From contig OX291544.1 in assembly GCA_946406115.1 (NCBI GenBank), positions 10,106,001 to 10,170,000 of the forward strand: a stretch of 64,000 nt of DNA, read 5' to 3'. This stretch comes from Apoda limacodes. Taxonomy: Eukaryota; Arthropoda; Insecta; Lepidoptera; Limacodidae. Position 1 is the first letter of the stretch, and every line of letters begins with the position of its first letter. The position numbers and the translations under genes were made by a program. The notes below the pieces were generated by a model. That model did not search any database and was not told the origin of the DNA. It saw nothing but the letters and a program-made list of their open reading frames with translations. This document shows, one piece after another, positions 1 to 64,000 of this stretch.

Positions 1-2
1 GG

Positions 3-263
3 AAAAACCTACGCTACATAGTTGGCATAATAACAGGTCACTGCCCGCTAAACAGGCACTTTTTCAATATCGGCGTTACTGACAGTCCTCTATGCAGGGG
101 CTGTATGGAAGCCGAGGAGACACCGTCTCACGTGGTTCTTCATTGCAAAAGCGTGAGCGACCAACGGACAAAGTTCCTTAAGAATCCACAAACCATGAGA
201 GAGGCGCTGAATAACATCAGATGCCTCCTAAACTTTTGGATGGAGCTGGGATGGTATGAGTAA
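3..263 (+). CDS. C-terminal end of a non-LTR retrotransposon ORF2 (zinc-knuckle tail)
   Basis: An open frame enters from the window edge and ends at TAA 261-263, giving about 86 residues. It reads TGHCPLNRHFFNIGV, then DSPLCRGCMEAEETPSHVV and LHC. The C-x2-C followed by H-x4-C forms a CCHC knuckle of the kind that closes the ORF2 of insect non-LTR retrotransposons, after an RNase H-like region. The endonuclease and reverse transcriptase would lie upstream, outside the window. Two facts fit an element end: the frame has no internal stop, and a short tandem tail follows about 70 bases later. The exact clade cannot be decided from this piece. Confidence 0.75.
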   Translation, partial: KNLRYIVGIITGHCPLNRHFFNIGVTDSPLCRGCMEAEETPSHVVLHCKSVSDQRTKFLKNPQTMREALNNIRCLLNFWMELGWYE

Positions 264-332
264 CCAATGACAGGTATCGGTTACCTACGTACAATGGCCC
301 TATTATGAGGCTAAGTGCGGAAAACATAAGTC

Positions 333-350
333 CAACTAACTAACTAACTA
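333..350 (+). repeat. (AACT)n 3' tail
   Basis: About four and a half AACT units follow the preceding LINE ORF after a 70-base 3' untranslated stretch. Short tandem tails in place of poly(A) are common at the 3' ends of some insect non-LTR elements, so this probably marks the end of that element. Confidence 0.6.
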
Positions 351-360
351 TCTTCATAAA

Positions 361-1990
361 CATAATTTACTTAGCCCTCTCAATCTGGTTTTCGTCCAGA
401 TCACAGCACAACCACAGCTCTTCTAAAGATTACTGATGATATTAGACTTAATATTGAAAATAAAAAACTTACTGTTTTCGTTCTATTGGATCTTAGCAGT
501 AAATTTAATTCTGTGGATCTAGACATTCTGTTAGCTATTCTTCAATCGTTGAATTGTTCTCCTTTATCTTTAACTTGGTTTGAATCTTACTTAAAAAACC
601 GTCAACAATGGATGTCAGTCTAACTGGACTGCTCTAACCATGGGTGTTCCACAGGGTGGAGTGCTGTCACCTATTATTTTTTCAATCTTCATCAGTGGTA
701 ATACAAACTGTATTTCTTCTTCTTACGCTGATGACTTACAAATTTATGCAGCAGCTCCTTTTGACAATTTGTCAGATGTGATTGTCAAAATAAATTCTGA
801 TCTTCATTTAATACATAACTGGCCTCAATGCTACGGTCTTAAGGTCAATGCTTATAAATCACAAGACATTAAAATTGGCAGTCAGCACTTTATATCTAAG
901 CTACAATCTGTAGAACTACCTAGCATCGAACTTAATGATAACATAATAGCTTATTCGAAAACCGTTCGAAACCTGGGTATTACTATGGATCAACCATTAT
1001 CCTGGGCTCCTTATGTGAATGAGCTTAGTCGTAAACTCTTTGCTTCCATGCATTCACTGAAGCGACTGCAAAACTTTTTACCCATACCCACTAAAATTAT
1101 GTTGGCACGTTCCTTGCTGTTGCTACTTCTACTTTCTATAATGCCATATTTCTTGATGTAACAGTGGAATTGTTCTGTAAATTAAAACGTGCAAAATGTT
1201 TGCATATGCTATGTGTTCCGGCTGCGTAAGTACGATCATATATCTGATTTCCGCAATCAATTAAAGTGGATGCCATTTAAAACTCGACAAAATCTTTAGA
1301 TCCTTTCCCTTCTCTATAAAATTCTTTTTCATCCTTCTGCTCCGATTTATTTGAAGGAAAACTTTGGTTTTGAAGACTATTCTAGCCTACGCTTGTGTAT
1401 GTCCAGACCACTATATCTTTCAGTTCCCGTTCATAGAACGCACTCTTACTCGAAGTCCTTCACTATACATGCCGTCCAACAGTGGAATCGATTGCCTGTT
1501 GAGATTCGTAAGATACAATCACTTGGTACTTTTAAAGCCGCTCTCAGCAAAATGTACTTAACTGATCTGCTATAAGTATAACCTGTCTCATTTCGTAGGT
1601 TATTTTTTTAAATTTTGGAATATGCTCTGATCCGTTTGTTTTCTGTGTAAGTGTTATTTTTTACATTATGTAAGCCTTATGATAATTGTAAATATATTTA
1701 TGTCTGTTGGTATATATGTAATATATGTATGTATATGTACTCAGTTGTATGTATTTATATGTATTTGTGGAAGTATATTGTATAAACATTTTTATGTGTT
1801 ATTTGTATGCGCCTTAGCCTAATTAATCACTTTGGTTTCAAAAATTCAGAGGTAGACTTTAAGAGATTTCTCATAGGGATAAGTCCGCCTATTGTGTCAT
1901 TACTTTTGTATGTTTAATATGTTAAAGTGTAATTTTGTATTTAAGTTTTATGTGTTTTGCAATAAAGTGTATACAACAACAACGACAAGG
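361..1990 (+). mobile_element. Decayed CR1/jockey-group non-LTR retrotransposon, 5'-truncated
   Basis: The stretch reads as reverse transcriptase from about 375 to 1575, then about 400 bases of AT-rich 3' untranslated region with an AATAAA-like signal near 1961 and a short ACAACAACAAC tail. The 5' end is missing: reading begins inside the RT domain, at the block SGFRPDHSTTTALL. The previous element's AACT tail lies directly upstream, so this copy probably inserted just beyond it. Confidence 0.75.
378..1575 (+). pseudogene. Broken reverse transcriptase of the CR1/jockey-group element
   Basis: Three blocks in different frames make up one RT C-terminal half. First, about 378-622 reads QSGFRPDHSTTTALLKI, then VLLDLSSKFNSVDLDILL, and stops after KNRQQWMSV. 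Second, 640-1161 gives MGVPQGGVLSPIIFSIF and the catalytic YADDLQIY at 724-747. Third, 1351-1575 carries the C-terminal region, with HAVQQWNRLPVEIRKIQSL. In motif A the first aspartate is kept (LLDLS), but the usual AFDSVD has become KFNSVD. Stops at about 622 and 1161 and frame changes show it is dead. In a live element this protein would make cDNA at a nicked genomic target. Confidence 0.8.
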
Positions 1991-2192
1991 TGAGGGTAGT
2001 TCAACAGGACGCTTCCACTCGAAGCCGACGACGCCGCGCACCGCCAGTTTACCCGTGACCAAGGCTGGTGTAACCCAGCCAAAACGTCGGGAAAAAGGTA
2101 TTTTGCCAAATGACGCGTTAAATCCCGTTTTATTATTTTTGAATTAGTAATGGAACGCGTAAATTTAAAAACTTATATAACAACAACAACTA
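1991..2192. repeat. GC-rich dispersed-repeat 3' end
   Basis: A locally GC-rich stretch (GCCGACGACGCCGCGCACCG) passes into AACCCAGCCAAAACGTCGGG and ends in ACAACAACAAC, like the element before it. The composition break and the tail suggest the 3' end of another retroelement. I recognise the AAACGTCGGG style of sequence from lepidopteran repeats but cannot name the family. Confidence 0.4.
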
Positions 2193-3711
2193 TTTTACCC
2201 TATTTATATATTTGTAATTAAAATTTCGGTCGGTCTGCCTGCGATGGGCTTCAAACGCTGGTGACAACAGTCGATTTAACGGCATAGGTGTGTATTTAAA
2301 GTTGTTATTATGAAGAAAGATAAATAAATAAAATAAGAAAGAGAAGAACAAACAATTTTTGCTACTTAACATATTTTTTATTAAATATCACGATGTTATT
2401 ATATATCTGCATAATAATGTTATTAAACAGCCTTAAGATAAGTTTCTAGATAACTTTAAGGTCGAATGAACGATTAACTATATATTTTTGGATTATATTC
2501 ATTATCTTATATATTCTTAAATTAATTGTGATTTCTTTTTCAGATTTCACTGTAACAAATTGTAAATATTGAAATTATAGCCGAATGATATTGACGATTA
2601 ATTTTGTATCGTTTACCTTATTATTTGCTTGGCATGCTATCTCAACGGCAGCATTGACATTGACTAAATTACTTTTCCTAAACCTCCAATGGTTTCTAGT
2701 ATTTTTAATACCAAATGGACAATGGTATAAAGTTAATATATCACATATAACAAGAACTATTTTTAACCAAAAAGGTATTTCGAGATTACGACTAAGAAAA
2801 GTCACACGAAGAAGTTGATTAAGATCAACAATCACTTGCGGAAAACTAAACATAAAAATCATGGCAACTAATAACAGCAGGTATTCGTCTATTCAAGTCA
2901 GTTTTAGTCTTATAAGTAAATAAAATTTAGTTTAGCACTTAAATAAATAGTACAGCATTCATTGATTTCATTAATTCAATTAAAAATGGTCATTTAAACA
3001 TTACAATATAAACTAAGAAACTTATTTTTCGACTATTCACTAATTATATACACAAAATCATAATAAAAAAAGAAACCAACGTCGGAATAGTCCATGATGA
3101 AATTAATATTTTTAAAAATATACTTGTATCTGACTTTTGTGTCTTAACAAAACTATTAAACATAGTCTTAGTAAATACAAACATCCAACTACAACAACAT
3201 CTAACACTGACTCTGCATAACATAAGAAAAACGTTTTGTAATAACTTGGTCAGACACTAGCATTTCGAAAATTTTTCGAACATCTATTAAATATGATACA
3301 AACGTGCACAAGAATCTTGCAAACTTAAATTGTACAAGGATCTGATTCTTAAAATTACGTCTTTAGTCTATAAAATTAAGGCTATCAATATTCATATAAA
3401 TAAAGACACTCCTGAGAAACAAATGCTTATATTACAGGTCATAATATAATACAGATGGGAACTCTTTTGCTTCGTCCTCTAGTACATGAGTGACGTTTAA
3501 TGGTCCCATGTTATTTACGAATCCATTATTCATTATAGTTCTTCTATCAGTTGTCATTCATACGAATGTAACACAATACGTAGAAATTCTTATCATTTTA
3601 CTTATTTTTTTAACATTATAATATTAAATTACACTATTAAGTTTAGTTTCTGTATTCAATGCTAATTTGATTTGCATTGTAATATTTTATTTGAAAAACA
3701 ACCACTTGCGT
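2193..3711. other. AT-rich stretch without a recognised gene
   Basis: No known domain is seen. One minus-strand frame (2862 to 2575, 95 codons, hydrophobic start) is open over a 77-codon plus-strand frame. It contains a good splice-donor-like AATAAG|GTAAAC on the minus strand near 2616, so an exon cannot be excluded, but I recognise nothing in it. Confidence 0.4.
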
Positions 3712-4100
3712 TATTGGGGCTCCGTACCCAAAGTGTAATTAGTGGAACCCTATTACTAATACTTCGCTGTCCGTTCGTCCGTCCGTCCGTTCGTCCGTCC
3801 GTCCGTCCGTCTGTCACCAGGCTGTATCTCATGAACCGTGATAGTTAGACAGTTGACATTTTCACAGAAGATGTATTTCTGTTTCCGCTTTAACAACAAA
3901 AACTAAAAAACAGAATAAAATAAATATTTGAGGCGCATAAAATATTCACAGAATATTTACTTATAAAGACACTTTAAAATAAATATTTAAATTATAATAA
4001 AACAAATATTTAAGGGGGACTCCCATACAACAAACGTGATTTTTTTCCTTTTTTATAGATGGTACGGAACCCTTCGTGCACGAGTCCGATTTACGCTAAA
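3712..4100 (-). mobile_element. MITE-like lepidopteran repeat (GGTACGGAACCCT family), copy 1
   Basis: Reading the minus strand, this copy matches the better-preserved copy at 23821-24105. The outer tag resembles CGAGTCGGACTCGC, then come a GGTTCCGTACC end, a T-rich core, the block with CGGTTCATGAGATACAGCC, and a GGTACGGAACCC-like end near 3716-3728. The two ends form short inverted repeats. There is no coding capacity. A tandem GTCC tract inside it is expanded compared with the other copies. Confidence 0.7.
3769..3815 (+). repeat. (GTCC)n microsatellite inside the MITE
   Basis: About eleven GTCC/GTTC units in a row. The same place in the copy at 24040 has only three to four GGAC units, so the tract has grown in this copy. 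Confidence 0.85.
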
Positions 4101-5276
4101 ACTAGTCCTTAATCAATTATATAAATGACAGATAAGATTGAAATAATTTTTATCTTTGAGATACTCAATAAAAATATTTGGAAACATATAATATTTTTTA
4201 TCTACGTTAATAGTAACTAAATTTCTTATAATTCCAACTGTAAGTACTTTTGACTATGTGTGAAAACTTCTATTGAGTCCTGTTATTGACAGTCATCATT
4301 GGATATTTATTATTTCCTTTTCGTACAAAACATATTTAAAAAATCTAATCTAAATATATAAAATTTTTAGAACAAAAGTTGTAAATTTTTTTTTAACTTA
4401 TTGTCTATAAATTTAACACACAAATTGCATTAATATTACGCAGGAGTAATTTCCTTTTTTTCATCGTTCTTGTATAACTTATTTGGCCACTTAGTCCACA
4501 AATTTCTCGTTCTCATTTTCAAACAACCAAAAAAATACAGAAGCTGGACAGTGGTACAACAAAAATAAATATTATTCATAAAGAAACCCCATCAAATTAG
4601 ACGGGACAACACGATTGTAATAGATAAATTCTTAATAAAGAATCCTATTGCAGTTCACTAGTACTTGTTGAAAACTAAAACTAAAAATTAATACAATTAT
4701 CACTAAAATAAGTCGACGATTTGATTCCTTTTTAGTTTTGTTGTAAAACAATATTGATTCAAGTATAATAATAATATTATTAATAGTTTTGTATTAGCTA
4801 ATAATATGGGTTATTTAATATTAAAAACTAATAAGGTTTTATAGTACCAATCATCCCACACCTCACATCCTAAGGCTAATAAACGCGAAAGAAAACAAAA
4901 ACGGAATCGACCATTCAAGCGATAATACTACTGATAGGTTCTTTTCTTCAGCTTCCGATTTTTTACGGAATTATTATAAATTTCTTTGTAAATAGGAACA
5001 TCCAAATTACTAATATATACTAGTTCAGAATATGCTAAAAAAGTCATGGTTATTAAGTTTGGACCTAAACCTTCCTGTGGTTCTGAAATTAGTTGCACAT
5101 CTATGATATATCTGGATACGAAGTAGAAATATCCTGCTATCATTAGATGGATCAGGACTTGATCCTTGTGGTTCATCATTTAGAAAATAAAACAGCAGTC
5201 AAAGTTAAAACTAGCAATGTCAAAGTTGATAAAAAAAATTCCAAATTCGGTTAGGTTTTGCAAAATCTCCAGAGTA
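4101..5276. other. AT-rich stretch; one unrecognised minus-strand frame
   Basis: No RNA gene or known domain is seen. A minus-strand frame at 5179 to 4928 (83 residues, MMNHKDQVLIHLMIAGYFYF at its start) has mixed, protein-like composition. It could be a chance frame or an exon, and nothing in it is recognisable. Confidence 0.35.
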
Positions 5277-5545
5277 TTTTTTTATACCACTATGGTGGCA
5301 AACAAGCTTACGGTCCGCCTGATAGCAGTTACCACAACCGTAGCCTATGGACGCTTGCAACACCAGAGGTATCGCTCGCGCGTTGTGGACCCTGCAAACA
5401 TCTAATAACTTCTTTCTTGAAGAACCCCATACTGTGGTCCTAAGAGAAAACCTTGGCAGGGAGCTCATTCCACAACCCAAGCGTTGGCGAAAGAAAGTTT
5501 TTTTGGAACCGCACTGTACGCGACCATTTCGGTTCTAATACTACT
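5277..5545 (-). mobile_element. 5'-truncated 3' end of the 11-kb retrotransposon family
   Basis: On the minus strand this matches the last quarter kilobase of the element at 10862-14345. It has the ORF end (CGCACTGTACGC... region), the TAGCCTATGGACGC block, and the terminal TTTGCCACC(A)TAGTGGTATAAAAA. Plus-strand 5283-5310 reads TACCACTATGGTGGCAAACA, the complement of that end. The coding part has frame shifts relative to the intact copy, so it is a dead-on-arrival insertion. Confidence 0.85.
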
Positions 5546-6739
5546 ATAAATCTTTCCATTTTCAGTAACACCTATTATCATTTCCTGTCGTTTTTCTATT
5601 TATTACTCAAAACTTCTTGAAAGTTCAAATCTTTATATTTTCAGATAAACTCTACGCTCTATTTCTTTTATATTTCTCCAATTGTCAGATCAGATTGGAA
5701 GACACATCATCCTACAGAGTGATTTTATATAATCAACCAAACTTTTATAACTTTAAATTTAACTTTACCATTTGGCCTATGTATACTCAGCTATATTATT
5801 AAGTTTTAAATTAATTACGAGATTAAACAAACATGGTATGGAGCAAGTAATGTAGTGTGACTAAATTATAGTTTTCCAATGACACTCGGTGCCAGATATG
5901 ACTATTTATAAAAATTAGAAAAGATACGTTGAAAATTGCTTTGATAATTCAATAATAATAATATCTATCACTATAATATTTAATGTACCTATACATGTAT
6001 TGTTATTATATTTCAATACCCATATGCATACACAACCATATACATACATATATATATACATACATATATATAAACATACATGCACATGTATACATGGGAT
6101 ATAATTGTAGGTACTTGGAGGAACTTCTGACTCCCAAGCTAGGTAAACCTGTGTTATGTGAGAGCCAAGCTTCTAACTCTACACGTCCTGACTCTACAAG
6201 CCCTAACTTCACAAACTCTACTCCTTAGTCAATATATGTGGATTGGCAGTTTCGCTACCCGGTACAACACGTGGTACAACACGGTGACATGTGTCTAAGG
6301 TAAAACGACGGTCTGCGCGCGTCGGTCGGATACATTTCTGATTGAGAAATTCAATATAGAAAAAAAAAATCAATTTTCTTTAAGACTACGATATAGGCTA
6401 GATTGCGTAAATATGCTGTTTTTGTAAACATTTTGTGCCAAAAAATATACTTATGTTATAAAACTTGCTTTTTTTAGTTACTGAGTGATTTTTATTTATT
6501 GTATTCAATACACGAAAGAAATGTGGAAGTATAGATTAAAATTTACTACTAGGTATTGAAGCCTCTTAATATATCTAAATTTGCTTGTAATGAAAGTCGG
6601 TTCAATAATTAGAATAGGTTCTAGGGAATCGACTCTAAGTTGTTGTAGCAAAAAGTCAAAAATGGGACTACAAAACGGTAAAAACGTTAAATTCAATAAA
6701 ACACAATTAAAGTTTCAAGGCATCATATAAGACTATAGT
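5546..6739. other. Noncoding stretch with a CATA/TATA microsatellite
   Basis: AT-rich sequence with no recognised gene. From 6021 to 6096 it holds an irregular (CATA)n/(TA)n microsatellite. Nearby open frames are products of that repetition. Confidence 0.6.
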
Positions 6740-6986
6740 AACTCTAGTTTGTACCGGGTAACGAAAATCTATGTATCGACATAAACTACATATAATTACC
6801 CTAGTTTGTACGGGGTTATTAAAATTTATGCATCGATATAAACTACATATAATTACCCTAGTTTGTACCGAGTAACGTAAATCTATGCATAGACATAAAC
6901 TACATATAATTACCCTAGTTTGTACTGGGTTACTAAAATGTATGCATTGACATAAACTATACTTACCCTAGTTTGTACCACAACTT
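6740..6986 (+). repeat. 57-bp tandem repeat, about 4.4 units
   Basis: CTAGTTTGTAC recurs at 6744, 6801, 6858, 6915 and 6968, giving spacings of 57, 57, 57 and 53. Between the anchors the text ACATAAACTACATATAATTA recurs with small changes. It is a compact minisatellite with no coding sense. Confidence 0.9.
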
Positions 6987-7299
6987 AAATATAGAAACTT
7001 TAAGAGTGAAAGCAAAAATCCTTAAATTTAATTACTGTAACTCTACTGTCTTTTGGATCAAAAGTGTATTACAATTTTACGACTTGGCAAAAGCTTGAGG
7101 TTATTTGGCGTTATACTTCCTTAATATTACATCACATAAATCTCCCCAATACCTCTGTCGCAGCGGTAGGGCGATAATAAAAGCGTAATATAATAGACAA
7201 CCAAAGTATTTTTTGATTATTCTTTTTGTATTCGTAACGCTTCCGCAACAACAATACAGTTTTTACTTGAATTTATGAATTATGTGCTACTGTTCTACG

Positions 7300-8080
7300 T
7301 TAATTTCTCATGGCTTAATTTTAGGTCCTTTTCTATTTCTTATTTACATTAATGATCTCCCATTTGATGTAAAAAACTATGACATTGTCTTATTTGCTGA
7401 AGAAACTTCTTTACTTTTTAAAGTTAAGTGACGACAGACATGTTATGATGAATTAAATAATGTAATTCATAAGATTTTAAATTGGTTTAACGCTATTAAT
7501 TTGTTACTTAATGAAAAAAAAACCAAATGTGATAAATTGACATTACCAAATGTTAGTCAGATACATATATGTATTAATATAAATCGCGAGCAATTAAAAC
7601 TTGTCGTTTTAACAGTCTTTCTTAGCATAACGCTGGACTCATTCACAACCTAGCCAAAAAACTTAGTTCTGCTGTGTATGCGATCAAGAAAATAAGACAA
7701 TTGACCGATGTCGACACTGCAAAAATATTTTATTTCAGCTATTTCCATAGTTCAATGACATGTGGGGCAGCGCTGCTGATGTAAATACAACATTTATGTT
7801 ACAAAAACGGGCAATTCGTGCTAGTTACAAATAAGGATCTAGGATTTCTCTGAGGGATAGGTTTAGGGAAGTAAATATTTTAACTTAAGTTATGATACAC
7901 GTCTACACAAAATAAGTAACTCTTTTATGGGGCAATGTATACAATTTCAACAAAGATCCTAATAATATTCAAAAGCTATCAATAAGTAAATTTAAATATT
8001 TTATCAAACAACAACTTTGTGAAAAATACACTCCAATATTTCAGACAAATTTGTGTAAATGATAAAAATCCATGGGACTG
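7300..8080 (+). pseudogene. Heavily decayed jockey/CR1-like reverse transcriptase fragment
   Basis: From 7312 the frame reads GLILGPFLFLIYINDLPFDV and then YDIVLFAEETSLLFK before a stop at 7429. This is the RT segment from motif B to motif C, but the catalytic F/Y-A-D-D has become FAEE, so the enzyme is dead. Later pieces in shifting frames include YFSYFHSSMTCGAALLM and LRDRFREVNIL, typical of the C-terminal half of lepidopteran non-LTR elements. Stops are frequent. It is older than the copy at 361-1990, judging by its damage. Confidence 0.75.
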
Positions 8081-9190
8081 CAGATGCTCAATCACAGTAC
8101 GCATATGTAAACCAAATTAAAATAGAAATAATAGATATTTTTTTTAAAGATAGATTTATATATAAGATAAGAATTGATTTTAGATTGAATGTATTTGTAT
8201 TTTGTATAATTTTTTTAAAGAGTAACTACCAAATTTCTTACCGGATTCTTCTCGGTAAAAATCAACACATAGAGAAAAATTTTTTGTTTACATTTTAAAT
8301 TACACTGCTATGTCCTTTATTTTAGAATGCTTTTAAAATCTGACAAAATGGTATAACATATTTGTAGACTTATTAAAGATTTTCGAACTTGTTTTCAAAA
8401 ATGTAAACACAAAAATATTGTTTAGTTGACAAAAATTGATACGGCAAATTAAAGGCCTTTCGTGGGTGGCATAAAACACTGACAGTCGAATTATTAGCTC
8501 AAAAACCATAAATCTACTATGGGCTAACATACTGGAATAATTCCTAAGACTCCTTACTCCTATGCCCGTATAGTGGGGACCTAGAATGGCTGAGGCGAAA
8601 TATACAAATAATAATAACCTCTGAATACACAACTATAAAAGTAGACACAAGCGCTCAGCTCACTTGAAGCAAGTACTCGTAACAAACACGTGTGTTATTT
8701 ATTCGCTTAGCCGAGTGTCACTAATGCGATTTACAAACTCGAGTGACTAGCAAAGAACGAGATTTGTGACGTGAGATATTTTTCCTTTAGTACGAGTGAC
8801 TTTTTGGGTAAAGCATAGGTTTTCGTAAACTATCTTACTTATTTTTGATTTGGTACGAGTGAGTTTTAGATTTTATTTTCGAGAAATGTTATTTATTTAT
8901 CCTGAGGTACTAAAGATTGACTCTTAGGTTTAAGAAATAATATTTATAGGCGCGAAAAGTAAGCACAAATAGGGTCAAAATTTACGGTTTTTAAATTGCT
9001 GAACGGATTTGGCGAGACTGGTATTATTCGGCTCAGAAAGTAATGTATAACCTCTTTGACCACTATTTTTCGTTGTCGTACATTATATTTAAAAAATTGC
9101 ATCTTCAAAATTACAAATAATAAACGTACAACCAACGAACTTAATGCCTAAAGAAATTTTCCACCAGTTAACTTTCAATATTCTCCACAA
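8081..9190. other. AT-rich stretch, repeat-like but unassigned
   Basis: No recognisable gene. The section 8650-8870 repeats ACGAGTGA/CGAGTGAC-like words several times and is probably part of a decayed dispersed repeat. A minus-strand frame at 8632 to 8333 (99 codons) shows no known motif. Confidence 0.4.
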
Positions 9191-9192
9191 AC

Positions 9193-9375
9193 TTACTGCG
9201 TGGCTCAAAGGAAAATCACCTGCCTGCAAAACTGAGAGACATGGGTTCGATCCCCACAAAGGACAAATATCTATATGACGAAAACATGCGTGTTATCTGT
9301 GTGTGTATTTGGGAGGATCCTAGGACGTTGTACGTTACGTAATGGAATTCCGCAATTAAAAATATATTTATTTTT
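9193..9375 (+). mobile_element. tRNA-headed SINE
   Basis: The head reads TGGCTCAAAGG (A-box-like, 9201) and GGTTCGATCCC (B box, 9245-9255), the internal RNA polymerase III promoter of a tRNA. It continues into CACAAAGGACAAATAT and a nonribosomal body. The arm pairing needed for a working tRNA is not evident. A second copy lies on the minus strand at 44398-44510. Confidence 0.7.
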
Positions 9376-10582
9376 AATTGATTAATTATTAAGAAATTAT
9401 TATCCTTACTATCAAAGTTGTACTAAGTCAGTGACGAGTTTCACTAAACGCGGTTTAAAATACAGGATTACGTCACTTATTGGTAGAATAATGGTAATTT
9501 TTTACATTTTATTTTAGAAATAAGGGACTCTTATCCTTATTTACTTAACTTAAGATTACACATAATATACATAACAACGTCCATTACAATTAGTTTTATG
9601 GTTAATTTATCGATATCAGTAAAAAGAAATCCACCCATTTACAAAAAAAGTATTAATGTATTTTGTATCCGTTGACTGGTACCAATAATCCTAGCCTTAC
9701 TTAATTTGGGTCCAGATGACGCTATGTGATCTAAATATTCATGTTATTTAAAATTCTACATTTATAATATATGTATAATAACACACAACCCTCATAATCA
9801 TAAATAAATTAAAAGAATATAACTTACTTTCCAAATGACCATTCCAAAGGATCATTGTATTTTCCAATTCAAAATTAAGACATTCGAACGATAAAACAAA
9901 TAGAAAATTAATGTCTATTTTTAGGTTTGCATTTACGTAGTTATTTTCGAGAATTATTGAAATCAAATTTTGCCGTTTTCATTATTGTATACAAATTATA
10001 TAAAAATACATATCTTAGTAACTTAATTTTTACCAATGAAATCCTGCGTTTAAAATAGATTTTTTACTGTTTCTTTCTGTTAAATGTTAATTTTTTTTAC
10101 TATTCTTATAAGAATTTAAGATTTTTTGCTTCAACTAAGTCGTAAACTAAATTAATACTTTCATGTATTTTCGGCTATAACTAAAATTATCTCGAATTTA
10201 CAAGAATACAGTGGAATTATATATACAAGAGTTATTGTGTAAAGTTTATTTATAATTGACAAAACATAGAGGAATCAAAGACTTCGTAAGATACGTATTC
10301 TTGTTATTATTTAGAAAAACAATAAAAAAGATACAAAAGGTCCGTATATATTTGTTTTGTGCTTGACATTTTTATAACAAATACCGAAAAGGTACTCGAA
10401 TATAATCTTTCACGATCCCTCGTCTATCCCACGTTGAGACCCTTTGCTCATAGGTGTATGAGACGTAATGTGGAGATATGGCTGTAAATCCGTCAAGATT
10501 ATTTATGCTCAAATTCTTCTTAGGGTAAAAGTGGTAATTGTCGTGAGAATAAAGGATACTTGTATATTTTTATAGTAACTGC
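9376..10582. other. AT-rich stretch with nothing recognised
   Basis: No domain, RNA gene or clear repeat structure was found here. Confidence 0.5.
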
Positions 10583-10861
10583 TTTTTAGGCTAGCGGAGC
10601 CCTATTATATAGCATATTCTATCTGTTTTTCTATCCATCCCACCTTTAATAGACAATTTTAGACCGATGCCGTTGTAGGCAGCAGCCTGAAATTCTCACA
10701 GAATATATGTTATAATGGTGGTTTACCAAATAAATAATAAAAAAAAAGTAGAATTTTAAAAGGGTATACATAGAAAAAAATAGTTTTGTTGTTAAAACGA
10801 TAAAAGTTTAAGCTTTATAGTATAACAACATATAATTATATATAATTATATTAAATATTGT
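10583..10861. repeat. Left part of a decayed repeat split by the retrotransposon
   Basis: It resembles the GGTTCCGTA repeat class: an AGCGGAGCCCTA start, a TCTGTTTTTCTATCC tract, then CAGCAGCCTGAAATTCTCACA, and an A-rich core. Its probable other end, with CGAGTTCGACTCGCACTTGG, lies at 14366-14412 beyond the retrotransposon. That implies the retrotransposon jumped into it. Confidence 0.5.
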
Positions 10862-13800
10862 GTTCCTGGCGGTGAGTAAGGTTGCCAGAGCTCTTTGAGG
10901 ATTCGCTGCACGGACAGCGGAGGACCGGCGGTGCTTGTTGCTGTCATACTCGGCATAGACGCGGCGTGCTGGTTCGGCGGTCAGGGAGACCTGATGAAAC
11001 GGCTGACCGCTGGCCGCCCGCAGGTTGAACGGGATCCCGAACCCAGGGATCACTTAATCTCCGCCCTGGGAGGCTGATTCGCCAGCCTGTGTAAAGTATC
11101 TGAAGTGGTAGTCGTGCCGGAGAAGGAGACCGGAGTGGACCCGGCTACTACAACAGAGGGGGATCAGGGGCCCTTCCGCCCGCCGTGCCAGCAACCGTAT
11201 CATCTGTGGCGAGCTTCGGCAGTCTTAGAACCGCACCCTTTGCCCTCTATGCTGTCTGTGCAGTGAATCCTCATCCTTAGTCTTAGTAACTTTTTTTTAT
11301 ATATATTATGGCCAGAAGACAGAAAAAGAAAAGAGTTTGCACAGCGGCTACTCCATCCACATATAATGTGGATTTTTGCAACATCAGGGGTATTCACGCA
11401 AATCTTAACGCAGTCCACCACCATCTCGAAACTGCGCAGCCGACCATTCTTTTTCTAACGGAGACGCAGATATCCTGCCCGGCCGACACATCATACCTTC
11501 ATTATCCCGGCTACAAACTCGAACACAATTTTATGAGTCGTGCCGGTGTATGTATGTTCGTCCGGGAGGATATCTGCTGTCGCCGCCTTCATAGCCTTGA
11601 AGACAGGGACCTGTCGATATTGTGGGTGCGCGTAGATTACGGCGGCCACACTCGTATCTATGCGTGCCTATACAGGTCTCATAGCGGTGACACGGACGTA
11701 ACTCGACTCTTCACGCACCTGAGTTTGACGACTGACAAAGTTCTAGAGCAATATCCCACAGCAGAACTAGTTATTTTGGGAGACTTTAACGCCCACCATC
11801 GCGAGTGGCTCAGTTCTCGAACCAATAACTATGCTGGGATATCTGCTCATGAATTTGCTCTGACCTATGGATTCTCTCAGCTGGTACTTTCTCCAACGAG
11901 AATACCAGATATAGAGGAACATACGAGCTCCTTACTGGACCTTCTGCTGACTACTCGTCCGGACGGGTACTCCGTCTCAGTGGATGCGCCTCTTGGCTCC
12001 TCGGACCACTGTCTCGTTCGGACTCAAGTGTCATGCACACAACCTGATCCTTCTGGGCCAACTAACTGGCGTCGTGTGTGGCACTATAAGTCGGCAGACT
12101 GGGATGGATTGCGTGAATTTTACGCATCGTACCCGTGGAGGCAGATCTGCTTTAACTCAGAAGATCCTGACGTCTGCGCAGCCGCAGTCACTGAGACAAT
12201 CCTTGTTGGTATGGAATGCTATATTCCTAACCCGCGAGTAGCTGCCGGCGTCAAAAAACGACCGTGGTTTAATAGGTCTTGCAGAAAAGCTAAAATTCTT
12301 AAGCAAAATGCATATGAGGCTTGGACCACGGCTCGTTATAATAAGGATCCGAATATTTCTGAGTTAAAACGCAAATTAAATGCTGCCTCGAGGTTCAGTA
12401 AGAAAGCAACTGCCAGAGCAAAATTCCAATTCATCGGCAAAATAGGTGGGCGACTTGCGAGCTATCCTTCTGGGAGTCGTGCTTTCTGGTCGCTTGCCAA
12501 AGCTGCCGAAGGGAACTTCTGCCAGTCGTCGTTACCACCACTGCGAAAGACCGATGGTGACTTGGCCCATAGTGCTAAAGAGAAAGCCGATCTACTGGGC
12601 AGTCTCTTTGCCTCGAACTCGAATATGAACGATGAAGGCGCTGTACCACCTACTATACCGTGGTGCGGTAAGTCCATGCCGGAAATCTCCATAACGCAGC
12701 GGGAGGTCAGGCGGGCGTTGCTTTCTCTAGACGTTCATAAGTCGAGTGGGCCAGACGGTATACCAGCAGTGGTGCTTAAGCAGTGTGCTCCTGAGTTATG
12801 TCCTGTACTCACGCGCCTCTTCGCGCTTTCCTACCACACTAGGCAATTTCCGTCTACATGGAAGACTGCGAATGTGCACCCGGTGCCCAAAAAGGGCGAT
12901 AGATCAGATCCATCGAATTACAGGCCTATCGCTATTACCTCTCTCCTCTCTAAGGTGATGGAGCGTGTGATCAACACACAGCTTCTAAGATACCTAGAAG
13001 CACACGATCTGGTCAGTGACCGTCAATATGGCTTTCGCCACGGTCGCTCGACTGGTGACCTTCTAGTGTATCTCACACACCGATGGGCACTAGCCATTGA
13101 GAGTCAGGGGGAGGCATTGGCATGTAGCCTGGACATAGCGAAGGCGTTCGATCGGGTCTGGCACCGCGGTCTTCTATCGAAGTTGCCATCTTACGGAGTG
13201 CCCGAGGGTTTGTGCAAATGGGTGGCTAGCTTTTTGTCCGGCAGACGCATACGAACTGTAGTTGACGGTAGTTGCTCTGATAGCATGGACATTAATGCTG
13301 GTGTCCCGCAAGGCTCTGTGCTGTCTCCTACGCTGTTTCTACTGCATATCAATGACATGTTGGACATCAACAACATACATTGCTATGCAGATGACAGTAC
13401 TGGAGACACTTTTTACACGGGTCGTGCAAACATCCCTCGTTCCCTTGTGGAGGAAAACCGCGGAGAACTTGTGTCTCAAATCGAGACCACACTGTCCCAG
13501 GTCTCTGACTGGGGACGGGTAAACTTGGTCCGATTCAACCCTACAAAGACACAAGTGTGCGCGTTCACCGCTAAGAAAACTCCATTCACTGTGGTCCCAC
13601 AATTCCAGAACACTCCCCTCTCCATCTCCAAGAGCATTGGGATCCTTGGTGTCGACATCTCCAGCGATGTTCAGTTCCGAGATCATTTACAAGATAAGGT
13701 AAAGCTGGCGTCCAAAAAACTTGGTGTACTCAACAGAGTGAAGCAGTACTTCACGTCGGGGCAAAGGTTGTTACTTTACAAGTCGCAAGTTCGGCCCCAT

Positions 13801-14323
13801 ATGGAGTACTGCTGCCATCTCTGGGCAGGTGCACCCGGATACCAGCTTGACCCTTTTGACTCGGTTCAACGACGGGCTGTGAGAATTGTCGACGATCCCA
13901 AACTCACTTGCGGTATCGAGCCCTTAAGTCTGAGGAGAGACTTTGCCTCACTGTGTGTGTTCTACCGCTTGTACAATGGGTTGTGTTCTGAGGAATTGTT
14001 CGAAATGATGCCCACGGCTACTTTCTACCATCGCACCGCTCGCCATCGGCAGGGAATTCATTCTCACACTTTAGAACCTAAATGGTCGCGTACAGTGCGG
14101 TTTCAGAGAAACTTCCTCCCGCGAACGCTTAAGTTGTGGAATGAGCTCCCTGCCAAGGTTTTCTGCAAGGACTACAGTATGGAGTTCTTCAAGAAAGAAG
14201 TTATTAGATTTCTGAAGGGTCGGCAACGCGCAAGTGATACCCCTGGTGTTGCAAGCGTCCATAGGCTACGGTGACCGCTTACCATCAGGCGGGCCGTAAG
14301 CTTGTTTGCCACCTTAGTGGTAT

Positions 14324-14348
<25 letters not shown>
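10862..14348 (+). mobile_element. Near-complete non-LTR retrotransposon (CR1/jockey group), copy A1
   Basis: A sharp change from AT-rich flank to GC-rich sequence at about 10862 marks the 5' end. A 446-base leader is followed by one 988-codon ORF, about 50 bases of 3' region ending TTAGTGGTATAAAA, and a poly(A) tail at 14322-14347. No gag-like ORF1 is visible: the only frame in the leader is 60 codons. Four other pieces of the family lie at 5277-5545 (minus), 26771-26828 (minus), 40698-41517 and 56953-59333. The clean coding frame and long tail indicate recent insertion. I found no clear target-site duplication. Confidence 0.9.
11308..14274 (+). CDS. Endonuclease/reverse transcriptase of retrotransposon A1, intact
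   Basis: This 988-residue protein would nick target DNA and copy element RNA into it. An exonuclease-endonuclease-phosphatase type endonuclease fills residues about 20-240: DFCNIRG (22-28), LTETQ with E52, LGDFNAHH with D159 and N161, and SSDHCLV with D233/H234. Reverse transcriptase follows: VHPVPKKGDRSDPSNYRPIA (523-542), motif A CSLDIAKAFDRVW with D609, motif B AGVPQGSVLSP (664-674), and motif C CYADDS with D695/D696. A C-terminal region of about 250 residues contains VRPHMEYCCHLWAG and FLPRTLKLWNELP. All expected catalytic residues are present and there are no internal stops. ATG 11308 is the first in-frame start after the leader. Insect non-LTR elements often carry a separate ORF1, which is not seen here. 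The assignment is firm; the clade name is not. Confidence 0.95.
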   Translation: MARRQKKKRVCTAATPSTYNVDFCNIRGIHANLNAVHHHLETAQPTILFLTETQISCPADTSYLHYPGYKLEHNFMSRAGVCMFVREDICCRRLHSLEDRDLSILWVRVDYGGHTRIYACLYRSHSGDTDVTRLFTHLSLTTDKVLEQYPTAELVILGDFNAHHREWLSSRTNNYAGISAHEFALTYGFSQLVLSPTRIPDIEEHTSSLLDLLLTTRPDGYSVSVDAPLGSSDHCLVRTQVSCTQPDPSGPTNWRRVWHYKSADWDGLREFYASYPWRQICFNSEDPDVCAAAVTETILVGMECYIPNPRVAAGVKKRPWFNRSCRKAKILKQNAYEAWTTARYNKDPNISELKRKLNAASRFSKKATARAKFQFIGKIGGRLASYPSGSRAFWSLAKAAEGNFCQSSLPPLRKTDGDLAHSAKEKADLLGSLFASNSNMNDEGAVPPTIPWCGKSMPEISITQREVRRALLSLDVHKSSGPDGIPAVVLKQCAPELCPVLTRLFALSYHTRQFPSTWKTANVHPVPKKGDRSDPSNYRPIAITSLLSKVMERVINTQLLRYLEAHDLVSDRQYGFRHGRSTGDLLVYLTHRWALAIESQGEALACSLDIAKAFDRVWHRGLLSKLPSYGVPEGLCKWVASFLSGRRIRTVVDGSCSDSMDINAGVPQGSVLSPTLFLLHINDMLDINNIHCYADDSTGDTFYTGRANIPRSLVEENRGELVSQIETTLSQVSDWGRVNLVRFNPTKTQVCAFTAKKTPFTVVPQFQNTPLSISKSIGILGVDISSDVQFRDHLQDKVKLASKKLGVLNRVKQYFTSGQRLLLYKSQVRPHMEYCCHLWAGAPGYQLDPFDSVQRRAVRIVDDPKLTCGIEPLSLRRDFASLCVFYRLYNGLCSEELFEMMPTATFYHRTARHRQGIHSHTLEPKWSRTVRFQRNFLPRTLKLWNELPAKVFCKDYSMEFFKKEVIRFLKGRQRASDTPGVASVHRLR

Positions 14349-14354
<6 letters not shown>

Positions 14355-14420
14355 TTGTAAACCGATTTGCAGTGGTTCGGAACTCTCGGTGCGCGAGTTC
14401 GACTCGCACTTGGCAGGTTC
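14349..14420. repeat. Right part of the repeat interrupted by retrotransposon A1
   Basis: GGTTCGGAACTCTCGGTGCG and then CGAGTTCGACTCGCACTTGG match the outer tag of the GGTACGGAACCCT family seen at 4060-4090 (same strand) and 23827-23870 (opposite strand). Confidence 0.6.
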
Positions 14421-15529
14421 CTTATATAGATCAAAACATTACAAAATTCTGATCCAAAATTGGCCTTTTTATAACTGATCGCTGATCCTCACTAAACTAT
14501 TACAAAAAAAATCCAATGTCTCTATACGGGTCCTATAGGTTCTTTTAGTACATCAGAGACTTTTCCACAAATTGCAGATGCCATCAATTTGCGATTGATA
14601 TTCCGACAAACTTTTATATATCACCTGATGACCGTCGTCATGAATTGATTCTGAGGTGAGAGGAAACTACTGATCCAATATTGGATCAGTAGATACTATG
14701 ATCTGAATACCAATACCTACTTACGGGTTTGAAGTCGAGTCATCTTGTTGCTTTACGGGTTTGAACTCAAGCACATGCTGGAACGGTGGTCCGAAAGCCA
14801 AGTATTTTTTTTTAAACAAATTTTAATTGTCAAAGCTAATGTCGAAAGCTAATTCATAATGTCGATACCGAAGGGAGTCTAGCAACAAAGCGTTTTATCC
14901 CAGCGGTCGCCTCTTGGGAGAAGTACCTACCTAAGTGTCTGTACGTTGATGACATCAAGAAAACATGCAGTAATGACTAGGTACTCTATTGAGTACCCTA
15001 TATTAAATAAAAAGTAGGTACGGGTACGGAACAATGAATATACCAACAAGGTCAAGTTAAGTTTTTTATGGTGTGTATTTGTTAGTTTAACTATCCTTGT
15101 TGTTAGTTTGTCTATTATGTAGTACACGATTACACAAATTGGTAGGAATAATAAAGCTGGCTATATTGGACTTGACTCTTACCTCTGCCACATTAGAACG
15201 CAAGGTGGAATCAAAACTAGGTTTACGTAATTTTAAAAAAATCCTAATTGTTTTTGAGCTTATAAAGTTTATTTATTTTTCGATTATTTGCCATCCTATG
15301 AAATATTTTTTGATTGTGGAAAAATTCAGCTGTTCGTATTCGAAAGAAAATGGAATAAAAGTCGTAGATAGAAAATAGTAAATTTATATAGACATATAGT
15401 GCAACAAACTTTTCTGATCCGGCGGTCAAAAATGAAAACTACAGTCGCCATATTAAAATGGTGTAAACTTACAATGACACTAGCGACCGAACGCCTTAGA
15501 TCTTTAGGGTCAGAAACATTTGTTTCACT
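14421..15529. other. Noncoding stretch with a 26-bp perfect palindrome
   Basis: No gene was recognised. Positions 14667-14692 form a perfect palindrome centred on CCAATATTGG. A short direct repeat, TTACGGGTTTGAA, occurs at about 14722 and 14753. Confidence 0.6.
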
Positions 15530-15810
15530 ATACCTACATATAAATAACAATTTAGACAGACATACCTACATATGAATAGTATTTAGCTAGACATACCGAC
15601 ATATAACAAACAATTTAGATACACATACATACATATTAATAAAAATTTAGATAGACATACCGACATTTGAATAACAATTGAGACAGACATACCTACATAT
15701 GAATAACAATAAAGATAGACATACCAACATATGAACAACAATTAAGATAGACATACCAACATATGTAAAACAATTTAGATAGTCATACCTACATATGAAT
15801 AACAATTTTA
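15530..15810 (+). repeat. 32-bp minisatellite, nine units
   Basis: The unit starts ACATACCTACATATGAATAA and ends near TTTAGATAG. Nine diverged copies follow head to tail with periods of 31-35 bases. There are no spacers and no coding sense. Confidence 0.92.
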
Positions 15811-16459
15811 AAACAATGATGCAGGAATGCTAAAATACAGAATTCGCAGATGATTAATTAATAAAGGTCCGAAATTTAAACAGATATTTGTATTATTACG
15901 AAATTCTACAATACGAAGGCGTATTGTATAATTTTGAATTCGAATATTCATAAAACGATTTTAATAAATTTAATCCTTCATGGCTTTTAATAAAACGACA
16001 CTTTGGTATTGTATGATTCAGTGAGTGTAATTTATTTATTTTTTTAAAAAATAAACATGACACGTGTCCCTTATGTACTAGTTTACTAATAATATGTGAC
16101 CTACTTAAATTTCCTATATAGTAGATGCAACTGTTCCTTCATTTAAAAACTCATGTGTTTCACTAAGTGTTGGATGTTTGTTTACTTCTGCCGAGTTACG
16201 AGTCGGGTCCAGAGTTTAACAAAATGTCACTTAAGCATTTCAATTTGAAGACTTTAATGTGTATTTAATCTCTTTTTGGTTTTTATTACAATTTCAGTTC
16301 TAACAAAGTTTTATTTGTTTTAACAAAAAGATATATCGGAGCCATCATTCTGTTTTTGACGGTCTATTGGATTACATACTCTCGAAATTTTTTCTCTGAT
16401 TCGAGTTTTTTTCTCTTGAAGTGTCGCATATTACAAAACAAGATTATTAACTGAGATAT
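15811..16459. other. Upstream region of the receptor-like gene
   Basis: AT-rich sequence without a recognised exon. Insect gustatory receptors usually have more N-terminal sequence than the first exon called at 16460, so a missing exon may lie here or further left, but none could be identified. Confidence 0.4.
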
Positions 16460-19243
16460 ATGTCTACGGCTAAAGTGGTAGACCTCACGATTGGCTTTAA
16501 AACAAACGGAAGTGAAATATCTCACGTGTTTTACTTTCTACCATTTCTAAATTTTATCTTGAGAAGTACTATTTCAATTGTGTATTATAAAGGCCGAGGT
16601 TACCCTTATCACTGTGGATACGTTAAAAATTTCTATTTAACACTGCGTCATTTGATTGTTTTGGCAATACAAATTAATGGTGTAACAAAAACCATTTCTT
16701 TTTACAATTTGTGGTCTCGAATAAAATTGCTTAGACAGTCTTTAGAACTTAATTTAACACCAAATGATGTTGGAAATGTGGTTTTACGTAAAATCAGAAT
16801 CATGAAGAAAAGTTTGTGTAATTACAAACATTTACTTGATTGCATTGAGATAACTAATGGACCCACTAAATCTTTGGTAATTTTTTTTTGTTTTTACCTA
16901 TAAAGGTCGCCCTAAAGCTGGGTGCAAACTTCACCGCGAAATATTGAAACCTTTATATTAAGATTTGATGTGGTATACATATAATTATGTTGTAGTTATA
17001 TAGGTACGTTTTTTAAGTATTTTCCTGACTATGATATTAAATAAATAATAGTTAGTAATAAAGCAGCTACCTATACAAAATTTTTGGGAGCTCACTTTTT
17101 GAAAGCTAGAAAATAAAAAATGATTAAAATTATTTTGTTATTCGAAATATTGATTATATTTAAGATGATTGTATGTAAAGAAAATTTTTATAACTGCTAA
17201 CGTTGTTTTCAAAGAACATAAAGAAAGTTTTTTAGGCGCAATTTGCCGCTAACTTCAACTTGTTATATTTTTTTCTCAGAAATATTATTTTAGAGATAGA
17301 TAGATTCAGTCGCTTATAATAAATAAAAAAAAATTTAAGCAAAGCGTTTTCAAATATATATATATCTATATATATATATATAGGTAAAGGAAACTTTTAA
17401 AGAAAAACCCTATCTAAACACAAAATTTAATCCAAATCGTTTGACCCGTGTCCAAGATACGCAAATGTGTGTACAAGAATTGCTCGTTTAAATATATTAG
17501 ATTAAACAATTTATTGCTAAATATTTAAAGTTATGAATAAAAATGTTCTTTTCAGATATTCACTAGGATACTATGCAACTTACCAAAATGTGTAATCACA
17601 GCTTTTTATTACTCGTGGCGTTTTCATGACAATTTAGTAAGAATGAATTTTCAAGCTTTATATTTCTAAATTTGGTTTATCAAAACCATGTCAATGACTT
17701 CATATAATTTGCGATTTTGAATTTCGTCCACTATCATCATAAATTATAGTTCTTTGTGTGTCTTATATAAAAACATAGCAAATTTTACACCTACCTGTTT
17801 AAACCTTGGATTTTTTATTTTCCTCAGAACAGGCTCTTTATCAGGATGTAAAGTAATCAGTGCCCTAGTTTAGATATTTTACCGTAAAATTTCAACTAAA
17901 TCGGTTATTAAGTAACATATACATATTAGAAAATATAATTAAATCTGATTGTTTCAAATATCAACTTGCTCTATTTTATTCAATCAATAACATTATTCAA
18001 TAAAAAAAAATAATAACTCAGCGCATAGAGTGTGCCGGGCCAAGTTCTAGCAACCCTAGCCATATATTATTTGTTCTGTGCGCGCATTGTATTTACAGGA
18101 ACCATTTCAAGCCCATTTCGACTCAACTCACTGTATCTCCGTTGAGGTTAAAGCTACTAAACTGAAATGTCACACGAAGATTCATAAGATTACCAATGAA
18201 AACAATTTTAAATTTAAAATCTTAGTGGAATATATATTGAAAATAACTATAATTGTACCTTATACTGAAAATTGATTTTAGTTTACAATAACTGACGTTG
18301 TGCTGGAACTGACGAATATAAGCATTTTACTGAACTTTCCTGAAAGTATTTTGTCAGGCTTTATAGCAAAGGAGGTGGATACAATTAAGTCTTCAATATT
18401 ATCAGAGCTTGTTAACTCTGATAATAAAGGTATAATAACTTATTTCGGTAATAAAATAAATACGTGTTTACAACATAATGACTATTGTGAGCTGGTAAAG
18501 AATGCCATATGGCATTAAACTCGCCATTGTTTTTTTTTGCATTTGTCTCTTTGTGACCGTTCAGTTACCGCTTGTATATAACACGCACACATTTACGCGT
18601 ATACACACGATATCTGTTTTTGTAGTGAAAAAGTTACGAATCACGTGATTCTTTATATAAAGTGTCCAAGGTCTGATGATACAATAATTATTAATATCTG
18701 ATCTCTAGTTGACATAAAAACAAACATACGTACACTTAGTAATTTGGCATATCTGTTAAGAAGCCCACATAGGCTAACAAATATGAATATTGTGCAATTC
18801 TAACAATATTACACACACACGGGTTGAATTGATAAACTCCTTTTTTTGAAGTTGGTTTAAAATTTATCTTTTCAGATGCAAGTTTGCGTTTGGTGATACA
18901 GAATATGCTGACATACCTCGAGGTGCGACCTTTTGAGTACTCTGTGTGGCACCTGTTTACAGTCAATACCAGTCTGCTGACGAAGTTGCTTGGTTTCTGC
19001 ACCACATGCTTAGTTAGGGTCATACAGCTCACCCATTTGTTTGACTCAAAATCTTTATCACATAGTGTGATGATACCATATTTATGCCTTAATATTTTCG
19101 TAGTACAATGTGTTTATTCAAGTTTTAGCGCGAAGATTTTCATTAGTAAACAATTCTCAATGGACGTACTACCAATAGCAAAATGCATCTTTAAATTAGA
19201 ATGGCGCGTTCACATATTCAAGTTCAGTAATTTTATACATTAG
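16460..19243 (+). CDS. Gustatory-receptor-like gene, four candidate exons
   Basis: The proposed exons are 16460-16876, 17556-17636, 18282-18429 and 18876-19243. All three introns are GT...AG (donors GTAATT, GTAAGA, GTATAA) and phases agree: 0, 0, then 1, with G+AT giving Asp. The 337-residue product has about five hydrophobic segments: SHVFYFLPFLNFILR, LRHLIVLAIQI, LPKCVITAFYY, LELTNISILLNF and KLLGFCTTCLVRVIQLTHL. Insect gustatory receptors (7tm_7 family) are seven-pass chemosensory channels. Their C-terminal signature is a charged helix, an RPF-type motif, then a TY-x-QF-like last helix. Here I read AKEVDTIKSSILSELVNSDN, then TYLEVRPFEYSVWHLF and TTCLVRVIQLTHL. Two N-terminal helices seem missing, so 5' exons may be unfound or lost. 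A possible extra exon at 18099-18146 was left out. The frame is intact, so expression is possible. I am fairly sure of the family, not of function. Confidence 0.7.
18876..19243 (+). CDS. Last exon of the receptor-like gene, with a repeat-derived tail
   Basis: The first 63 codons (to about 19065) carry the receptor signature, LTYLEVRPFEYSVWHLF and the last helix ending in QLTHL. From 19066 the sequence is the start of a dispersed repeat that recurs at 30111. The frame then continues for another 58 codons to the stop at 19241-19243. Receptors of this family normally end a few residues after the last helix. The tail is therefore either an exonised repeat or a sign that the native stop was lost by insertion. 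Confidence 0.65.
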
Positions 19244-19974
19244 GTGAGAAATTATGATTTATTTTATGAAAGGTTTAAAGCTAACAAAATATAAGTACAA
19301 ATGACTAAAATGTAAAACCTTAAGTTATGAACTTACGAATCATAGACATCAACACGGAATTAATTGTTAAATGTAGGTAGTAATCTAACTTCCGATTTAT
19401 GAGTTCGAACTCTAGACAAAATAGGTTGCGTGAAATTTTGAACCTGCGGCGCGAGAATGAATGGTTTAAAGCTAACTGTGATTGGGTGTTTGTTTGGAAC
19501 TAAAGTGATTAGAGGATGTTTTAAAACAAGCGTTGATTGGTTTGTTCGAACGTACTGTGATTGGTGGTAGTCTTAAGAGCGCTGATTGGGAGTTTTATAA
19601 TGTTGAATAACCGAGAAAGTTTAAGTTACTTAGATTTTTTTTAAATTGAAAACGCCCGCGAGACTTACCTGAGTCAGTCGTTTAACAACCATTAGGGTAG
19701 CCTCGTACAATAAAAATGGTTAAAGGTAGTTGTCTTGGTTTTCACGTATTCCGTATAATGGTATGACTGTTAATTTATTCGAAATTACCCGGGGTTTGTT
19801 AGAACTTCACGAACATTTAGAACATAATATTAATATTCTATTAGGATCCTATTAATTTAGGGTAATAAGGCTGTTTATCTAGACCGTTCATATTAATCTA
19901 GGACTCTTTAATAGTACCCTAACCAACATAAATAGAATTATACTTAAAAGATATTCTTTTTTCTTTGTTAAATA
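19066..19974 (+). repeat. 0.9-kb dispersed repeat, copy 1 (LTR-like)
   Basis: It aligns by eye along its whole length with 30111-31014, with small indels. Both copies start TGTGAYGATACCATA and end near TTTGTTAAA. Inside are four ATTGG (reverse CCAAT) words within about 110 bases at 19480-19590, followed by GAGTTTTATAATG, a promoter-like arrangement kept in the other copy. There is no long ORF. It could be a solo LTR or a nonautonomous element; no target duplication was found. Confidence 0.75.
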
Positions 19975-20504
19975 TATAAAGATATATAATAAAATATATA
20001 ATATATAAAGAAGTGGCTGTATGGCTCAGACCTTAGCATTTCCACTAGAAAAATTAAACAAAAATAGTTTAGCCCCTAGAGACTAACTGTCTAAGCTACA
20101 GAGCAGTATTGGACAATATTTTATTTTTAAAGCTGTATCTGAGGAACAATTTTAATTTGTCACATGTTGACCGTAAATTATGACGCATAAAGGTACTTAA
20201 GTACTGTAATTTATTATTTACGGCTAAAGGGAATAAGACTGAACTTGACGTAATTAAAAACAATAAGTAAGTGAGAATATTATAACCTCGATAATATTTA
20301 GTGACAGACAAACAAACGCCCTAGTGATTCTATAAGAGTATTTTTTTCACCTTTTTATACAAAAAATTAAAGATAAATACTTCGAATTTCAACGAAAGAG
20401 TAAATTGGTGAATTTTTTTAAAAGTTTTTCATGTCAAAGGATAATGACGAAGGCTTGGCTGTTATATAATAGCAGGCCAGTACCGTGGCCTTCGAAATAT
20501 GGAA
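19975..20504. other. AT-rich stretch with nothing recognised
   Basis: It contains a short ATATAAAGATATATAATAAA tract just after the repeat, and no gene. Confidence 0.5.
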
Positions 20505-20507
20505 GTG

Positions 20508-20600
20508 CTTAGAAAATTGTGCCATTAGGCGGTCACCTATCCAAGTGTTGACCATACCCGATGTTGCTTAACTTCGCATATCGTTTCCGATGGACGAATG
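20508..20600 (-). repeat. 5S rRNA-derived fragment (SINE-like)
   Basis: The plus strand reads TAGGCGGTCACCTATCCAAG, TGTTGACCATACCCGATG and TTGCTTAACTTCG. This is the complement of the 3' half of 5S rRNA (CGAARTTAAGCAGCGTCGGGC... to GGGGGACCGC). It is diverged and only about half length, so it is not a working 5S gene. Related fragments at 42353-42410 and 52072-52131 share the flanking TGTGCC and, in part, AGAAAA, which suggests one SINE family. Confidence 0.75.
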
Positions 20601-20707
20601 TACCTACACGGAACAAAAAGATTGCTTGGATCAATGCAAATTGCTTTTACTTAACGCAATCCGTGATTTAAATACGAGGAACAATATATATTCTCAAATG
20701 TAAAATA

Positions 20708-20940
20708 TAATATTGTAAGGATTTCTGTATTAAATTGAAACATTTCAATCTTTGATGAAGATTGCATAAATTGCTTTCTTTAATACAGTGATTTACTTGT
20801 TGTTACAATAACGGTAGTGTAGAATTAACAATATAAGAATTTTTGTATTAAGTTAAAACATTTTATCTTTCTTGAAGACTGCTTATATTTTTGCTTTAAC
20901 GCAGTGATTTACTTGTTGTTATAATAATGGTAGTGTAGGA
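20708..20940 (+). repeat. Two-unit tandem duplication, about 116-bp period
   Basis: CAGTGATTTACTTGTTGTTA plus AATAAYGGTAGTGTAG occurs at about 20786 and 20902. The preceding TGTATTAA...AAACATTT block is likewise duplicated. Confidence 0.85.
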
Positions 20941-20989
20941 CCAACAATATGAAATTCTTAAACACTCTCGTTGTTATCAAATGAACAAA

Positions 20990-21130
20990 AATAATATTCT
21001 TATTTTAACAATATCATATTTTTGAAACAAAATATAAAGATAATCTTATTATAACAGTATCATATTTTTTAAACAAAATATAAAGATATTACTTTAACAA
21101 TATCATAGTTTTGAAACAAAATATAAAAAT
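20990..21130 (+). repeat. 45-bp tandem repeat, three units
   Basis: AACARTATCATA followed by AAACAAAATATAAA occurs at 21007, 21053 and 21096. Confidence 0.85.
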
Positions 21131-21299
21131 GTTTACAATATAATTTACTGCGGTTGTAATCTGTACTGTAACAGTGTATCGCAACGAGGTGGAAGTAACC
21201 ACAATACAGTTTAATCCATGATGTATTCACCAATACGTCTCAAAAGTGGTGGGAGCGCCTAGTAAGCTATATCTTAGTATCTTTTAATCTTACAATTAA

Positions 21300-21545
21300 G
21301 AAACGTTACCCCTGCTAATTAGCGCCGCCAATTAATATTTTTATATTCCACTTTTTGCAAAGCGAATTTCAATAATATGCGTCTACAAAAATATGTTACT
21401 AGTTATAAGCTATTTTTAGAATGTATTGTTACGTTTCTAAGATACAACTGCGAGTTGTAGCTAGCATATCTGCTAAAAACGGCCACTTTTAGCAGAAGTG
21501 CTATCTACAAATCACAGTTTTATTCTAGAAACAGAACTAAACGTT
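21300..21545. repeat. MITE-like fragment related to the element at 27129-27565
   Basis: TAATTAGCGCCGCC, AGTTATAAGCTATTTTTAGAA, and later GAGTTGTAG with CTGCTAAAA...GGCC occur in the same order as at 27236-27400. A local hairpin, GCTAAAAACGGCCACTTTTAGC, lies near 21471-21494. The matching right-hand inverted arm is not clear, so the copy is decayed. Confidence 0.55.
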
Positions 21546-21639
21546 CATAAAATAGTTTATAACTTGTTATATATTTCTTTAGAAGCACAAATTTGAAATT
21601 TGCTTTGCACAAAGAAGAAAATAATACTATTGGTTGGCG

Positions 21640-22260
21640 GCCCTGGTAGACGTCAAGAACTCTCTTATTTTTTTTTTTTTTTTTTTTTTCTAACTACTGG
21701 CTACTGTTGTTGGCCGCAGATGGCCTTTACAACTACACGCGGACTAACTTTTGCTGCGGTGCTGCTTGCACTCTTCAGCGAAAAGTTGGGGCGGTTTGCG
21801 CAAGGGTGTCCTAGACACGAACCTCGGCTTGGGCAACCGCTCTTAGAAACTAAAATTTGTATCTAACTAAATTTTACCGCCGTTTCGGAAAATAGCAAAG
21901 GCGTTCTGAAGAGAAGAAACGGCAAGAAACTCTTCAGCACTCGCCTATTATTATTTAAATCTAACTAGTCGAAGCGCCCGGGTATATTAGTGAACCTAGT
22001 ATACCCGCGCGCTCGAGTGTGTGTGTGTGTGTTAAAACTAAGCTGTCTAATGTTCCGTCGCCGCCGGCGGCGACGTATTCTGTATATATTTCTATAATCT
22101 GTGATCGCGGACGCGAGCGCTGAAGGCGCTTGAGCTTTGAGCCTGCTGGTTATATCATCGTCGGAGTCAATTATGACGTGCCTCGGATATCTAAACGGTC
22201 CTAAGGCCCCTCTAATGGGGGCATAGTTGCAAGATTGCCTAATTAGGGGATTGGGGTGGA
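21640..22260. repeat. GC-rich decayed repeat block, with poly(T), (GT)n and a 20-bp palindrome
   Basis: A 22-base T run lies near 21668, followed by GC-rich text containing GAAACGGCAAGAAACTCTTC, the kind of sequence seen near lepidopteran LINE ends. A (GT)8 tract sits at about 22017-22032, and a perfect palindrome at 22056-22075 reads CGTCGCCGCC and its complement. No frame has recognisable protein content. Confidence 0.5.
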
Positions 22261-22377
22261 CTCTCTTATGGTTTACACGCAGATGTGATATATTTCTCCC
22301 ATATACAGAACCATAGCGTCTTCTATTATAATAACAGCGCCATCTCTTGACTAATAATCTTACTTGTGTAACAGAAT

Positions 22378-22740
22378 ATTATATTCTTCATTTGGAAAAA
22401 AAATAATTATTTTGAGTAAACACGCGTAAATTGTTAAGTTGAGAATATGATGTTTCAAATTAAAATACGTTGATTTGTTTTGGTCCAAGAAAAACGTGTC
22501 TTCGTTTAAAAATAAATAATTTTGATTAAACACGCAAAACCGAGCTACTTAAGAATATCATATTCTTCATTTGAAAAAAAAAATATTGAGTAAACAAGCG
22601 TAAATTGTTAAGTTGAGAATATGATGTTTCAAATAAAAATACGTCAGTTTGTTTTGGTCCAAGACAGACGTGTCTTCATTTGAAAACAACTTATGTTGAC
22701 TAAACACGCAAAACAGGGCTTAAGCATAATATTCTTCGTT
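22378..22740 (+). repeat. Tandem duplication, about 175-bp period
   Basis: ATTCTTCATTTG recurs at 22383, 22562 and (with one change) 22731. Each unit holds GAGAATATGATGTTTCAAA, TTTGGTCCAAGA and two TAAACACGC words, so the unit itself may come from an older half-length duplication. Confidence 0.85.
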
Positions 22741-23820
22741 TGACAAAGATTCGTGTTAGTTTAATGTTCGTGATTTGCTATTTGTTTTGAGAAATCAATA
22801 TTTTCCGTGGTTTGAACACTTATCGGAGTTTTTAAAAAAGAAAATTAATAATAATATATTATTTTATATTCAACTAAACCAATTGCATTCACACAAGTAT
22901 ATTTTGTCAAGCCAAATGAATATTTACTTGAAATCCCTAACAATATTTATTGTCTTGGTTCTACGAATCTTTTTTTCCGTGTATAGTACAGTCAAATTAG
23001 ATACATTTTAGGCTAAAAAAACGAAGAAATTCGATGCCACATCAATTTGTCGTGAGATCAAATAAGAGAGGATGCGATCTAGTTGCTTTAAGCTTATAAG
23101 CTTTTAAGGGCTTTCTTGAATACGCCTTTGTCGGATAGGAGTCTTTGTAGAGGGACATATAATAACGGGAAGAAAGTCAAAGCAAAATCCGTCTAGCTAG
23201 ATACAGAAACCTAGGCTTACGTTATGTGAACGTGCTACGTCAAGTATTTCCAGCCTATGACTATTGGTAGATTTGCAGTACTATAAACGGTGCTTGGTGA
23301 CTATATACATTTACATACAAAGTCACGTAAATCGGAATAAGTTGCCTAAGTCTTTATGGGCAGTGAGGCACACCTACGAGACGATAATCAGCTGCTGGCT
23401 GGTCATGGCTTTTCGGTATTGATAGCCAGTTGCGGCTAAGTCGTGGTTTTTATACCCACCAAATGGCCCCAAAACACATTTCGACCCAGCCATACACATC
23501 ATGTCACATAATGCATTTGCCTCTTCTCGCCCCTCCTTTTTTCTCTCTTTCTCATCCTCTCATCTCTCTCTCTCTTTCTTTCTCTCTTGGTAGTTTAGCG
23601 GAATAAATCTTAAAAATATATTTGAACCATTTTGGAGTAAACATAAAACAAACGGTATAGCGGCAGCAAAACAATAAATAATTTTCCTCCTTAAATCTGT
23701 ATTACAGCTAAAATACTAAAGATACAATAGTAATACGTATGAACTTTTTATAGGATATTTATTTATATACATACAATTTTTTTTCCGTATCAGAAATAAT
23801 TCCCTAAATATAAGCAAAAA
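22741..23820. other. Noncoding stretch with a TC-rich microsatellite
   Basis: No recognised gene. From 23521 to 23588 there is an irregular (TC)n/(TTTC)n tract. Confidence 0.55.
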
Positions 23821-24107
23821 ACTAAAAAAATCGGCCAAGTGCGAGTCGGACTCGCGCACGAAGGGTTCCGTACCATTATCTATAAAAATGAGCAAAAAAT
23901 CACGTATCTTGTATGGGAGCCCCCTTAAATATTTTTTTTCTGTTTTTTATTGTTATAGCGGCAACAGAAATACATCTTCTGAGAAAATTTCAATTGTCTA
24001 ACTATAACGGTTCATGAGATACAGCCTGGTGACAGACGGACGGACGGACAGCGAAGCCTTAGTAATAGGGTTCCTAATTACCTTTCTGGTACGGAACCCT
24101 AAAAAGG
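23821..24107 (+). mobile_element. MITE-like lepidopteran repeat (GGTACGGAACCCT family), best copy
   Basis: The outer tag CGGCCAAGTGCGAGTCGGAC (around 23831) is followed by AGGGTTCCGTACC (about 23864-23876). The far end is GGTACGGAACCCT (about 24089-24101), an exact 13-base inverted repeat of it. Between them are ATGGGAGCCCCCTTAA, CAACAGAAATACATCTTCTG and CGGTTCATGAGATACAGCCT. The length is about 285 bases with no ORF. Other pieces lie at 3712-4100, 14349-14420, 34143-34175, 51995-52040 and 54680-54786. Confidence 0.8.
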
Positions 24108-25854
24108 TATCTTTTTTCCAAGATGACGGCGCAAGCGCAACAGCTATCGATCGGGACTTTTAGTATGTTCAACGGGAGGTCTTAATGAACTAGTACACCA
24201 AAATTCCAAACTCTACCAATTAATGTTTTTTCATTTTCTAATTTGATTGGACTACTACTTGACCACGAAATTGATATTAAAGTAGAGTATACTAGTGGCT
24301 GTATATATATCTTTAATGTCGTGGAAAGGCTCTTTTCACTAACCATTTTACCTACGTGACAGGGGGTGAGTCTTATAATATCAGCTTAAAATAATTTGCA
24401 GTAAAATAAAATACTGGCACAGAATAATATACCTCATTGTCAGTTCCTGAACAAGCATTTGAAAGTTCATAATATGCATATTATCTGGTATATTAATGAT
24501 TATTTATCATTCGGAGTTAGGCAAATACCAGCGACGATTAATGGCAATCAATGCTATTCGTAATCCTTAAAATATAGTTTTCTAATCCCAATTAGCTGAA
24601 ACTTATTTACTTTTAGATTTTACTTAGCTACTATACATATAAGACTTAATATTAGCTATAAATATGTAGTCTTCCTTAAAGATCTCATCAAGGTTGCCAG
24701 CCTCAAATGGTTCGGAAATCGGATATTGATCGGCTTTTATACTCTCGTATGTTTATCTTAACTTAGTAGCAAGAACTTTTCTTACACTTAAAGTTAATAT
24801 ACCGGGTATATAATAACAAATGACTATTAATGTGTTTTGGAACTAAATTTGTCTAGTAAAAATAATCAACTTTTACTGGTTTCGTTCAAATGGGGGAATA
24901 AAAATATCTGATTTTTTCTTGATAACTCATTGATTTGTCATTTTGTTTTCTTTAAATGAAAATATCTTTCTTTCAATAGACCCTTTGAGAGCTGTTTTAC
25001 GTCAAATGGAAATATTGCCATACTAGGTATTACCGGTTCACAATCTTGCTTGTGTTTACATGGATCAATTTTGTATGGTATTCAAAGTAATAAAAAAAAA
25101 TTAAACATTCGTCAATAAAGCCGACGCAAAATTACAACGCCAAGAAATTCAGAATTATATTAATTAAAAATTATAGTCTTAGTATAAATTTTTGTTACTT
25201 CTTCATTTACACCCTGTATTTTTGGCTTTCGTAGTTAAATGGCAAAAAACGAAACTCTCATAAATTTGTCTTGTCCGTCTCGTATGTCACAGCCTTATGA
25301 TTCAGCCATCTTTGAATAGATCTAATAAAAATATTTTCTCCTAAGATATTTACTAGTAAATTAAGTAATAGCAGCGATTCCGCTTGCTTTCTGGTTTTAA
25401 ACAATAATAAATATTATTTTCATATATTTTAATTCCTGATTTTACTACTTCGAAACAAAATTTTGCAAAATTATTTCTTAGCAAAAGCAGCTTGTCCTAA
25501 GGAGCGCTGGTGCAGCGCACTCCCATAAATAGTTATCTACTTAAGAAACACTACGTTTTAGATTTTACTTAAAATAAATAATTATAACGCTTCGATAACT
25601 CTTTATAGAATTCTACTCAAAACATTCTGTACACACACAGCTAACTCAAAATTTAGTATGCAATTGCACTGAGGAGATTGTGTCACTAAGTCACAATTGC
25701 GCTCCTATGAAACTTATTTCATTACAAAGACTAGAACTAATATCAACAAGTGTAAAAGAGAAAGTTCGACACAGTCTCACACGTGAAACAGAAGATTTTG
25801 TATGAAAAGTAAGCAAAATGTGGCGCACCGCTCCTGGGCTATGTTGCCAGCTTG
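24108..25854. other. AT-rich stretch with nothing recognised
   Basis: No coding domain, RNA gene or obvious repeat structure was found by eye. Confidence 0.5.
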
Positions 25855-25940
25855 AGCCTTCGCTCTGACGGCGCCGCGCCGGCGCGCTGCTGCCGCTCTT
25901 ATCACAACAGACGTTTTATTCGTGCGCGCGAGTTTTTATT
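25855..25940. other. Short CpG-rich island
   Basis: ACGGCGCCGCGCCGGCGCGC and neighbouring text stand out against the AT-rich surroundings. It could be a decayed repeat or a promoter-like patch; there is no adjacent gene to connect it to. Confidence 0.4.
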
Positions 25941-26469
25941 AACAAATGAAATAAGTACATACCTACATAAACAGTTTGTTCATTGTCTAATAAGTTGTAG
26001 CAAAATAAAATGTGATTAAACAGTGCTAAAAGATTTTAGTCACTCAGTTTAAAATAAAGACAAAGTTTCACAAAAATGTGACACGAAAGCATATATGCGC
26101 GACGCGCGTTTTTAAATCTAAGTATACGAATGAATTTTAGTTATAAATTTTTTTTTTTTTGTAAGCACCCATTAATAATTGTCACGAGCCGCCTCTGTTT
26201 CTTAGTGGAAAGGAAGTAATAACTAAGAACCTGTGCCTAGTGATGTGGGTTCGCCAGACACTTAGTCAGGACTACTTTTCTTTGTACACTCATGTTTGTG
26301 CCTTTACGCCCTTTAAATAAGATCCATGTAGTAATTTTACTAACCTTGTGGCAATCAACAAAACTACAAGAGTGTACCTCATCACATCAAAATGTTGTAA
26401 ACTTATGCGACAGTTTCTTTACCTCTAAAATAAGACCGAGGGGTCGAAAAATTTATATAACTAACCGAT

Positions 26470-26645
26470 AAGTGAAAGAAGCCTGGTAGCTTATTGGGAA
26501 CAGTCTCGAGTACGCCAGACTCAGGAATGCAAGATAAAAATGTATTCAAGTAGATTTTACCTCTCGAGACCCGTAAAAGTACTTGCATACATTTTTCTCT
26601 CGAAAGAGTCTGGCGTGGTGTTCCCAATAAGCCATCACTTTCTTC
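26470..26645. repeat. Imperfect inverted repeat, about 50-bp arms (fold-back or MITE)
   Basis: GCTTATTGGGAACA...CGCCAGACTC at 26490-26522 is mirrored by GAGTCTGGCG...GTTCCCAATAAGCC at 26606-26633. The homology extends outward to AAGTGA/TCACTT and inward to AAAAATG/CATTTTT. The arms differ by indels. Nothing is coded between them. Confidence 0.75.
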
Positions 26646-26770
26646 AAATTTTCCCTACATTCCGTTGAGCACATAGCCACTTTATGTAAGTGTGATAATA
26701 GAATACAGGTAATAAATATTTCGCTGTATTTTAACTGTAGGTCCTTATTGTCCAGGGTATGCTTTCGTAA

Positions 26771-26828
26771 TTTTCTATGCCACTAAGCTGGCAAACAAAC
26801 ATACAGCCCACCTAATGTTAGCGATGGC
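26771..26828 (-). mobile_element. Short remnant of the 11-kb retrotransposon 3' end
   Basis: TGCCACTAAGCTGGCAAACA followed by ACAGCCCACCTAAT matches, with substitutions, the complement of the A1 end (ATTAGG/ATCAGGCGGGC...GTTTGCCACCTTAGTGGTA). It is the most diverged of the family's five pieces here. Confidence 0.65.
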
Positions 26829-26869
26829 CGATCCTTAAGATGCTTTTAGCACTATTAGAACCTCAAATT

Positions 26870-27015
26870 ATTCATACACCATAAATAGTGAAACATTCGT
26901 TTATTCAGACAAAAAATTTTTTATTAGTGCGATACAATTCAATAAAATTGGTTGTTTTAAACAATTTTTAATAGGTATTTACATTTTTATCGAACTGGTT
27001 AACATTAATTAATTG
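26870..27015. repeat. Dispersed repeat shared with 35585-35700
   Basis: Both places read CATAAATA-TRAAACAAT/CATT..., then AAAATTGGTTGTTTTAA-type text, CAATTTTT, and TTTACATTTTTATCG. The match is loose but ordered. Confidence 0.5.
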
Positions 27016-27128
27016 TTTTTCAGCTACATTTAGTGTAATTGCACAAATAATAGCGACATATGGTATATAACTTGGTTTTTAAATGCAAAGCCATTTTTAA
27101 TACGTTATACTACGTGTAACAATACTCT

Positions 27129-27565
27129 AATAATGCAGGAGATAATTCTGCTCCTTATACTGAACTTGCCCCAAAGAACATGGGTCGAAATCTCAAAAAC
27201 AGAGTGTACCTTTAAGAGCCCTCTTACACCCCACTAGCGCCGCTATTAGATATCCTCAATTATCTCTTCATAGAAAAGGAATTTCTAAAATCCACATGTT
27301 GGAAATAATAAAAATAGTCATAAGCTATTTTTAGAAGGTTATATATAGTTTCTTAATAATATCTGTGAGTTGTAGTTGGGATTACTGCTAAAAGTGGCCG
27401 TTTCTATGAAGAGATAATTGAGGTTATCTAATGGCGGCGCTTGTTACCTGCAATATGCCCCTTAATACAAAGTTCGATGACCTGAGACATCAAATTTTTT
27501 TTTCGTCATTTCTACCCATGTTCCTCGGGGTAAGTTGTTCAGTATAATTATTTCCTGTATTATTA
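27129..27565. mobile_element. MITE with nested inverted-repeat arms
   Basis: Outer arms: TAATGCAGGAGATAATT...GAACATGGGTCGAAAT on the left (27130-27194) is mirrored by ATTTCTACCCATGTTCC...AATTATTTCCTGTATTA on the right (27508-27563). Inner arms: GCGCCGCTATTAGATATCC onward (27237-27276) mirrors the right arm ending in AATGGCGGCGC at 27440, near-perfect over about 40 bases. There is no ORF. The two-tier arms suggest either one long decayed terminal repeat or one element inside another. Confidence 0.75.
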
Positions 27566-30110
27566 TTTGTTTACAGTGTTACAGTGCGTACTATATAAGA
27601 CTTTAAACAAAGTGAAGTGAAATAAATAGCTCTCTAACACCCTCATAGAACTCTCACCCTCGCATATTTTACACAATCATGACCAAAGTTAAACATTTTA
27701 GTAAAAATTGTGTTAATAAATTGGCGAAAATCCTATCGCATAGATACTTTTTCAATAACTTAGTACAAAGATTTTGTCTGCCTATATAGTACCTGTCTAC
27801 TAATTTTTCGATGCATACGTTGCATGGAAAAAAATGTTTCAATATACGTTACTAAAATGTACTTTACCCAACACAACTTTAAAGTTTTTATTGTATTATA
27901 AGTAAATTTAATAACAATAAATGTAGTTTTTACTAACTGGCCACTTTGATAATACCAAAAAAACAATTCGTAATAAAAAAAATTGGGAAAAACATTTGTT
28001 AATTTATTTGTTGAATGATAACATGTATATTAAAAGTAATATTAACAAGCAAAAACAGTGACATAAAAAATTAAATATCAACAGATATATGCACAGTATG
28101 CACACGTTACGGCAAATTTTATTATTAATAACTTCTTGCTACCAAATTCCGGGTTAAACTAAAAAAAAAAAGGCATTCGTGGAATTTTATGTAATCGTAC
28201 TCAAAAACGCTAGGAAAAGTTTATTTGAAATACGCAAAAAGAACACAGGAAGAGCAGCTGATAAATAAAACAAATACTTTTCTGGATATAAAAGCCATTA
28301 TCAAAATCCTATACTATTTTCTTTGCATGGCCTGTTCTTATACAGCCTTGTAATGGACAAAAGGCAGAATCCCCATTCTTTTTTATTTAAAATTTAATTT
28401 CGTAAATCAATTTTTGTTTTGCAATTCGCAAGTATTGAATTAAGAGTTTGGGTTCCTCTTTGTGCGTTTTTGAGAATAGCTCTATACAAGTCTCGGCCAT
28501 GCCGTGAGGCCATTGCTGGATTCCTATTGTTGTCGGCCTTACCACCGGTTCGTCCAGTAAACTTCACTTTAAATTCAATCATTTACGTTACACACCCTTG
28601 TTTAATCGCCCTTCAATAATAAATGAGAACTATAAAATCAACTGAAATATATTTTGGTCAACAAATATAAGCGTTGCCATACAACGTGGCAACGCTGCCA
28701 GTCTTCTGGCTACTTTGTCACCTGGCAGAAACATCCAGGGCCTTTTTTAATAGTTTAGTTATATATTTATTTTAATTGTTTTTAATCTACTAAATACATT
28801 TTGAAATATAAAAATATGTAAAGGAGGTTTTCTACAAGTTTTCTATAAACCGTATTATTTGGTTTCAAATTGTCGTTTTTTCGTTGTCGTTTCCATCGTA
28901 TTCTTTTCTTATACATATATAACATTAATAGAACAGATAGAAATGTCTAGGAAATTCTGCTTGTAGCTATTAATAAGCATTAATATAGCAATGTCAAAGC
29001 AAATAATAATTTCTAGAAAACTGTTAATGTTAAAGGTAGTAAGTACATCTCTGAACAAACAGCAAACTGATCCTATCCGAGATAACGAGTATTGTTTGAC
29101 ATTATAAGACTTTTCAAACTTTATATAAATTATTTTTCAACACACTTACCCGTAAACAGTGTCATTACGTGTGCTAAGACATTAAATACCCCCACGGGCT
29201 TCTTCTCTGTAAATACTATTATCTAAGCAAAGCGTACGTTTATAAAGTCTATCAAGTATGTTTAAAAGCCAATTATTTAATTAAATAATTGTTCAAAATA
29301 TTAACTACGTGCACAATACAAGCGAGCAATTACAAGTTTTAACCTCAGCTAAAACTTTTTATTTCAAACTTCTCTCGATATCTAGCACCATCGCGTTGTC
29401 TTCTCTACTTCTACTCCTACCATTTCAATATTTATTTATAACCTGTATATTTATTTGCAAATGTGATAAAAATATTGTGTGTTACTCGGGCGGCATGGAA
29501 ATTACAAACTCGAGTCGTTAAAGCCTATATATTTACTATTTATCAATTATAATTGGTTTGTCCACATGTCCATCTTCCTTTGATAAAAGCACATAATATA
29601 AGTATGCTATAGATATATTTATACGTTACAAAAAAAATTAAAGGTATGCGAGAGTTTGATTTACAAGTATACGCAACGAATCACATTAAATATTCGTATT
29701 TATGTGATAAAAATGAAAACGACTTTTAGTCGAATACCTGCGTTAGCTGTATTGTCATGATGAAACATGTGGCCTAAAGACCGATAAGGTTCGTCGGTAA
29801 AGTCTTATCCACTAAGAATAGATTCCAGACAGAGTACTTGAAAGGTCGTACCTCGAGACACATCAGCATGTTGTTTAATAGGAAGCGCAAACTTGCATCT
29901 GTAAATGTTTTATTTCTTTATTGCAATTTAAAAATCGAAGATAATTAGATAAGCCATAAGTAAGGATTTATTTCGAACATAACAAATAACAATATTAAAA
30001 TACCATTATTTTAGCCATGTATGTTTTCGATGTTTGGTGATGACAAAAATAGGTGTCTCCTATCCTTAAGGCTCATTTGGATGGAGAGAGTTTATAGTAC
30101 GTTTTGTAGC
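27566..30110. other. Long AT-rich stretch with no recognised gene
   Basis: It holds a short hairpin at 28669-28693 (AGCGTTGCCA and its complement around a six-base loop). It also contains a shared word, ACACTTACCCGTAAACAGTG, at 29144 that recurs with one change near 35067. Open frames on both strands at 28394-28619 show no known motif. Confidence 0.5.
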
Positions 30111-31014
30111 TGTGACGATACCATAATTATGCCTTAACATTTTTGTAATACAATGTTTGTTTGATTCCAGTTTAGCGCGTAGATTTTCATTAGTAAACAA
30201 TTTTTTAATTAACTTACTACCTATAGCAAAATGCATCTTTAAATTAGAATGGCGCGTTCAAATATTCAAGTTCAGTAATTTTATACATTAGATGAGAAGT
30301 TATGATTTATTTTATGAAAGGTTTAAAGCTAACAAATAGGTACAAATGACTAAAATGTAAAATATTAGGTTATGAACTTACGAATCATAGGGATTGACAC
30401 GGAATTGATTGTTAAATGTAGATAGTAATCTAACTTTCGATTTATGAATTCTGACTCAGACAAAATAAAGTTGCGTAAAATTTTGAACCTGTGGCGCGAA
30501 AATGAACGTTTTAAAGCTAACTATGATTGGGTGTTTGATTGGAACTAAAGTTGGTTGGAGAATGTTTTAAAAGCGTTGATTGGTGGTTTGTCTGAACGTA
30601 TGTGATTGGTGGTAGTTTTCAGACGAGCGCTGATTGGGAGTTTTATAATGTTGAATATAACCGCGAAAGTTTAAGTTACTTAGAACTTTTATAATATTGA
30701 AAACGACACTTACCTAAGTGAGTCGTTTAACCACCATAAGGTAGCCTCATACAATAAATATTCTAACAATAATAAAGGGTAGTTGTTTTGGTTTTCACGT
30801 ATTCTGTATAATGGTATGACATGTTAGTTTATTTGAAATTACCCGGGTTTGTTAAAACTTTACGAACATTTAGAACATAATATTAATATTCTATTAGTTT
30901 AGGATAATTAGGCCGTTTTACCTAAACCGTTCATATTAATCTAGGACTCTATAATAGTACCCCAACCAACATAACTAGAATTATATTAAAAAGACTTTTT
31001 AGTTTTGTTAAAAT
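30111..31014 (+). repeat. 0.9-kb dispersed repeat, copy 2 (LTR-like)
   Basis: Same orientation as copy 1 at 19066-19974 and collinear with it. The ATTGG cluster (about 30526-30632) followed by GGGAGTTTTATAATGTTG is retained. The flanking sequences of the two copies are unrelated, which fixes the ends near TGTGACGATACC and TTTTGTTAAA. Confidence 0.75.
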
Positions 31015-32270
31015 TAGTTAAGGCCGGACATCCGTCCGGAATATAAAATAGGATGGAGGGGTTTGAAATGTAGGAAGGGAGAAGGTTGTTAGAGAGGGGT
31101 TAGTGGTGATAAAAGTGCGTGGTCCCATACATACAGAACATTCAATTGCCGTCGTTTAAATTGTCGAAACGCTGCCCGAAAAGGAGGAAATCATGGTCTA
31201 CGGGGTTAACTACAGCCAGATTGTAACACCATTACTGGTTAGTAAATACTTTTATAATAGAAGTTACAGTGAAAATATTGTATGTTCGTTGTGAAATTCT
31301 TTAGGTTGTGTTTTAAAAATATCTAAATTAATGTTAAAGCATCGTAATGAGTTCCCTTTTTTGCCGGTTAGAAATTTATGGTTGAAAGAAATCACCTCAG
31401 TTAGAAGGATTATATTGAAGGACCTTGTTTCTTCGACTTTTTCAGCTAGGTAAAGATAAATCTTCTATAAAAGTAGAAGTGGGAACTAAGGTTATACCAG
31501 CCATAATAATTATATAGCCCACTAAAGAACTAGGTCTGCCAAGAGATACAGTAATTACTATGTGTAATCCATGTCCATCCTTAGCAGCGTTAGTAGGGTT
31601 TTACTATTTTGGCCGGTTAGCTAGTGTAGGTGAGCGCTAATGTACATTGTAAGGGGGCGCCCCTTAAACCTACTTTCAGATCGCAAGTTCTGAACGCTTA
31701 GCTACCTGGTTCCAACACTACAAAACGAATGGATTTAGCATTCGTATGGATTTTACTTTCAAATGTGGAAGTGGCATCAATTAGGGTTCCTTTGTGTAGG
31801 GGTAACGGAAAATCATATAACTCATTAGTACTTGTGTCCCTTTAGTTCTAATATTCGCGTATTTGCTTTGTTTAGGTGGTTTTCTACTGACTTTAGAAAT
31901 GGTGAAAAATTCAAAGTGGACATTATATATGATCGTAGATTTAGCTATATTTATTTCTTGATTATTTTTCTTTACGCTTATTTGTATACTATTGTTTGCT
32001 ATATTACTCTGACGTACCTCTAAACCTCTGGGTTACTACCTATTTAACACAACGGTTTTCGGGTCCTACCACTTTTGACGATCACGCTTGGCCAAATAAA
32101 ATACTTCTCTACTATTATTAATTATTAGATTATTTTGATTTCTCTCTGAGTGAGTGTAGATGCTCCAGAGGTTTTTTAGAACATTAAATTATCTTTTTTA
32201 TAAATTAATAATCATAAAATAAGGGGGGCGTTACATAGCGAGAAATCGTACGCTATTATCGTAAGCAATC
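31015..32270. other. Noncoding stretch, probably repeat remnants
   Basis: It begins with GGCCGGACATCCGTCCGGAA, a word echoed at 38425 (GACAACCGTCCGGAAT). Nothing codes recognisably. The frame at 31832-32023 is hydrophobic and low in complexity. Confidence 0.4.
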
Positions 32271-32346
32271 ACTGTCTTATGATAATCGCATCATTCTGTT
32301 TACATACCTATATGTAAACAGAATGATGCGATTATCATAAGACAGT
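32271..32346. repeat. Perfect 36-bp inverted repeat with a 4-base loop
   Basis: Left arm 32271-32306 begins ACTGTCTTATGATAATCGCA. Right arm 32311-32346 is its exact reverse complement. The loop is CCTA. All 36 pairs match, and pairing stops abruptly at both outer edges. A transcript would fold into a 76-nt hairpin, the size of a microRNA precursor. A tiny fold-back element is the alternative. Confidence 0.95.
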
Positions 32347-32523
32347 TAATAACTAAAATGTCGCCTTCGATTCTGTGATACGAGACTTGCAAGTAACCTA
32401 CGTAGTATAAGTTATCACCTACTGCAACTGTTAAGAAGGAGAAAAATGAAGCAAGGAGATTCTTGCTTACGAGTTATCGAGTAATATAAACAAATGTCGT
32501 ATGACATTTTTTCAAGTTTGTAA

Positions 32524-32784
32524 GAGTATCTTTCAAATCGATTTGTACCGTTTGGAGTACGAGATTTCAAATTTGAGTTCAGTGTTGAACTTCGGTATTG
32601 TTCTTATGATGGCATTTGTGGACCTGGTGATAAATTTAAGTTCATTAAACTATACAGTTTAGAGAGTTTGCGAAATACAGATAACAAAAGCTACAAAAAA
32701 CGAGATGCAAGATATGCAGCAGGTCTTAATGCTTTTGCCACAGAATTGAGAGTGGAGAAATTTGGCGCAAAGAAAATAAAATAA
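32524..32784 (+). pseudogene. Unrecognised 86-residue reading frame, probably a gene remnant
   Basis: A frame following a TAA at 32521 has ordinary protein composition. It includes FVPFGVRDFKFEF, LRYCSYDGICGPGDKFKF and YKKRDARYAAGLNAFATEL, and ends in KKIK before TAA. There is no start codon, and the frame is blocked upstream. This looks like the end of a once-real protein, possibly from a transposon. I cannot name the family. Confidence 0.4.
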
Positions 32785-33759
32785 AAAATTAAAAATATTT
32801 AGTAATAAAAAAGCTTTTTCCAGTTCAAATTTTGGCGAAAATTATATACACGTATAACGAATATAACTAAAATATTGACAAAAAAAACGATTTTTCCATT
32901 CATCAGTAAACTTGGTGGTTGACAACATACACCGGTGAATCTTAAGATTTGTATCATACCTACAACTTGTATGTAAGTAGAAACAATAAAGTTGGTAAGT
33001 CAAACATACTTACCTCGATTTTTAGGGTTGGCAAGTTCTGTAAGCACTACAGACTTGATAGTATCCACTTCGTTTGATATTAAGCTTGATAATACGCTCT
33101 ATGGGAAATACTACCAAATTTACCAAGATATCGATTGTTGAAAACTTAAAAAATGTTTCAATTAAAATACCTACGAATTTGTTGCAAAATAGCAATAATT
33201 TTATATCTTTGATTTTGTGAAAAATTCATTTCAATGCAGTATAGGAAATAACAGAAATTTTACAAAACTATAAATATAACATTATGTTATGGCTGAATAG
33301 CAATTGGATTGAAATATAATTGTTTTTTTAATTCAGTAATGATTAAAAAAATTATGATTAAAACAACTACCCACTAAAAAGGAAAAATAAACCCCTGTAA
33401 ATTAAAAAAAAAAAAAAAAAATTTACAATAAATAGCTCAAGTTTTCCCTGAAAAACATAAAATAAGTTAAAATTTAAAAAAATGTTTTGATAAGAATACC
33501 TGCGTTTTTGATTTGAAATATCAATGTTTGTATATTTATTCATAAGAAAAAGAAACTATGCCTGCAAGTTGCTACGAAGCAATTTTGGCGCCGGAAGAGC
33601 TGGAGGGACTTAAAAGGATACAGTATACTTTTTATCCCGTTGGATAGTTTCCACAAGAATGTTTTTTATTGCGAGGTACTTTTTGGAACATCGTAACAGT
33701 GCACACAATGCTTGATTTATAACTGTAAGGACGAATGCGTTTATTCGATTTAAAAATAA
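32785..33759. other. AT-rich stretch with nothing recognised
   Basis: Contains an 18-base A run near 33403. No gene or structured repeat was seen. Confidence 0.5.
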
Positions 33760-34180
33760 TAAATTAGCTGGTCCCCCGCGGTGTTACCCGCGTGTTTGTG
33801 TTTTGCCGTCCTATACAAACTTTTACACATGCTTTTAAATTTCGTCGCTATATTACGTGCTGAAACTCCCATACAAACTTTCATTTCGACAAATAATTTG
33901 CTTATTTAGTTTAGTTGCGTGTTTTTTTTTTATTGCAAAAACACGAGCGTTAAATCTATACTATTTGTTACAATTATGTGTAAAAGGCAACTTTTATCTA
34001 CGTAATCTTAATATATATAAAAACCTCGTGTCACAATGTTTGTCCTCAATGGACTCCTAAAATACTGAACCGATTTTGATCAAACTTCGTAAATATCTGT
34101 TATTTGATCCAACTTAAAAGATAGGATAGTTTTTATCTCGATATGTCAAGTGCGAGCCGGACTCGGGCACTATAGGTAAA
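33760..34180. repeat. Decayed lepidopteran repeat mosaic
   Basis: GGTCCCCCGCGGTGTTACCC, then AAACCTCGTGTCACAATG and ACTGAACCGATTTTGATCAA, resemble widespread lepidopteran repeat ends. At 34146-34170 the tag GTGCGAGCCGGACTCGGGCA belongs to the GGTACGGAACCCT family. No coding sense. Confidence 0.4.
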
Positions 34181-34283
34181 AACCAACTTTCGACGGCAGC
34201 GGAACAACGTTCGCCGGGACAGCTATAGTTTATAAAACTTGATTTCTACTTATTCAAGTAACTCAGAAAAACTCAAAAAAGAC

Positions 34284-34516
34284 ATGTACACAACTTAGAA
34301 GAGCATCGTAAAACTTAGTAGTTTCAAAATGAATAGTGTTTGGTTCAATATATAGCAAATTAAATAGGGTTAGTAGTACTTGTTATATTTTAGTTCAGCA
34401 ATATGAAATGGACCCGTGTGTAGTTCTGGTATAAAAACCTATTTCATTACTTTCCTAATGAACTTTAGTGTACCAAAGTAGGTCAACTTTGTTGTCAGAA
34501 TAGAAAAAAGTAGTCC
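34284..34516 (+). repeat. Dispersed repeat, copy 1 (pair with 36810-37010)
   Basis: ACTTAGAAGAGCA...AAAACTTAGTAG, then TTCAATATATAGCA, and finally AAGTAGGTCAACTTTGTTG recur in the same order 2.5 kb downstream. Confidence 0.55.
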
Positions 34517-34959
34517 TATTATTACACATTGATTATATGATTATGAATTAACTTTATTTCTAGAATGCTTCGAATCCTGTTATTAAAAGACAATTTCATT
34601 TTTACTTTATGAAATAGATACAGTCGGAAAATTATATGTTTATACACTTTGTAAACTTATTTAGAATATGAGGATTTTCTGCACGCTGATAAGCAAGGAA
34701 GCTGTAAGTTAAAATAAGTTTGTAAGGGACACAAATATGTTTGTAAGTAACAGGAAATGTATGAGTTTTCAAAAAGTATGAAATTTACAATATAAGTAAT
34801 ATTTTTTTGTAAGTTTAACATGACGACAAAATAGGTATTGTTCATTTTAAAGTTTACAACTCTAATTATATGCAATTTGATACTCATGTTCAGCTAAATC
34901 GCTAAACCGATTTTGATGAATCAGGCAAGGCAAGCTTGCACATTGGAAAAGGACATACT

Positions 34960-35015
34960 TCTATAAACTACTTTTAAAACAAGGGTGTTTCTGAAAAACC
35001 TACTTGAATAAAATG
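34960..35015 (+). mobile_element. LINE 3'-terminal remnant
   Basis: CAAGGGTGTTTCTGAAAAAC followed by CTACTTGAATAAAATGATT resembles the 3' end of a common lepidopteran non-LTR element. A similar end lies at 62870-62950. Confidence 0.5.
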
Positions 35016-35584
35016 ATTCGAGTTTGTAATTTTCGTACCGCCCGTGTTACACACAACGATTTTATCACACTTACTCGTAAACAGTGTCATTACGTGCAGG
35101 CGAAGCGGATGTGTATTTGTGTTTGCAGGGTAGCCTTAACGGAAATTATAATTAAAATCTCTCTCTCTTGCTCTTTAGTAATTTTTTTCCTTAAAACCCT
35201 TTATACACGATGTACTATTTCAGGTATCAGAAAAAGCAAGCCAGTTAGTGTGGATAATAGTACGTGTATGTATTTTTTTTTTCTTATACAATATTATAAA
35301 TAATATTGTAAGCATTTAAAATAAAATCTGAAGACACGGCAGTAGTAAAGTATAGTTTCATTCGTTTAGAGGTTATAGGGATGCAAAGTTACCAAAAATC
35401 GACACTAAGTGATTCATGATGATCAAAAAAGAACGAGTAATTCCCCAATACCGAGATATATATGTGCAACAAATTTAACTGACCTTATGACCTCTGACCT
35501 TGGGTGTTTGGTTGCTAGTGTCGTTTACACAGTTTCTATATAGCGACTGTGGTATTACCTGTTGCCGACTTTCAAAATATTAAA
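35016..35584. other. AT-rich stretch with nothing recognised
   Basis: A 99-codon plus-strand frame (35004-35303) overlaps the LINE tail and has no known motif. Confidence 0.4.
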
Positions 35585-35924
35585 ACTCCATAAATACTAA
35601 AACAATCCTTTAATCACATAAAAAATGGTACAGTAAAATTTAATTGGTGGTTTTAACCAATTTTTTGTAGTTGTTTACATTTTTATCGGAGGTGATCTAC
35701 GAAATCGAACAAAACTGATACATGGTTTTATTTAGTGTACGTGCTTTTGCATTTTATATACCTACTAAAAACTTGTGGTGACAACTTGGTTTGTGAAACT
35801 TGAACTTGAATGCAATTTTATTTCAACTAATAATTCATGAAAATTACTTAATTATTTTAGTGGAACATATCATGAATAAGTAATGTGTGAGGTGTCCTTA
35901 GAAACAATAGACCTACTAAAACAC

Positions 35925-36240
35925 CTGTATATCAAATGCAAGAGTCGTGTGAAACTAGAGAAGCAGGACCCAGAAATAAACATATGTAGAGGAGTCAAAC
36001 AGGGTGACCCCTTTCACCGAGAACCTTTACAACTGTTCTCCAAATGACAATGAAAACTTTAAAATACGAAGAAAAGGTATCAACATTACTGGAAAATTTC
36101 GCAGTAATCTTTGATTTGCTGACGATATAATACGAATTAGGCACCACTATCTACTAACGACAGTTTCAAGTCTGTTAACATTCATATTTACTGAGTTAAA
36201 TAATTTCGGATAGACAGACAAAAATAATTTTGACGTTTAT
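35925..36240 (+). pseudogene. RTE-like reverse transcriptase fragment
   Basis: Around 35970-36015 the text reads DPEINICRGVKQGDPF, the RT motif B block of RTE-type elements (GVxQGDPLSP). Further on, CTGACGATATAATA preserves the ADDI part of the catalytic motif in another frame. Stops and frame changes are frequent, and the flanking RT parts are gone. Confidence 0.65.
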
Positions 36241-36809
36241 CTGGTACAGTCTTCTCTGGTCTGGTATCAGTACCTTATACTGATGATTGATGATGATTTA
36301 CTGATGAAAAAATATATCAAAACCGAAAGAGTCGAAAATCAGAAACGGATACTTTAATGTTATTTATTTGTCATGATTTCTTTTGATCAATAGTGTGTTC
36401 AAATATTTTGATATTTATCGATTACGTAGAAAAAAACTTAAACAAAATTAATAAATATTACTTTGATAAGAAATTACTTGAACATTGCTATGTTCCGTGC
36501 CAGGTTGCTAAAATTCTATAACATATATATAATACGTAACACATGAATTTCATTATTAATTGATACAGATATTGCTAACCCGAACTTCTGCAGAAATTGT
36601 CTATGTGAGAAATATAACAAAATACGACGAAAATAATCATAGATATTGCGTAAATTTTTTACTAAGATAAATATGAATTTGTTTAAACCGAAATTATAAA
36701 TTATAAAAGAAGATTGAATACACATTAAAGTTTTCAAATTCATAAACTTTGACGACATTTTGTGATACTTTAATATTAATCTTGACTTGTACAAGTAACA
36801 CAAAAAAAC

Positions 36810-37012
36810 ATTTACACATTAGAAGAGCACACGGAAAACTTAAAAGTATTTAGTGGTTAATTCAATATAGAGCAACATATAAAGCCAGTTGTTCAAGTTA
36901 TATTTTTAATTTGAAAACGACACGTGAATTATTCAGTTCTCAAATATTATGTCATTGATTTACTGATGGAGTTTATATTACCAAGTAGGTCAACTTTTGT
37001 GTCAGAAAAGAA
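36810..37012 (+). repeat. Dispersed repeat, copy 2 (pair with 34284-34516)
   Basis: ACATTAGAAGAGCACACGG, AACTTAAAAGTATT, TTCAATATAGAGCA and CAAGTAGGTCAACTTTTG align with copy 1. Confidence 0.55.
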
Positions 37013-39465
37013 CATATATATTGTATCTTTTTGATAAGATCTAACAAGTATACAAATCTTCATAGAATTAACAATAGTTATTTGTTATGCAAGGCTGGAA
37101 TGTTGCTTTTTGGTGTGAGTGCCTATATTGAATACCGAGCAAGCGAAGGATTCTAAGGCACGAAACCCAAAAAATTCCAGCTGTGCGAAACACACAATTT
37201 TTCATCTCCTACAGCGAGGAAAATATATACAAGAAAACAATAATTACTGTTTAATTACTTATGAATGAAATTAATATACCTATTTCTTTTAAAGACTTTA
37301 ATTAAGTATTGATCACATTATAAGTCTGTAATAAGTTGAGCGCTTTTTGAATGTCTGCATGTAGTCAACAAAACTTATTTTTTGAGGGTAAACTTAGGTA
37401 TTAATATTAATAGGTAAAAACAACCAAAATGATGTACCTACTACGCAATGCCTAATAAATGTTTCTTTTCTTTTTCTTTGTTTAAGGTGTGTTCCGAATT
37501 TGCACCATACCAATTTTAAAATTCTTAAAACAAAAATTATACCTAAAAATATCATGCATGTGGCTACATCATCAATTTAAACAAATATTTTCATAGGAAA
37601 TAAATATTATTTCTATGTATGTAGTAAATGTAATAAAAAAAACTGTAAAATCTCTGTGACCATAATATAAGCTTTACAACTGGCTAATGAAAACCCCGGC
37701 TATATTATATATATTTTCATTAGAAATTCATATTAAAATTTACACCATCCAATTAACGTACAACGTACGTACAATTTTTAACAAAATACAAAGCTTTTTG
37801 TGTATAGGTATGATAAAAGTACCAAGCAAGCTTTTGTGTGCTTTTATTCACGCCGTGATGATTAACACAATTTCATTGCCAGCATGACATGCAATCTTAG
37901 TAGCGAAATTTCATAACGATGTTGCTCGTTATACAGAATGGTTTAAGCTGGTAAAGCGGTAAAAATGGTATCGATCTCATGCCATACCATTAATCTGAAG
38001 TCTAGATATTATTTGACGTAGAGTACCTATTAAAAGCCATAATTACAATGCAGCTTATGCCTATGATCAGTTTAAAAATATACAATTTGGACATTAATTT
38101 TAAGCAAACTTCCATCCCTGTATCCAGTTACTTTTGAGATATGAAATTATATTCACACACCGTTTCTTAGAAGCGTCTTTTTTATTTTATACCAAAAAAA
38201 TGTACTAAAAATGTACTATTAAAAAAATGATGGCGCCCTTCTACTGCACCTTATGAGACTGTATAGTCTAAATAAAAGAACTGTTTGGTATGTGTAATAT
38301 TGCATAGTGAGTCGGTGTTTTTCTATAATTGAGAATTTGCCTTATATGAGTGTCTTGACCGAAGACGATTACGTTGCCGCCTTCCCTTGAAGATCCCGAG
38401 ATCTGTCAAAAATTAGTGTCGGACAACCGTCCGGAATCGTGACAACTTGTGCCTTTCACTTTTTATGTCTGTCTCTCTCGCTCTTAGGCGGGCTAACCAT
38501 GCCGCGTGCCTCTCACTCGCTCTCATTGTGAGCGCATAACGTGAGCGGAGCGTAACGCAGTTTCTTGAAGTGTCACCCGGCAAACCAATTTATAAGACGT
38601 TGTCACGTCAAAAAAATTGGCTCTTAATAATGGCAGTCAGACGCGGGCAATATGAAGGTAGTGGAAACTACCTACTATGTACTTCATAAGATAAGTTCGT
38701 TTGATTCTTGTTTATACTTCGTATATCTCCCGAAGACGATTACAGTTTTTTGAATGTGTCCTATCAACCTTAAATAGTTATAATTTTTTAAAAACTTATA
38801 TTAAAATTTAGAGTTCCAAATGGTGTAATATTTAGTGACAATTATTTTAATACAATTATACATTTCACCAAACTTTTAATACCGAAAATCAGATATTTTA
38901 AATTTCATATTTTCTGTCTGTTTTATTTAGAATGCAATAAGATTGTACGGTAAATACTTTGTGAACTAAATAAATGAACTGACACACTGTTTGTAATATA
39001 AGTATAGACAGATTTTCTTGTATATCCTTAAACCTACATAGCTTTAGTAAAAAAAACGAATTATTATGTTCGATGGCTAGTTTCTACCAGTAAGCCAAAT
39101 TTTCGAAATAATAAAATAAGAACCGACAAGTAACAGGTTTAGAACTTGCGAAGGCTATAATATAATTCGTATATGAGAAAGTAGCCAAGTCAGAACTTAG
39201 GCTACAATATATTATCCTAAGTTATAAGAAGAAATGATATTTTATGTTGTTATAAATAAATTTCAGGACTGACCATTGAACTTGGCACCCATTTAGATCT
39301 CACTTTTTTTGTCGTTGAAGTCAACATACAAGGCATATATCATAATATTGAACTTGGCTCTCATTTCACATTTATGTTTTTGATGGGATTTCATTACTGT
39401 TTGTACATAAATTATCAGTAGGTACTTATTTATAACAAAATTAATACCAAATTATTTTTGTTAAA
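37013..39465. other. AT-rich stretch; one GC-rich patch
   Basis: At 38380-38600 a GC-rich patch (GGACAACCGTCCGGAATCG, AGCGCATAACGTGAGCGGAG) interrupts the AT-rich sequence and is probably part of a repeat. No gene recognised. Confidence 0.45.
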
Positions 39466-39660
39466 CTACTGTATTTTCCTACGTTTACATACATACTCTA
39501 CTATAGTCTCACGCAACCTATTTGTTTGTTGTATATTACTATACTCAAACAAAGAATATGCAATCGAATGGAATAGGCAGCTTCCATCGGGAGGCAGTGG
39601 AATAATTCTGTGTAAGGTAAGTGTGTTACCCACCTGTAATTCTGTTGTACGATTGTACAA
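39466..39660 (-). CDS. OTU-type cysteine protease-like exon or fragment
   Basis: The minus strand reads HRIIPLPPDGSCLFHSIAYS, then LFEYSNIQQTNRLRETIVEYVCK. OTU-family deubiquitinases and the OTU domains of some transposons start with just this block: aspartate and nucleophilic cysteine in D-G-x-C, followed by F-x-S-I. Only the first 50 or so residues are present; the C-terminal histidine is not found. An acceptor-like TTACACAG lies just before the conserved block, and a donor-like TAT|GTATGT follows EY, so it may be a single exon. No partner exon was located. Host gene and transposon origins are both open; the helicase fragment at 44123-44257 lies on the same strand. Confidence 0.6.
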   Translation of the reverse strand: MYNRTTELQVGNTLTLHRIIPLPPDGSCLFHSIAYSLFEYSNIQQTNRLRETIVEYVCKRRKIQ

Positions 39661-40589
39661 AATACGTAATTAAAAGATAATTATTTAAGATGATTACGGA
39701 ACAAATTACCTGTTATCTATTGAATTCTCAAGAAAAACCATTTGTTACCAATTAGTTCTCATTCTCAAACTAATTCAGAGTTAAGCATACATGCCTACTT
39801 ATAACTATTATAACAGTACTTTTGATTTAAACTATTGCCTATACCATACGTACTTACTAAAAGAAATGTTATAATGATATAACCTCAAATATATAAATAT
39901 TTTTAAAGAAAACCTATGAATTTCGTAGCATAAATAGCAACCTTATCAACTGACAACCGGACATCAAAACAGCGCTAGCTCTTATGAGCGCGGCTGCCAC
40001 TCGCTCGGACACGTTCGCGTCAAGGTTCGCGCTCCCACCCCGCTGCTCCGATGACGATGCAAATGACCGCGCGCCCGCTTAAAGTTTAAGTAAAAAATTA
40101 TAATAAATTGATAAAAATTTACCAGTTTTTGATTTATTCCTTTGTATTAACCTAATTATCTATCTGCATGCCAAATTTGAATTTTCTAGGGCATCCGGAA
40201 CTGGGTTAGAGTTTTGATCTATAGGTCAGTCAGTGATAAAAATGACGATTTTTGAACGTTAATATCTAAATAACCGTTTGAGATGTGCTTATGAAATTTG
40301 GAGCACATATGTATCTCGCAAGTCTCAATATATGAGTCTTTATTTATGTGAAATATAGACTCATATATTCTCAGTCTCACGTTTATGTAAAAAAGTTTTT
40401 GAGTTATGAGGGGGTCAAAAGTGGCTCCAAATGGTTCGTGTATTATTACACACGGTGATGCTCGCCAGTTCTGTTACTTGAACTGAGCTTGACACGCTAC
40501 CGCGTGTCTAGATAGGAGCTCAGTGTTTATTATGTCATCAAACTTTCCATCTCATCGAGCACCAAACTGTTTTTTTTACCCATTATAAA
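39661..40589. other. Noncoding stretch with a GC-rich patch
   Basis: At 39970-40080 GC-rich text (GAGCGCGGCTGCCACTCGCT) interrupts the AT-rich sequence. A TATGAGTC word recurs near 40330 and 40360. No gene. Confidence 0.45.
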
Positions 40590-40697
40590 TCGATGGAAAC
40601 TACATTATTCACATGAAATTATAGTTAAAATTAAGTAGATTTCGGCAAGGCCTAGTGTCTTAAAAAGTTCAAAACTGTAAAACTGTCAAATCGAGAT

Positions 40698-41471
40698 CGG
40701 TCTGTCCAAGGTATCTGACTGGGGGCGGGAAAACTTGGTCCGATTCAACCCTTCAAAGACACAAGTCTGCGCGTTCACCGCTAAGAAAACCCCATTCACT
40801 GTAGTCCCACAATTCCAGAACACTCCCCTCTCCATCTCCAAGAGCATTGGGATCCTTGGCGTTGACATCTCCAGCGATGTTCAGTTCTGAGATCATTTGC
40901 TAGACAAGGTAAAGCTGGCGTCCAAAAAACTTGGTGTACTCAACAGAGCGAAGCAGTACTTCACGTCGGGGCAAAGTCTTTACAAGTCGCAAGTCCGGCT
41001 CCATATGGAGTATTGCTGCCATCTCTGGGCGGGTGCACCCGGATACCAGCTTGGCCCTTTTGACTCGGTTCAACGACGGGCTGTGAGAATTGTCGACGAT
41101 CCCAAACTCACTTGCGGTATCGAGCCCTTAAGTCTGAGGAGAGACTTTGCCTCCCTGTGTGTGTTCTACCGCTTGTACAATGGATTGTGTTCTGAGGAAT
41201 TGTTCGAAATGATGCCCACGGCTACTTTCTACCATCGCACCGCTCGCCATCGACAGGGAATTCATTCTTGGAACCAAAATGGTCGCGTACAGTGCGGTTT
41301 CAGAGAAACTTCCTCCCGCGAACCCTTGGGTTGTGGAATGAGCTCCCTGCCAAGGTTTTCTCTAAGGACTACAGTATGGGGTTCTTCAAAAAAGAAGTTA
41401 TTAGATTTCTGAAGGGTCGGCAACGCGCGAGTGATGCCCCTAGTGTTGCAAGCTTCCATAGGCTACGGTGA
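40698..41471 (+). pseudogene. Broken RT C-terminal region in copy A3
   Basis: The piece corresponds to A1 residues about 730-988. A TGA at 40888 interrupts it (VQF then stop). The GQRLLLYKSQ segment has lost the RLL codons, leaving GQSLYKSQ, and near 41268 HTLEP is reduced to WN/EP with a frame change, so the end continues in another frame to 41471. It carries no catalytic motif. Confidence 0.9.
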
Positions 41472-41517
41472 CCGCTTACCATCAGGCGGACCGTAGGCTT
41501 GTTTGCCACCTTAGTGG
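40698..41517 (+). mobile_element. 5'-truncated copy A3 of the 11-kb retrotransposon
   Basis: It matches A1 from about 13491 to 14319 and ends at GCCACCTTAGTGG without a poly(A) tail. The right inverted-repeat arm lacks it, which gives a natural empty site near 43997. Confidence 0.9.
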
Positions 41518-42352
41518 ACAGTCTAAGCTGTTATAATATATATCATTATATATCTGCAATAAATTTCATTCTACGGGACCCTAAGTTGAGCCACACACAT
41601 TTGTCCAGTTTTCGTCTTTATTCAAATGTTTTAAACATATTTTAAAGACATTCTAACATGAATGCTTAAGTGATCTGTAAAACAGATCAACCTCTTTTAC
41701 TTTGCAGTCGAGTATTCAACCTTAAAAAGGTTTTTTTTAAAGTTTTAAATCATTGATTTAGGTTTTTTACAACTATCCATTTAACGTGTTATTAAGTTCC
41801 TGTTTCTAATAAAATATTATCAATCGATTTTTATTCTTATTTTTAGTCGTTATATAGTTTAATAATTTTCACAAAAAAAAAAAACATTTTGTCAACGCAC
41901 ATACTTAAATTTTAAACTAACAGACATCCTCGATTTCGTTCACGTACACCCGTAACAACAGATATAAATATTCTTAACTACCTCTTCGAAACTATCTTCG
42001 CCACTGCTACTATGCATATACACATCTATGTAGATCTTACTTCGTACCGATGACGTAGAGAAAGTACAAACGGACAGACTTTCCCAAATGTATGTATTCG
42101 TCAGGATAAGGAAAAATAACTCAACGAAAAACAAACATTTGATATTAAAAATAGCTTTCAGTTTCGGGCTCTGCATATGTTGTAGCATAAATATTTTGGG
42201 TACAGAATTGAATGGAAACTCAATTCAGTATGTTGACTTTATTAGTTTTTTTCTCTGAGTTCTGTGTATAAGTGGATGTCAACCTTTCTTTGTTTTATTT
42301 TGTTAACTCAAAATCAAGCATGAAGCGTGACAGTCGCATTGTTTAGCGGGAA

Positions 42353-42410
42353 AGATAAGTAAGGTCAGACGTGGTCAGTAGTCGGATGGGTGACCGCCTA
42401 GTGGCACATT
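42353..42410 (+). repeat. 5S rRNA-derived fragment (SINE-like)
   Basis: AAGTAAGGTCAGACGTGGTC followed by AGTAGTCGGATGGGTGACCG and CCTAGTGGCACA resembles the 3' half of 5S rRNA in the sense direction. Its complement shares AGAAAATGTGCCACTAGGCG with the copy at 20508-20600. Confidence 0.7.
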
Positions 42411-42838
42411 TTCTGAGCTTTATATAGCTTTATGCTTCAAAGGGGCTTTTAAACCGTCGGTTCTGACTCTGGGCATATTATGATAGCTTTGTATCAAAAA
42501 TTTTAAAGTAAGTATCCTCGAAAAAAATATAAACATTTTAGAGAAGAGTCTTAATAAATAAGTACATATTATAGACTCAACGAGCGTTTAGAAACGTTAG
42601 AAACTTACTGATATAAATCTTAGTACCTGGCGCCATCTATTGTCAAGCAGCTTTAGTGTTGCTGTGTCTGTAAAAAAAACAGTAATACTACTCGCTAATA
42701 GATGTCAGGAAGAGTCATATTTCTAGGTTATCATTACCTAAAAACACGGATAATACGACTAGATCGATTTATCGCCCCCAAAAGCCCTTACATACTAATA
42801 TTCATGAAAATTGTTGGAGCCGTTTCCGAAATTCAGAT

Positions 42839-42847
42839 TATATACAT

Positions 42848-42883
<36 letters not shown>

Positions 42884-42884
42884 C
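42839..42884. repeat. (AT)n microsatellite
   Basis: An almost uninterrupted TA/AT run of about 45 bases. Confidence 0.9.
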
Positions 42885-43593
42885 AAAAATTGCTCGTTCA
42901 AAGGTATTAAATATGTGGATATGATTTGTATTATTAATAAAAAAATTACAAAATACCTACCGTACTATGTTGCCGCTTCGTGTGATGGGATCGATTAAAA
43001 AAAAAAAACAGTTTTTTAACCATTTTAGACCACTATGGTTTTAACCAAAAAAAATGTTAACATTCGGTAGGTAGGTACAGAGAGTTCCGGGCACTGTGAA
43101 TATGACCGTTTAAAACAGAGTATTTATTCATCTTAAAACTACAAAAGAATCAAAACGAGTTAAAATACGGCAATCTAAACCATCGTCTCACAATGGCACT
43201 ACCCGTAACTAGGAGTCTGTTTCAATGATGAAAACAAATTTAAGTAAAAGGTGCGTTTAAGGGAACACTTATTTAGGGGTCGATTTAGGGGACTTTGGTG
43301 AAAGCGGGCATTGGAACTCTCAACTTTACAACATCTGAATGTTTGCGTTGTTTTGAGTACTCTTAAAAACCCTTTCTTTGACCATTAATTTCATATTATG
43401 TGACTCGTTCCTTATGTCAATGCCGTGAAACGCTGGCTGGTAAAGAGAATAATGAAAATTCTCATTTGTCTCATTCTCAGGGCCTGTCGTAAAAATAACA
43501 CAAGTCAACAAATAAAAACTTTTTTTTTTGTGTTTGTTATTAATTGACTATTGTCTGATTTTTTACATTGAAAAATAACCAAAACTCAATTTA

Positions 43594-44094
43594 ATGCATA
43601 GTAGCAATAGCGAAGATAGTTTCGAAGAGGTTGTTAAGAATATTTATGTCTGTTGTTACGGGTCTACGTGAACGAAATCGAGGATGTCTGCTAGTTTAAA
43701 ATTAAAGTATGTGCGTTGGCAAAATGTTATTTTTTTTTGTGAAAAACTATTTAACGACTAAAAATAAGAATAAAAATCGATTGATACAATATTTTTTTTA
43801 GGAACAGGAACTCAATAACACGTTAAGCGGATAGTTGTAAAACAACCGTTTAAAATTGTTTAAAACCAAAATATGTTTATAACATTTTAATAAAGACGAA
43901 AACTGGACAAATGTGTGTGGCTCAACTTAGGGTTCCGTAGAATGAAATTTATTGCAGATATATAATGATGAATGTTATAACAGCTTAGACTGTCTGTAGT
44001 AGTTTTACAGTTTTGAACTTTTTAAGACACTAGGCCTTGCCGAAATCTACTTAATTTTAACTAATTTCATGTGAGTAATGTAGTTTCCATCGGC
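43594..44094 (-). repeat. Long inverted repeat, right arm (uninterrupted)
   Basis: Reverse complement of the left arm at 40590-42017, minus the inserted retrotransposon and about 100 further bases. Its inner edge starts a short frame, MHSSNSEDSFEEVVKNIY; the left arm encodes the matching MHSSSGEDSFEEVVKNIY on the minus strand. Both read outward and stop after about 25 codons. Confidence 0.85.
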
Positions 44095-44122
44095 GTAAAG
44101 TACTTCTCAATCGCTCTAATTT

Positions 44123-44257
44123 TTACAACGCTATGCTATTATGTGTGTTGTTAAAAAGCTTTCTTTTATTAAGATCAGTTATTACTACACCATGTAAAGA
44201 TCGTACTCTACTGAGCGCGACAAAGGCTTGCCCTTTGGCGATTGTTTTGGGTCCAAG
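44123..44257 (-). pseudogene. PIF1/Helitron-type helicase fragment (motif VI end)
   Basis: The minus strand reads LGPKTIAKGQAFVALSRVRS, then LHGVVITDLNKRKLFNN and HNSIAL before a stop. GQAFVALSRVRSL is helicase motif VI of the PIF1 superfamily, including the helicase of Helitron transposons; it carries the arginine finger that senses ATP. Only this last motif survives. Upstream on the same strand, a G-rich repeat (complement of CCCACCCTAGAAAATAC) replaces the rest of the protein. Most lepidopteran sequences like this come from Helitrons, but a host PIF1 exon remnant is not excluded. Confidence 0.75.
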
Positions 44258-44397
44258 TATGGGCGTAGCAAAGGGAGGGAAGGGGGGTAGGTGGGCCTGG
44301 CCCACCCTAGAAAATACTAGAAAGCTATCCTTTACACTATGTATGAGGGGCAGCTGGAAAATTTGGCCCCCCCTAGGAAAAAATCTCAAGATCAGAA

Positions 44398-44510
44398 TCA
44401 AGACAAACCCAAATGTTCATCACATAAATGTTTGTCCAGTGCGGTAATCAAACCCACACCACAAAGCCGGATACACTACCAATTAGGCTGCGAGCGAGTC
44501 TCAATCATAT
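44398..44510 (-). mobile_element. tRNA-headed SINE, minus strand
   Basis: On the minus strand the head reads CAGCCTAATTGGTAGTGTAT (A-box region), then GGTTTGATTACC (B box, complement of 44443-44454). It passes into GGACAAACATTTATGTGATG, the same body as the SINE at 9193. Confidence 0.7.
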
Positions 44511-45110
44511 CAAATCATTTCTTTCATTCTACGTAAAAATATCGGGCAAAGTATAGTTGTAAATATGTATACATTATATATTATCACTATGAAATAAACT
44601 ATATAGATATGTACCTGATACTAACATGCTCTCTAGAAAGTCTGAAATGAAAAATGTTATCGAAAAAGGATAAAATAATTTAAAAAAAGCAGAATTATTT
44701 TTTTTGAAAAACCCTCGACGGCTAAAACGTAATCGAATAAGGATGAATTAATTTAAAAATCCCTGACTTAACCAGATTATGTAATGAAAGATAATAAAGG
44801 TAAAAAGTTTTTTAAATTATCGTTGATCTCTCGCAAAGTCGGTCATATAAATAATAAAGTACTAGTTTTCATAGTACTTCCTTACTGCATATTTGTTTTT
44901 TGAAGATATACTTAGATGTGGCAATAATAAATAACATGTTCGACAACCTTTGAATTTATAAAATCCAACAGTCCACAAATTTTAATCTACCATATAGAAA
45001 AAAAATTTACTCGTTCAATGACAGATTACTGCAGTAAGTAAAAAGTCTCTCAGTTTCTCTAACTTAAAAAATTATACAATCTCCTTAACAACTTAGGCAT
45101 ATATACTTTA
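44511..45110. other. AT-rich stretch with nothing recognised
   Basis: No gene or structured repeat seen. Confidence 0.5.
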
Positions 45111-45131
45111 AACTAGAGTTTAAGTATTTCG
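45111..45131 (+). repeat. 21-bp direct repeat, left copy
   Basis: AACTAGAGTTTAAGTATTTC plus G is repeated exactly at 48451-48471. The two copies frame the first tandem array like an unusually long target-site duplication. Confidence 0.85.
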
Positions 45132-48100
45132 CTCGCTGCAAAGTACAAAAAGTTTGCTTCAAAGTGCCATGGTTTAGGCGGGCTGCACCCTGACTCCCTG
45201 ATGAGGAGCAGTTTTCGAAGATTTGGTAGTTTCCCATACTTCAGCGACCATTATGATCAAACCCCTTATACATTATTTTTACCCCCAGATGCTACTGGGG
45301 GTACAACTACTATAGCAAACAGTTTTTGATATAATATAATGTTTCGTATGGGCGGCCATGTTGTTTTTCGCCATTTTAAAGATGTAAAAGTTTGTCCATA
45401 CTTACGGGACTATTTCGGTAAAAATATATTATTTTCACCCACGGAGACTTCTTCTGAGAGAACAATAGGCTCCAATAAAACATCACTATGGCGGCCATCT
45501 TGGAATTTTGGAAAATCAATAAATCGACTCAATATTTATTGTCAGCGAACCATAAACCCCCCGGATGTAAATTCTCAGCCGGATCGGTGAACAAATATTA
45601 AAATATTTACCCGCCATTTTGAATACGCCATGTTGACTTTTTTTCTACCAATCATCATTGCCCTTTACAATATTTGTTTGAGCGCCCCCCTCCTATAGCA
45701 AATCGTTTTCAAGATATCCTTCGTTGAATTGAATGTTTTGTATGGCGGTCATGTTGTTTTCCGCCATGTTGAATATTTTGCAATTTTTTTATACTCAAAG
45801 GTACCAATTTCATCAATCTTCCCATACATCGCTTTCACCCCCGGACACTCCTTCTGGAAGAACAATATTGGGAGAAAAATCGTCACTATGGCAGCCATCT
45901 TGAAATTTTGGAAAATCAACAAGCGACTAAATATTTAAAATCAGTGGCTCAAAAAACCCCGGATGCAAAATTTCAGCCGGATCGGTGAACAAATATCAAA
46001 TAAAAAATATTTTCGAGCGCCATTTTGAATCCGCCATTTTTCATTGCTTTTGCCACACCAGGCAGTTGCTCTTTGATGTCCTTTGCAACATTTGTTTGAG
46101 CACCTCCCCCCTATAGCAAATAGTTTCCGAGATAACCTTCGTTAAATATTTGTATGGCGGCCATGTTGTTTTTCGCCATTTTTAAGATCTGAAATTTTTC
46201 CTATACTTACGGTATAATTTCCTCATACTAACGAGACCGCTTTGATCAAATCCCCCATACATTAATTTCAACCCCGGAGACTTCTACTTGGAGAATAATA
46301 GGTATCGATAAATCATCACTATGGCGGCCATCTTTAAATTTTTGAAAATCAAAAAAATTACTAAATGTTTGGCATCAATGACCCCAAAAACCTCCGGATG
46401 CAAAGTTTCAGCCGGATGGGTAACAAATGTTTTCGACCGCTATTTTAAATCCGCCATCATTGAATTGAATGCTTTGTATGGCGGCCATATAATTTTTCGC
46501 CATTTCGAATATCTTGGAGTTTTCTAATAATCACACCATTTTAGATCAAACCCCCAATACATCTTTTTCACCCCCGGAGACTCTTTCTGGGAGACTAAAA
46601 GACTTCAATAAATCATCACTATGGCAGCCATCTTGAAATTTTGGAATATCAAAACTCTGACTGATTTTTTAGTATCAGTGACCCCGAAAACCCCCGGATG
46701 CAAAATTTCAGGCGGATGGGTGAACAAATGTTTTCGATCGCCATTTTGAATCCGCCATCTTGAATTTTTTTCCACCTGGCAGTTGCTCCTCATTGCCCTT
46801 TACAATATTTGTTCGAGCACCCCTCACCTAAAGCAAACAGTTTTGGAGATATCCTTCGTTGATATAATGTTAAGTATAGGCGGTCATGTTGTTTTCCGCT
46901 ATTTTGAAGATCTGAAAATTTCTCCATACTCACGGGACCATTTTGATCAAACCTCTCATACATACCTCCGGAGTCTCCTTCTGGGGGAACAATAGGCTTT
47001 AATAAAACATCACTATGGCGGCCATTTTGAAATTTTGGAAGGCCCCAAAAACCCCCGGGTGCAAAAATTCAGCCGGATCAGTGAATACTTCTTTCGACCG
47101 CCATTTTGAATCAGCCATCTTGAATTTTTTTTCAGCAAGGCAGTTGTTCTTTCGTGTCCTTTACAACATTTGTTTTAGCACTCCCCTTCTACAGCACATA
47201 GTTTTCAAGATATTCTTCGTTAAATATTTGTATGGCGGCTATGTTGTTTTCCGCCATTTTGATTTTTTTTATCGGCTATCGAATTTGACCAGGGTATAGC
47301 TGCACAAAGTACAAAAAGTTTGCCTCGGAACGCCACAGTTTAGACGGCCTGTACAGTGACTCCCTGATGAGGAGCAGTTTTCGAAGACCTGAAAGTTTTC
47401 CTATACTCACGGCACCGTTTCGATCAAACCCCTTATACATCATTTTTACCCCCGGAGACTCCTTCTGGGAGCCTTAAAGGTTTCAATAAATCATCACTAT
47501 GGTAGCGATCTTGAAATTTTAGAAAATCGATGAAACGACTAAATATTTAGTGTCAGCGACCCCGAAAACCCCCGGACGCAAAATTTCAGCCGGATCGGTG
47601 AACAAATGTTTTCGACCGCCATTTTGAATACGTCAACTTGATTTTTTTTTTCCTTTAGGCAGTTGCTCTTTGGTGTCCTTTACAATATTTGTTTGAGCAA
47701 CTCCCTCCTTTAGCAATTCGTTTTCGAGATATTCTTCGTTGAATTGAATATATTGTAGGGCGGCCATGTTGTTTTCCGCCATTTTGAAGTTTTGAAAGTT
47801 TTTCCATACTCACGGGACCATTTCTATCAAACCCCCCATACATAATTTTCACCTCCGAAGGCTCCTTCTGGGAGAACAATAGACTCTTACAAAACAGCGC
47901 TATGGCGGCCATCTTGAAATTTGAAAAAATCGAAAAACCGACTCAATATTCCATATCAACGACCCTTAAAACCCTCGGATGCAAAATTTAAGCCGGATCA
48001 GTGAACAAATGTTTTCGACCGCCATTTTGAATCCGCCATCTTGAATTTTTTTTTCGCCGGGCAATTGCTCTTTGGTGTCCTTTACAACAATTGTTTGAGC

Positions 48101-48450
48101 ACCTCCCACCTATAGCAAATAGTTTCCGAGATATCCTTCGTTGAATATTTGTATGGCGGCCATGTTGTTTTCCGCCATTTTGATTTTTTTTTACCTGCGA
48201 TCGAATTTGACCAAGTTGTAAGTTCCTAAAGTGAAAAAATTATCCCCCTAAGGGCAATAGTTTGAGCGGGCTGCATCCTGACTCTCTGATGATGAGCAGA
48301 TTACTAAGATCTGGAAGATTACCCATACTCGCCGGCCCAGTTGAATCACTTTCCCCATACATCATTTTCACCCCCGGAGTCTCCTTCTGGGAGAACAATT
48401 GTGTCAGTGAGTCAGTCAGTCTGTGGGTCTGCAGCTTTATATATTATAAT
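45132..48450 (+). repeat. Tandem array 1: about seven diverged units of roughly 400 bp
   Basis: The anchor GCCGGATCGGTGAAC or a variant occurs at about 45578, 45976, 46411, 46711, 47072, 47589 and 47992. Each unit has, in order, ATGGCGGCCATCTTGAAATT, ACCCCGAAAACCCCCGGATG, the anchor, CGACCGCCATTTTGAATCC, CTTTACAACATTTGTTTGAG, TATGGCGGCCATGTTGTTTT and CACCCCCGGAGACTCCTTCT. The array ends in a GTCAGTGAGTCAGTCAGTCT tract and CAGCTTTATATATTATAATA. Open frames within it change from unit to unit and do not look like protein. Function and class are unknown. Confidence 0.9.
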
Positions 48451-48471
48451 AACTAGAGTTTAAGTATTTCG
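48451..48471 (+). repeat. 21-bp direct repeat, right copy
   Basis: Exact repeat of 45111-45131, 19 bases before the fold-back element. Confidence 0.85.
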
Positions 48472-48489
48472 TTTTCGTTATTGCATAAG

Positions 48490-49957
48490 TAGTCTGGTCG
48501 AGAAGTGAGTTTTCTGCGAAAAATAGTTAGAACAAATTTAAAAATATGGGGTTTGGTTTTTTGGATTCAGAATTTTATTCTGAAAAAGGGGAATTTTTGA
48601 ATTTTTTTGCTATTTAATATTGCAATTGTTATTAACAAAAAACGAAGAGAGAAAAAGGTGGTCTCCGTTTTTTAACAATAACTACAAAAATATTAAAAGC
48701 TCCATTTTGAAAAAAGATTCTAAAAGAGGAGAAAATCTCATAAAAAAAGTCTTGACTCCCGAAATTGTAGTGCCATTATTTATAATTTTAATTTAACGTT
48801 AAAAATAGCGTTCCGCGCGGCAGTTTTAACGTTGTGACGTCGCCGCCAAACAAACTAAGCGTCAGAAAATAATTTTTTTATAATATTTATTATCAATATA
48901 AAAATTTGAATAAATTATGGTATCATTTAGACACTTGAAGGAATACAATCCAGTTTGCAATAAAATTTTAACTTGATTTTTGTTTAACTTATCCAATTGT
49001 TAATAGTTATTAACAACTAAAAATTTTTTTTAAGAAAATTTTTTTTTCTAAAAATCATTATTCCACTTTGACAATATAATGGCAAAAAAATTTTTTTAAA
49101 AATATTAAATTTGCCTATTCGTTTATAAAAAAATTTTAAACAAATGATGTAAAAAATTTTTCAACTAAGCAATGAAATGTAAAAAATTGATACAAAAACA
49201 GTGAAAATCAAAGATTTCGTAAAAAAAAATTTTTTAACTACATTTTCCGGATTTTTCATTTTTTGTTAACTTAGAAAAATCATTATAAACAAATAAAAAA
49301 ACTTTAATAAATTTTTATACCGGAATCTTGTTTATTGAGTATATCAGAGTAAGCTCCAAGAGGAAAAAGATTTTTAGCTAAATTATTTAAACGTTTATGA
49401 TAGATTTTATGTTATCTTAAGTTCATGAAAAATAACTTAATTAACAATTGGATAAGTTAAACAAAAATCAAGTTAAAATTTTTTTGCAAACTGGATTGTA
49501 TTTCTTCAAGTGTCTAAATGATACTATAATTTATTCAAATTTTTATATTGATAATAAATATTATAAAAAAAATTATTTTCTGACGCTTAGTTTGTTTGGC
49601 GGCGACGTCACAACGTTAAAACTGCCGCGCGGAACGCTATTTTCAACGTTAAATTAAAATTATAAATAATTGCACCACAATTTCGGGAGTCGAGACTTTT
49701 TTTATGAAATTTTCTCCTCTTTTAGAATCTCTTTTCAAAATGGAGCTTTTTTTAATATTTTTGAAGTTATTGTTAAAAAACGTAGACCACCTTTTCTCTC
49801 TTCGTTTTTTGTTAATAACAATTGCAATATTTAATAGCAAAAAAATTCCAAAATTCCCCTTTTTCAGAATAAAATTCTGAATCCAAAAAACTAAACCCCA
49901 TATTTTTAAATTTGTTCTAACTATTTTTCGCAGAAAACTCACTTCTCGAACAGACTA
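48490..49957. mobile_element. 1.47-kb fold-back element, about 520-bp arms
   Basis: The left arm starts TAGTCTGGTCGAGAAGTGAG (48490) and runs to about 49010. The right arm, from about 49440, ends CTCACTTCTCGAACAGACTA (49957). The arms match along their whole length, for instance AACTGCCGCGCGGAACGCTA at 49620 against TAGCGTTCCGCGCGGCAGTT at 48807. The AT-rich loop of about 430 bases has no coding sense. TA at both outer edges could be a Tc1/mariner-type TA target duplication. The arms are only mildly diverged, so the element is young or under gene conversion. Confidence 0.9.
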
Positions 49958-49974
49958 TGGCAGCTCGCGTGGTC

Positions 49975-50895
49975 TTTGTGGTGTAAACCCCTCATAAATA
50001 TATTTTACTTACGAAGACTACCACTGGAAGAATAACAGGTTTCAATAAAACAGAACTAAAGCGGCCATCTTGAGATATTGGAAAATCAATAAATTGACTT
50101 TATATTTAGTGTCAGCGAATCATAAAACCCCCGGATGCAAATTCTCAGCCGGATCGGTTAACAAATATTTTCGACCGCCATTTTGAATCCGCCATCGTGA
50201 ATTTTTTCTACCAATCATCATTGCCGCAGTTTCCCCATACTCACAGGAGCATTTTGATTAACCCCCATACATAATTTTCACCCCGGCGACTTCTTCTAGG
50301 AGAATGATAGATTAAATAAATCATTACTATGGCGGCTATCTTGAAGTTTTGGAAAATCGGAAAAATCAAGTAAATATTTAGTATTAGCGACCCCGAAATC
50401 CCCCGGACGCAAAGTTTCAGTCGGTTCGGTGAACAAATTTTTTCGACCGCCATTTTGAATCGGCCATCATGATTTTTTTTTCCTTTAGGTGTGTGTTTGG
50501 TGTCCTTTACAATATTTGTTCGAAAACCTCCCTCCTATAGCAATTCTTCGTTGAATTAAATATATATCGTAGGGCGGCCATGTTGTTTTCCGCCATTTTG
50601 AAGTTTTCCCATACTCACGGGACCATTTCTATCAAACCCCCTATACATCATTTTCAACTCTGAATATGCCTTCTGGGAGTAGAATAGACTTCAACAAAAC
50701 AGCACTACGGCGGCCATCTTGAAATTTTGCAAAATCAAAAAACCGACTGAATGTTAAGTATAAGCAACCTCGAAAACCCCCGGACGCAAAATTTCAGCTG
50801 GATCGGTGAACAAATGTTTTCGACCGCAATTACTTTCCCCATACATCACTTTCACCCCCGGAGGCTCCTTCTGGGAGAACAATTCGCTGCATAAG
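49975..50895 (+). repeat. Tandem array 2: three more units
   Basis: The same unit as array 1, with anchors at about 50148, 50420 and 50797. It resumes within 20 bases of the fold-back element's right edge and ends at GGAGGCTCCTTCTGGGAGAA. Confidence 0.88.
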
Positions 50896-51100
50896 CAGCT
50901 CAAATGGTCTTTTTTGTAATTTTATTATGTGCATTATGTAAATAATTTTGCCAAACTATTTGCCAGATTTTAAAATATCTTATTAGCTATGGGGGTTTCT
51001 AGTAGAAGAAAATTAAGGGATTTGACTGTCGGCCGCTCAAGGTTGTCAAGGCCGCGACTTTATTTCCGGCTAGCGAGGCTTGCATGTGAAAGTAAGGAAA
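50896..51100. other. Short non-array interval
   Basis: It contains GACTGTCGGCCGCTCAAGG and neighbouring text unlike the array. Origin unknown. Confidence 0.4.
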
Positions 51101-51765
51101 TACGATGGTGGACTGGACCGACGGAATGGAAATCACTATTTTTAAATTTTGGAAAATCAAAAAATCGACTCAATATTTAGTATCGGCGACCCCGAAAACC
51201 CCCGGATGCAAAGTTTCATTCGGATCGGTGAACATTTTGAATCCGCCATTTTTGATTGTTTTTGCACCTGGCAGTTGCTCTTTGATGTCCTTTGCAACAT
51301 TTGTTTGAGCACCTCCCCCCTATAACAAATAGTTTCCGAGATAACCTTCGTTAAATATTTGTATGCCGGTCATGTTGTTTTCCACCATTTTTAAGATCTC
51401 AAATTTTTCCTTTACTTACGGTATCATTTCCTCATACTAACGAGACCGTTTTGATCAAATCCCCCATACATTAATTTCAACCCCGGAGACTTCTACTTGG
51501 AGAAAAATAGGTATCGATAAATCATCACTATGGCGGCCATCTTGAATTTTTGGAGAATCTAAAAATCTACTGAATATAATTCAGTGACCCCGAAAACCCG
51601 CGGATGCCAAGTTTCAGTCGGATCGGGGAACAAATGTTTTCCACCGCCATTTTGAATCCGCCATCTTGATTTTGCCCGGGGGCTCCTTATGGGAGAACAA
51701 TTCTGTCAGTGAGTCAGTCAGTCAGTGAGTGGGTCTCCAGCTTTATATATTATAATAATTATAAT
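51101..51765 (+). repeat. Tandem array 3: two units and the terminal tract
   Basis: Anchors lie at about 51219 and 51617. It ends like array 1, with GTCAGTGAGTCAGTCAGTCA and CAGCTTTATATATTATAATA, so this tract is probably the true end of the repeated element. Confidence 0.88.
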
Positions 51766-51994
51766 AGTTTATGTCTTTTTGCAGAAAACAATCTAATTTA
51801 TTAGTTTCTTACAGCTTCTGTATCTCATTCAAATAGTAAAGTCATGTTTCATACTGTAATACCAAAGTTAAGTTGGGTGTCTGTGTCAACGAGTGGCATC
51901 GATCAAACATTTGTGGCGGCATGATACGCTTAGAACCCGTTATTGATATATGAGTTGTGTGCTTCGACGAAGAGGTTATGTAAATAAAACCGGC

Positions 51995-52135
51995 CAAGTG
52001 CGAGTCAGATTCGCCCACCGAGGATTCCGGACCACTATTTACGTAATTTACGAAAACAAAAAAAACAACAAGTGTGCCGCTAAGGGGTCATCCATCCAAT
52101 CACTGACCTAGCCTGACGCTGCTTAACTTTGAATA
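51995..52135 (-). repeat. MITE end joined to a 5S-like fragment
   Basis: CGGCCAAGTGCGAGTCAGATT and GATTCCGGACCACTAT are the outer part of the GGTACGGAACCCT repeat. After an A-rich linker, GTGTGCCGCTAAGGGGTCAT through GACGCTGCTTAAC (52072-52128) is the complement of the 5S 3' half. Here the two repeat types are fused into one unit. Confidence 0.65.
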
Positions 52136-52919
52136 CTTATAGTTTTTAACAAACAAATGTGTAACTGTTTATCTTAATAATTGCTAGATGGCGCTGTAGC
52201 GGTAATTTAAAATGGTAATAGCTCGGGCCCGTCTCAAGCTTGGCCGGTTTGTTGTTATACTTTAAAGCTCACACTATAAGTTTCAAGCTTACTTACATAC
52301 GTGTTACTGTTTTTACGATAGAGCAAATGCAACGAAGACGTGTTTCTTGTATAGGGACGCCCCTCAAATTTTCACTTTTTTAACTTCCACTACAACAATC
52401 CACCAATATTAAACACAATTCGTGAAAAGATCAGGCTTTGTGCCTGTGCGGAACTTTGTTCTTCTTACTCTACTCTCTTTTAGTATATAAGTTAACGCTG
52501 TAAAGTGGCAAAGTAGAATAATAATAATAATTTTGGTAATATATTTTCTTACCTATTCGAAGAAAAGCCCTCGCTCGATTCAGCACTAGTATATTGTTCA
52601 CATAGGGGAAAAACGTCCGATTATTAACAAAGGTTTTAGATTGAGTACTTAAAAACACTCGAGTTAGGCATCGCACTCTACCCCGAGTAAAACATAGTGC
52701 TTTATACTACACTTACAGTAAATAAAAGTAGCTTATGAAACTGTTGCATAATAAGGGAATTTAAACACCAGTAACAACCGAGCCGAAGAGGCGAGGTTTT
52801 TAATAGTATCACATGAGTATTTTAATACCTATAGTTATGTGCAGTTTCATACACTACTTTATCTACTCTCATACATTGGGATTCAAATAAAAGATCAAAG
52901 AGTAAGAAATAGTTTCCGA
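52136..52919. other. AT-rich stretch with nothing firm
   Basis: A minus-strand frame at 52676 to 52470 has no known motif. The word AGATGGCGCT at about 52186 is typical of lepidopteran short repeats. Confidence 0.4.
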
Positions 52920-53345
52920 TAACGATGTGGTCTTTTATGCATTTTCCATGCCATAAAGACGGTGCAGGGTTGTTACCTCCTGGCTAATTGACGGCCTTGT
53001 CATTACAATTCAAATGAGCCCAACCTCGAAGGTTTTACTAGTAACCATTAAAGAGTTCCACTATATTTCTTTTGTCTCCATCATCAGACTCTTGCCACCA
53101 TGGGTAATGAAAGAGGCTTGTAACAACCAATCGAACGAGTCAAAACAGGAAGGGTTTGCAAATAGCCATTGAAGAATGTCAGTATCTACATCTTGGCTTC
53201 CTCATCAGATCAGCTTAAGTTGCCAATTTTTAGTATTGGTATGTAATCCACATATAACTGCAAAGTTTTAAACTGCCAAGACGTTCCAACTCGGCAAAAA
53301 CGAGCAAAACCTCATTTTAACGAAGGAAAAAAGTTTACTGCAGTG
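52920..53345. repeat. Decayed repeat with two related halves
   Basis: TTTTGTCTCCATCATCAGAC (about 53069) and TTGGCTTCCTCATCAGATCA (about 53193) sit in the same context (GAGCCCAACC...AACCATTAAAGA against GAGTCAAAAC...AGCCATTGAAGA). This suggests a 124-base duplication within a known-looking lepidopteran repeat. Confidence 0.5.
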
Positions 53346-54039
53346 CCCCCTAGTAAGTTTTCACCGTTACACCTATCTAAGAATAATAACTAATCAACCA
53401 CCAACCCATACTAAAAAACGTCATCATTTGCACAAACAAACAACATCTCTCACCCTAAAATTATTCTCGCTTCTCCGTGCCGTTGTGGGTAAAAAGCAAA
53501 AATCTATAACGTCCTTGGTAAAAAGAGGTAATTAAAACAAAAAATTGCAAAACTTCCCTTGTTTTTGGTATGGTACATATTTAGAAGATGCTTTAAATAA
53601 GATTATAATGCTTTTTTTGCTTTTATATATTTTAACATACCCATAAAATATCTTAAGTTTTTCCCTCTTTGTTAGTTCCTGACAAACAATAATAATCAAG
53701 TCAGGATTAGATATTAGTTTTGAAATAAATACCAGAAACTATTCCTAATTTAATTATTTTAATTTAATTTTTAATTTTTTTAGAATTGCTGGGCTTAGCT
53801 CCTCTTCCATCCGCATCAAGTGACCACCGTCGCCGTTTAACGCTTGGCCTTCCGTACGCGGTCTTAACTCCAGGACACGTCTGCTCCATCGGCTATCGCT
53901 CGTCCAACAGACGTGAGCAACCTACAGCCGAGGCGTAGTCACTCACACACTTAAAGAAATAAAGTAATATGTCTTGTAGTACCTGAGTAATATTAGTTTC
54001 ATTTAATATTGTATATAATAATTTCACTAAGAAAATTAT
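53346..54039. other. Noncoding stretch with a GC-rich repeat piece
   Basis: At 53787-53940 GC-rich text (GTCGCCGTTTAACGCTTGGC) ends in AGAAATAAAGTAATA, a polyadenylation-like end. It is probably a retroelement 3' remnant. Confidence 0.4.
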
Positions 54040-54108
54040 CGTATCCGTAGCCTAGTGGATAGACGTATCAGATCTTAATACGTGTACTCGAATCTCACCA
54101 TATGCCTT
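54040..54108 (+). repeat. tRNA-like sequence (SINE head or tRNA remnant)
   Basis: CGTAGCCTAGTGGATAGACG fits an A box, and TACTCGAATCTC fits a weak B box 35 bases on. The acceptor and anticodon arms do not fold convincingly, so a working tRNA is unlikely. Confidence 0.5.
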
Positions 54109-54369
54109 TCTTTTTGTTTTTGTAACATTTTACGAATTGAGAATATTTTGTTTGGTTAATCAGCTTAGACCAATTTTTTATTTCTCGTTCGTTGCCGATT
54201 TGCTTCTGGGGGTAGGTGCTGACAAGTTTGGTGTTTTCATTTAGCTATTAAGTTAGATGCGGTAATAACTTAGGTCGTAGCCATTTTGTCGTTGTGGGTG
54301 TGTTACTGAAGGTGGTTGTGTTGATAAGGTTGTTTTGTGTTTTTATTAAATTTCTTTGCTAAAAATAAT

Positions 54370-54680
54370 ATGCAGGCCAATATTAATATTCAAGAGAGGA
54401 TGCGTATTATAGAACTATATAATATGGGTTACAATAAATCTCAAATTTGCAATGACACTGGTTTTACCGTAAGTATTTTATTTGATGTTAATGTTATATC
54501 ATAATTTTTTAATACCGCACTTTTTTGTAAGTAAATTTATAACAAAAAAAATTAAAATATAATTTCAGTAGTTTGAAAAATGTTTATTTTAATCTGGCTA
54601 TTTGGTTTTTAGTGGATTACCGTAAAGCGTTGGGTCTCGCGCAACCAAGAGGAGGGGAGTTTATCAACTCGACCTCGAAG
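54370..54680 (+). pseudogene. Start of a Tc1-type transposase or derived gene, with an intron
   Basis: Exon 54370-54468 reads MQANINIQERMRIIELYNMG, then YNKSQICNDTGFT. A consensus donor GTAAGT follows. An acceptor TTTTTTAG at 54612 opens WITVKRWVSRNQEEGSLSTR, then PRS, in phase 0. Joined, this is a helix-turn-helix DNA-binding domain like the N-terminus of Tc1/mariner transposases (x-T-V-x-R-W then EGSL-TRPRSG). Right after PRS a GGTACGGAACCCT-family repeat cuts the gene off. No catalytic DDE part is found. The intron is odd for an ordinary transposase and could mean a domesticated gene that later broke. Confidence 0.6.
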
Positions 54681-54786
54681 TCTTCTGTGAAAATTTCAAT
54701 TGTTTAACTATCACGGTTCATGAGATACAGCCTGAGCCTTAGTAATAGGGTTCCGCTAATTACCCTTTGGGTACGGAACCCTAAAA
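54680..54786 (+). mobile_element. Right end of a GGTACGGAACCCT-family repeat
   Basis: CTTCTGTGAAAATTTCAATT, CGGTTCATGAGATACAGCCT and GGTACGGAACCCTAAAAA match the right half of the copy at 23821-24107. The left half is absent and the junction lies inside the transposase fragment. Confidence 0.75.
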
Positions 54787-55975
54787 ATAAAGTACTATTT
54801 TTCTTACAGATATAATTTTACATTTCAATATATTTTGTGACTTGTATTTTTTTTTATTGTTATGGTTAAGTTTCAATTTTCTTTTCATTATGAAAACGAA
54901 TACTTAAGCTATAACCATAGGAAATATATATATAGAAAAAAGAGACATTTATCAAAAACATTATTTATGATTCATAAAATTTAATTTTAATTCTTGCAAA
55001 CAAAACAAAAAGTTCTCATACCAACTGGTCCTTTTCAGAGAGAACTAGATGTCAAAACATAAAAAAAAAAAAGTTATTCCTAACAAAAATACTCAATACG
55101 GAAATAGCGTGATTTTAACAAAAAAGGCTCGCTGGATTAAGTCGCAGCGCCTACCTACACTACCATTACACCACCGGGCAGATATCATTTAATGCGAAAT
55201 AAACAATACGTATGTAGAACAACACTGCAGTTTACACCTAATTAATTTGTTAGGTTAAGAAACCAAAAGATAGAAGAAGAACGGTTTAAATAAACTGGTT
55301 AGTATAAAGAAAACTAAACCTAATTTTGTCGATTTAAGGTTAATATTATTGACAGTTCTGATAATGTTAATGTGTGAGTGCGAGATTCACAGAATGGCTT
55401 CACGCAATTTTAACCTTTACACTATGCATGCACTTTAGCAAATGACTGTACAACACATGGAGTCGAAACGAGTGTACTATTCTTTACATAATATATGCAA
55501 AATTTTAACAACACAGAATAAAATATAAACAATTAATTCTAAAAAGTAATTTATGCAAAACTGCTAGACTATAAAAGTTATTTTAAAAATAACTCAAGCG
55601 GCGGAACGCCAGATGTCGGATAATAAAGTATTCATATTTCAGACACACTTTCATACGTATTCTTATGTGTTCTTGTACAACGATATTCCATTTTCAAGAT
55701 GCCTATCTAAGTCTAATAAATTTAGTGAAAAGGTATCAACTGTACTGAGTGTTTATGTTAATTTTTGCGTGTTTTAGCTAAAAATACAATGTCTATGTAA
55801 ATTTATATAAAAATATTGTTTATATAAAAAATTATGTTGCTTGTTTTTATTTAAGATAATTGTTACTTGAATTAAAATTCAAATTTTATTGTTGTGTATT
55901 TACTAAGTTTTTTCAAACAACAATAACAGTACAAAACAGAATTGAGGATTTTTGACGCTTCATGTAGTGTTCCCG
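54787..55975. other. AT-rich stretch with a tRNA-like SINE head
   Basis: At 55135-55192 the minus strand reads TGCCCGGTGGTGTAATGGTA and GTGTAGGTAGGCGC, a tRNA-like A-box region found at the head of lepidopteran SINEs. Otherwise nothing is recognised. Confidence 0.5.
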
Positions 55976-56158
55976 GGTCAATCAACTTTTAAGTGTACAT
56001 CAATGATAAATTTTAATTTTTTAATTTTATTTAAAAAAAAGTATTATTTTTTAATTTTTGATGTAGATAATTAATTATATTTTAAGAATTTACATAGAGC
56101 AGAACGATTTATTTAAATAAAATAGTAAATTTGACTTCAAAATCCTCATGACTCTATA

Positions 56159-56455
56159 CCTGACTCAAAATCTATTTGCAATTCGGGTAAACAAAAATGA
56201 CCTTGACGCGCGTCTTTCGCTTTGTGAGTCTATGCAATATATACATAAATACGTATAATATTGCTCATCCTAAATTTGGAATTTTGTAGATTTAAGGTTT
56301 AATCAGTGTTGTGATTTGAAAATCAGTTAAAGAATGTGACAATAAAGGTAATCATGTCAGTATTTTAATGATTTATGATTAAATTACCAGAATAAGTGAA
56401 CATTAAGTAATATTAGGTTATGTTTACAAGATTTGCAAATAGATTTTGAGTCAGG
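56159..56455. repeat. Inverted repeat with 23-bp perfect arms
   Basis: CCTGACTCAAAATCTATTTG onward (56159-56181) is exactly mirrored at 56433-56455. Weaker matching continues inward for some 20 bases (GGGTAAAC against GTTTACA). It looks like a small MITE of about 300 bases. Confidence 0.8.
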
Positions 56456-56828
56456 TTTAGTTAAAATAGTCCCATGGACAACTAACTAAATATACTTCTG
56501 AATTATTTGAAATTCATTCAAATTGTAAACCGTCACTTCATTCTCACTTAATAAAGGATAGATTTCAATTTATCTTCAAGGAATAAATGACGCTACTTTT
56601 AATTTATAAGTTATTCCCAATAATATTGTCTCTTGGACAACGACGAACTTTAAATATAACGAACTTTTCATTTAACTTGTAGAATAATAATTAATACGTG
56701 ATATTTAACTCTCTTTATGAATTCACTTTTAATTGTAACGTTCATATTTGAAAATTTTGTAAACCTTACTGTTTATTTAAAAAGTAAAAATGACGATAAT
56801 GTGTCTTTAGGAGACAGGGACAAAATGG

Positions 56829-59273
56829 TTGTCCAGTGGACATATACGGTTGTCCATAGGACAAACTCAAGAGTCCAAAGGAGATACTAGGATAGAAATC
56901 ACCTGTATTTGTTCTTTTTATGTAAAAAAAAAACAACTATATGACAATTTTTACCTTCTGCTGACTACTCGTCCGGACGGGTACTCCGTCTCAGTGGATG
57001 CGCCTCTTGGCTCCTCGGACCACTGTCTCGTTCGGACTCAAGTGTCATGCACACAACCTGATCCTTCTGGGCCAACTAACTGGCGTCGTGTGTGGCACTA
57101 TAAGTCGGCAGACTGGGATGGATTGCGTGAATTTTACGCATCGTACCCGTGGAGGCAGATCTGCTTTAACTCAGAAGATCCTGACGTCTGCGCAGCCGCA
57201 GTCACTGAGACAATTCTTGCTGGTATGGAATGCTATATTCCTAACCCGCGAGTAGCTGCCGGCGTCAAAAAACGACCGTGGTTTAATAGGTCTTGCAGAA
57301 AAGCTAAAATTCTTAAGCAAAATGCATATGAGGCTTGGACCACGGCTCGTTATAATAAGGATCCGAATATTTCTGAGTTAAAACGCAAATTAAATGCTGC
57401 CTCGAGGTTCAGTAAGAAAGCAACTGCCAGAGCAAAATTCCAATTCATCGGCAAAATAGGTGGGCGACTTGCGAGCTATCCTTCTGGGAGTCGTGCTTTC
57501 TGGTCGCTTGCCAAAGCTGCCGAAGGGAACTTCTGCCAGTCGTCGTTACCACCACTGCGAAAGACCGATGGTGACTTGGCCCATAGTGCTAAAGAGAAAG
57601 CCGATCTACTGGGCAGTCTCTTTGCCTCGAACTCGAATATGAACGATGAAGGCGCTGTACCACCTACTATACCGTGGTGCGGTAAGTCCATGCCGGAAAT
57701 CTCCATAACGCAGTGGGAGGTCAGGCGGGCGTTGCTTTCTCTAGACGTTCATAAGTCGAGTGGGCCAGACGGTATACCAGCAGTGGTGCTTAAGCAGTGT
57801 GCTCCTGAGTTATGTCCTGTACTCACGCGCCTCTTCGCGCTTTCCTACCACACTAGGCAATTTCCGTCTACATGGAAGACTGCGAATGTGCACCCGGTGC
57901 CCAAAAAGGGCGATAGATCAGATCCATCGAATTACAGGCCTATCGCTATTACCTCTCTCCTCTCTAAGGTGATGGAGCGTGTGATCAACACACAGCTTCT
58001 AAGATACCTAGAAGTACACGATCTGGTCAGTGACCGTCAATATGGCTTTCGCCACGGTCGCTCGACTGGTGACCTTCTAGTGTATCTCACACACCGATGG
58101 GCACTAGCCATTGAGAGTCAGGGGGAGGCATTGGCATGTAGCCTGGACATAGCGAAGGCGTTCGATCGGGTCTGGCACCGCGGTCTTCTATCGAAGTTGC
58201 CATCTTACGGAGTGCCCGAGGGTTTGTGCAAATGGGTGGCTAGCTTTTTGTCCGGCAGACGCATACGAACTGTAGTTGACGGTAGTTGCTCTGATAGCAT
58301 GGACATTAATGCTGGTGTCCCGCAAGGCTCTGTGCTGTCTCCTACGCTGTTAGACATGTTGGACATCAACAACATACATTGCTATGCAGATGACAGTACT
58401 GGAGACACTTTTTACACGGGTCGTGCAAACATCCCTCGTTCCGTTGTGGAGGAAAACCGCGGAGAACTTGTGTCTCAAATCGAGACCACACTGTCCCAGG
58501 TCTCTGACTGGGGACGGGTAAACTTGGTCCGATTCAACCCTACAAAGACACAAGTGTGCGCGTTCACCGCTAAGAAAACTCCATTCACTGTGGTCCCACA
58601 ATTCCAGAACACTCCCCTCTCCATCTCCAAGAGCATTGGGATCCTTGGTGTCGACATCTCCAGCGATGTTCAGTTCCGAGATCATTTACAAGATAAGGTA
58701 AAGCTGGCGTCCAAAAAACTTGGTGTACTCAACAGAGCGAAGCAGTACTTCACGTCGGGGCAAAGGTTGTTACTTTACAAGTCGCAAGTTCGGCCCCATA
58801 TGGAGTACTGCTGCCATCTCTGGGCAGGTGCACCCGGATACCAGCTTGACCCTTTTGACTCGGTTCAACGACGGGCTGTGAGAATTGTCGACGATCCCAA
58901 ACTCACTTGCGGTATCGAGCCCTTAAGTCTGAGGAGAGACTTTGCCTCACTGTGTGTGTTCTACCGCTTGTACAATGGGTTGTGTTCTGAGGAATTGTTC
59001 GAAATGATGCCCACGGCTACTTTCTACCATCGCACCGCTCGCCATCGGCAGGGAATTCATTCTCACACTTTAGAACCTAAATGGTCGCGTACAGTGCGGT
59101 TTCAGAGAAACTTCCTCCCGCGAACGCTTAAGTTGTGGAATGAGCTCCCTGCCAAGGTTTTCTGCAAGGACTACAGTATGGAGTTCTTCAAGAAAGAAGT
59201 TATTAGATTTCTGAAGGGTCGGCAACGCGCAAGTGATACCCCTGGTGTTGCAAGCGTCCATAGGCTACGGTGA
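56829..59273 (+). CDS. ORF of retrotransposon copy A2 fused to 41 flanking codons
   Basis: The 814-codon frame starts in flanking DNA (MSSGHIRLSIGQTQESKGDT), crosses the truncation point at 56953 and continues as A1 residues about 211-988. Most of the endonuclease is missing, including the LTETQ and GDFNAHH blocks; SSDHCLV remains. RT motif A SLDIAKAFDRVW, motif B AGVPQGSVLSP and CYADDS are intact. However, five codons between motifs B and C are deleted (PTLFLLHINDML has become PTLLDML). Without an endonuclease the copy should not move on its own. The rest is almost identical to A1. Confidence 0.85.
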   Translation: MSSGHIRLSIGQTQESKGDTRIEITCICSFYVKKKQLYDNFYLLLTTRPDGYSVSVDAPLGSSDHCLVRTQVSCTQPDPSGPTNWRRVWHYKSADWDGLREFYASYPWRQICFNSEDPDVCAAAVTETILAGMECYIPNPRVAAGVKKRPWFNRSCRKAKILKQNAYEAWTTARYNKDPNISELKRKLNAASRFSKKATARAKFQFIGKIGGRLASYPSGSRAFWSLAKAAEGNFCQSSLPPLRKTDGDLAHSAKEKADLLGSLFASNSNMNDEGAVPPTIPWCGKSMPEISITQWEVRRALLSLDVHKSSGPDGIPAVVLKQCAPELCPVLTRLFALSYHTRQFPSTWKTANVHPVPKKGDRSDPSNYRPIAITSLLSKVMERVINTQLLRYLEVHDLVSDRQYGFRHGRSTGDLLVYLTHRWALAIESQGEALACSLDIAKAFDRVWHRGLLSKLPSYGVPEGLCKWVASFLSGRRIRTVVDGSCSDSMDINAGVPQGSVLSPTLLDMLDINNIHCYADDSTGDTFYTGRANIPRSVVEENRGELVSQIETTLSQVSDWGRVNLVRFNPTKTQVCAFTAKKTPFTVVPQFQNTPLSISKSIGILGVDISSDVQFRDHLQDKVKLASKKLGVLNRAKQYFTSGQRLLLYKSQVRPHMEYCCHLWAGAPGYQLDPFDSVQRRAVRIVDDPKLTCGIEPLSLRRDFASLCVFYRLYNGLCSEELFEMMPTATFYHRTARHRQGIHSHTLEPKWSRTVRFQRNFLPRTLKLWNELPAKVFCKDYSMEFFKKEVIRFLKGRQRASDTPGVASVHRLR

Positions 59274-59333
59274 CCGCTTACCATCAGGCGGGCCGTAAGC
59301 TTGTTTGCTACCTTAGTGGTATAAAAAAAAAAA
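56953..59333 (+). mobile_element. 5'-truncated copy A2 of the 11-kb retrotransposon
   Basis: It starts at A1 position 11939 (ACCTTCTGCTGACTACTCG) and runs to the same 3' end, TTAGTGGTATAAAA, with a short A-rich tail. It differs from A1 by a handful of substitutions and one 15-base deletion. 5' truncation is the usual outcome of target-primed reverse transcription. It interrupts the candidate transposon 55976-61694. Confidence 0.95.
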
Positions 59334-59829
59334 TAATTATAAGTTTTATTATAATTTTTTACGAAAGAATCAACATTACAATAAATGATTAAATAATGAA
59401 CAGACCTTTAAACGTGACAACTCTTACTAATTAACTTAGAAACATTAACAGCCTCTTTAATCAGCTTAAATATTTTTTGACTCTAACTTGTACTTTGCTG
59501 TCTCAATAAATGACTAATACCTCTGTGTATAACATAAGGGTTCAGTAAGATACAAACTTGAAAAATAATTTACAACAAAAAAATTTCTTAATCATAGCAG
59601 AGATCCATAGGTGTTACATTAAACGACATGAACTTTTTTCTAAAAATATTAATATCACATGAAAACTTATAATATTCAGTGCCTCTTTTGTGTTCAATGT
59701 CCGGGTTATAAGTTTTTTAATTATATCTTTGAATGCTAAATAGGATTTATCTATCTCATTCAATATAAATAGTTCAATATAAGTAGTAGTAGTAAACTTT
59801 GACTAACAAAAAGTCACCTACACCAGGCA
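59334..59829. other. AT-rich stretch, possibly decayed transposon coding or 3' sequence
   Basis: Downstream, on the minus strand, of the broken gene at 59830-61010. No motif recognised. Confidence 0.4.
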
Positions 59830-61010
59830 ATAAATTGTTTTGTTCTGGCGTAGATGGCTGTGGTCCTCTGTAATGTCATTTTCATTGTCAGAGCTATCAG
59901 ACGATCTCTATACTCTTGTATATGCTCTTGCGTAAATCTTCGTGTTGTTCAGCGAATGTAATGTCGTCTTTATTCGAAGACAGCAAATTCAAATTTAGGT
60001 CGTCAACATAGCTGAATGTGTCGTTGCAAATGTTTGCCAGTGGTACTAGAATGGGACTCAATGGCATATCTTGATATGTATGTATGTCTTCGTCAGGGTC
60101 GACAGGGGTTATAATGTTCCTTGAAGCTGGTATCGGTGAGTATAACTTGGGACGCAAGCATTCTCATAATCCTCTAGAACAGAAGCAACTCAAATTTCGG
60201 GACATTAGTTGGCCGTGGCTCCTTAAAAATATTTGGTGCACCTCTTTTGTACCGGCAGTATTTCTAGATACATCATCTCTTAAGAAAAGCTATTAATTTT
60301 TTTGTCAGCTCTGTATCTGAATTACGCGTGTTAATACTTGTTCTGAGTCTTCCTTGTAAGCCCAAACAGTCTTTTACTATTTTATGCTTTTGCGCACCAA
60401 GTTTCGCGAAAATGTTTTCTAGCATTTTTTGCCTTTTCTAGCTTTAAATTTTCTGTAATTATCTTTGATAGCGTTTGTTAATATCCCGTACTTCTGTTTT
60501 TCTTCAATATTTTCTTCCTATTTTTTTTTTTTAATTTAATTAATTATTTTTCTCTCCGATGAGCTCTCTTTTTATATTTTTCAAACTTTTTCTTCCACTT
60601 CTTGCTTGCAGATGGCAATTTTACATTTTCTCTATATAATTTAGATCTGTCTCGTCGAATTTTTTTCTGCTTCTAATCTTCTCATTTTTTGAAGACTAGG
60701 AGGTGGTGTCGTCGGTTGAAATTTATCTTCGGGATGTATTTCTTGAAGAATGGACGGAGAGCTTGGAGGCGTATTCTCAATTATATTCCTAACAGCTTTT
60801 TGGGCGATTTCTCTGTAACTGTTTTCGAAGCTTCCATATAATTCTACACTTTTCTTTATCTTCTGGCGGCATAATAGAAATTAGTTTTTTGTTCTTATGG
60901 CAGCTTTTCCTTTTTTTCTCTTTCGCTCAGCTAATTTCTCCGTGTCTGCTTTAATTCTTTCTCTAGAGCGTCTTGATTTTTCTTTTTCCGTCAAACCTAT
61001 TATCTAAAAA
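59830..61010 (-). pseudogene. Broken copy of an uncharacterised insect gene family
   Basis: The minus strand holds ordered pieces of one protein in shifting frames. The N-terminal part (about 60975 down to 60786) reads SRRSRERIKADTEKLAERKR, then after a frame shift SCHKNKKLISIMPPEDKEKC and IIWKLRKQLQRNRPKSC. The middle part is lysine-rich. Near 60285-60190 it reads FLRDDVSRNTAGTKEVHQIF. A further open piece runs from 60157 to 59897. I know this order (basic R-x-R-x-R-I start, HKNKKL, RDDVSR-x-TAG-K-E) from multicopy predicted insect proteins of unknown function. At least one stop (TAG before LFLRDD) and several frame shifts show it is dead. Its place between inverted ends suggests these proteins belong to a mobile element. 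Confidence 0.55.
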
Positions 61011-61064
61011 TAACAACAAAAATATTTTAGAACAGAGAACTACTAGATATAGCAAAAATGTGTT

Positions 61065-61440
61065 AAGTAAGCTAACTGCCTACGTGGTGATTTGAGTGTT
61101 TGTTTTAAGGTCTGGAGGTCCCTGGTTCGATTCTCGGGAAAGGAACACATAAAATTAATATTTGCCAATTTATCACTTTGTAAGATTGTGCCCAGTTTGG
61201 TTTGGACATAGCAACTAAACCACCTGATTGTTCATAACAAAGATGGTTCCGTGCTTCGGAGGCCATGTTAAGTCATTGGTCCTGGTTGCTATAATTACTT
61301 GATGGCAGTCGTTACACAACCATGTCAGAAGCCTACTGCTAGTAGTAGGTGGTTTAAAAACTCCGACACCAGAGATCATCGGATCGTTTCTCGACTCGGT
61401 GTTCCACACATCAAGAAGTAGAAAGTTGAAATTGGTCAAA
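61065..61440 (+). mobile_element. tRNA-headed lepidopteran SINE, long type
   Basis: The head contains GGTTCGATTCTC (B box, 61124-61135). The body reads GTGCTTCGGAGGCCATGTTA, GTCATTGGTCCTGGTTGCTA, CAACCATGTCAGAAGCC and GGTGTTCCACACATCAAGAA. This order is known from abundant lepidopteran SINEs. It differs from the type at 9193 and 44398. Confidence 0.75.
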
Positions 61441-61694
61441 ATAACAATCTAATTTTTATTAAACAATAATAAATGCTACAACCAAAAAAACACTACATCA
61501 GATGTTTTGTCACCTGGACAACCATCAAAATTCCACTTTAATAGTGAGTTATTTAAAATGATTTACTCGTATGTTAGCTTAATTATAAGATAAATGCGAC
61601 ATGTGCCAACAAACCAGTTAATTTGCTTTAGATCTGCGATTATTGGTCAGGGACAAAACATAGTACTTACAGGACAAATAAAAGTTGATTGACC

Positions 61695-62869
61695 TCCCCC
61701 TAAAATAAAATAATAATTTTTTTTCTTTACCTATCTTGTAAGAGTCGTTTAACTGTCAAAAAGTCTTAAAGTGGTCGTAACGGTGACCATCAATGCGATG
61801 ATCATATATTTTTCGCTTAAACTACAAAGAGTTGCATTAAAAGGTTTGTTAAAGGTCACCGCTGCGATTGTCATAAGATGATAATTTGATCGTGTAAACG
61901 TTTTCTGGACAGAATTAAATGACTATAGTATTATACAACTAAACGTTTGTATAAAATACTATAACACAATTCCTTGAAATTTGAGATACCACCAGATTAC
62001 CTACCTCTATGGAACCAAATGTTATTTAGTATCTATATTATAGGAGGACTTTGCTAGTTGAACCACTTCAAAATGTGGGCGACAGGGTTTTTCTGCTGGG
62101 CAGAAGACGGTCATTTTGACAGCGAAGCCATAAAGACCGCGTCTGTACGTTGATGCCCGTGAATGCCCGCGGGCTCTAGCGCCGTGAACTCTAAGCATAC
62201 GGGCGTTAAGTTTGATAATTTGTTTCTACAGAGAATTCTAGTCTGTCCGGTCCACTTAAAGCTATAAAAATTCTAAATAAAATTAAAAAATATTTACTTA
62301 TTTTGATTTATATCCTTAATTGAACACCAAAAGTGTAAAAAAGGTGGACTTTCTACCAGTCAACCTACAAATGTTCAAGATAAAGTGTCGGTAAGTGCAA
62401 ACGAAAAAAGAAATGCACCCCTCCATACTGCCCGCTTCTAAATGCCATTACGTTTTTTTGTGCTGTGCATCACACTCGGCTATTTGTTCGTCTTCAAACA
62501 TAATTTTAAAATAAGTCTTTAATAGTCATAAAAGAAGAGGCGTTACATATATATTATATGTATATGTTTTTCTCGGGAGTTGCTTTTGATCCCGCCACAG
62601 AATATGTGGAAACCTTTGAACGTATCACATGGTGCCCCCCCCCCCCCCCCTATGCAATCTGAAAAACAATAGGCAATTGAAATATTACATAAATATTGAT
62701 TGTTTTTTTTTAATCAAACTATTTACATTGTAAATCTTATTTATTTAATGTTTCAATACAAAACATGTATTTATTAGTTGATACACTATAATTTTATGTT
62801 TCGTTTGTGATTTTACAAAGATTACCTATTGGACGCACGCAATAAAACAGTATTGTAATTAGTTTGTAA
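61695..62869. other. Noncoding stretch with a 16-base C run
   Basis: C16 at 62635-62650 is the only structural mark. At 62150-62200 a short GC-rich patch (GAATGCCCGCGGGCTCTAGC) occurs. No gene. Confidence 0.5.
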
Positions 62870-62952
62870 AGCTAGTTGTAGTTAATTTACTTGACGATTC
62901 GAAAGTGTTCTTAGTAACCCATTTGAATAAAAAGATTTTGATTGATTGATTA
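62870..62952 (+). mobile_element. LINE 3'-terminal remnant with a GATT tail
   Basis: TTACTTGACGATTCGAAAGTG, then CCCATTTGAATAAAAAGATT and TTTGATTGATTGATT, is a common lepidopteran non-LTR 3' end followed by a short tandem tail. Confidence 0.65.
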
Positions 62953-63284
62953 GGAATAGTGGCACTGTGAAAAGTATAAAACTGGTGATAAAACGAAGAG
63001 TCATCTACGCACACGTTGTTCTACTACACATTCAGATAATAATTTAGACAGTTATCTAAAACTTCTAGGTGAGTTTGAAAGTGATTTGTTAAAAACAAAT
63101 AGTAGAGGACCAAATAACTCAATCAAATGATCAATTAATTAGTTCACACCTACCGTCTTGAATAATCTTTTATTAGACATCGAATATTGTTTGGGCAAAT
63201 GTAACAAAGACATTATTATAATAAGCAAGAAAACGAAGCATTATTTCTTGATCAATGTACGACAAATGTGCATATCTAAATAAA
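62953..63284. other. AT-rich stretch with nothing recognised
   Basis: No gene or repeat structure seen. Confidence 0.5.
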
Positions 63285-63680
63285 ATTATCCCAACGTATA
63301 TTGCGTGTGGATACCTACATTCTTACATTTTGTCATAGAATAAATCTTTGGAATGTCTCGACGTACTGATATTGTTTGTATTTGTTTGATTGTATTTTTG
63401 TATACACGTTATTGTATAAAAATTAAAAAGACAGAAGTTTACTTAAATAAATGATGATTTTGTGTGTAAAGCTAAATCTTTTCAATAAATAAATTCAATC
63501 ATTGAGATATCCCGACGTTTATCGTGTGTGAATAATCATTGCACTCCCGATGTACACCGTGAGTGGATAACTAAATTTTGTCATAAAATCGATACCATGT
63601 TGAATACCTACATTTTATCATAAAATAAATACCATTATGGAAATGTCTTGACGTTTATCGTGTGTGAATGGTTATAATGA
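63285..63680 (+). repeat. Decayed tandem repeat, about 137-bp spacing
   Basis: GACGTTTATCGTGTGTGAAT occurs at about 63514 and 63650. Related words (CAACGTATATTGCGTGTGGA at 63293) and ACATTTTGTCATAGAATAAA/ACATTTTATCATAAAATAAA accompany them. Confidence 0.7.
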
Positions 63681-64000
63681 CTCAACAAAAAAATCCCGAC
63701 GACTTCGTGTGGGGAAATATTAATGTACGACTACCAACTTACCTAAAAATTAGGGCCGTTATATATTTCAAATTAGATCCCATGCTGAGTTACCACTACA
63801 ACTCATGGAAACACCTAACAAAATCCTGCACTATACTAAAAGGTTTTCAGACAATTTACACAGGATAATATAGAAAGGTATAAAAACTCAATTTTATACA
63901 TACAAAATCAATGACTAAATTAAAACTTCAAACACAGGCGACATATCCTATCATCAGATACCAAACATTTGTACAAGAATTAAATTTTTTACCCTCAAAT
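63681..64000. other. AT-rich window end
   Basis: A 66-codon frame at 63668-63868 begins inside the tandem repeat and has no known motif. Nothing else seen. Confidence 0.4.

What the first reader, a model, noticed from the sequence alone, without database searches (positions are those of the whole stretch)
16460..19243. Gustatory-receptor-like gene in a transposon-dense region
Four exons with matching intron phases give a protein with the C-terminal pattern of insect gustatory receptors (AKEVDTIKSSIL, RPFEY, last helix ending QLTHL). No stop interrupts it. This lineage-specific receptor would easily be missed by automatic annotation because exons are short and repeats crowd it.
Basis: partly seen in the sequence, partly recalled or inferred. 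Interest (0 to 1): 0.75.

Follow-up and report, generated by a model that had tools for sequence, protein, structure and literature searches.

The report
Broken insect taste-receptor gene (pseudogene)
The stretch holds a real but damaged copy of an insect taste-receptor gene: its front end is interrupted and its tail runs into a mobile element, which is an ordinary fate for this fast-changing gene family.

Summary
The four-exon model is present and its exons match gustatory-receptor (GR) exons elsewhere in the same genome. A four-exon relative without internal stops ("A", 358 aa) lies about 181 kb upstream; it shares the splice positions and phases (0, 0, 1), 142 of 268 aligned residues are identical, dN/dS 0.33. 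Against A and two distant GRs, the window gene ("B") starts at 16224, not 16460. "No stop interrupts it" holds only because the model begins behind that stop, which removes TM1-TM2. At the 3' end the usual stop after "FD" is lost, and from 19066 the DNA is a dispersed repeat (40 of 40 scored matches, itself included, 94-100% identical), so 58 of the 65 residues after FD are repeat-derived. 7tm_7 score: 19.1 bits (23.0 for residues 1-272), cut-off 26.6. Best reading: a fairly recent GR pseudogene; a more decayed copy lies at 36758-29714 (-). Ordinary. No RNA was available.

The parts
16224..16450 (+). 5' part of the original first exon (TM1-TM2 region), broken: in-frame TAA 16266-16268, net frame change about 16390-16420, TAA 16448-16450
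   Evidence: tblastn of exon 1 of A and of two distant GRs (L045, L025): matches from 16224 to 16451, 16355 and 16421 in one frame, and from 16406, 16421 and 16367 to 16876 in another; DNA alignment of B with A has 25 gap positions in B there; codons read
   Evidence: 48% identical to exon 1 of A over 139 aa, E 9.9e-36; donor matches A
17556..17636 (+). exon 2 (TM5 region), phase 0 on both sides
   Evidence: 54% over 26 aa to exon 2 of A, same borders
18282..18429 (+). exon 3 (TM6 region), ends in phase 1
   Evidence: 60% over 43 aa to exon 3 of A; same borders and phases, 9 bases shorter than in A
18876..19045 (+). exon 4, homologous part (TM7, ...VIQLTHLFD)
   Evidence: 60% over 57 aa to exon 4 of A; matches C-terminal exons of other GRs
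19046..19065 (+). 20 bases after the position where A and several other relatives have their stop (stop lost)
   Evidence: the codon at 19046-19048 is TCA
   Evidence: 1529 first-look candidates, 40 scored, all 94-100% identical; borders seen in 7 fetched copies and in the window's second copy
29714..36769 (-). copy C of the same gene, decayed: start 36758-36537, exon 3 piece 33104-33015 (stop inside), exon 4 29899-29729 (stop inside); no match to exon 2 or to the rest of exon 1 found
30111..31012 (+). second copy of the dispersed repeat (85% identical), lying between exon 3 and exon 4 pieces of copy C

Best explanation
A gustatory-receptor pseudogene. An ancestral four-exon GR gene was duplicated within one chromosome region. 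Copy A (outside the window, about 181 kb upstream) keeps an open frame; copy B (the finding) stayed under protein-level constraint for much of its history and then broke in the first exon (stop, frame change, second stop). It also lost its own stop codon, and a mobile repeat lies 20 bases after the last conserved codon. As it stands it should not make a working seven-helix receptor. Shown: homology, exon structure, the disablements, the repeat. Inferred: order and age of events, lack of function. An intact member would act as a ligand-gated cation channel of the insect chemoreceptor superfamily in taste neurons (family knowledge, recalled, from no call).
For: Genome search with residues 1-272: the best place outside the window is A, E 2.2e-32. 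Same splice positions and phases. dN/dS 0.33 over 268 codons with dS about 1.0. In nine outgroup comparisons (not independent: some outgroups are close relatives) residues matching the outgroup in A only versus in B only were 14:7, 15:6, 10:8, 6:10, 8:13, 6:5, 6:5, 5:10, 6:4: B is not consistently faster, which fits a recent break. The exon 1 lesions are seen with A and also with the distant GRs L025 and L045. Stop loss. Repeat from 19066.
Against: The downstream 272 residues are open and conserved, as expected also of a working protein. B departs more than A in 6 of the 9 comparisons, most with L045/L046, so the age of the break is unsettled. A itself gives no 7tm_7 match, so its GR label rests on homology to other members. 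No RNA reads, population data or second assembly could be checked, so an assembly error in exon 1 is not excluded. Residues 43-72 of the model align poorly with A.
Confidence: 0.87

Rival explanations
1. A working GR gene, starting at 16460 and ending at 19243: a shortened receptor (TM3-TM7) with a repeat-derived tail.
For: Open 337-residue frame; conserved downstream exons, dN/dS 0.33; the tail holds one hydrophobic stretch.
Against: Lacks the TM1-TM2 region that A and the first exons of other GRs have; the chosen ATG lies nine bases behind a stop inside the homologous exon; the tail is a high-copy repeat, and the same frame is open in 6 of 7 fetched copies, so its openness owes nothing to the receptor.
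Confidence: 0.04
2. The gene works, and the exon 1 breaks are assembly errors, rare alleles, or are avoided by unannotated splicing from another 5' exon (an acceptor-like run, seen by eye, ends near 16297).
For: Downstream part still looks constrained and not consistently faster than A.
Against: Several separate lesions would have to be errors or be skipped at once: TAA 16266, frame change, TAA 16448, and the lost 3' stop; after the first stop the 5' frame has no Met before it ends.
Confidence: 0.08
3. No GR relation: a chance chain of open frames in AT-rich DNA.
For: 7tm_7 score is below the curated cut-off; no hit in the protein database or, beyond chance level, in solved structures.
Against: Homologous exons in order with the same splice phases in A, and GR exon hits on other contigs.
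Confidence: 0.01

Closest known systems
Insect gustatory receptor family (Pfam PF08395, 7tm_7)
   Same: Homologous over TM3-TM7; few exons, last exon with TM7; variant of the C-terminal motif at the right place
   Different: First exon broken, stop lost, C-terminus from a repeat; motif reads TCLVRVIQL instead of TYhhhhhQF; last intron is phase 1 where PMC9998090 (passages) describes phase 0 introns
GR pseudogenes in Lepidoptera, e.g. 19 among 373 GR genes in Spodoptera littoralis (PMC9339325, abstract and passages) and GR genes with internal stops in Heliconius melpomene, one with RNA evidence of expression (PMC3732137, passages)
   Same: Internal stops, partial genes, clusters; transposable elements near GR clusters (PMC9339325)
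   Different: Here a repeat extends the open frame at the 3' end; what kind of repeat it is was not settled; that this insect is a lepidopteran was not tested
Relative A, G000:C4:9941076-9952690 (same genome)
   Same: Same four exons, splice positions and phases; 142 of 268 residues identical
   Different: No internal stop from ATG to the stop after FD; seven hydrophobic segments

Membership tests
Insect gustatory receptor (as a gene lineage) | Match to the 7tm_7 profile over the curated cut-off | tested here: inconclusive
   19.1 bits for 337 aa, 23.0 bits for residues 1-272, cut-off 26.6; 0 of 5 block-shuffled controls match 7tm_7; relative A does not match it either
Insect gustatory receptor (as a gene lineage) | Homology to accepted members | tested here: met
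   B matches C20:7174709 (E 6.9e-8) and C21:22202479 (E 4.0e-8), both over the 7tm_7 cut-off on their own (37.4 and 28.7 bits)
Insect gustatory receptor (as a gene lineage) | TM7 motif TYhhhhhQF (general, with known variants: PMC9998090, PMC3732137, passages) | tested here: inconclusive
   Strict form not met: TCLVRVIQL, three of nine positions depart; A has TCVIMTIQL; homologous exons carry forms such as TYVILLLQF
Insect gustatory receptor (as a gene lineage) | Conserved intron before the TM7 exon | tested here: met
   An AG ending one base into the aligned codon (phase 1) in 12 of 14 rows, 11 of 13 distinct places (L004 and L020 are one place; A and C included; L005 and L008 lack it); phase differs from the phase 0 described in PMC9998090
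Working gustatory receptor gene | Unbroken frame with seven transmembrane segments | tested here: not met
Working gustatory receptor gene | Expression in taste organs and ligand response | not testable with these tools
   No RNA or functional data

The most novel reading that the evidence does not exclude
The locus is still expressed, and a shortened receptor with a transposon-derived C-terminal helix, or transcripts spliced around the breaks, has a role, for instance by interfering with the channel made by relative A.
Probability: 0.04. Interest if true: 0.5.

Novelty: new member of a known kind. Interest (0 to 1): 0.13.

Why it matters
It shows how an open multi-exon model can look intact when it starts just behind a stop and ends in a repeat. 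For annotation, A belongs in the GR set as a candidate gene and B and C as pseudogenes. GR pseudogenes, and transposable elements near GR clusters, are already described (PMC9339325, PMC3732137; abstract and passages seen).

Tried and rejected
Protein database searches with B and A: no hit at E <= 1, so no named relative. Solved structures: three matches with E 0.48 to 1.9, none to a chemoreceptor. Rfam at gathering thresholds and ARAGORN on the window: none, so the repeat was not shown to be a tRNA-derived SINE, and its kind stays open. The idea that the tail was a genuine extra helix of the receptor was rejected. The idea that the tail was part of a segmental duplication shared with copy C was rejected for the same reason: both are copies of a dispersed repeat. 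A clear lineage-specific speed-up of B was looked for and not found; the nine counts are mixed.

Full report
The four segments exist and join as described: 417, 81, 148 and 368 bases, GT/AG at the three introns, phases 0, 0 and 1, 337 residues, stop at 19241-19243. Pfam finds 7tm_7 in this model at E 8.9e-4, 19.1 bits, below the curated 26.6, matching profile positions 114-365 of 370 with residues 16-266. So the first third of the domain is missing and the last 71 residues lie outside the match. Cutting the model at residue 272 raises the score to 23.0 bits (E 5.9e-5), still below the cut-off; 0 of 5 block-shuffled controls match 7tm_7.

Family. The window lies at G000:C4:10106001-10170000 of an 800-Mb genome in 31 contigs. 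A search of that genome with residues 1-272 gave 51 matches at E <= 1, among them the window's own exons and places on other contigs. Two of these, C20:7174709 and C21:22202479 (E 6.9e-8 and 4.0e-8), pass the 7tm_7 cut-off on their own. The best place outside the window, at C4:9941337 (E 2.2e-32), led to a four-exon gene, here called A: 9941076-9941741, 9942221-9942301, 9947406-9947562, 9952518-9952690, 358 residues with no internal stop. Its three junctions have the same positions and phases as those in the finding (exon 3 of the finding is 9 bases shorter). Of 268 aligned residues 142 are identical; by a simple count method dS is about 1.03, dN 0.34, ratio 0.33. A itself gives no 7tm_7 match; it aligns along the first exon with other open GR-like first exons (for example C17:25533933, E 8.2e-21), so it is taken as a member of the same lineage.

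The 5' end. Homology with A does not start at 16460. DNA similarity begins at 16221, with the ATG of both genes aligned at 16224. Exon 1 of A, and independently exon 1 of two distant GRs (L045 and L025), match the window from 16224 in one frame (to 16451, 16355 and 16421) and then in another frame to 16876 (from 16406, 16421 and 16367). Between the pieces the DNA alignment with A needs 25 gap positions in the window copy, which changes the frame.

The 3' end. Of 14 rows of C-terminal exons read (13 distinct places; A and the decayed copy C included), 13 stop within about seven residues after the Q[F/L/V] of the TM7 motif or its equivalent; the remaining row is C, which has an earlier stop in the exon and also one right after FD. 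In the finding the frame runs on for 65 residues after FD. From 19066 the DNA is a dispersed repeat: 1529 first-look candidates, 40 scored, 40 of 40 at 94-100% identity, one of them the query itself. In the 8 copies compared (7 loci and window 30111-31012) the match begins at 19055-19066; it ends at 19972-19981 in 6 of 8 and earlier in 2. The tail frame is open to the same end in 6 of 7 fetched copies and closed in the window's second copy, so its openness is a property of the repeat. Residues 280-337, 58 in all, lie wholly in the repeat.

Copy C. On the minus strand, 36758-29714, lie a start region, an exon 3 piece and an exon 4 piece of the same gene with stops inside the latter two. Exon 4 of C is 88% identical to that of A, that of B 60%, so C is closer to A than B is. 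A copy of the repeat lies between its exon 3 and exon 4 pieces.

How it most likely works. As a receptor, it most likely does not. Constraint at the protein level (dN/dS 0.33) says that B coded for a working protein for much of the time since its split from A. Nine outgroup comparisons gave residues matching the outgroup in A only versus B only of 14:7, 15:6, 10:8, 6:10, 8:13, 6:5, 6:5, 5:10, 6:4: B departs more in 6 of 9 and less in 3 of 9, and the nine are not independent, so there is no consistent speed-up and the break looks rather recent. The order of the breaks is not known. Results against this reading: the downstream exons still look sound, no RNA was available, and an assembly error in exon 1 is not excluded.

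Literature. In passages of PMC3732137 several GR genes with internal stops are reported in Heliconius melpomene, one of them an expressed pseudogene, and GRs are said to be hard to find by automatic prediction. The abstract and passages of PMC9339325 report 373 GR genes including 19 pseudogenes in Spodoptera littoralis and SINEs enriched near GR clusters. [quoted passage not shown] These came from two searches and passage look-ups; no paper was read whole.

Verdict. GR homology: firm. Intact lineage-specific receptor: not supported. An ordinary pseudogene in a mobile-element-rich region that holds at least three copies of one GR gene (A, B, C).

Noticed in passing
window 11290-14271 (+), also 56811-59270 (+), 40891-41409 (+): Non-LTR retrotransposon: a 994-residue open frame with endonuclease and reverse-transcriptase domains; a second frame with reverse transcriptase only; and a fragment near 41 kb without a Pfam match but 92.8% identical in DNA over 321 bases.
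   Followed up: partly
G000:C3:13307637-13444423: GR exons recur mostly at steps of about 15.27 kb (one step about 10.23 kb), with several places giving identical scores: probably a recent tandem amplification of a GR gene.
   Followed up: no
L031 (G000:C4:10078019-10078186): A C-terminal GR-like exon (..VTYLIVIVQLTHVY, then stop) lies between A and the window, so the region may hold a further GR gene or remnant.
   Followed up: no
G000:C17:16228932-16229473: The best-scoring other copy of the 3' repeat (97%) lies about 1.9 kb from a GR exon hit at C17:16226856-16227023; may be coincidence.
   Followed up: no
[quoted passage not shown]
   Followed up: partly
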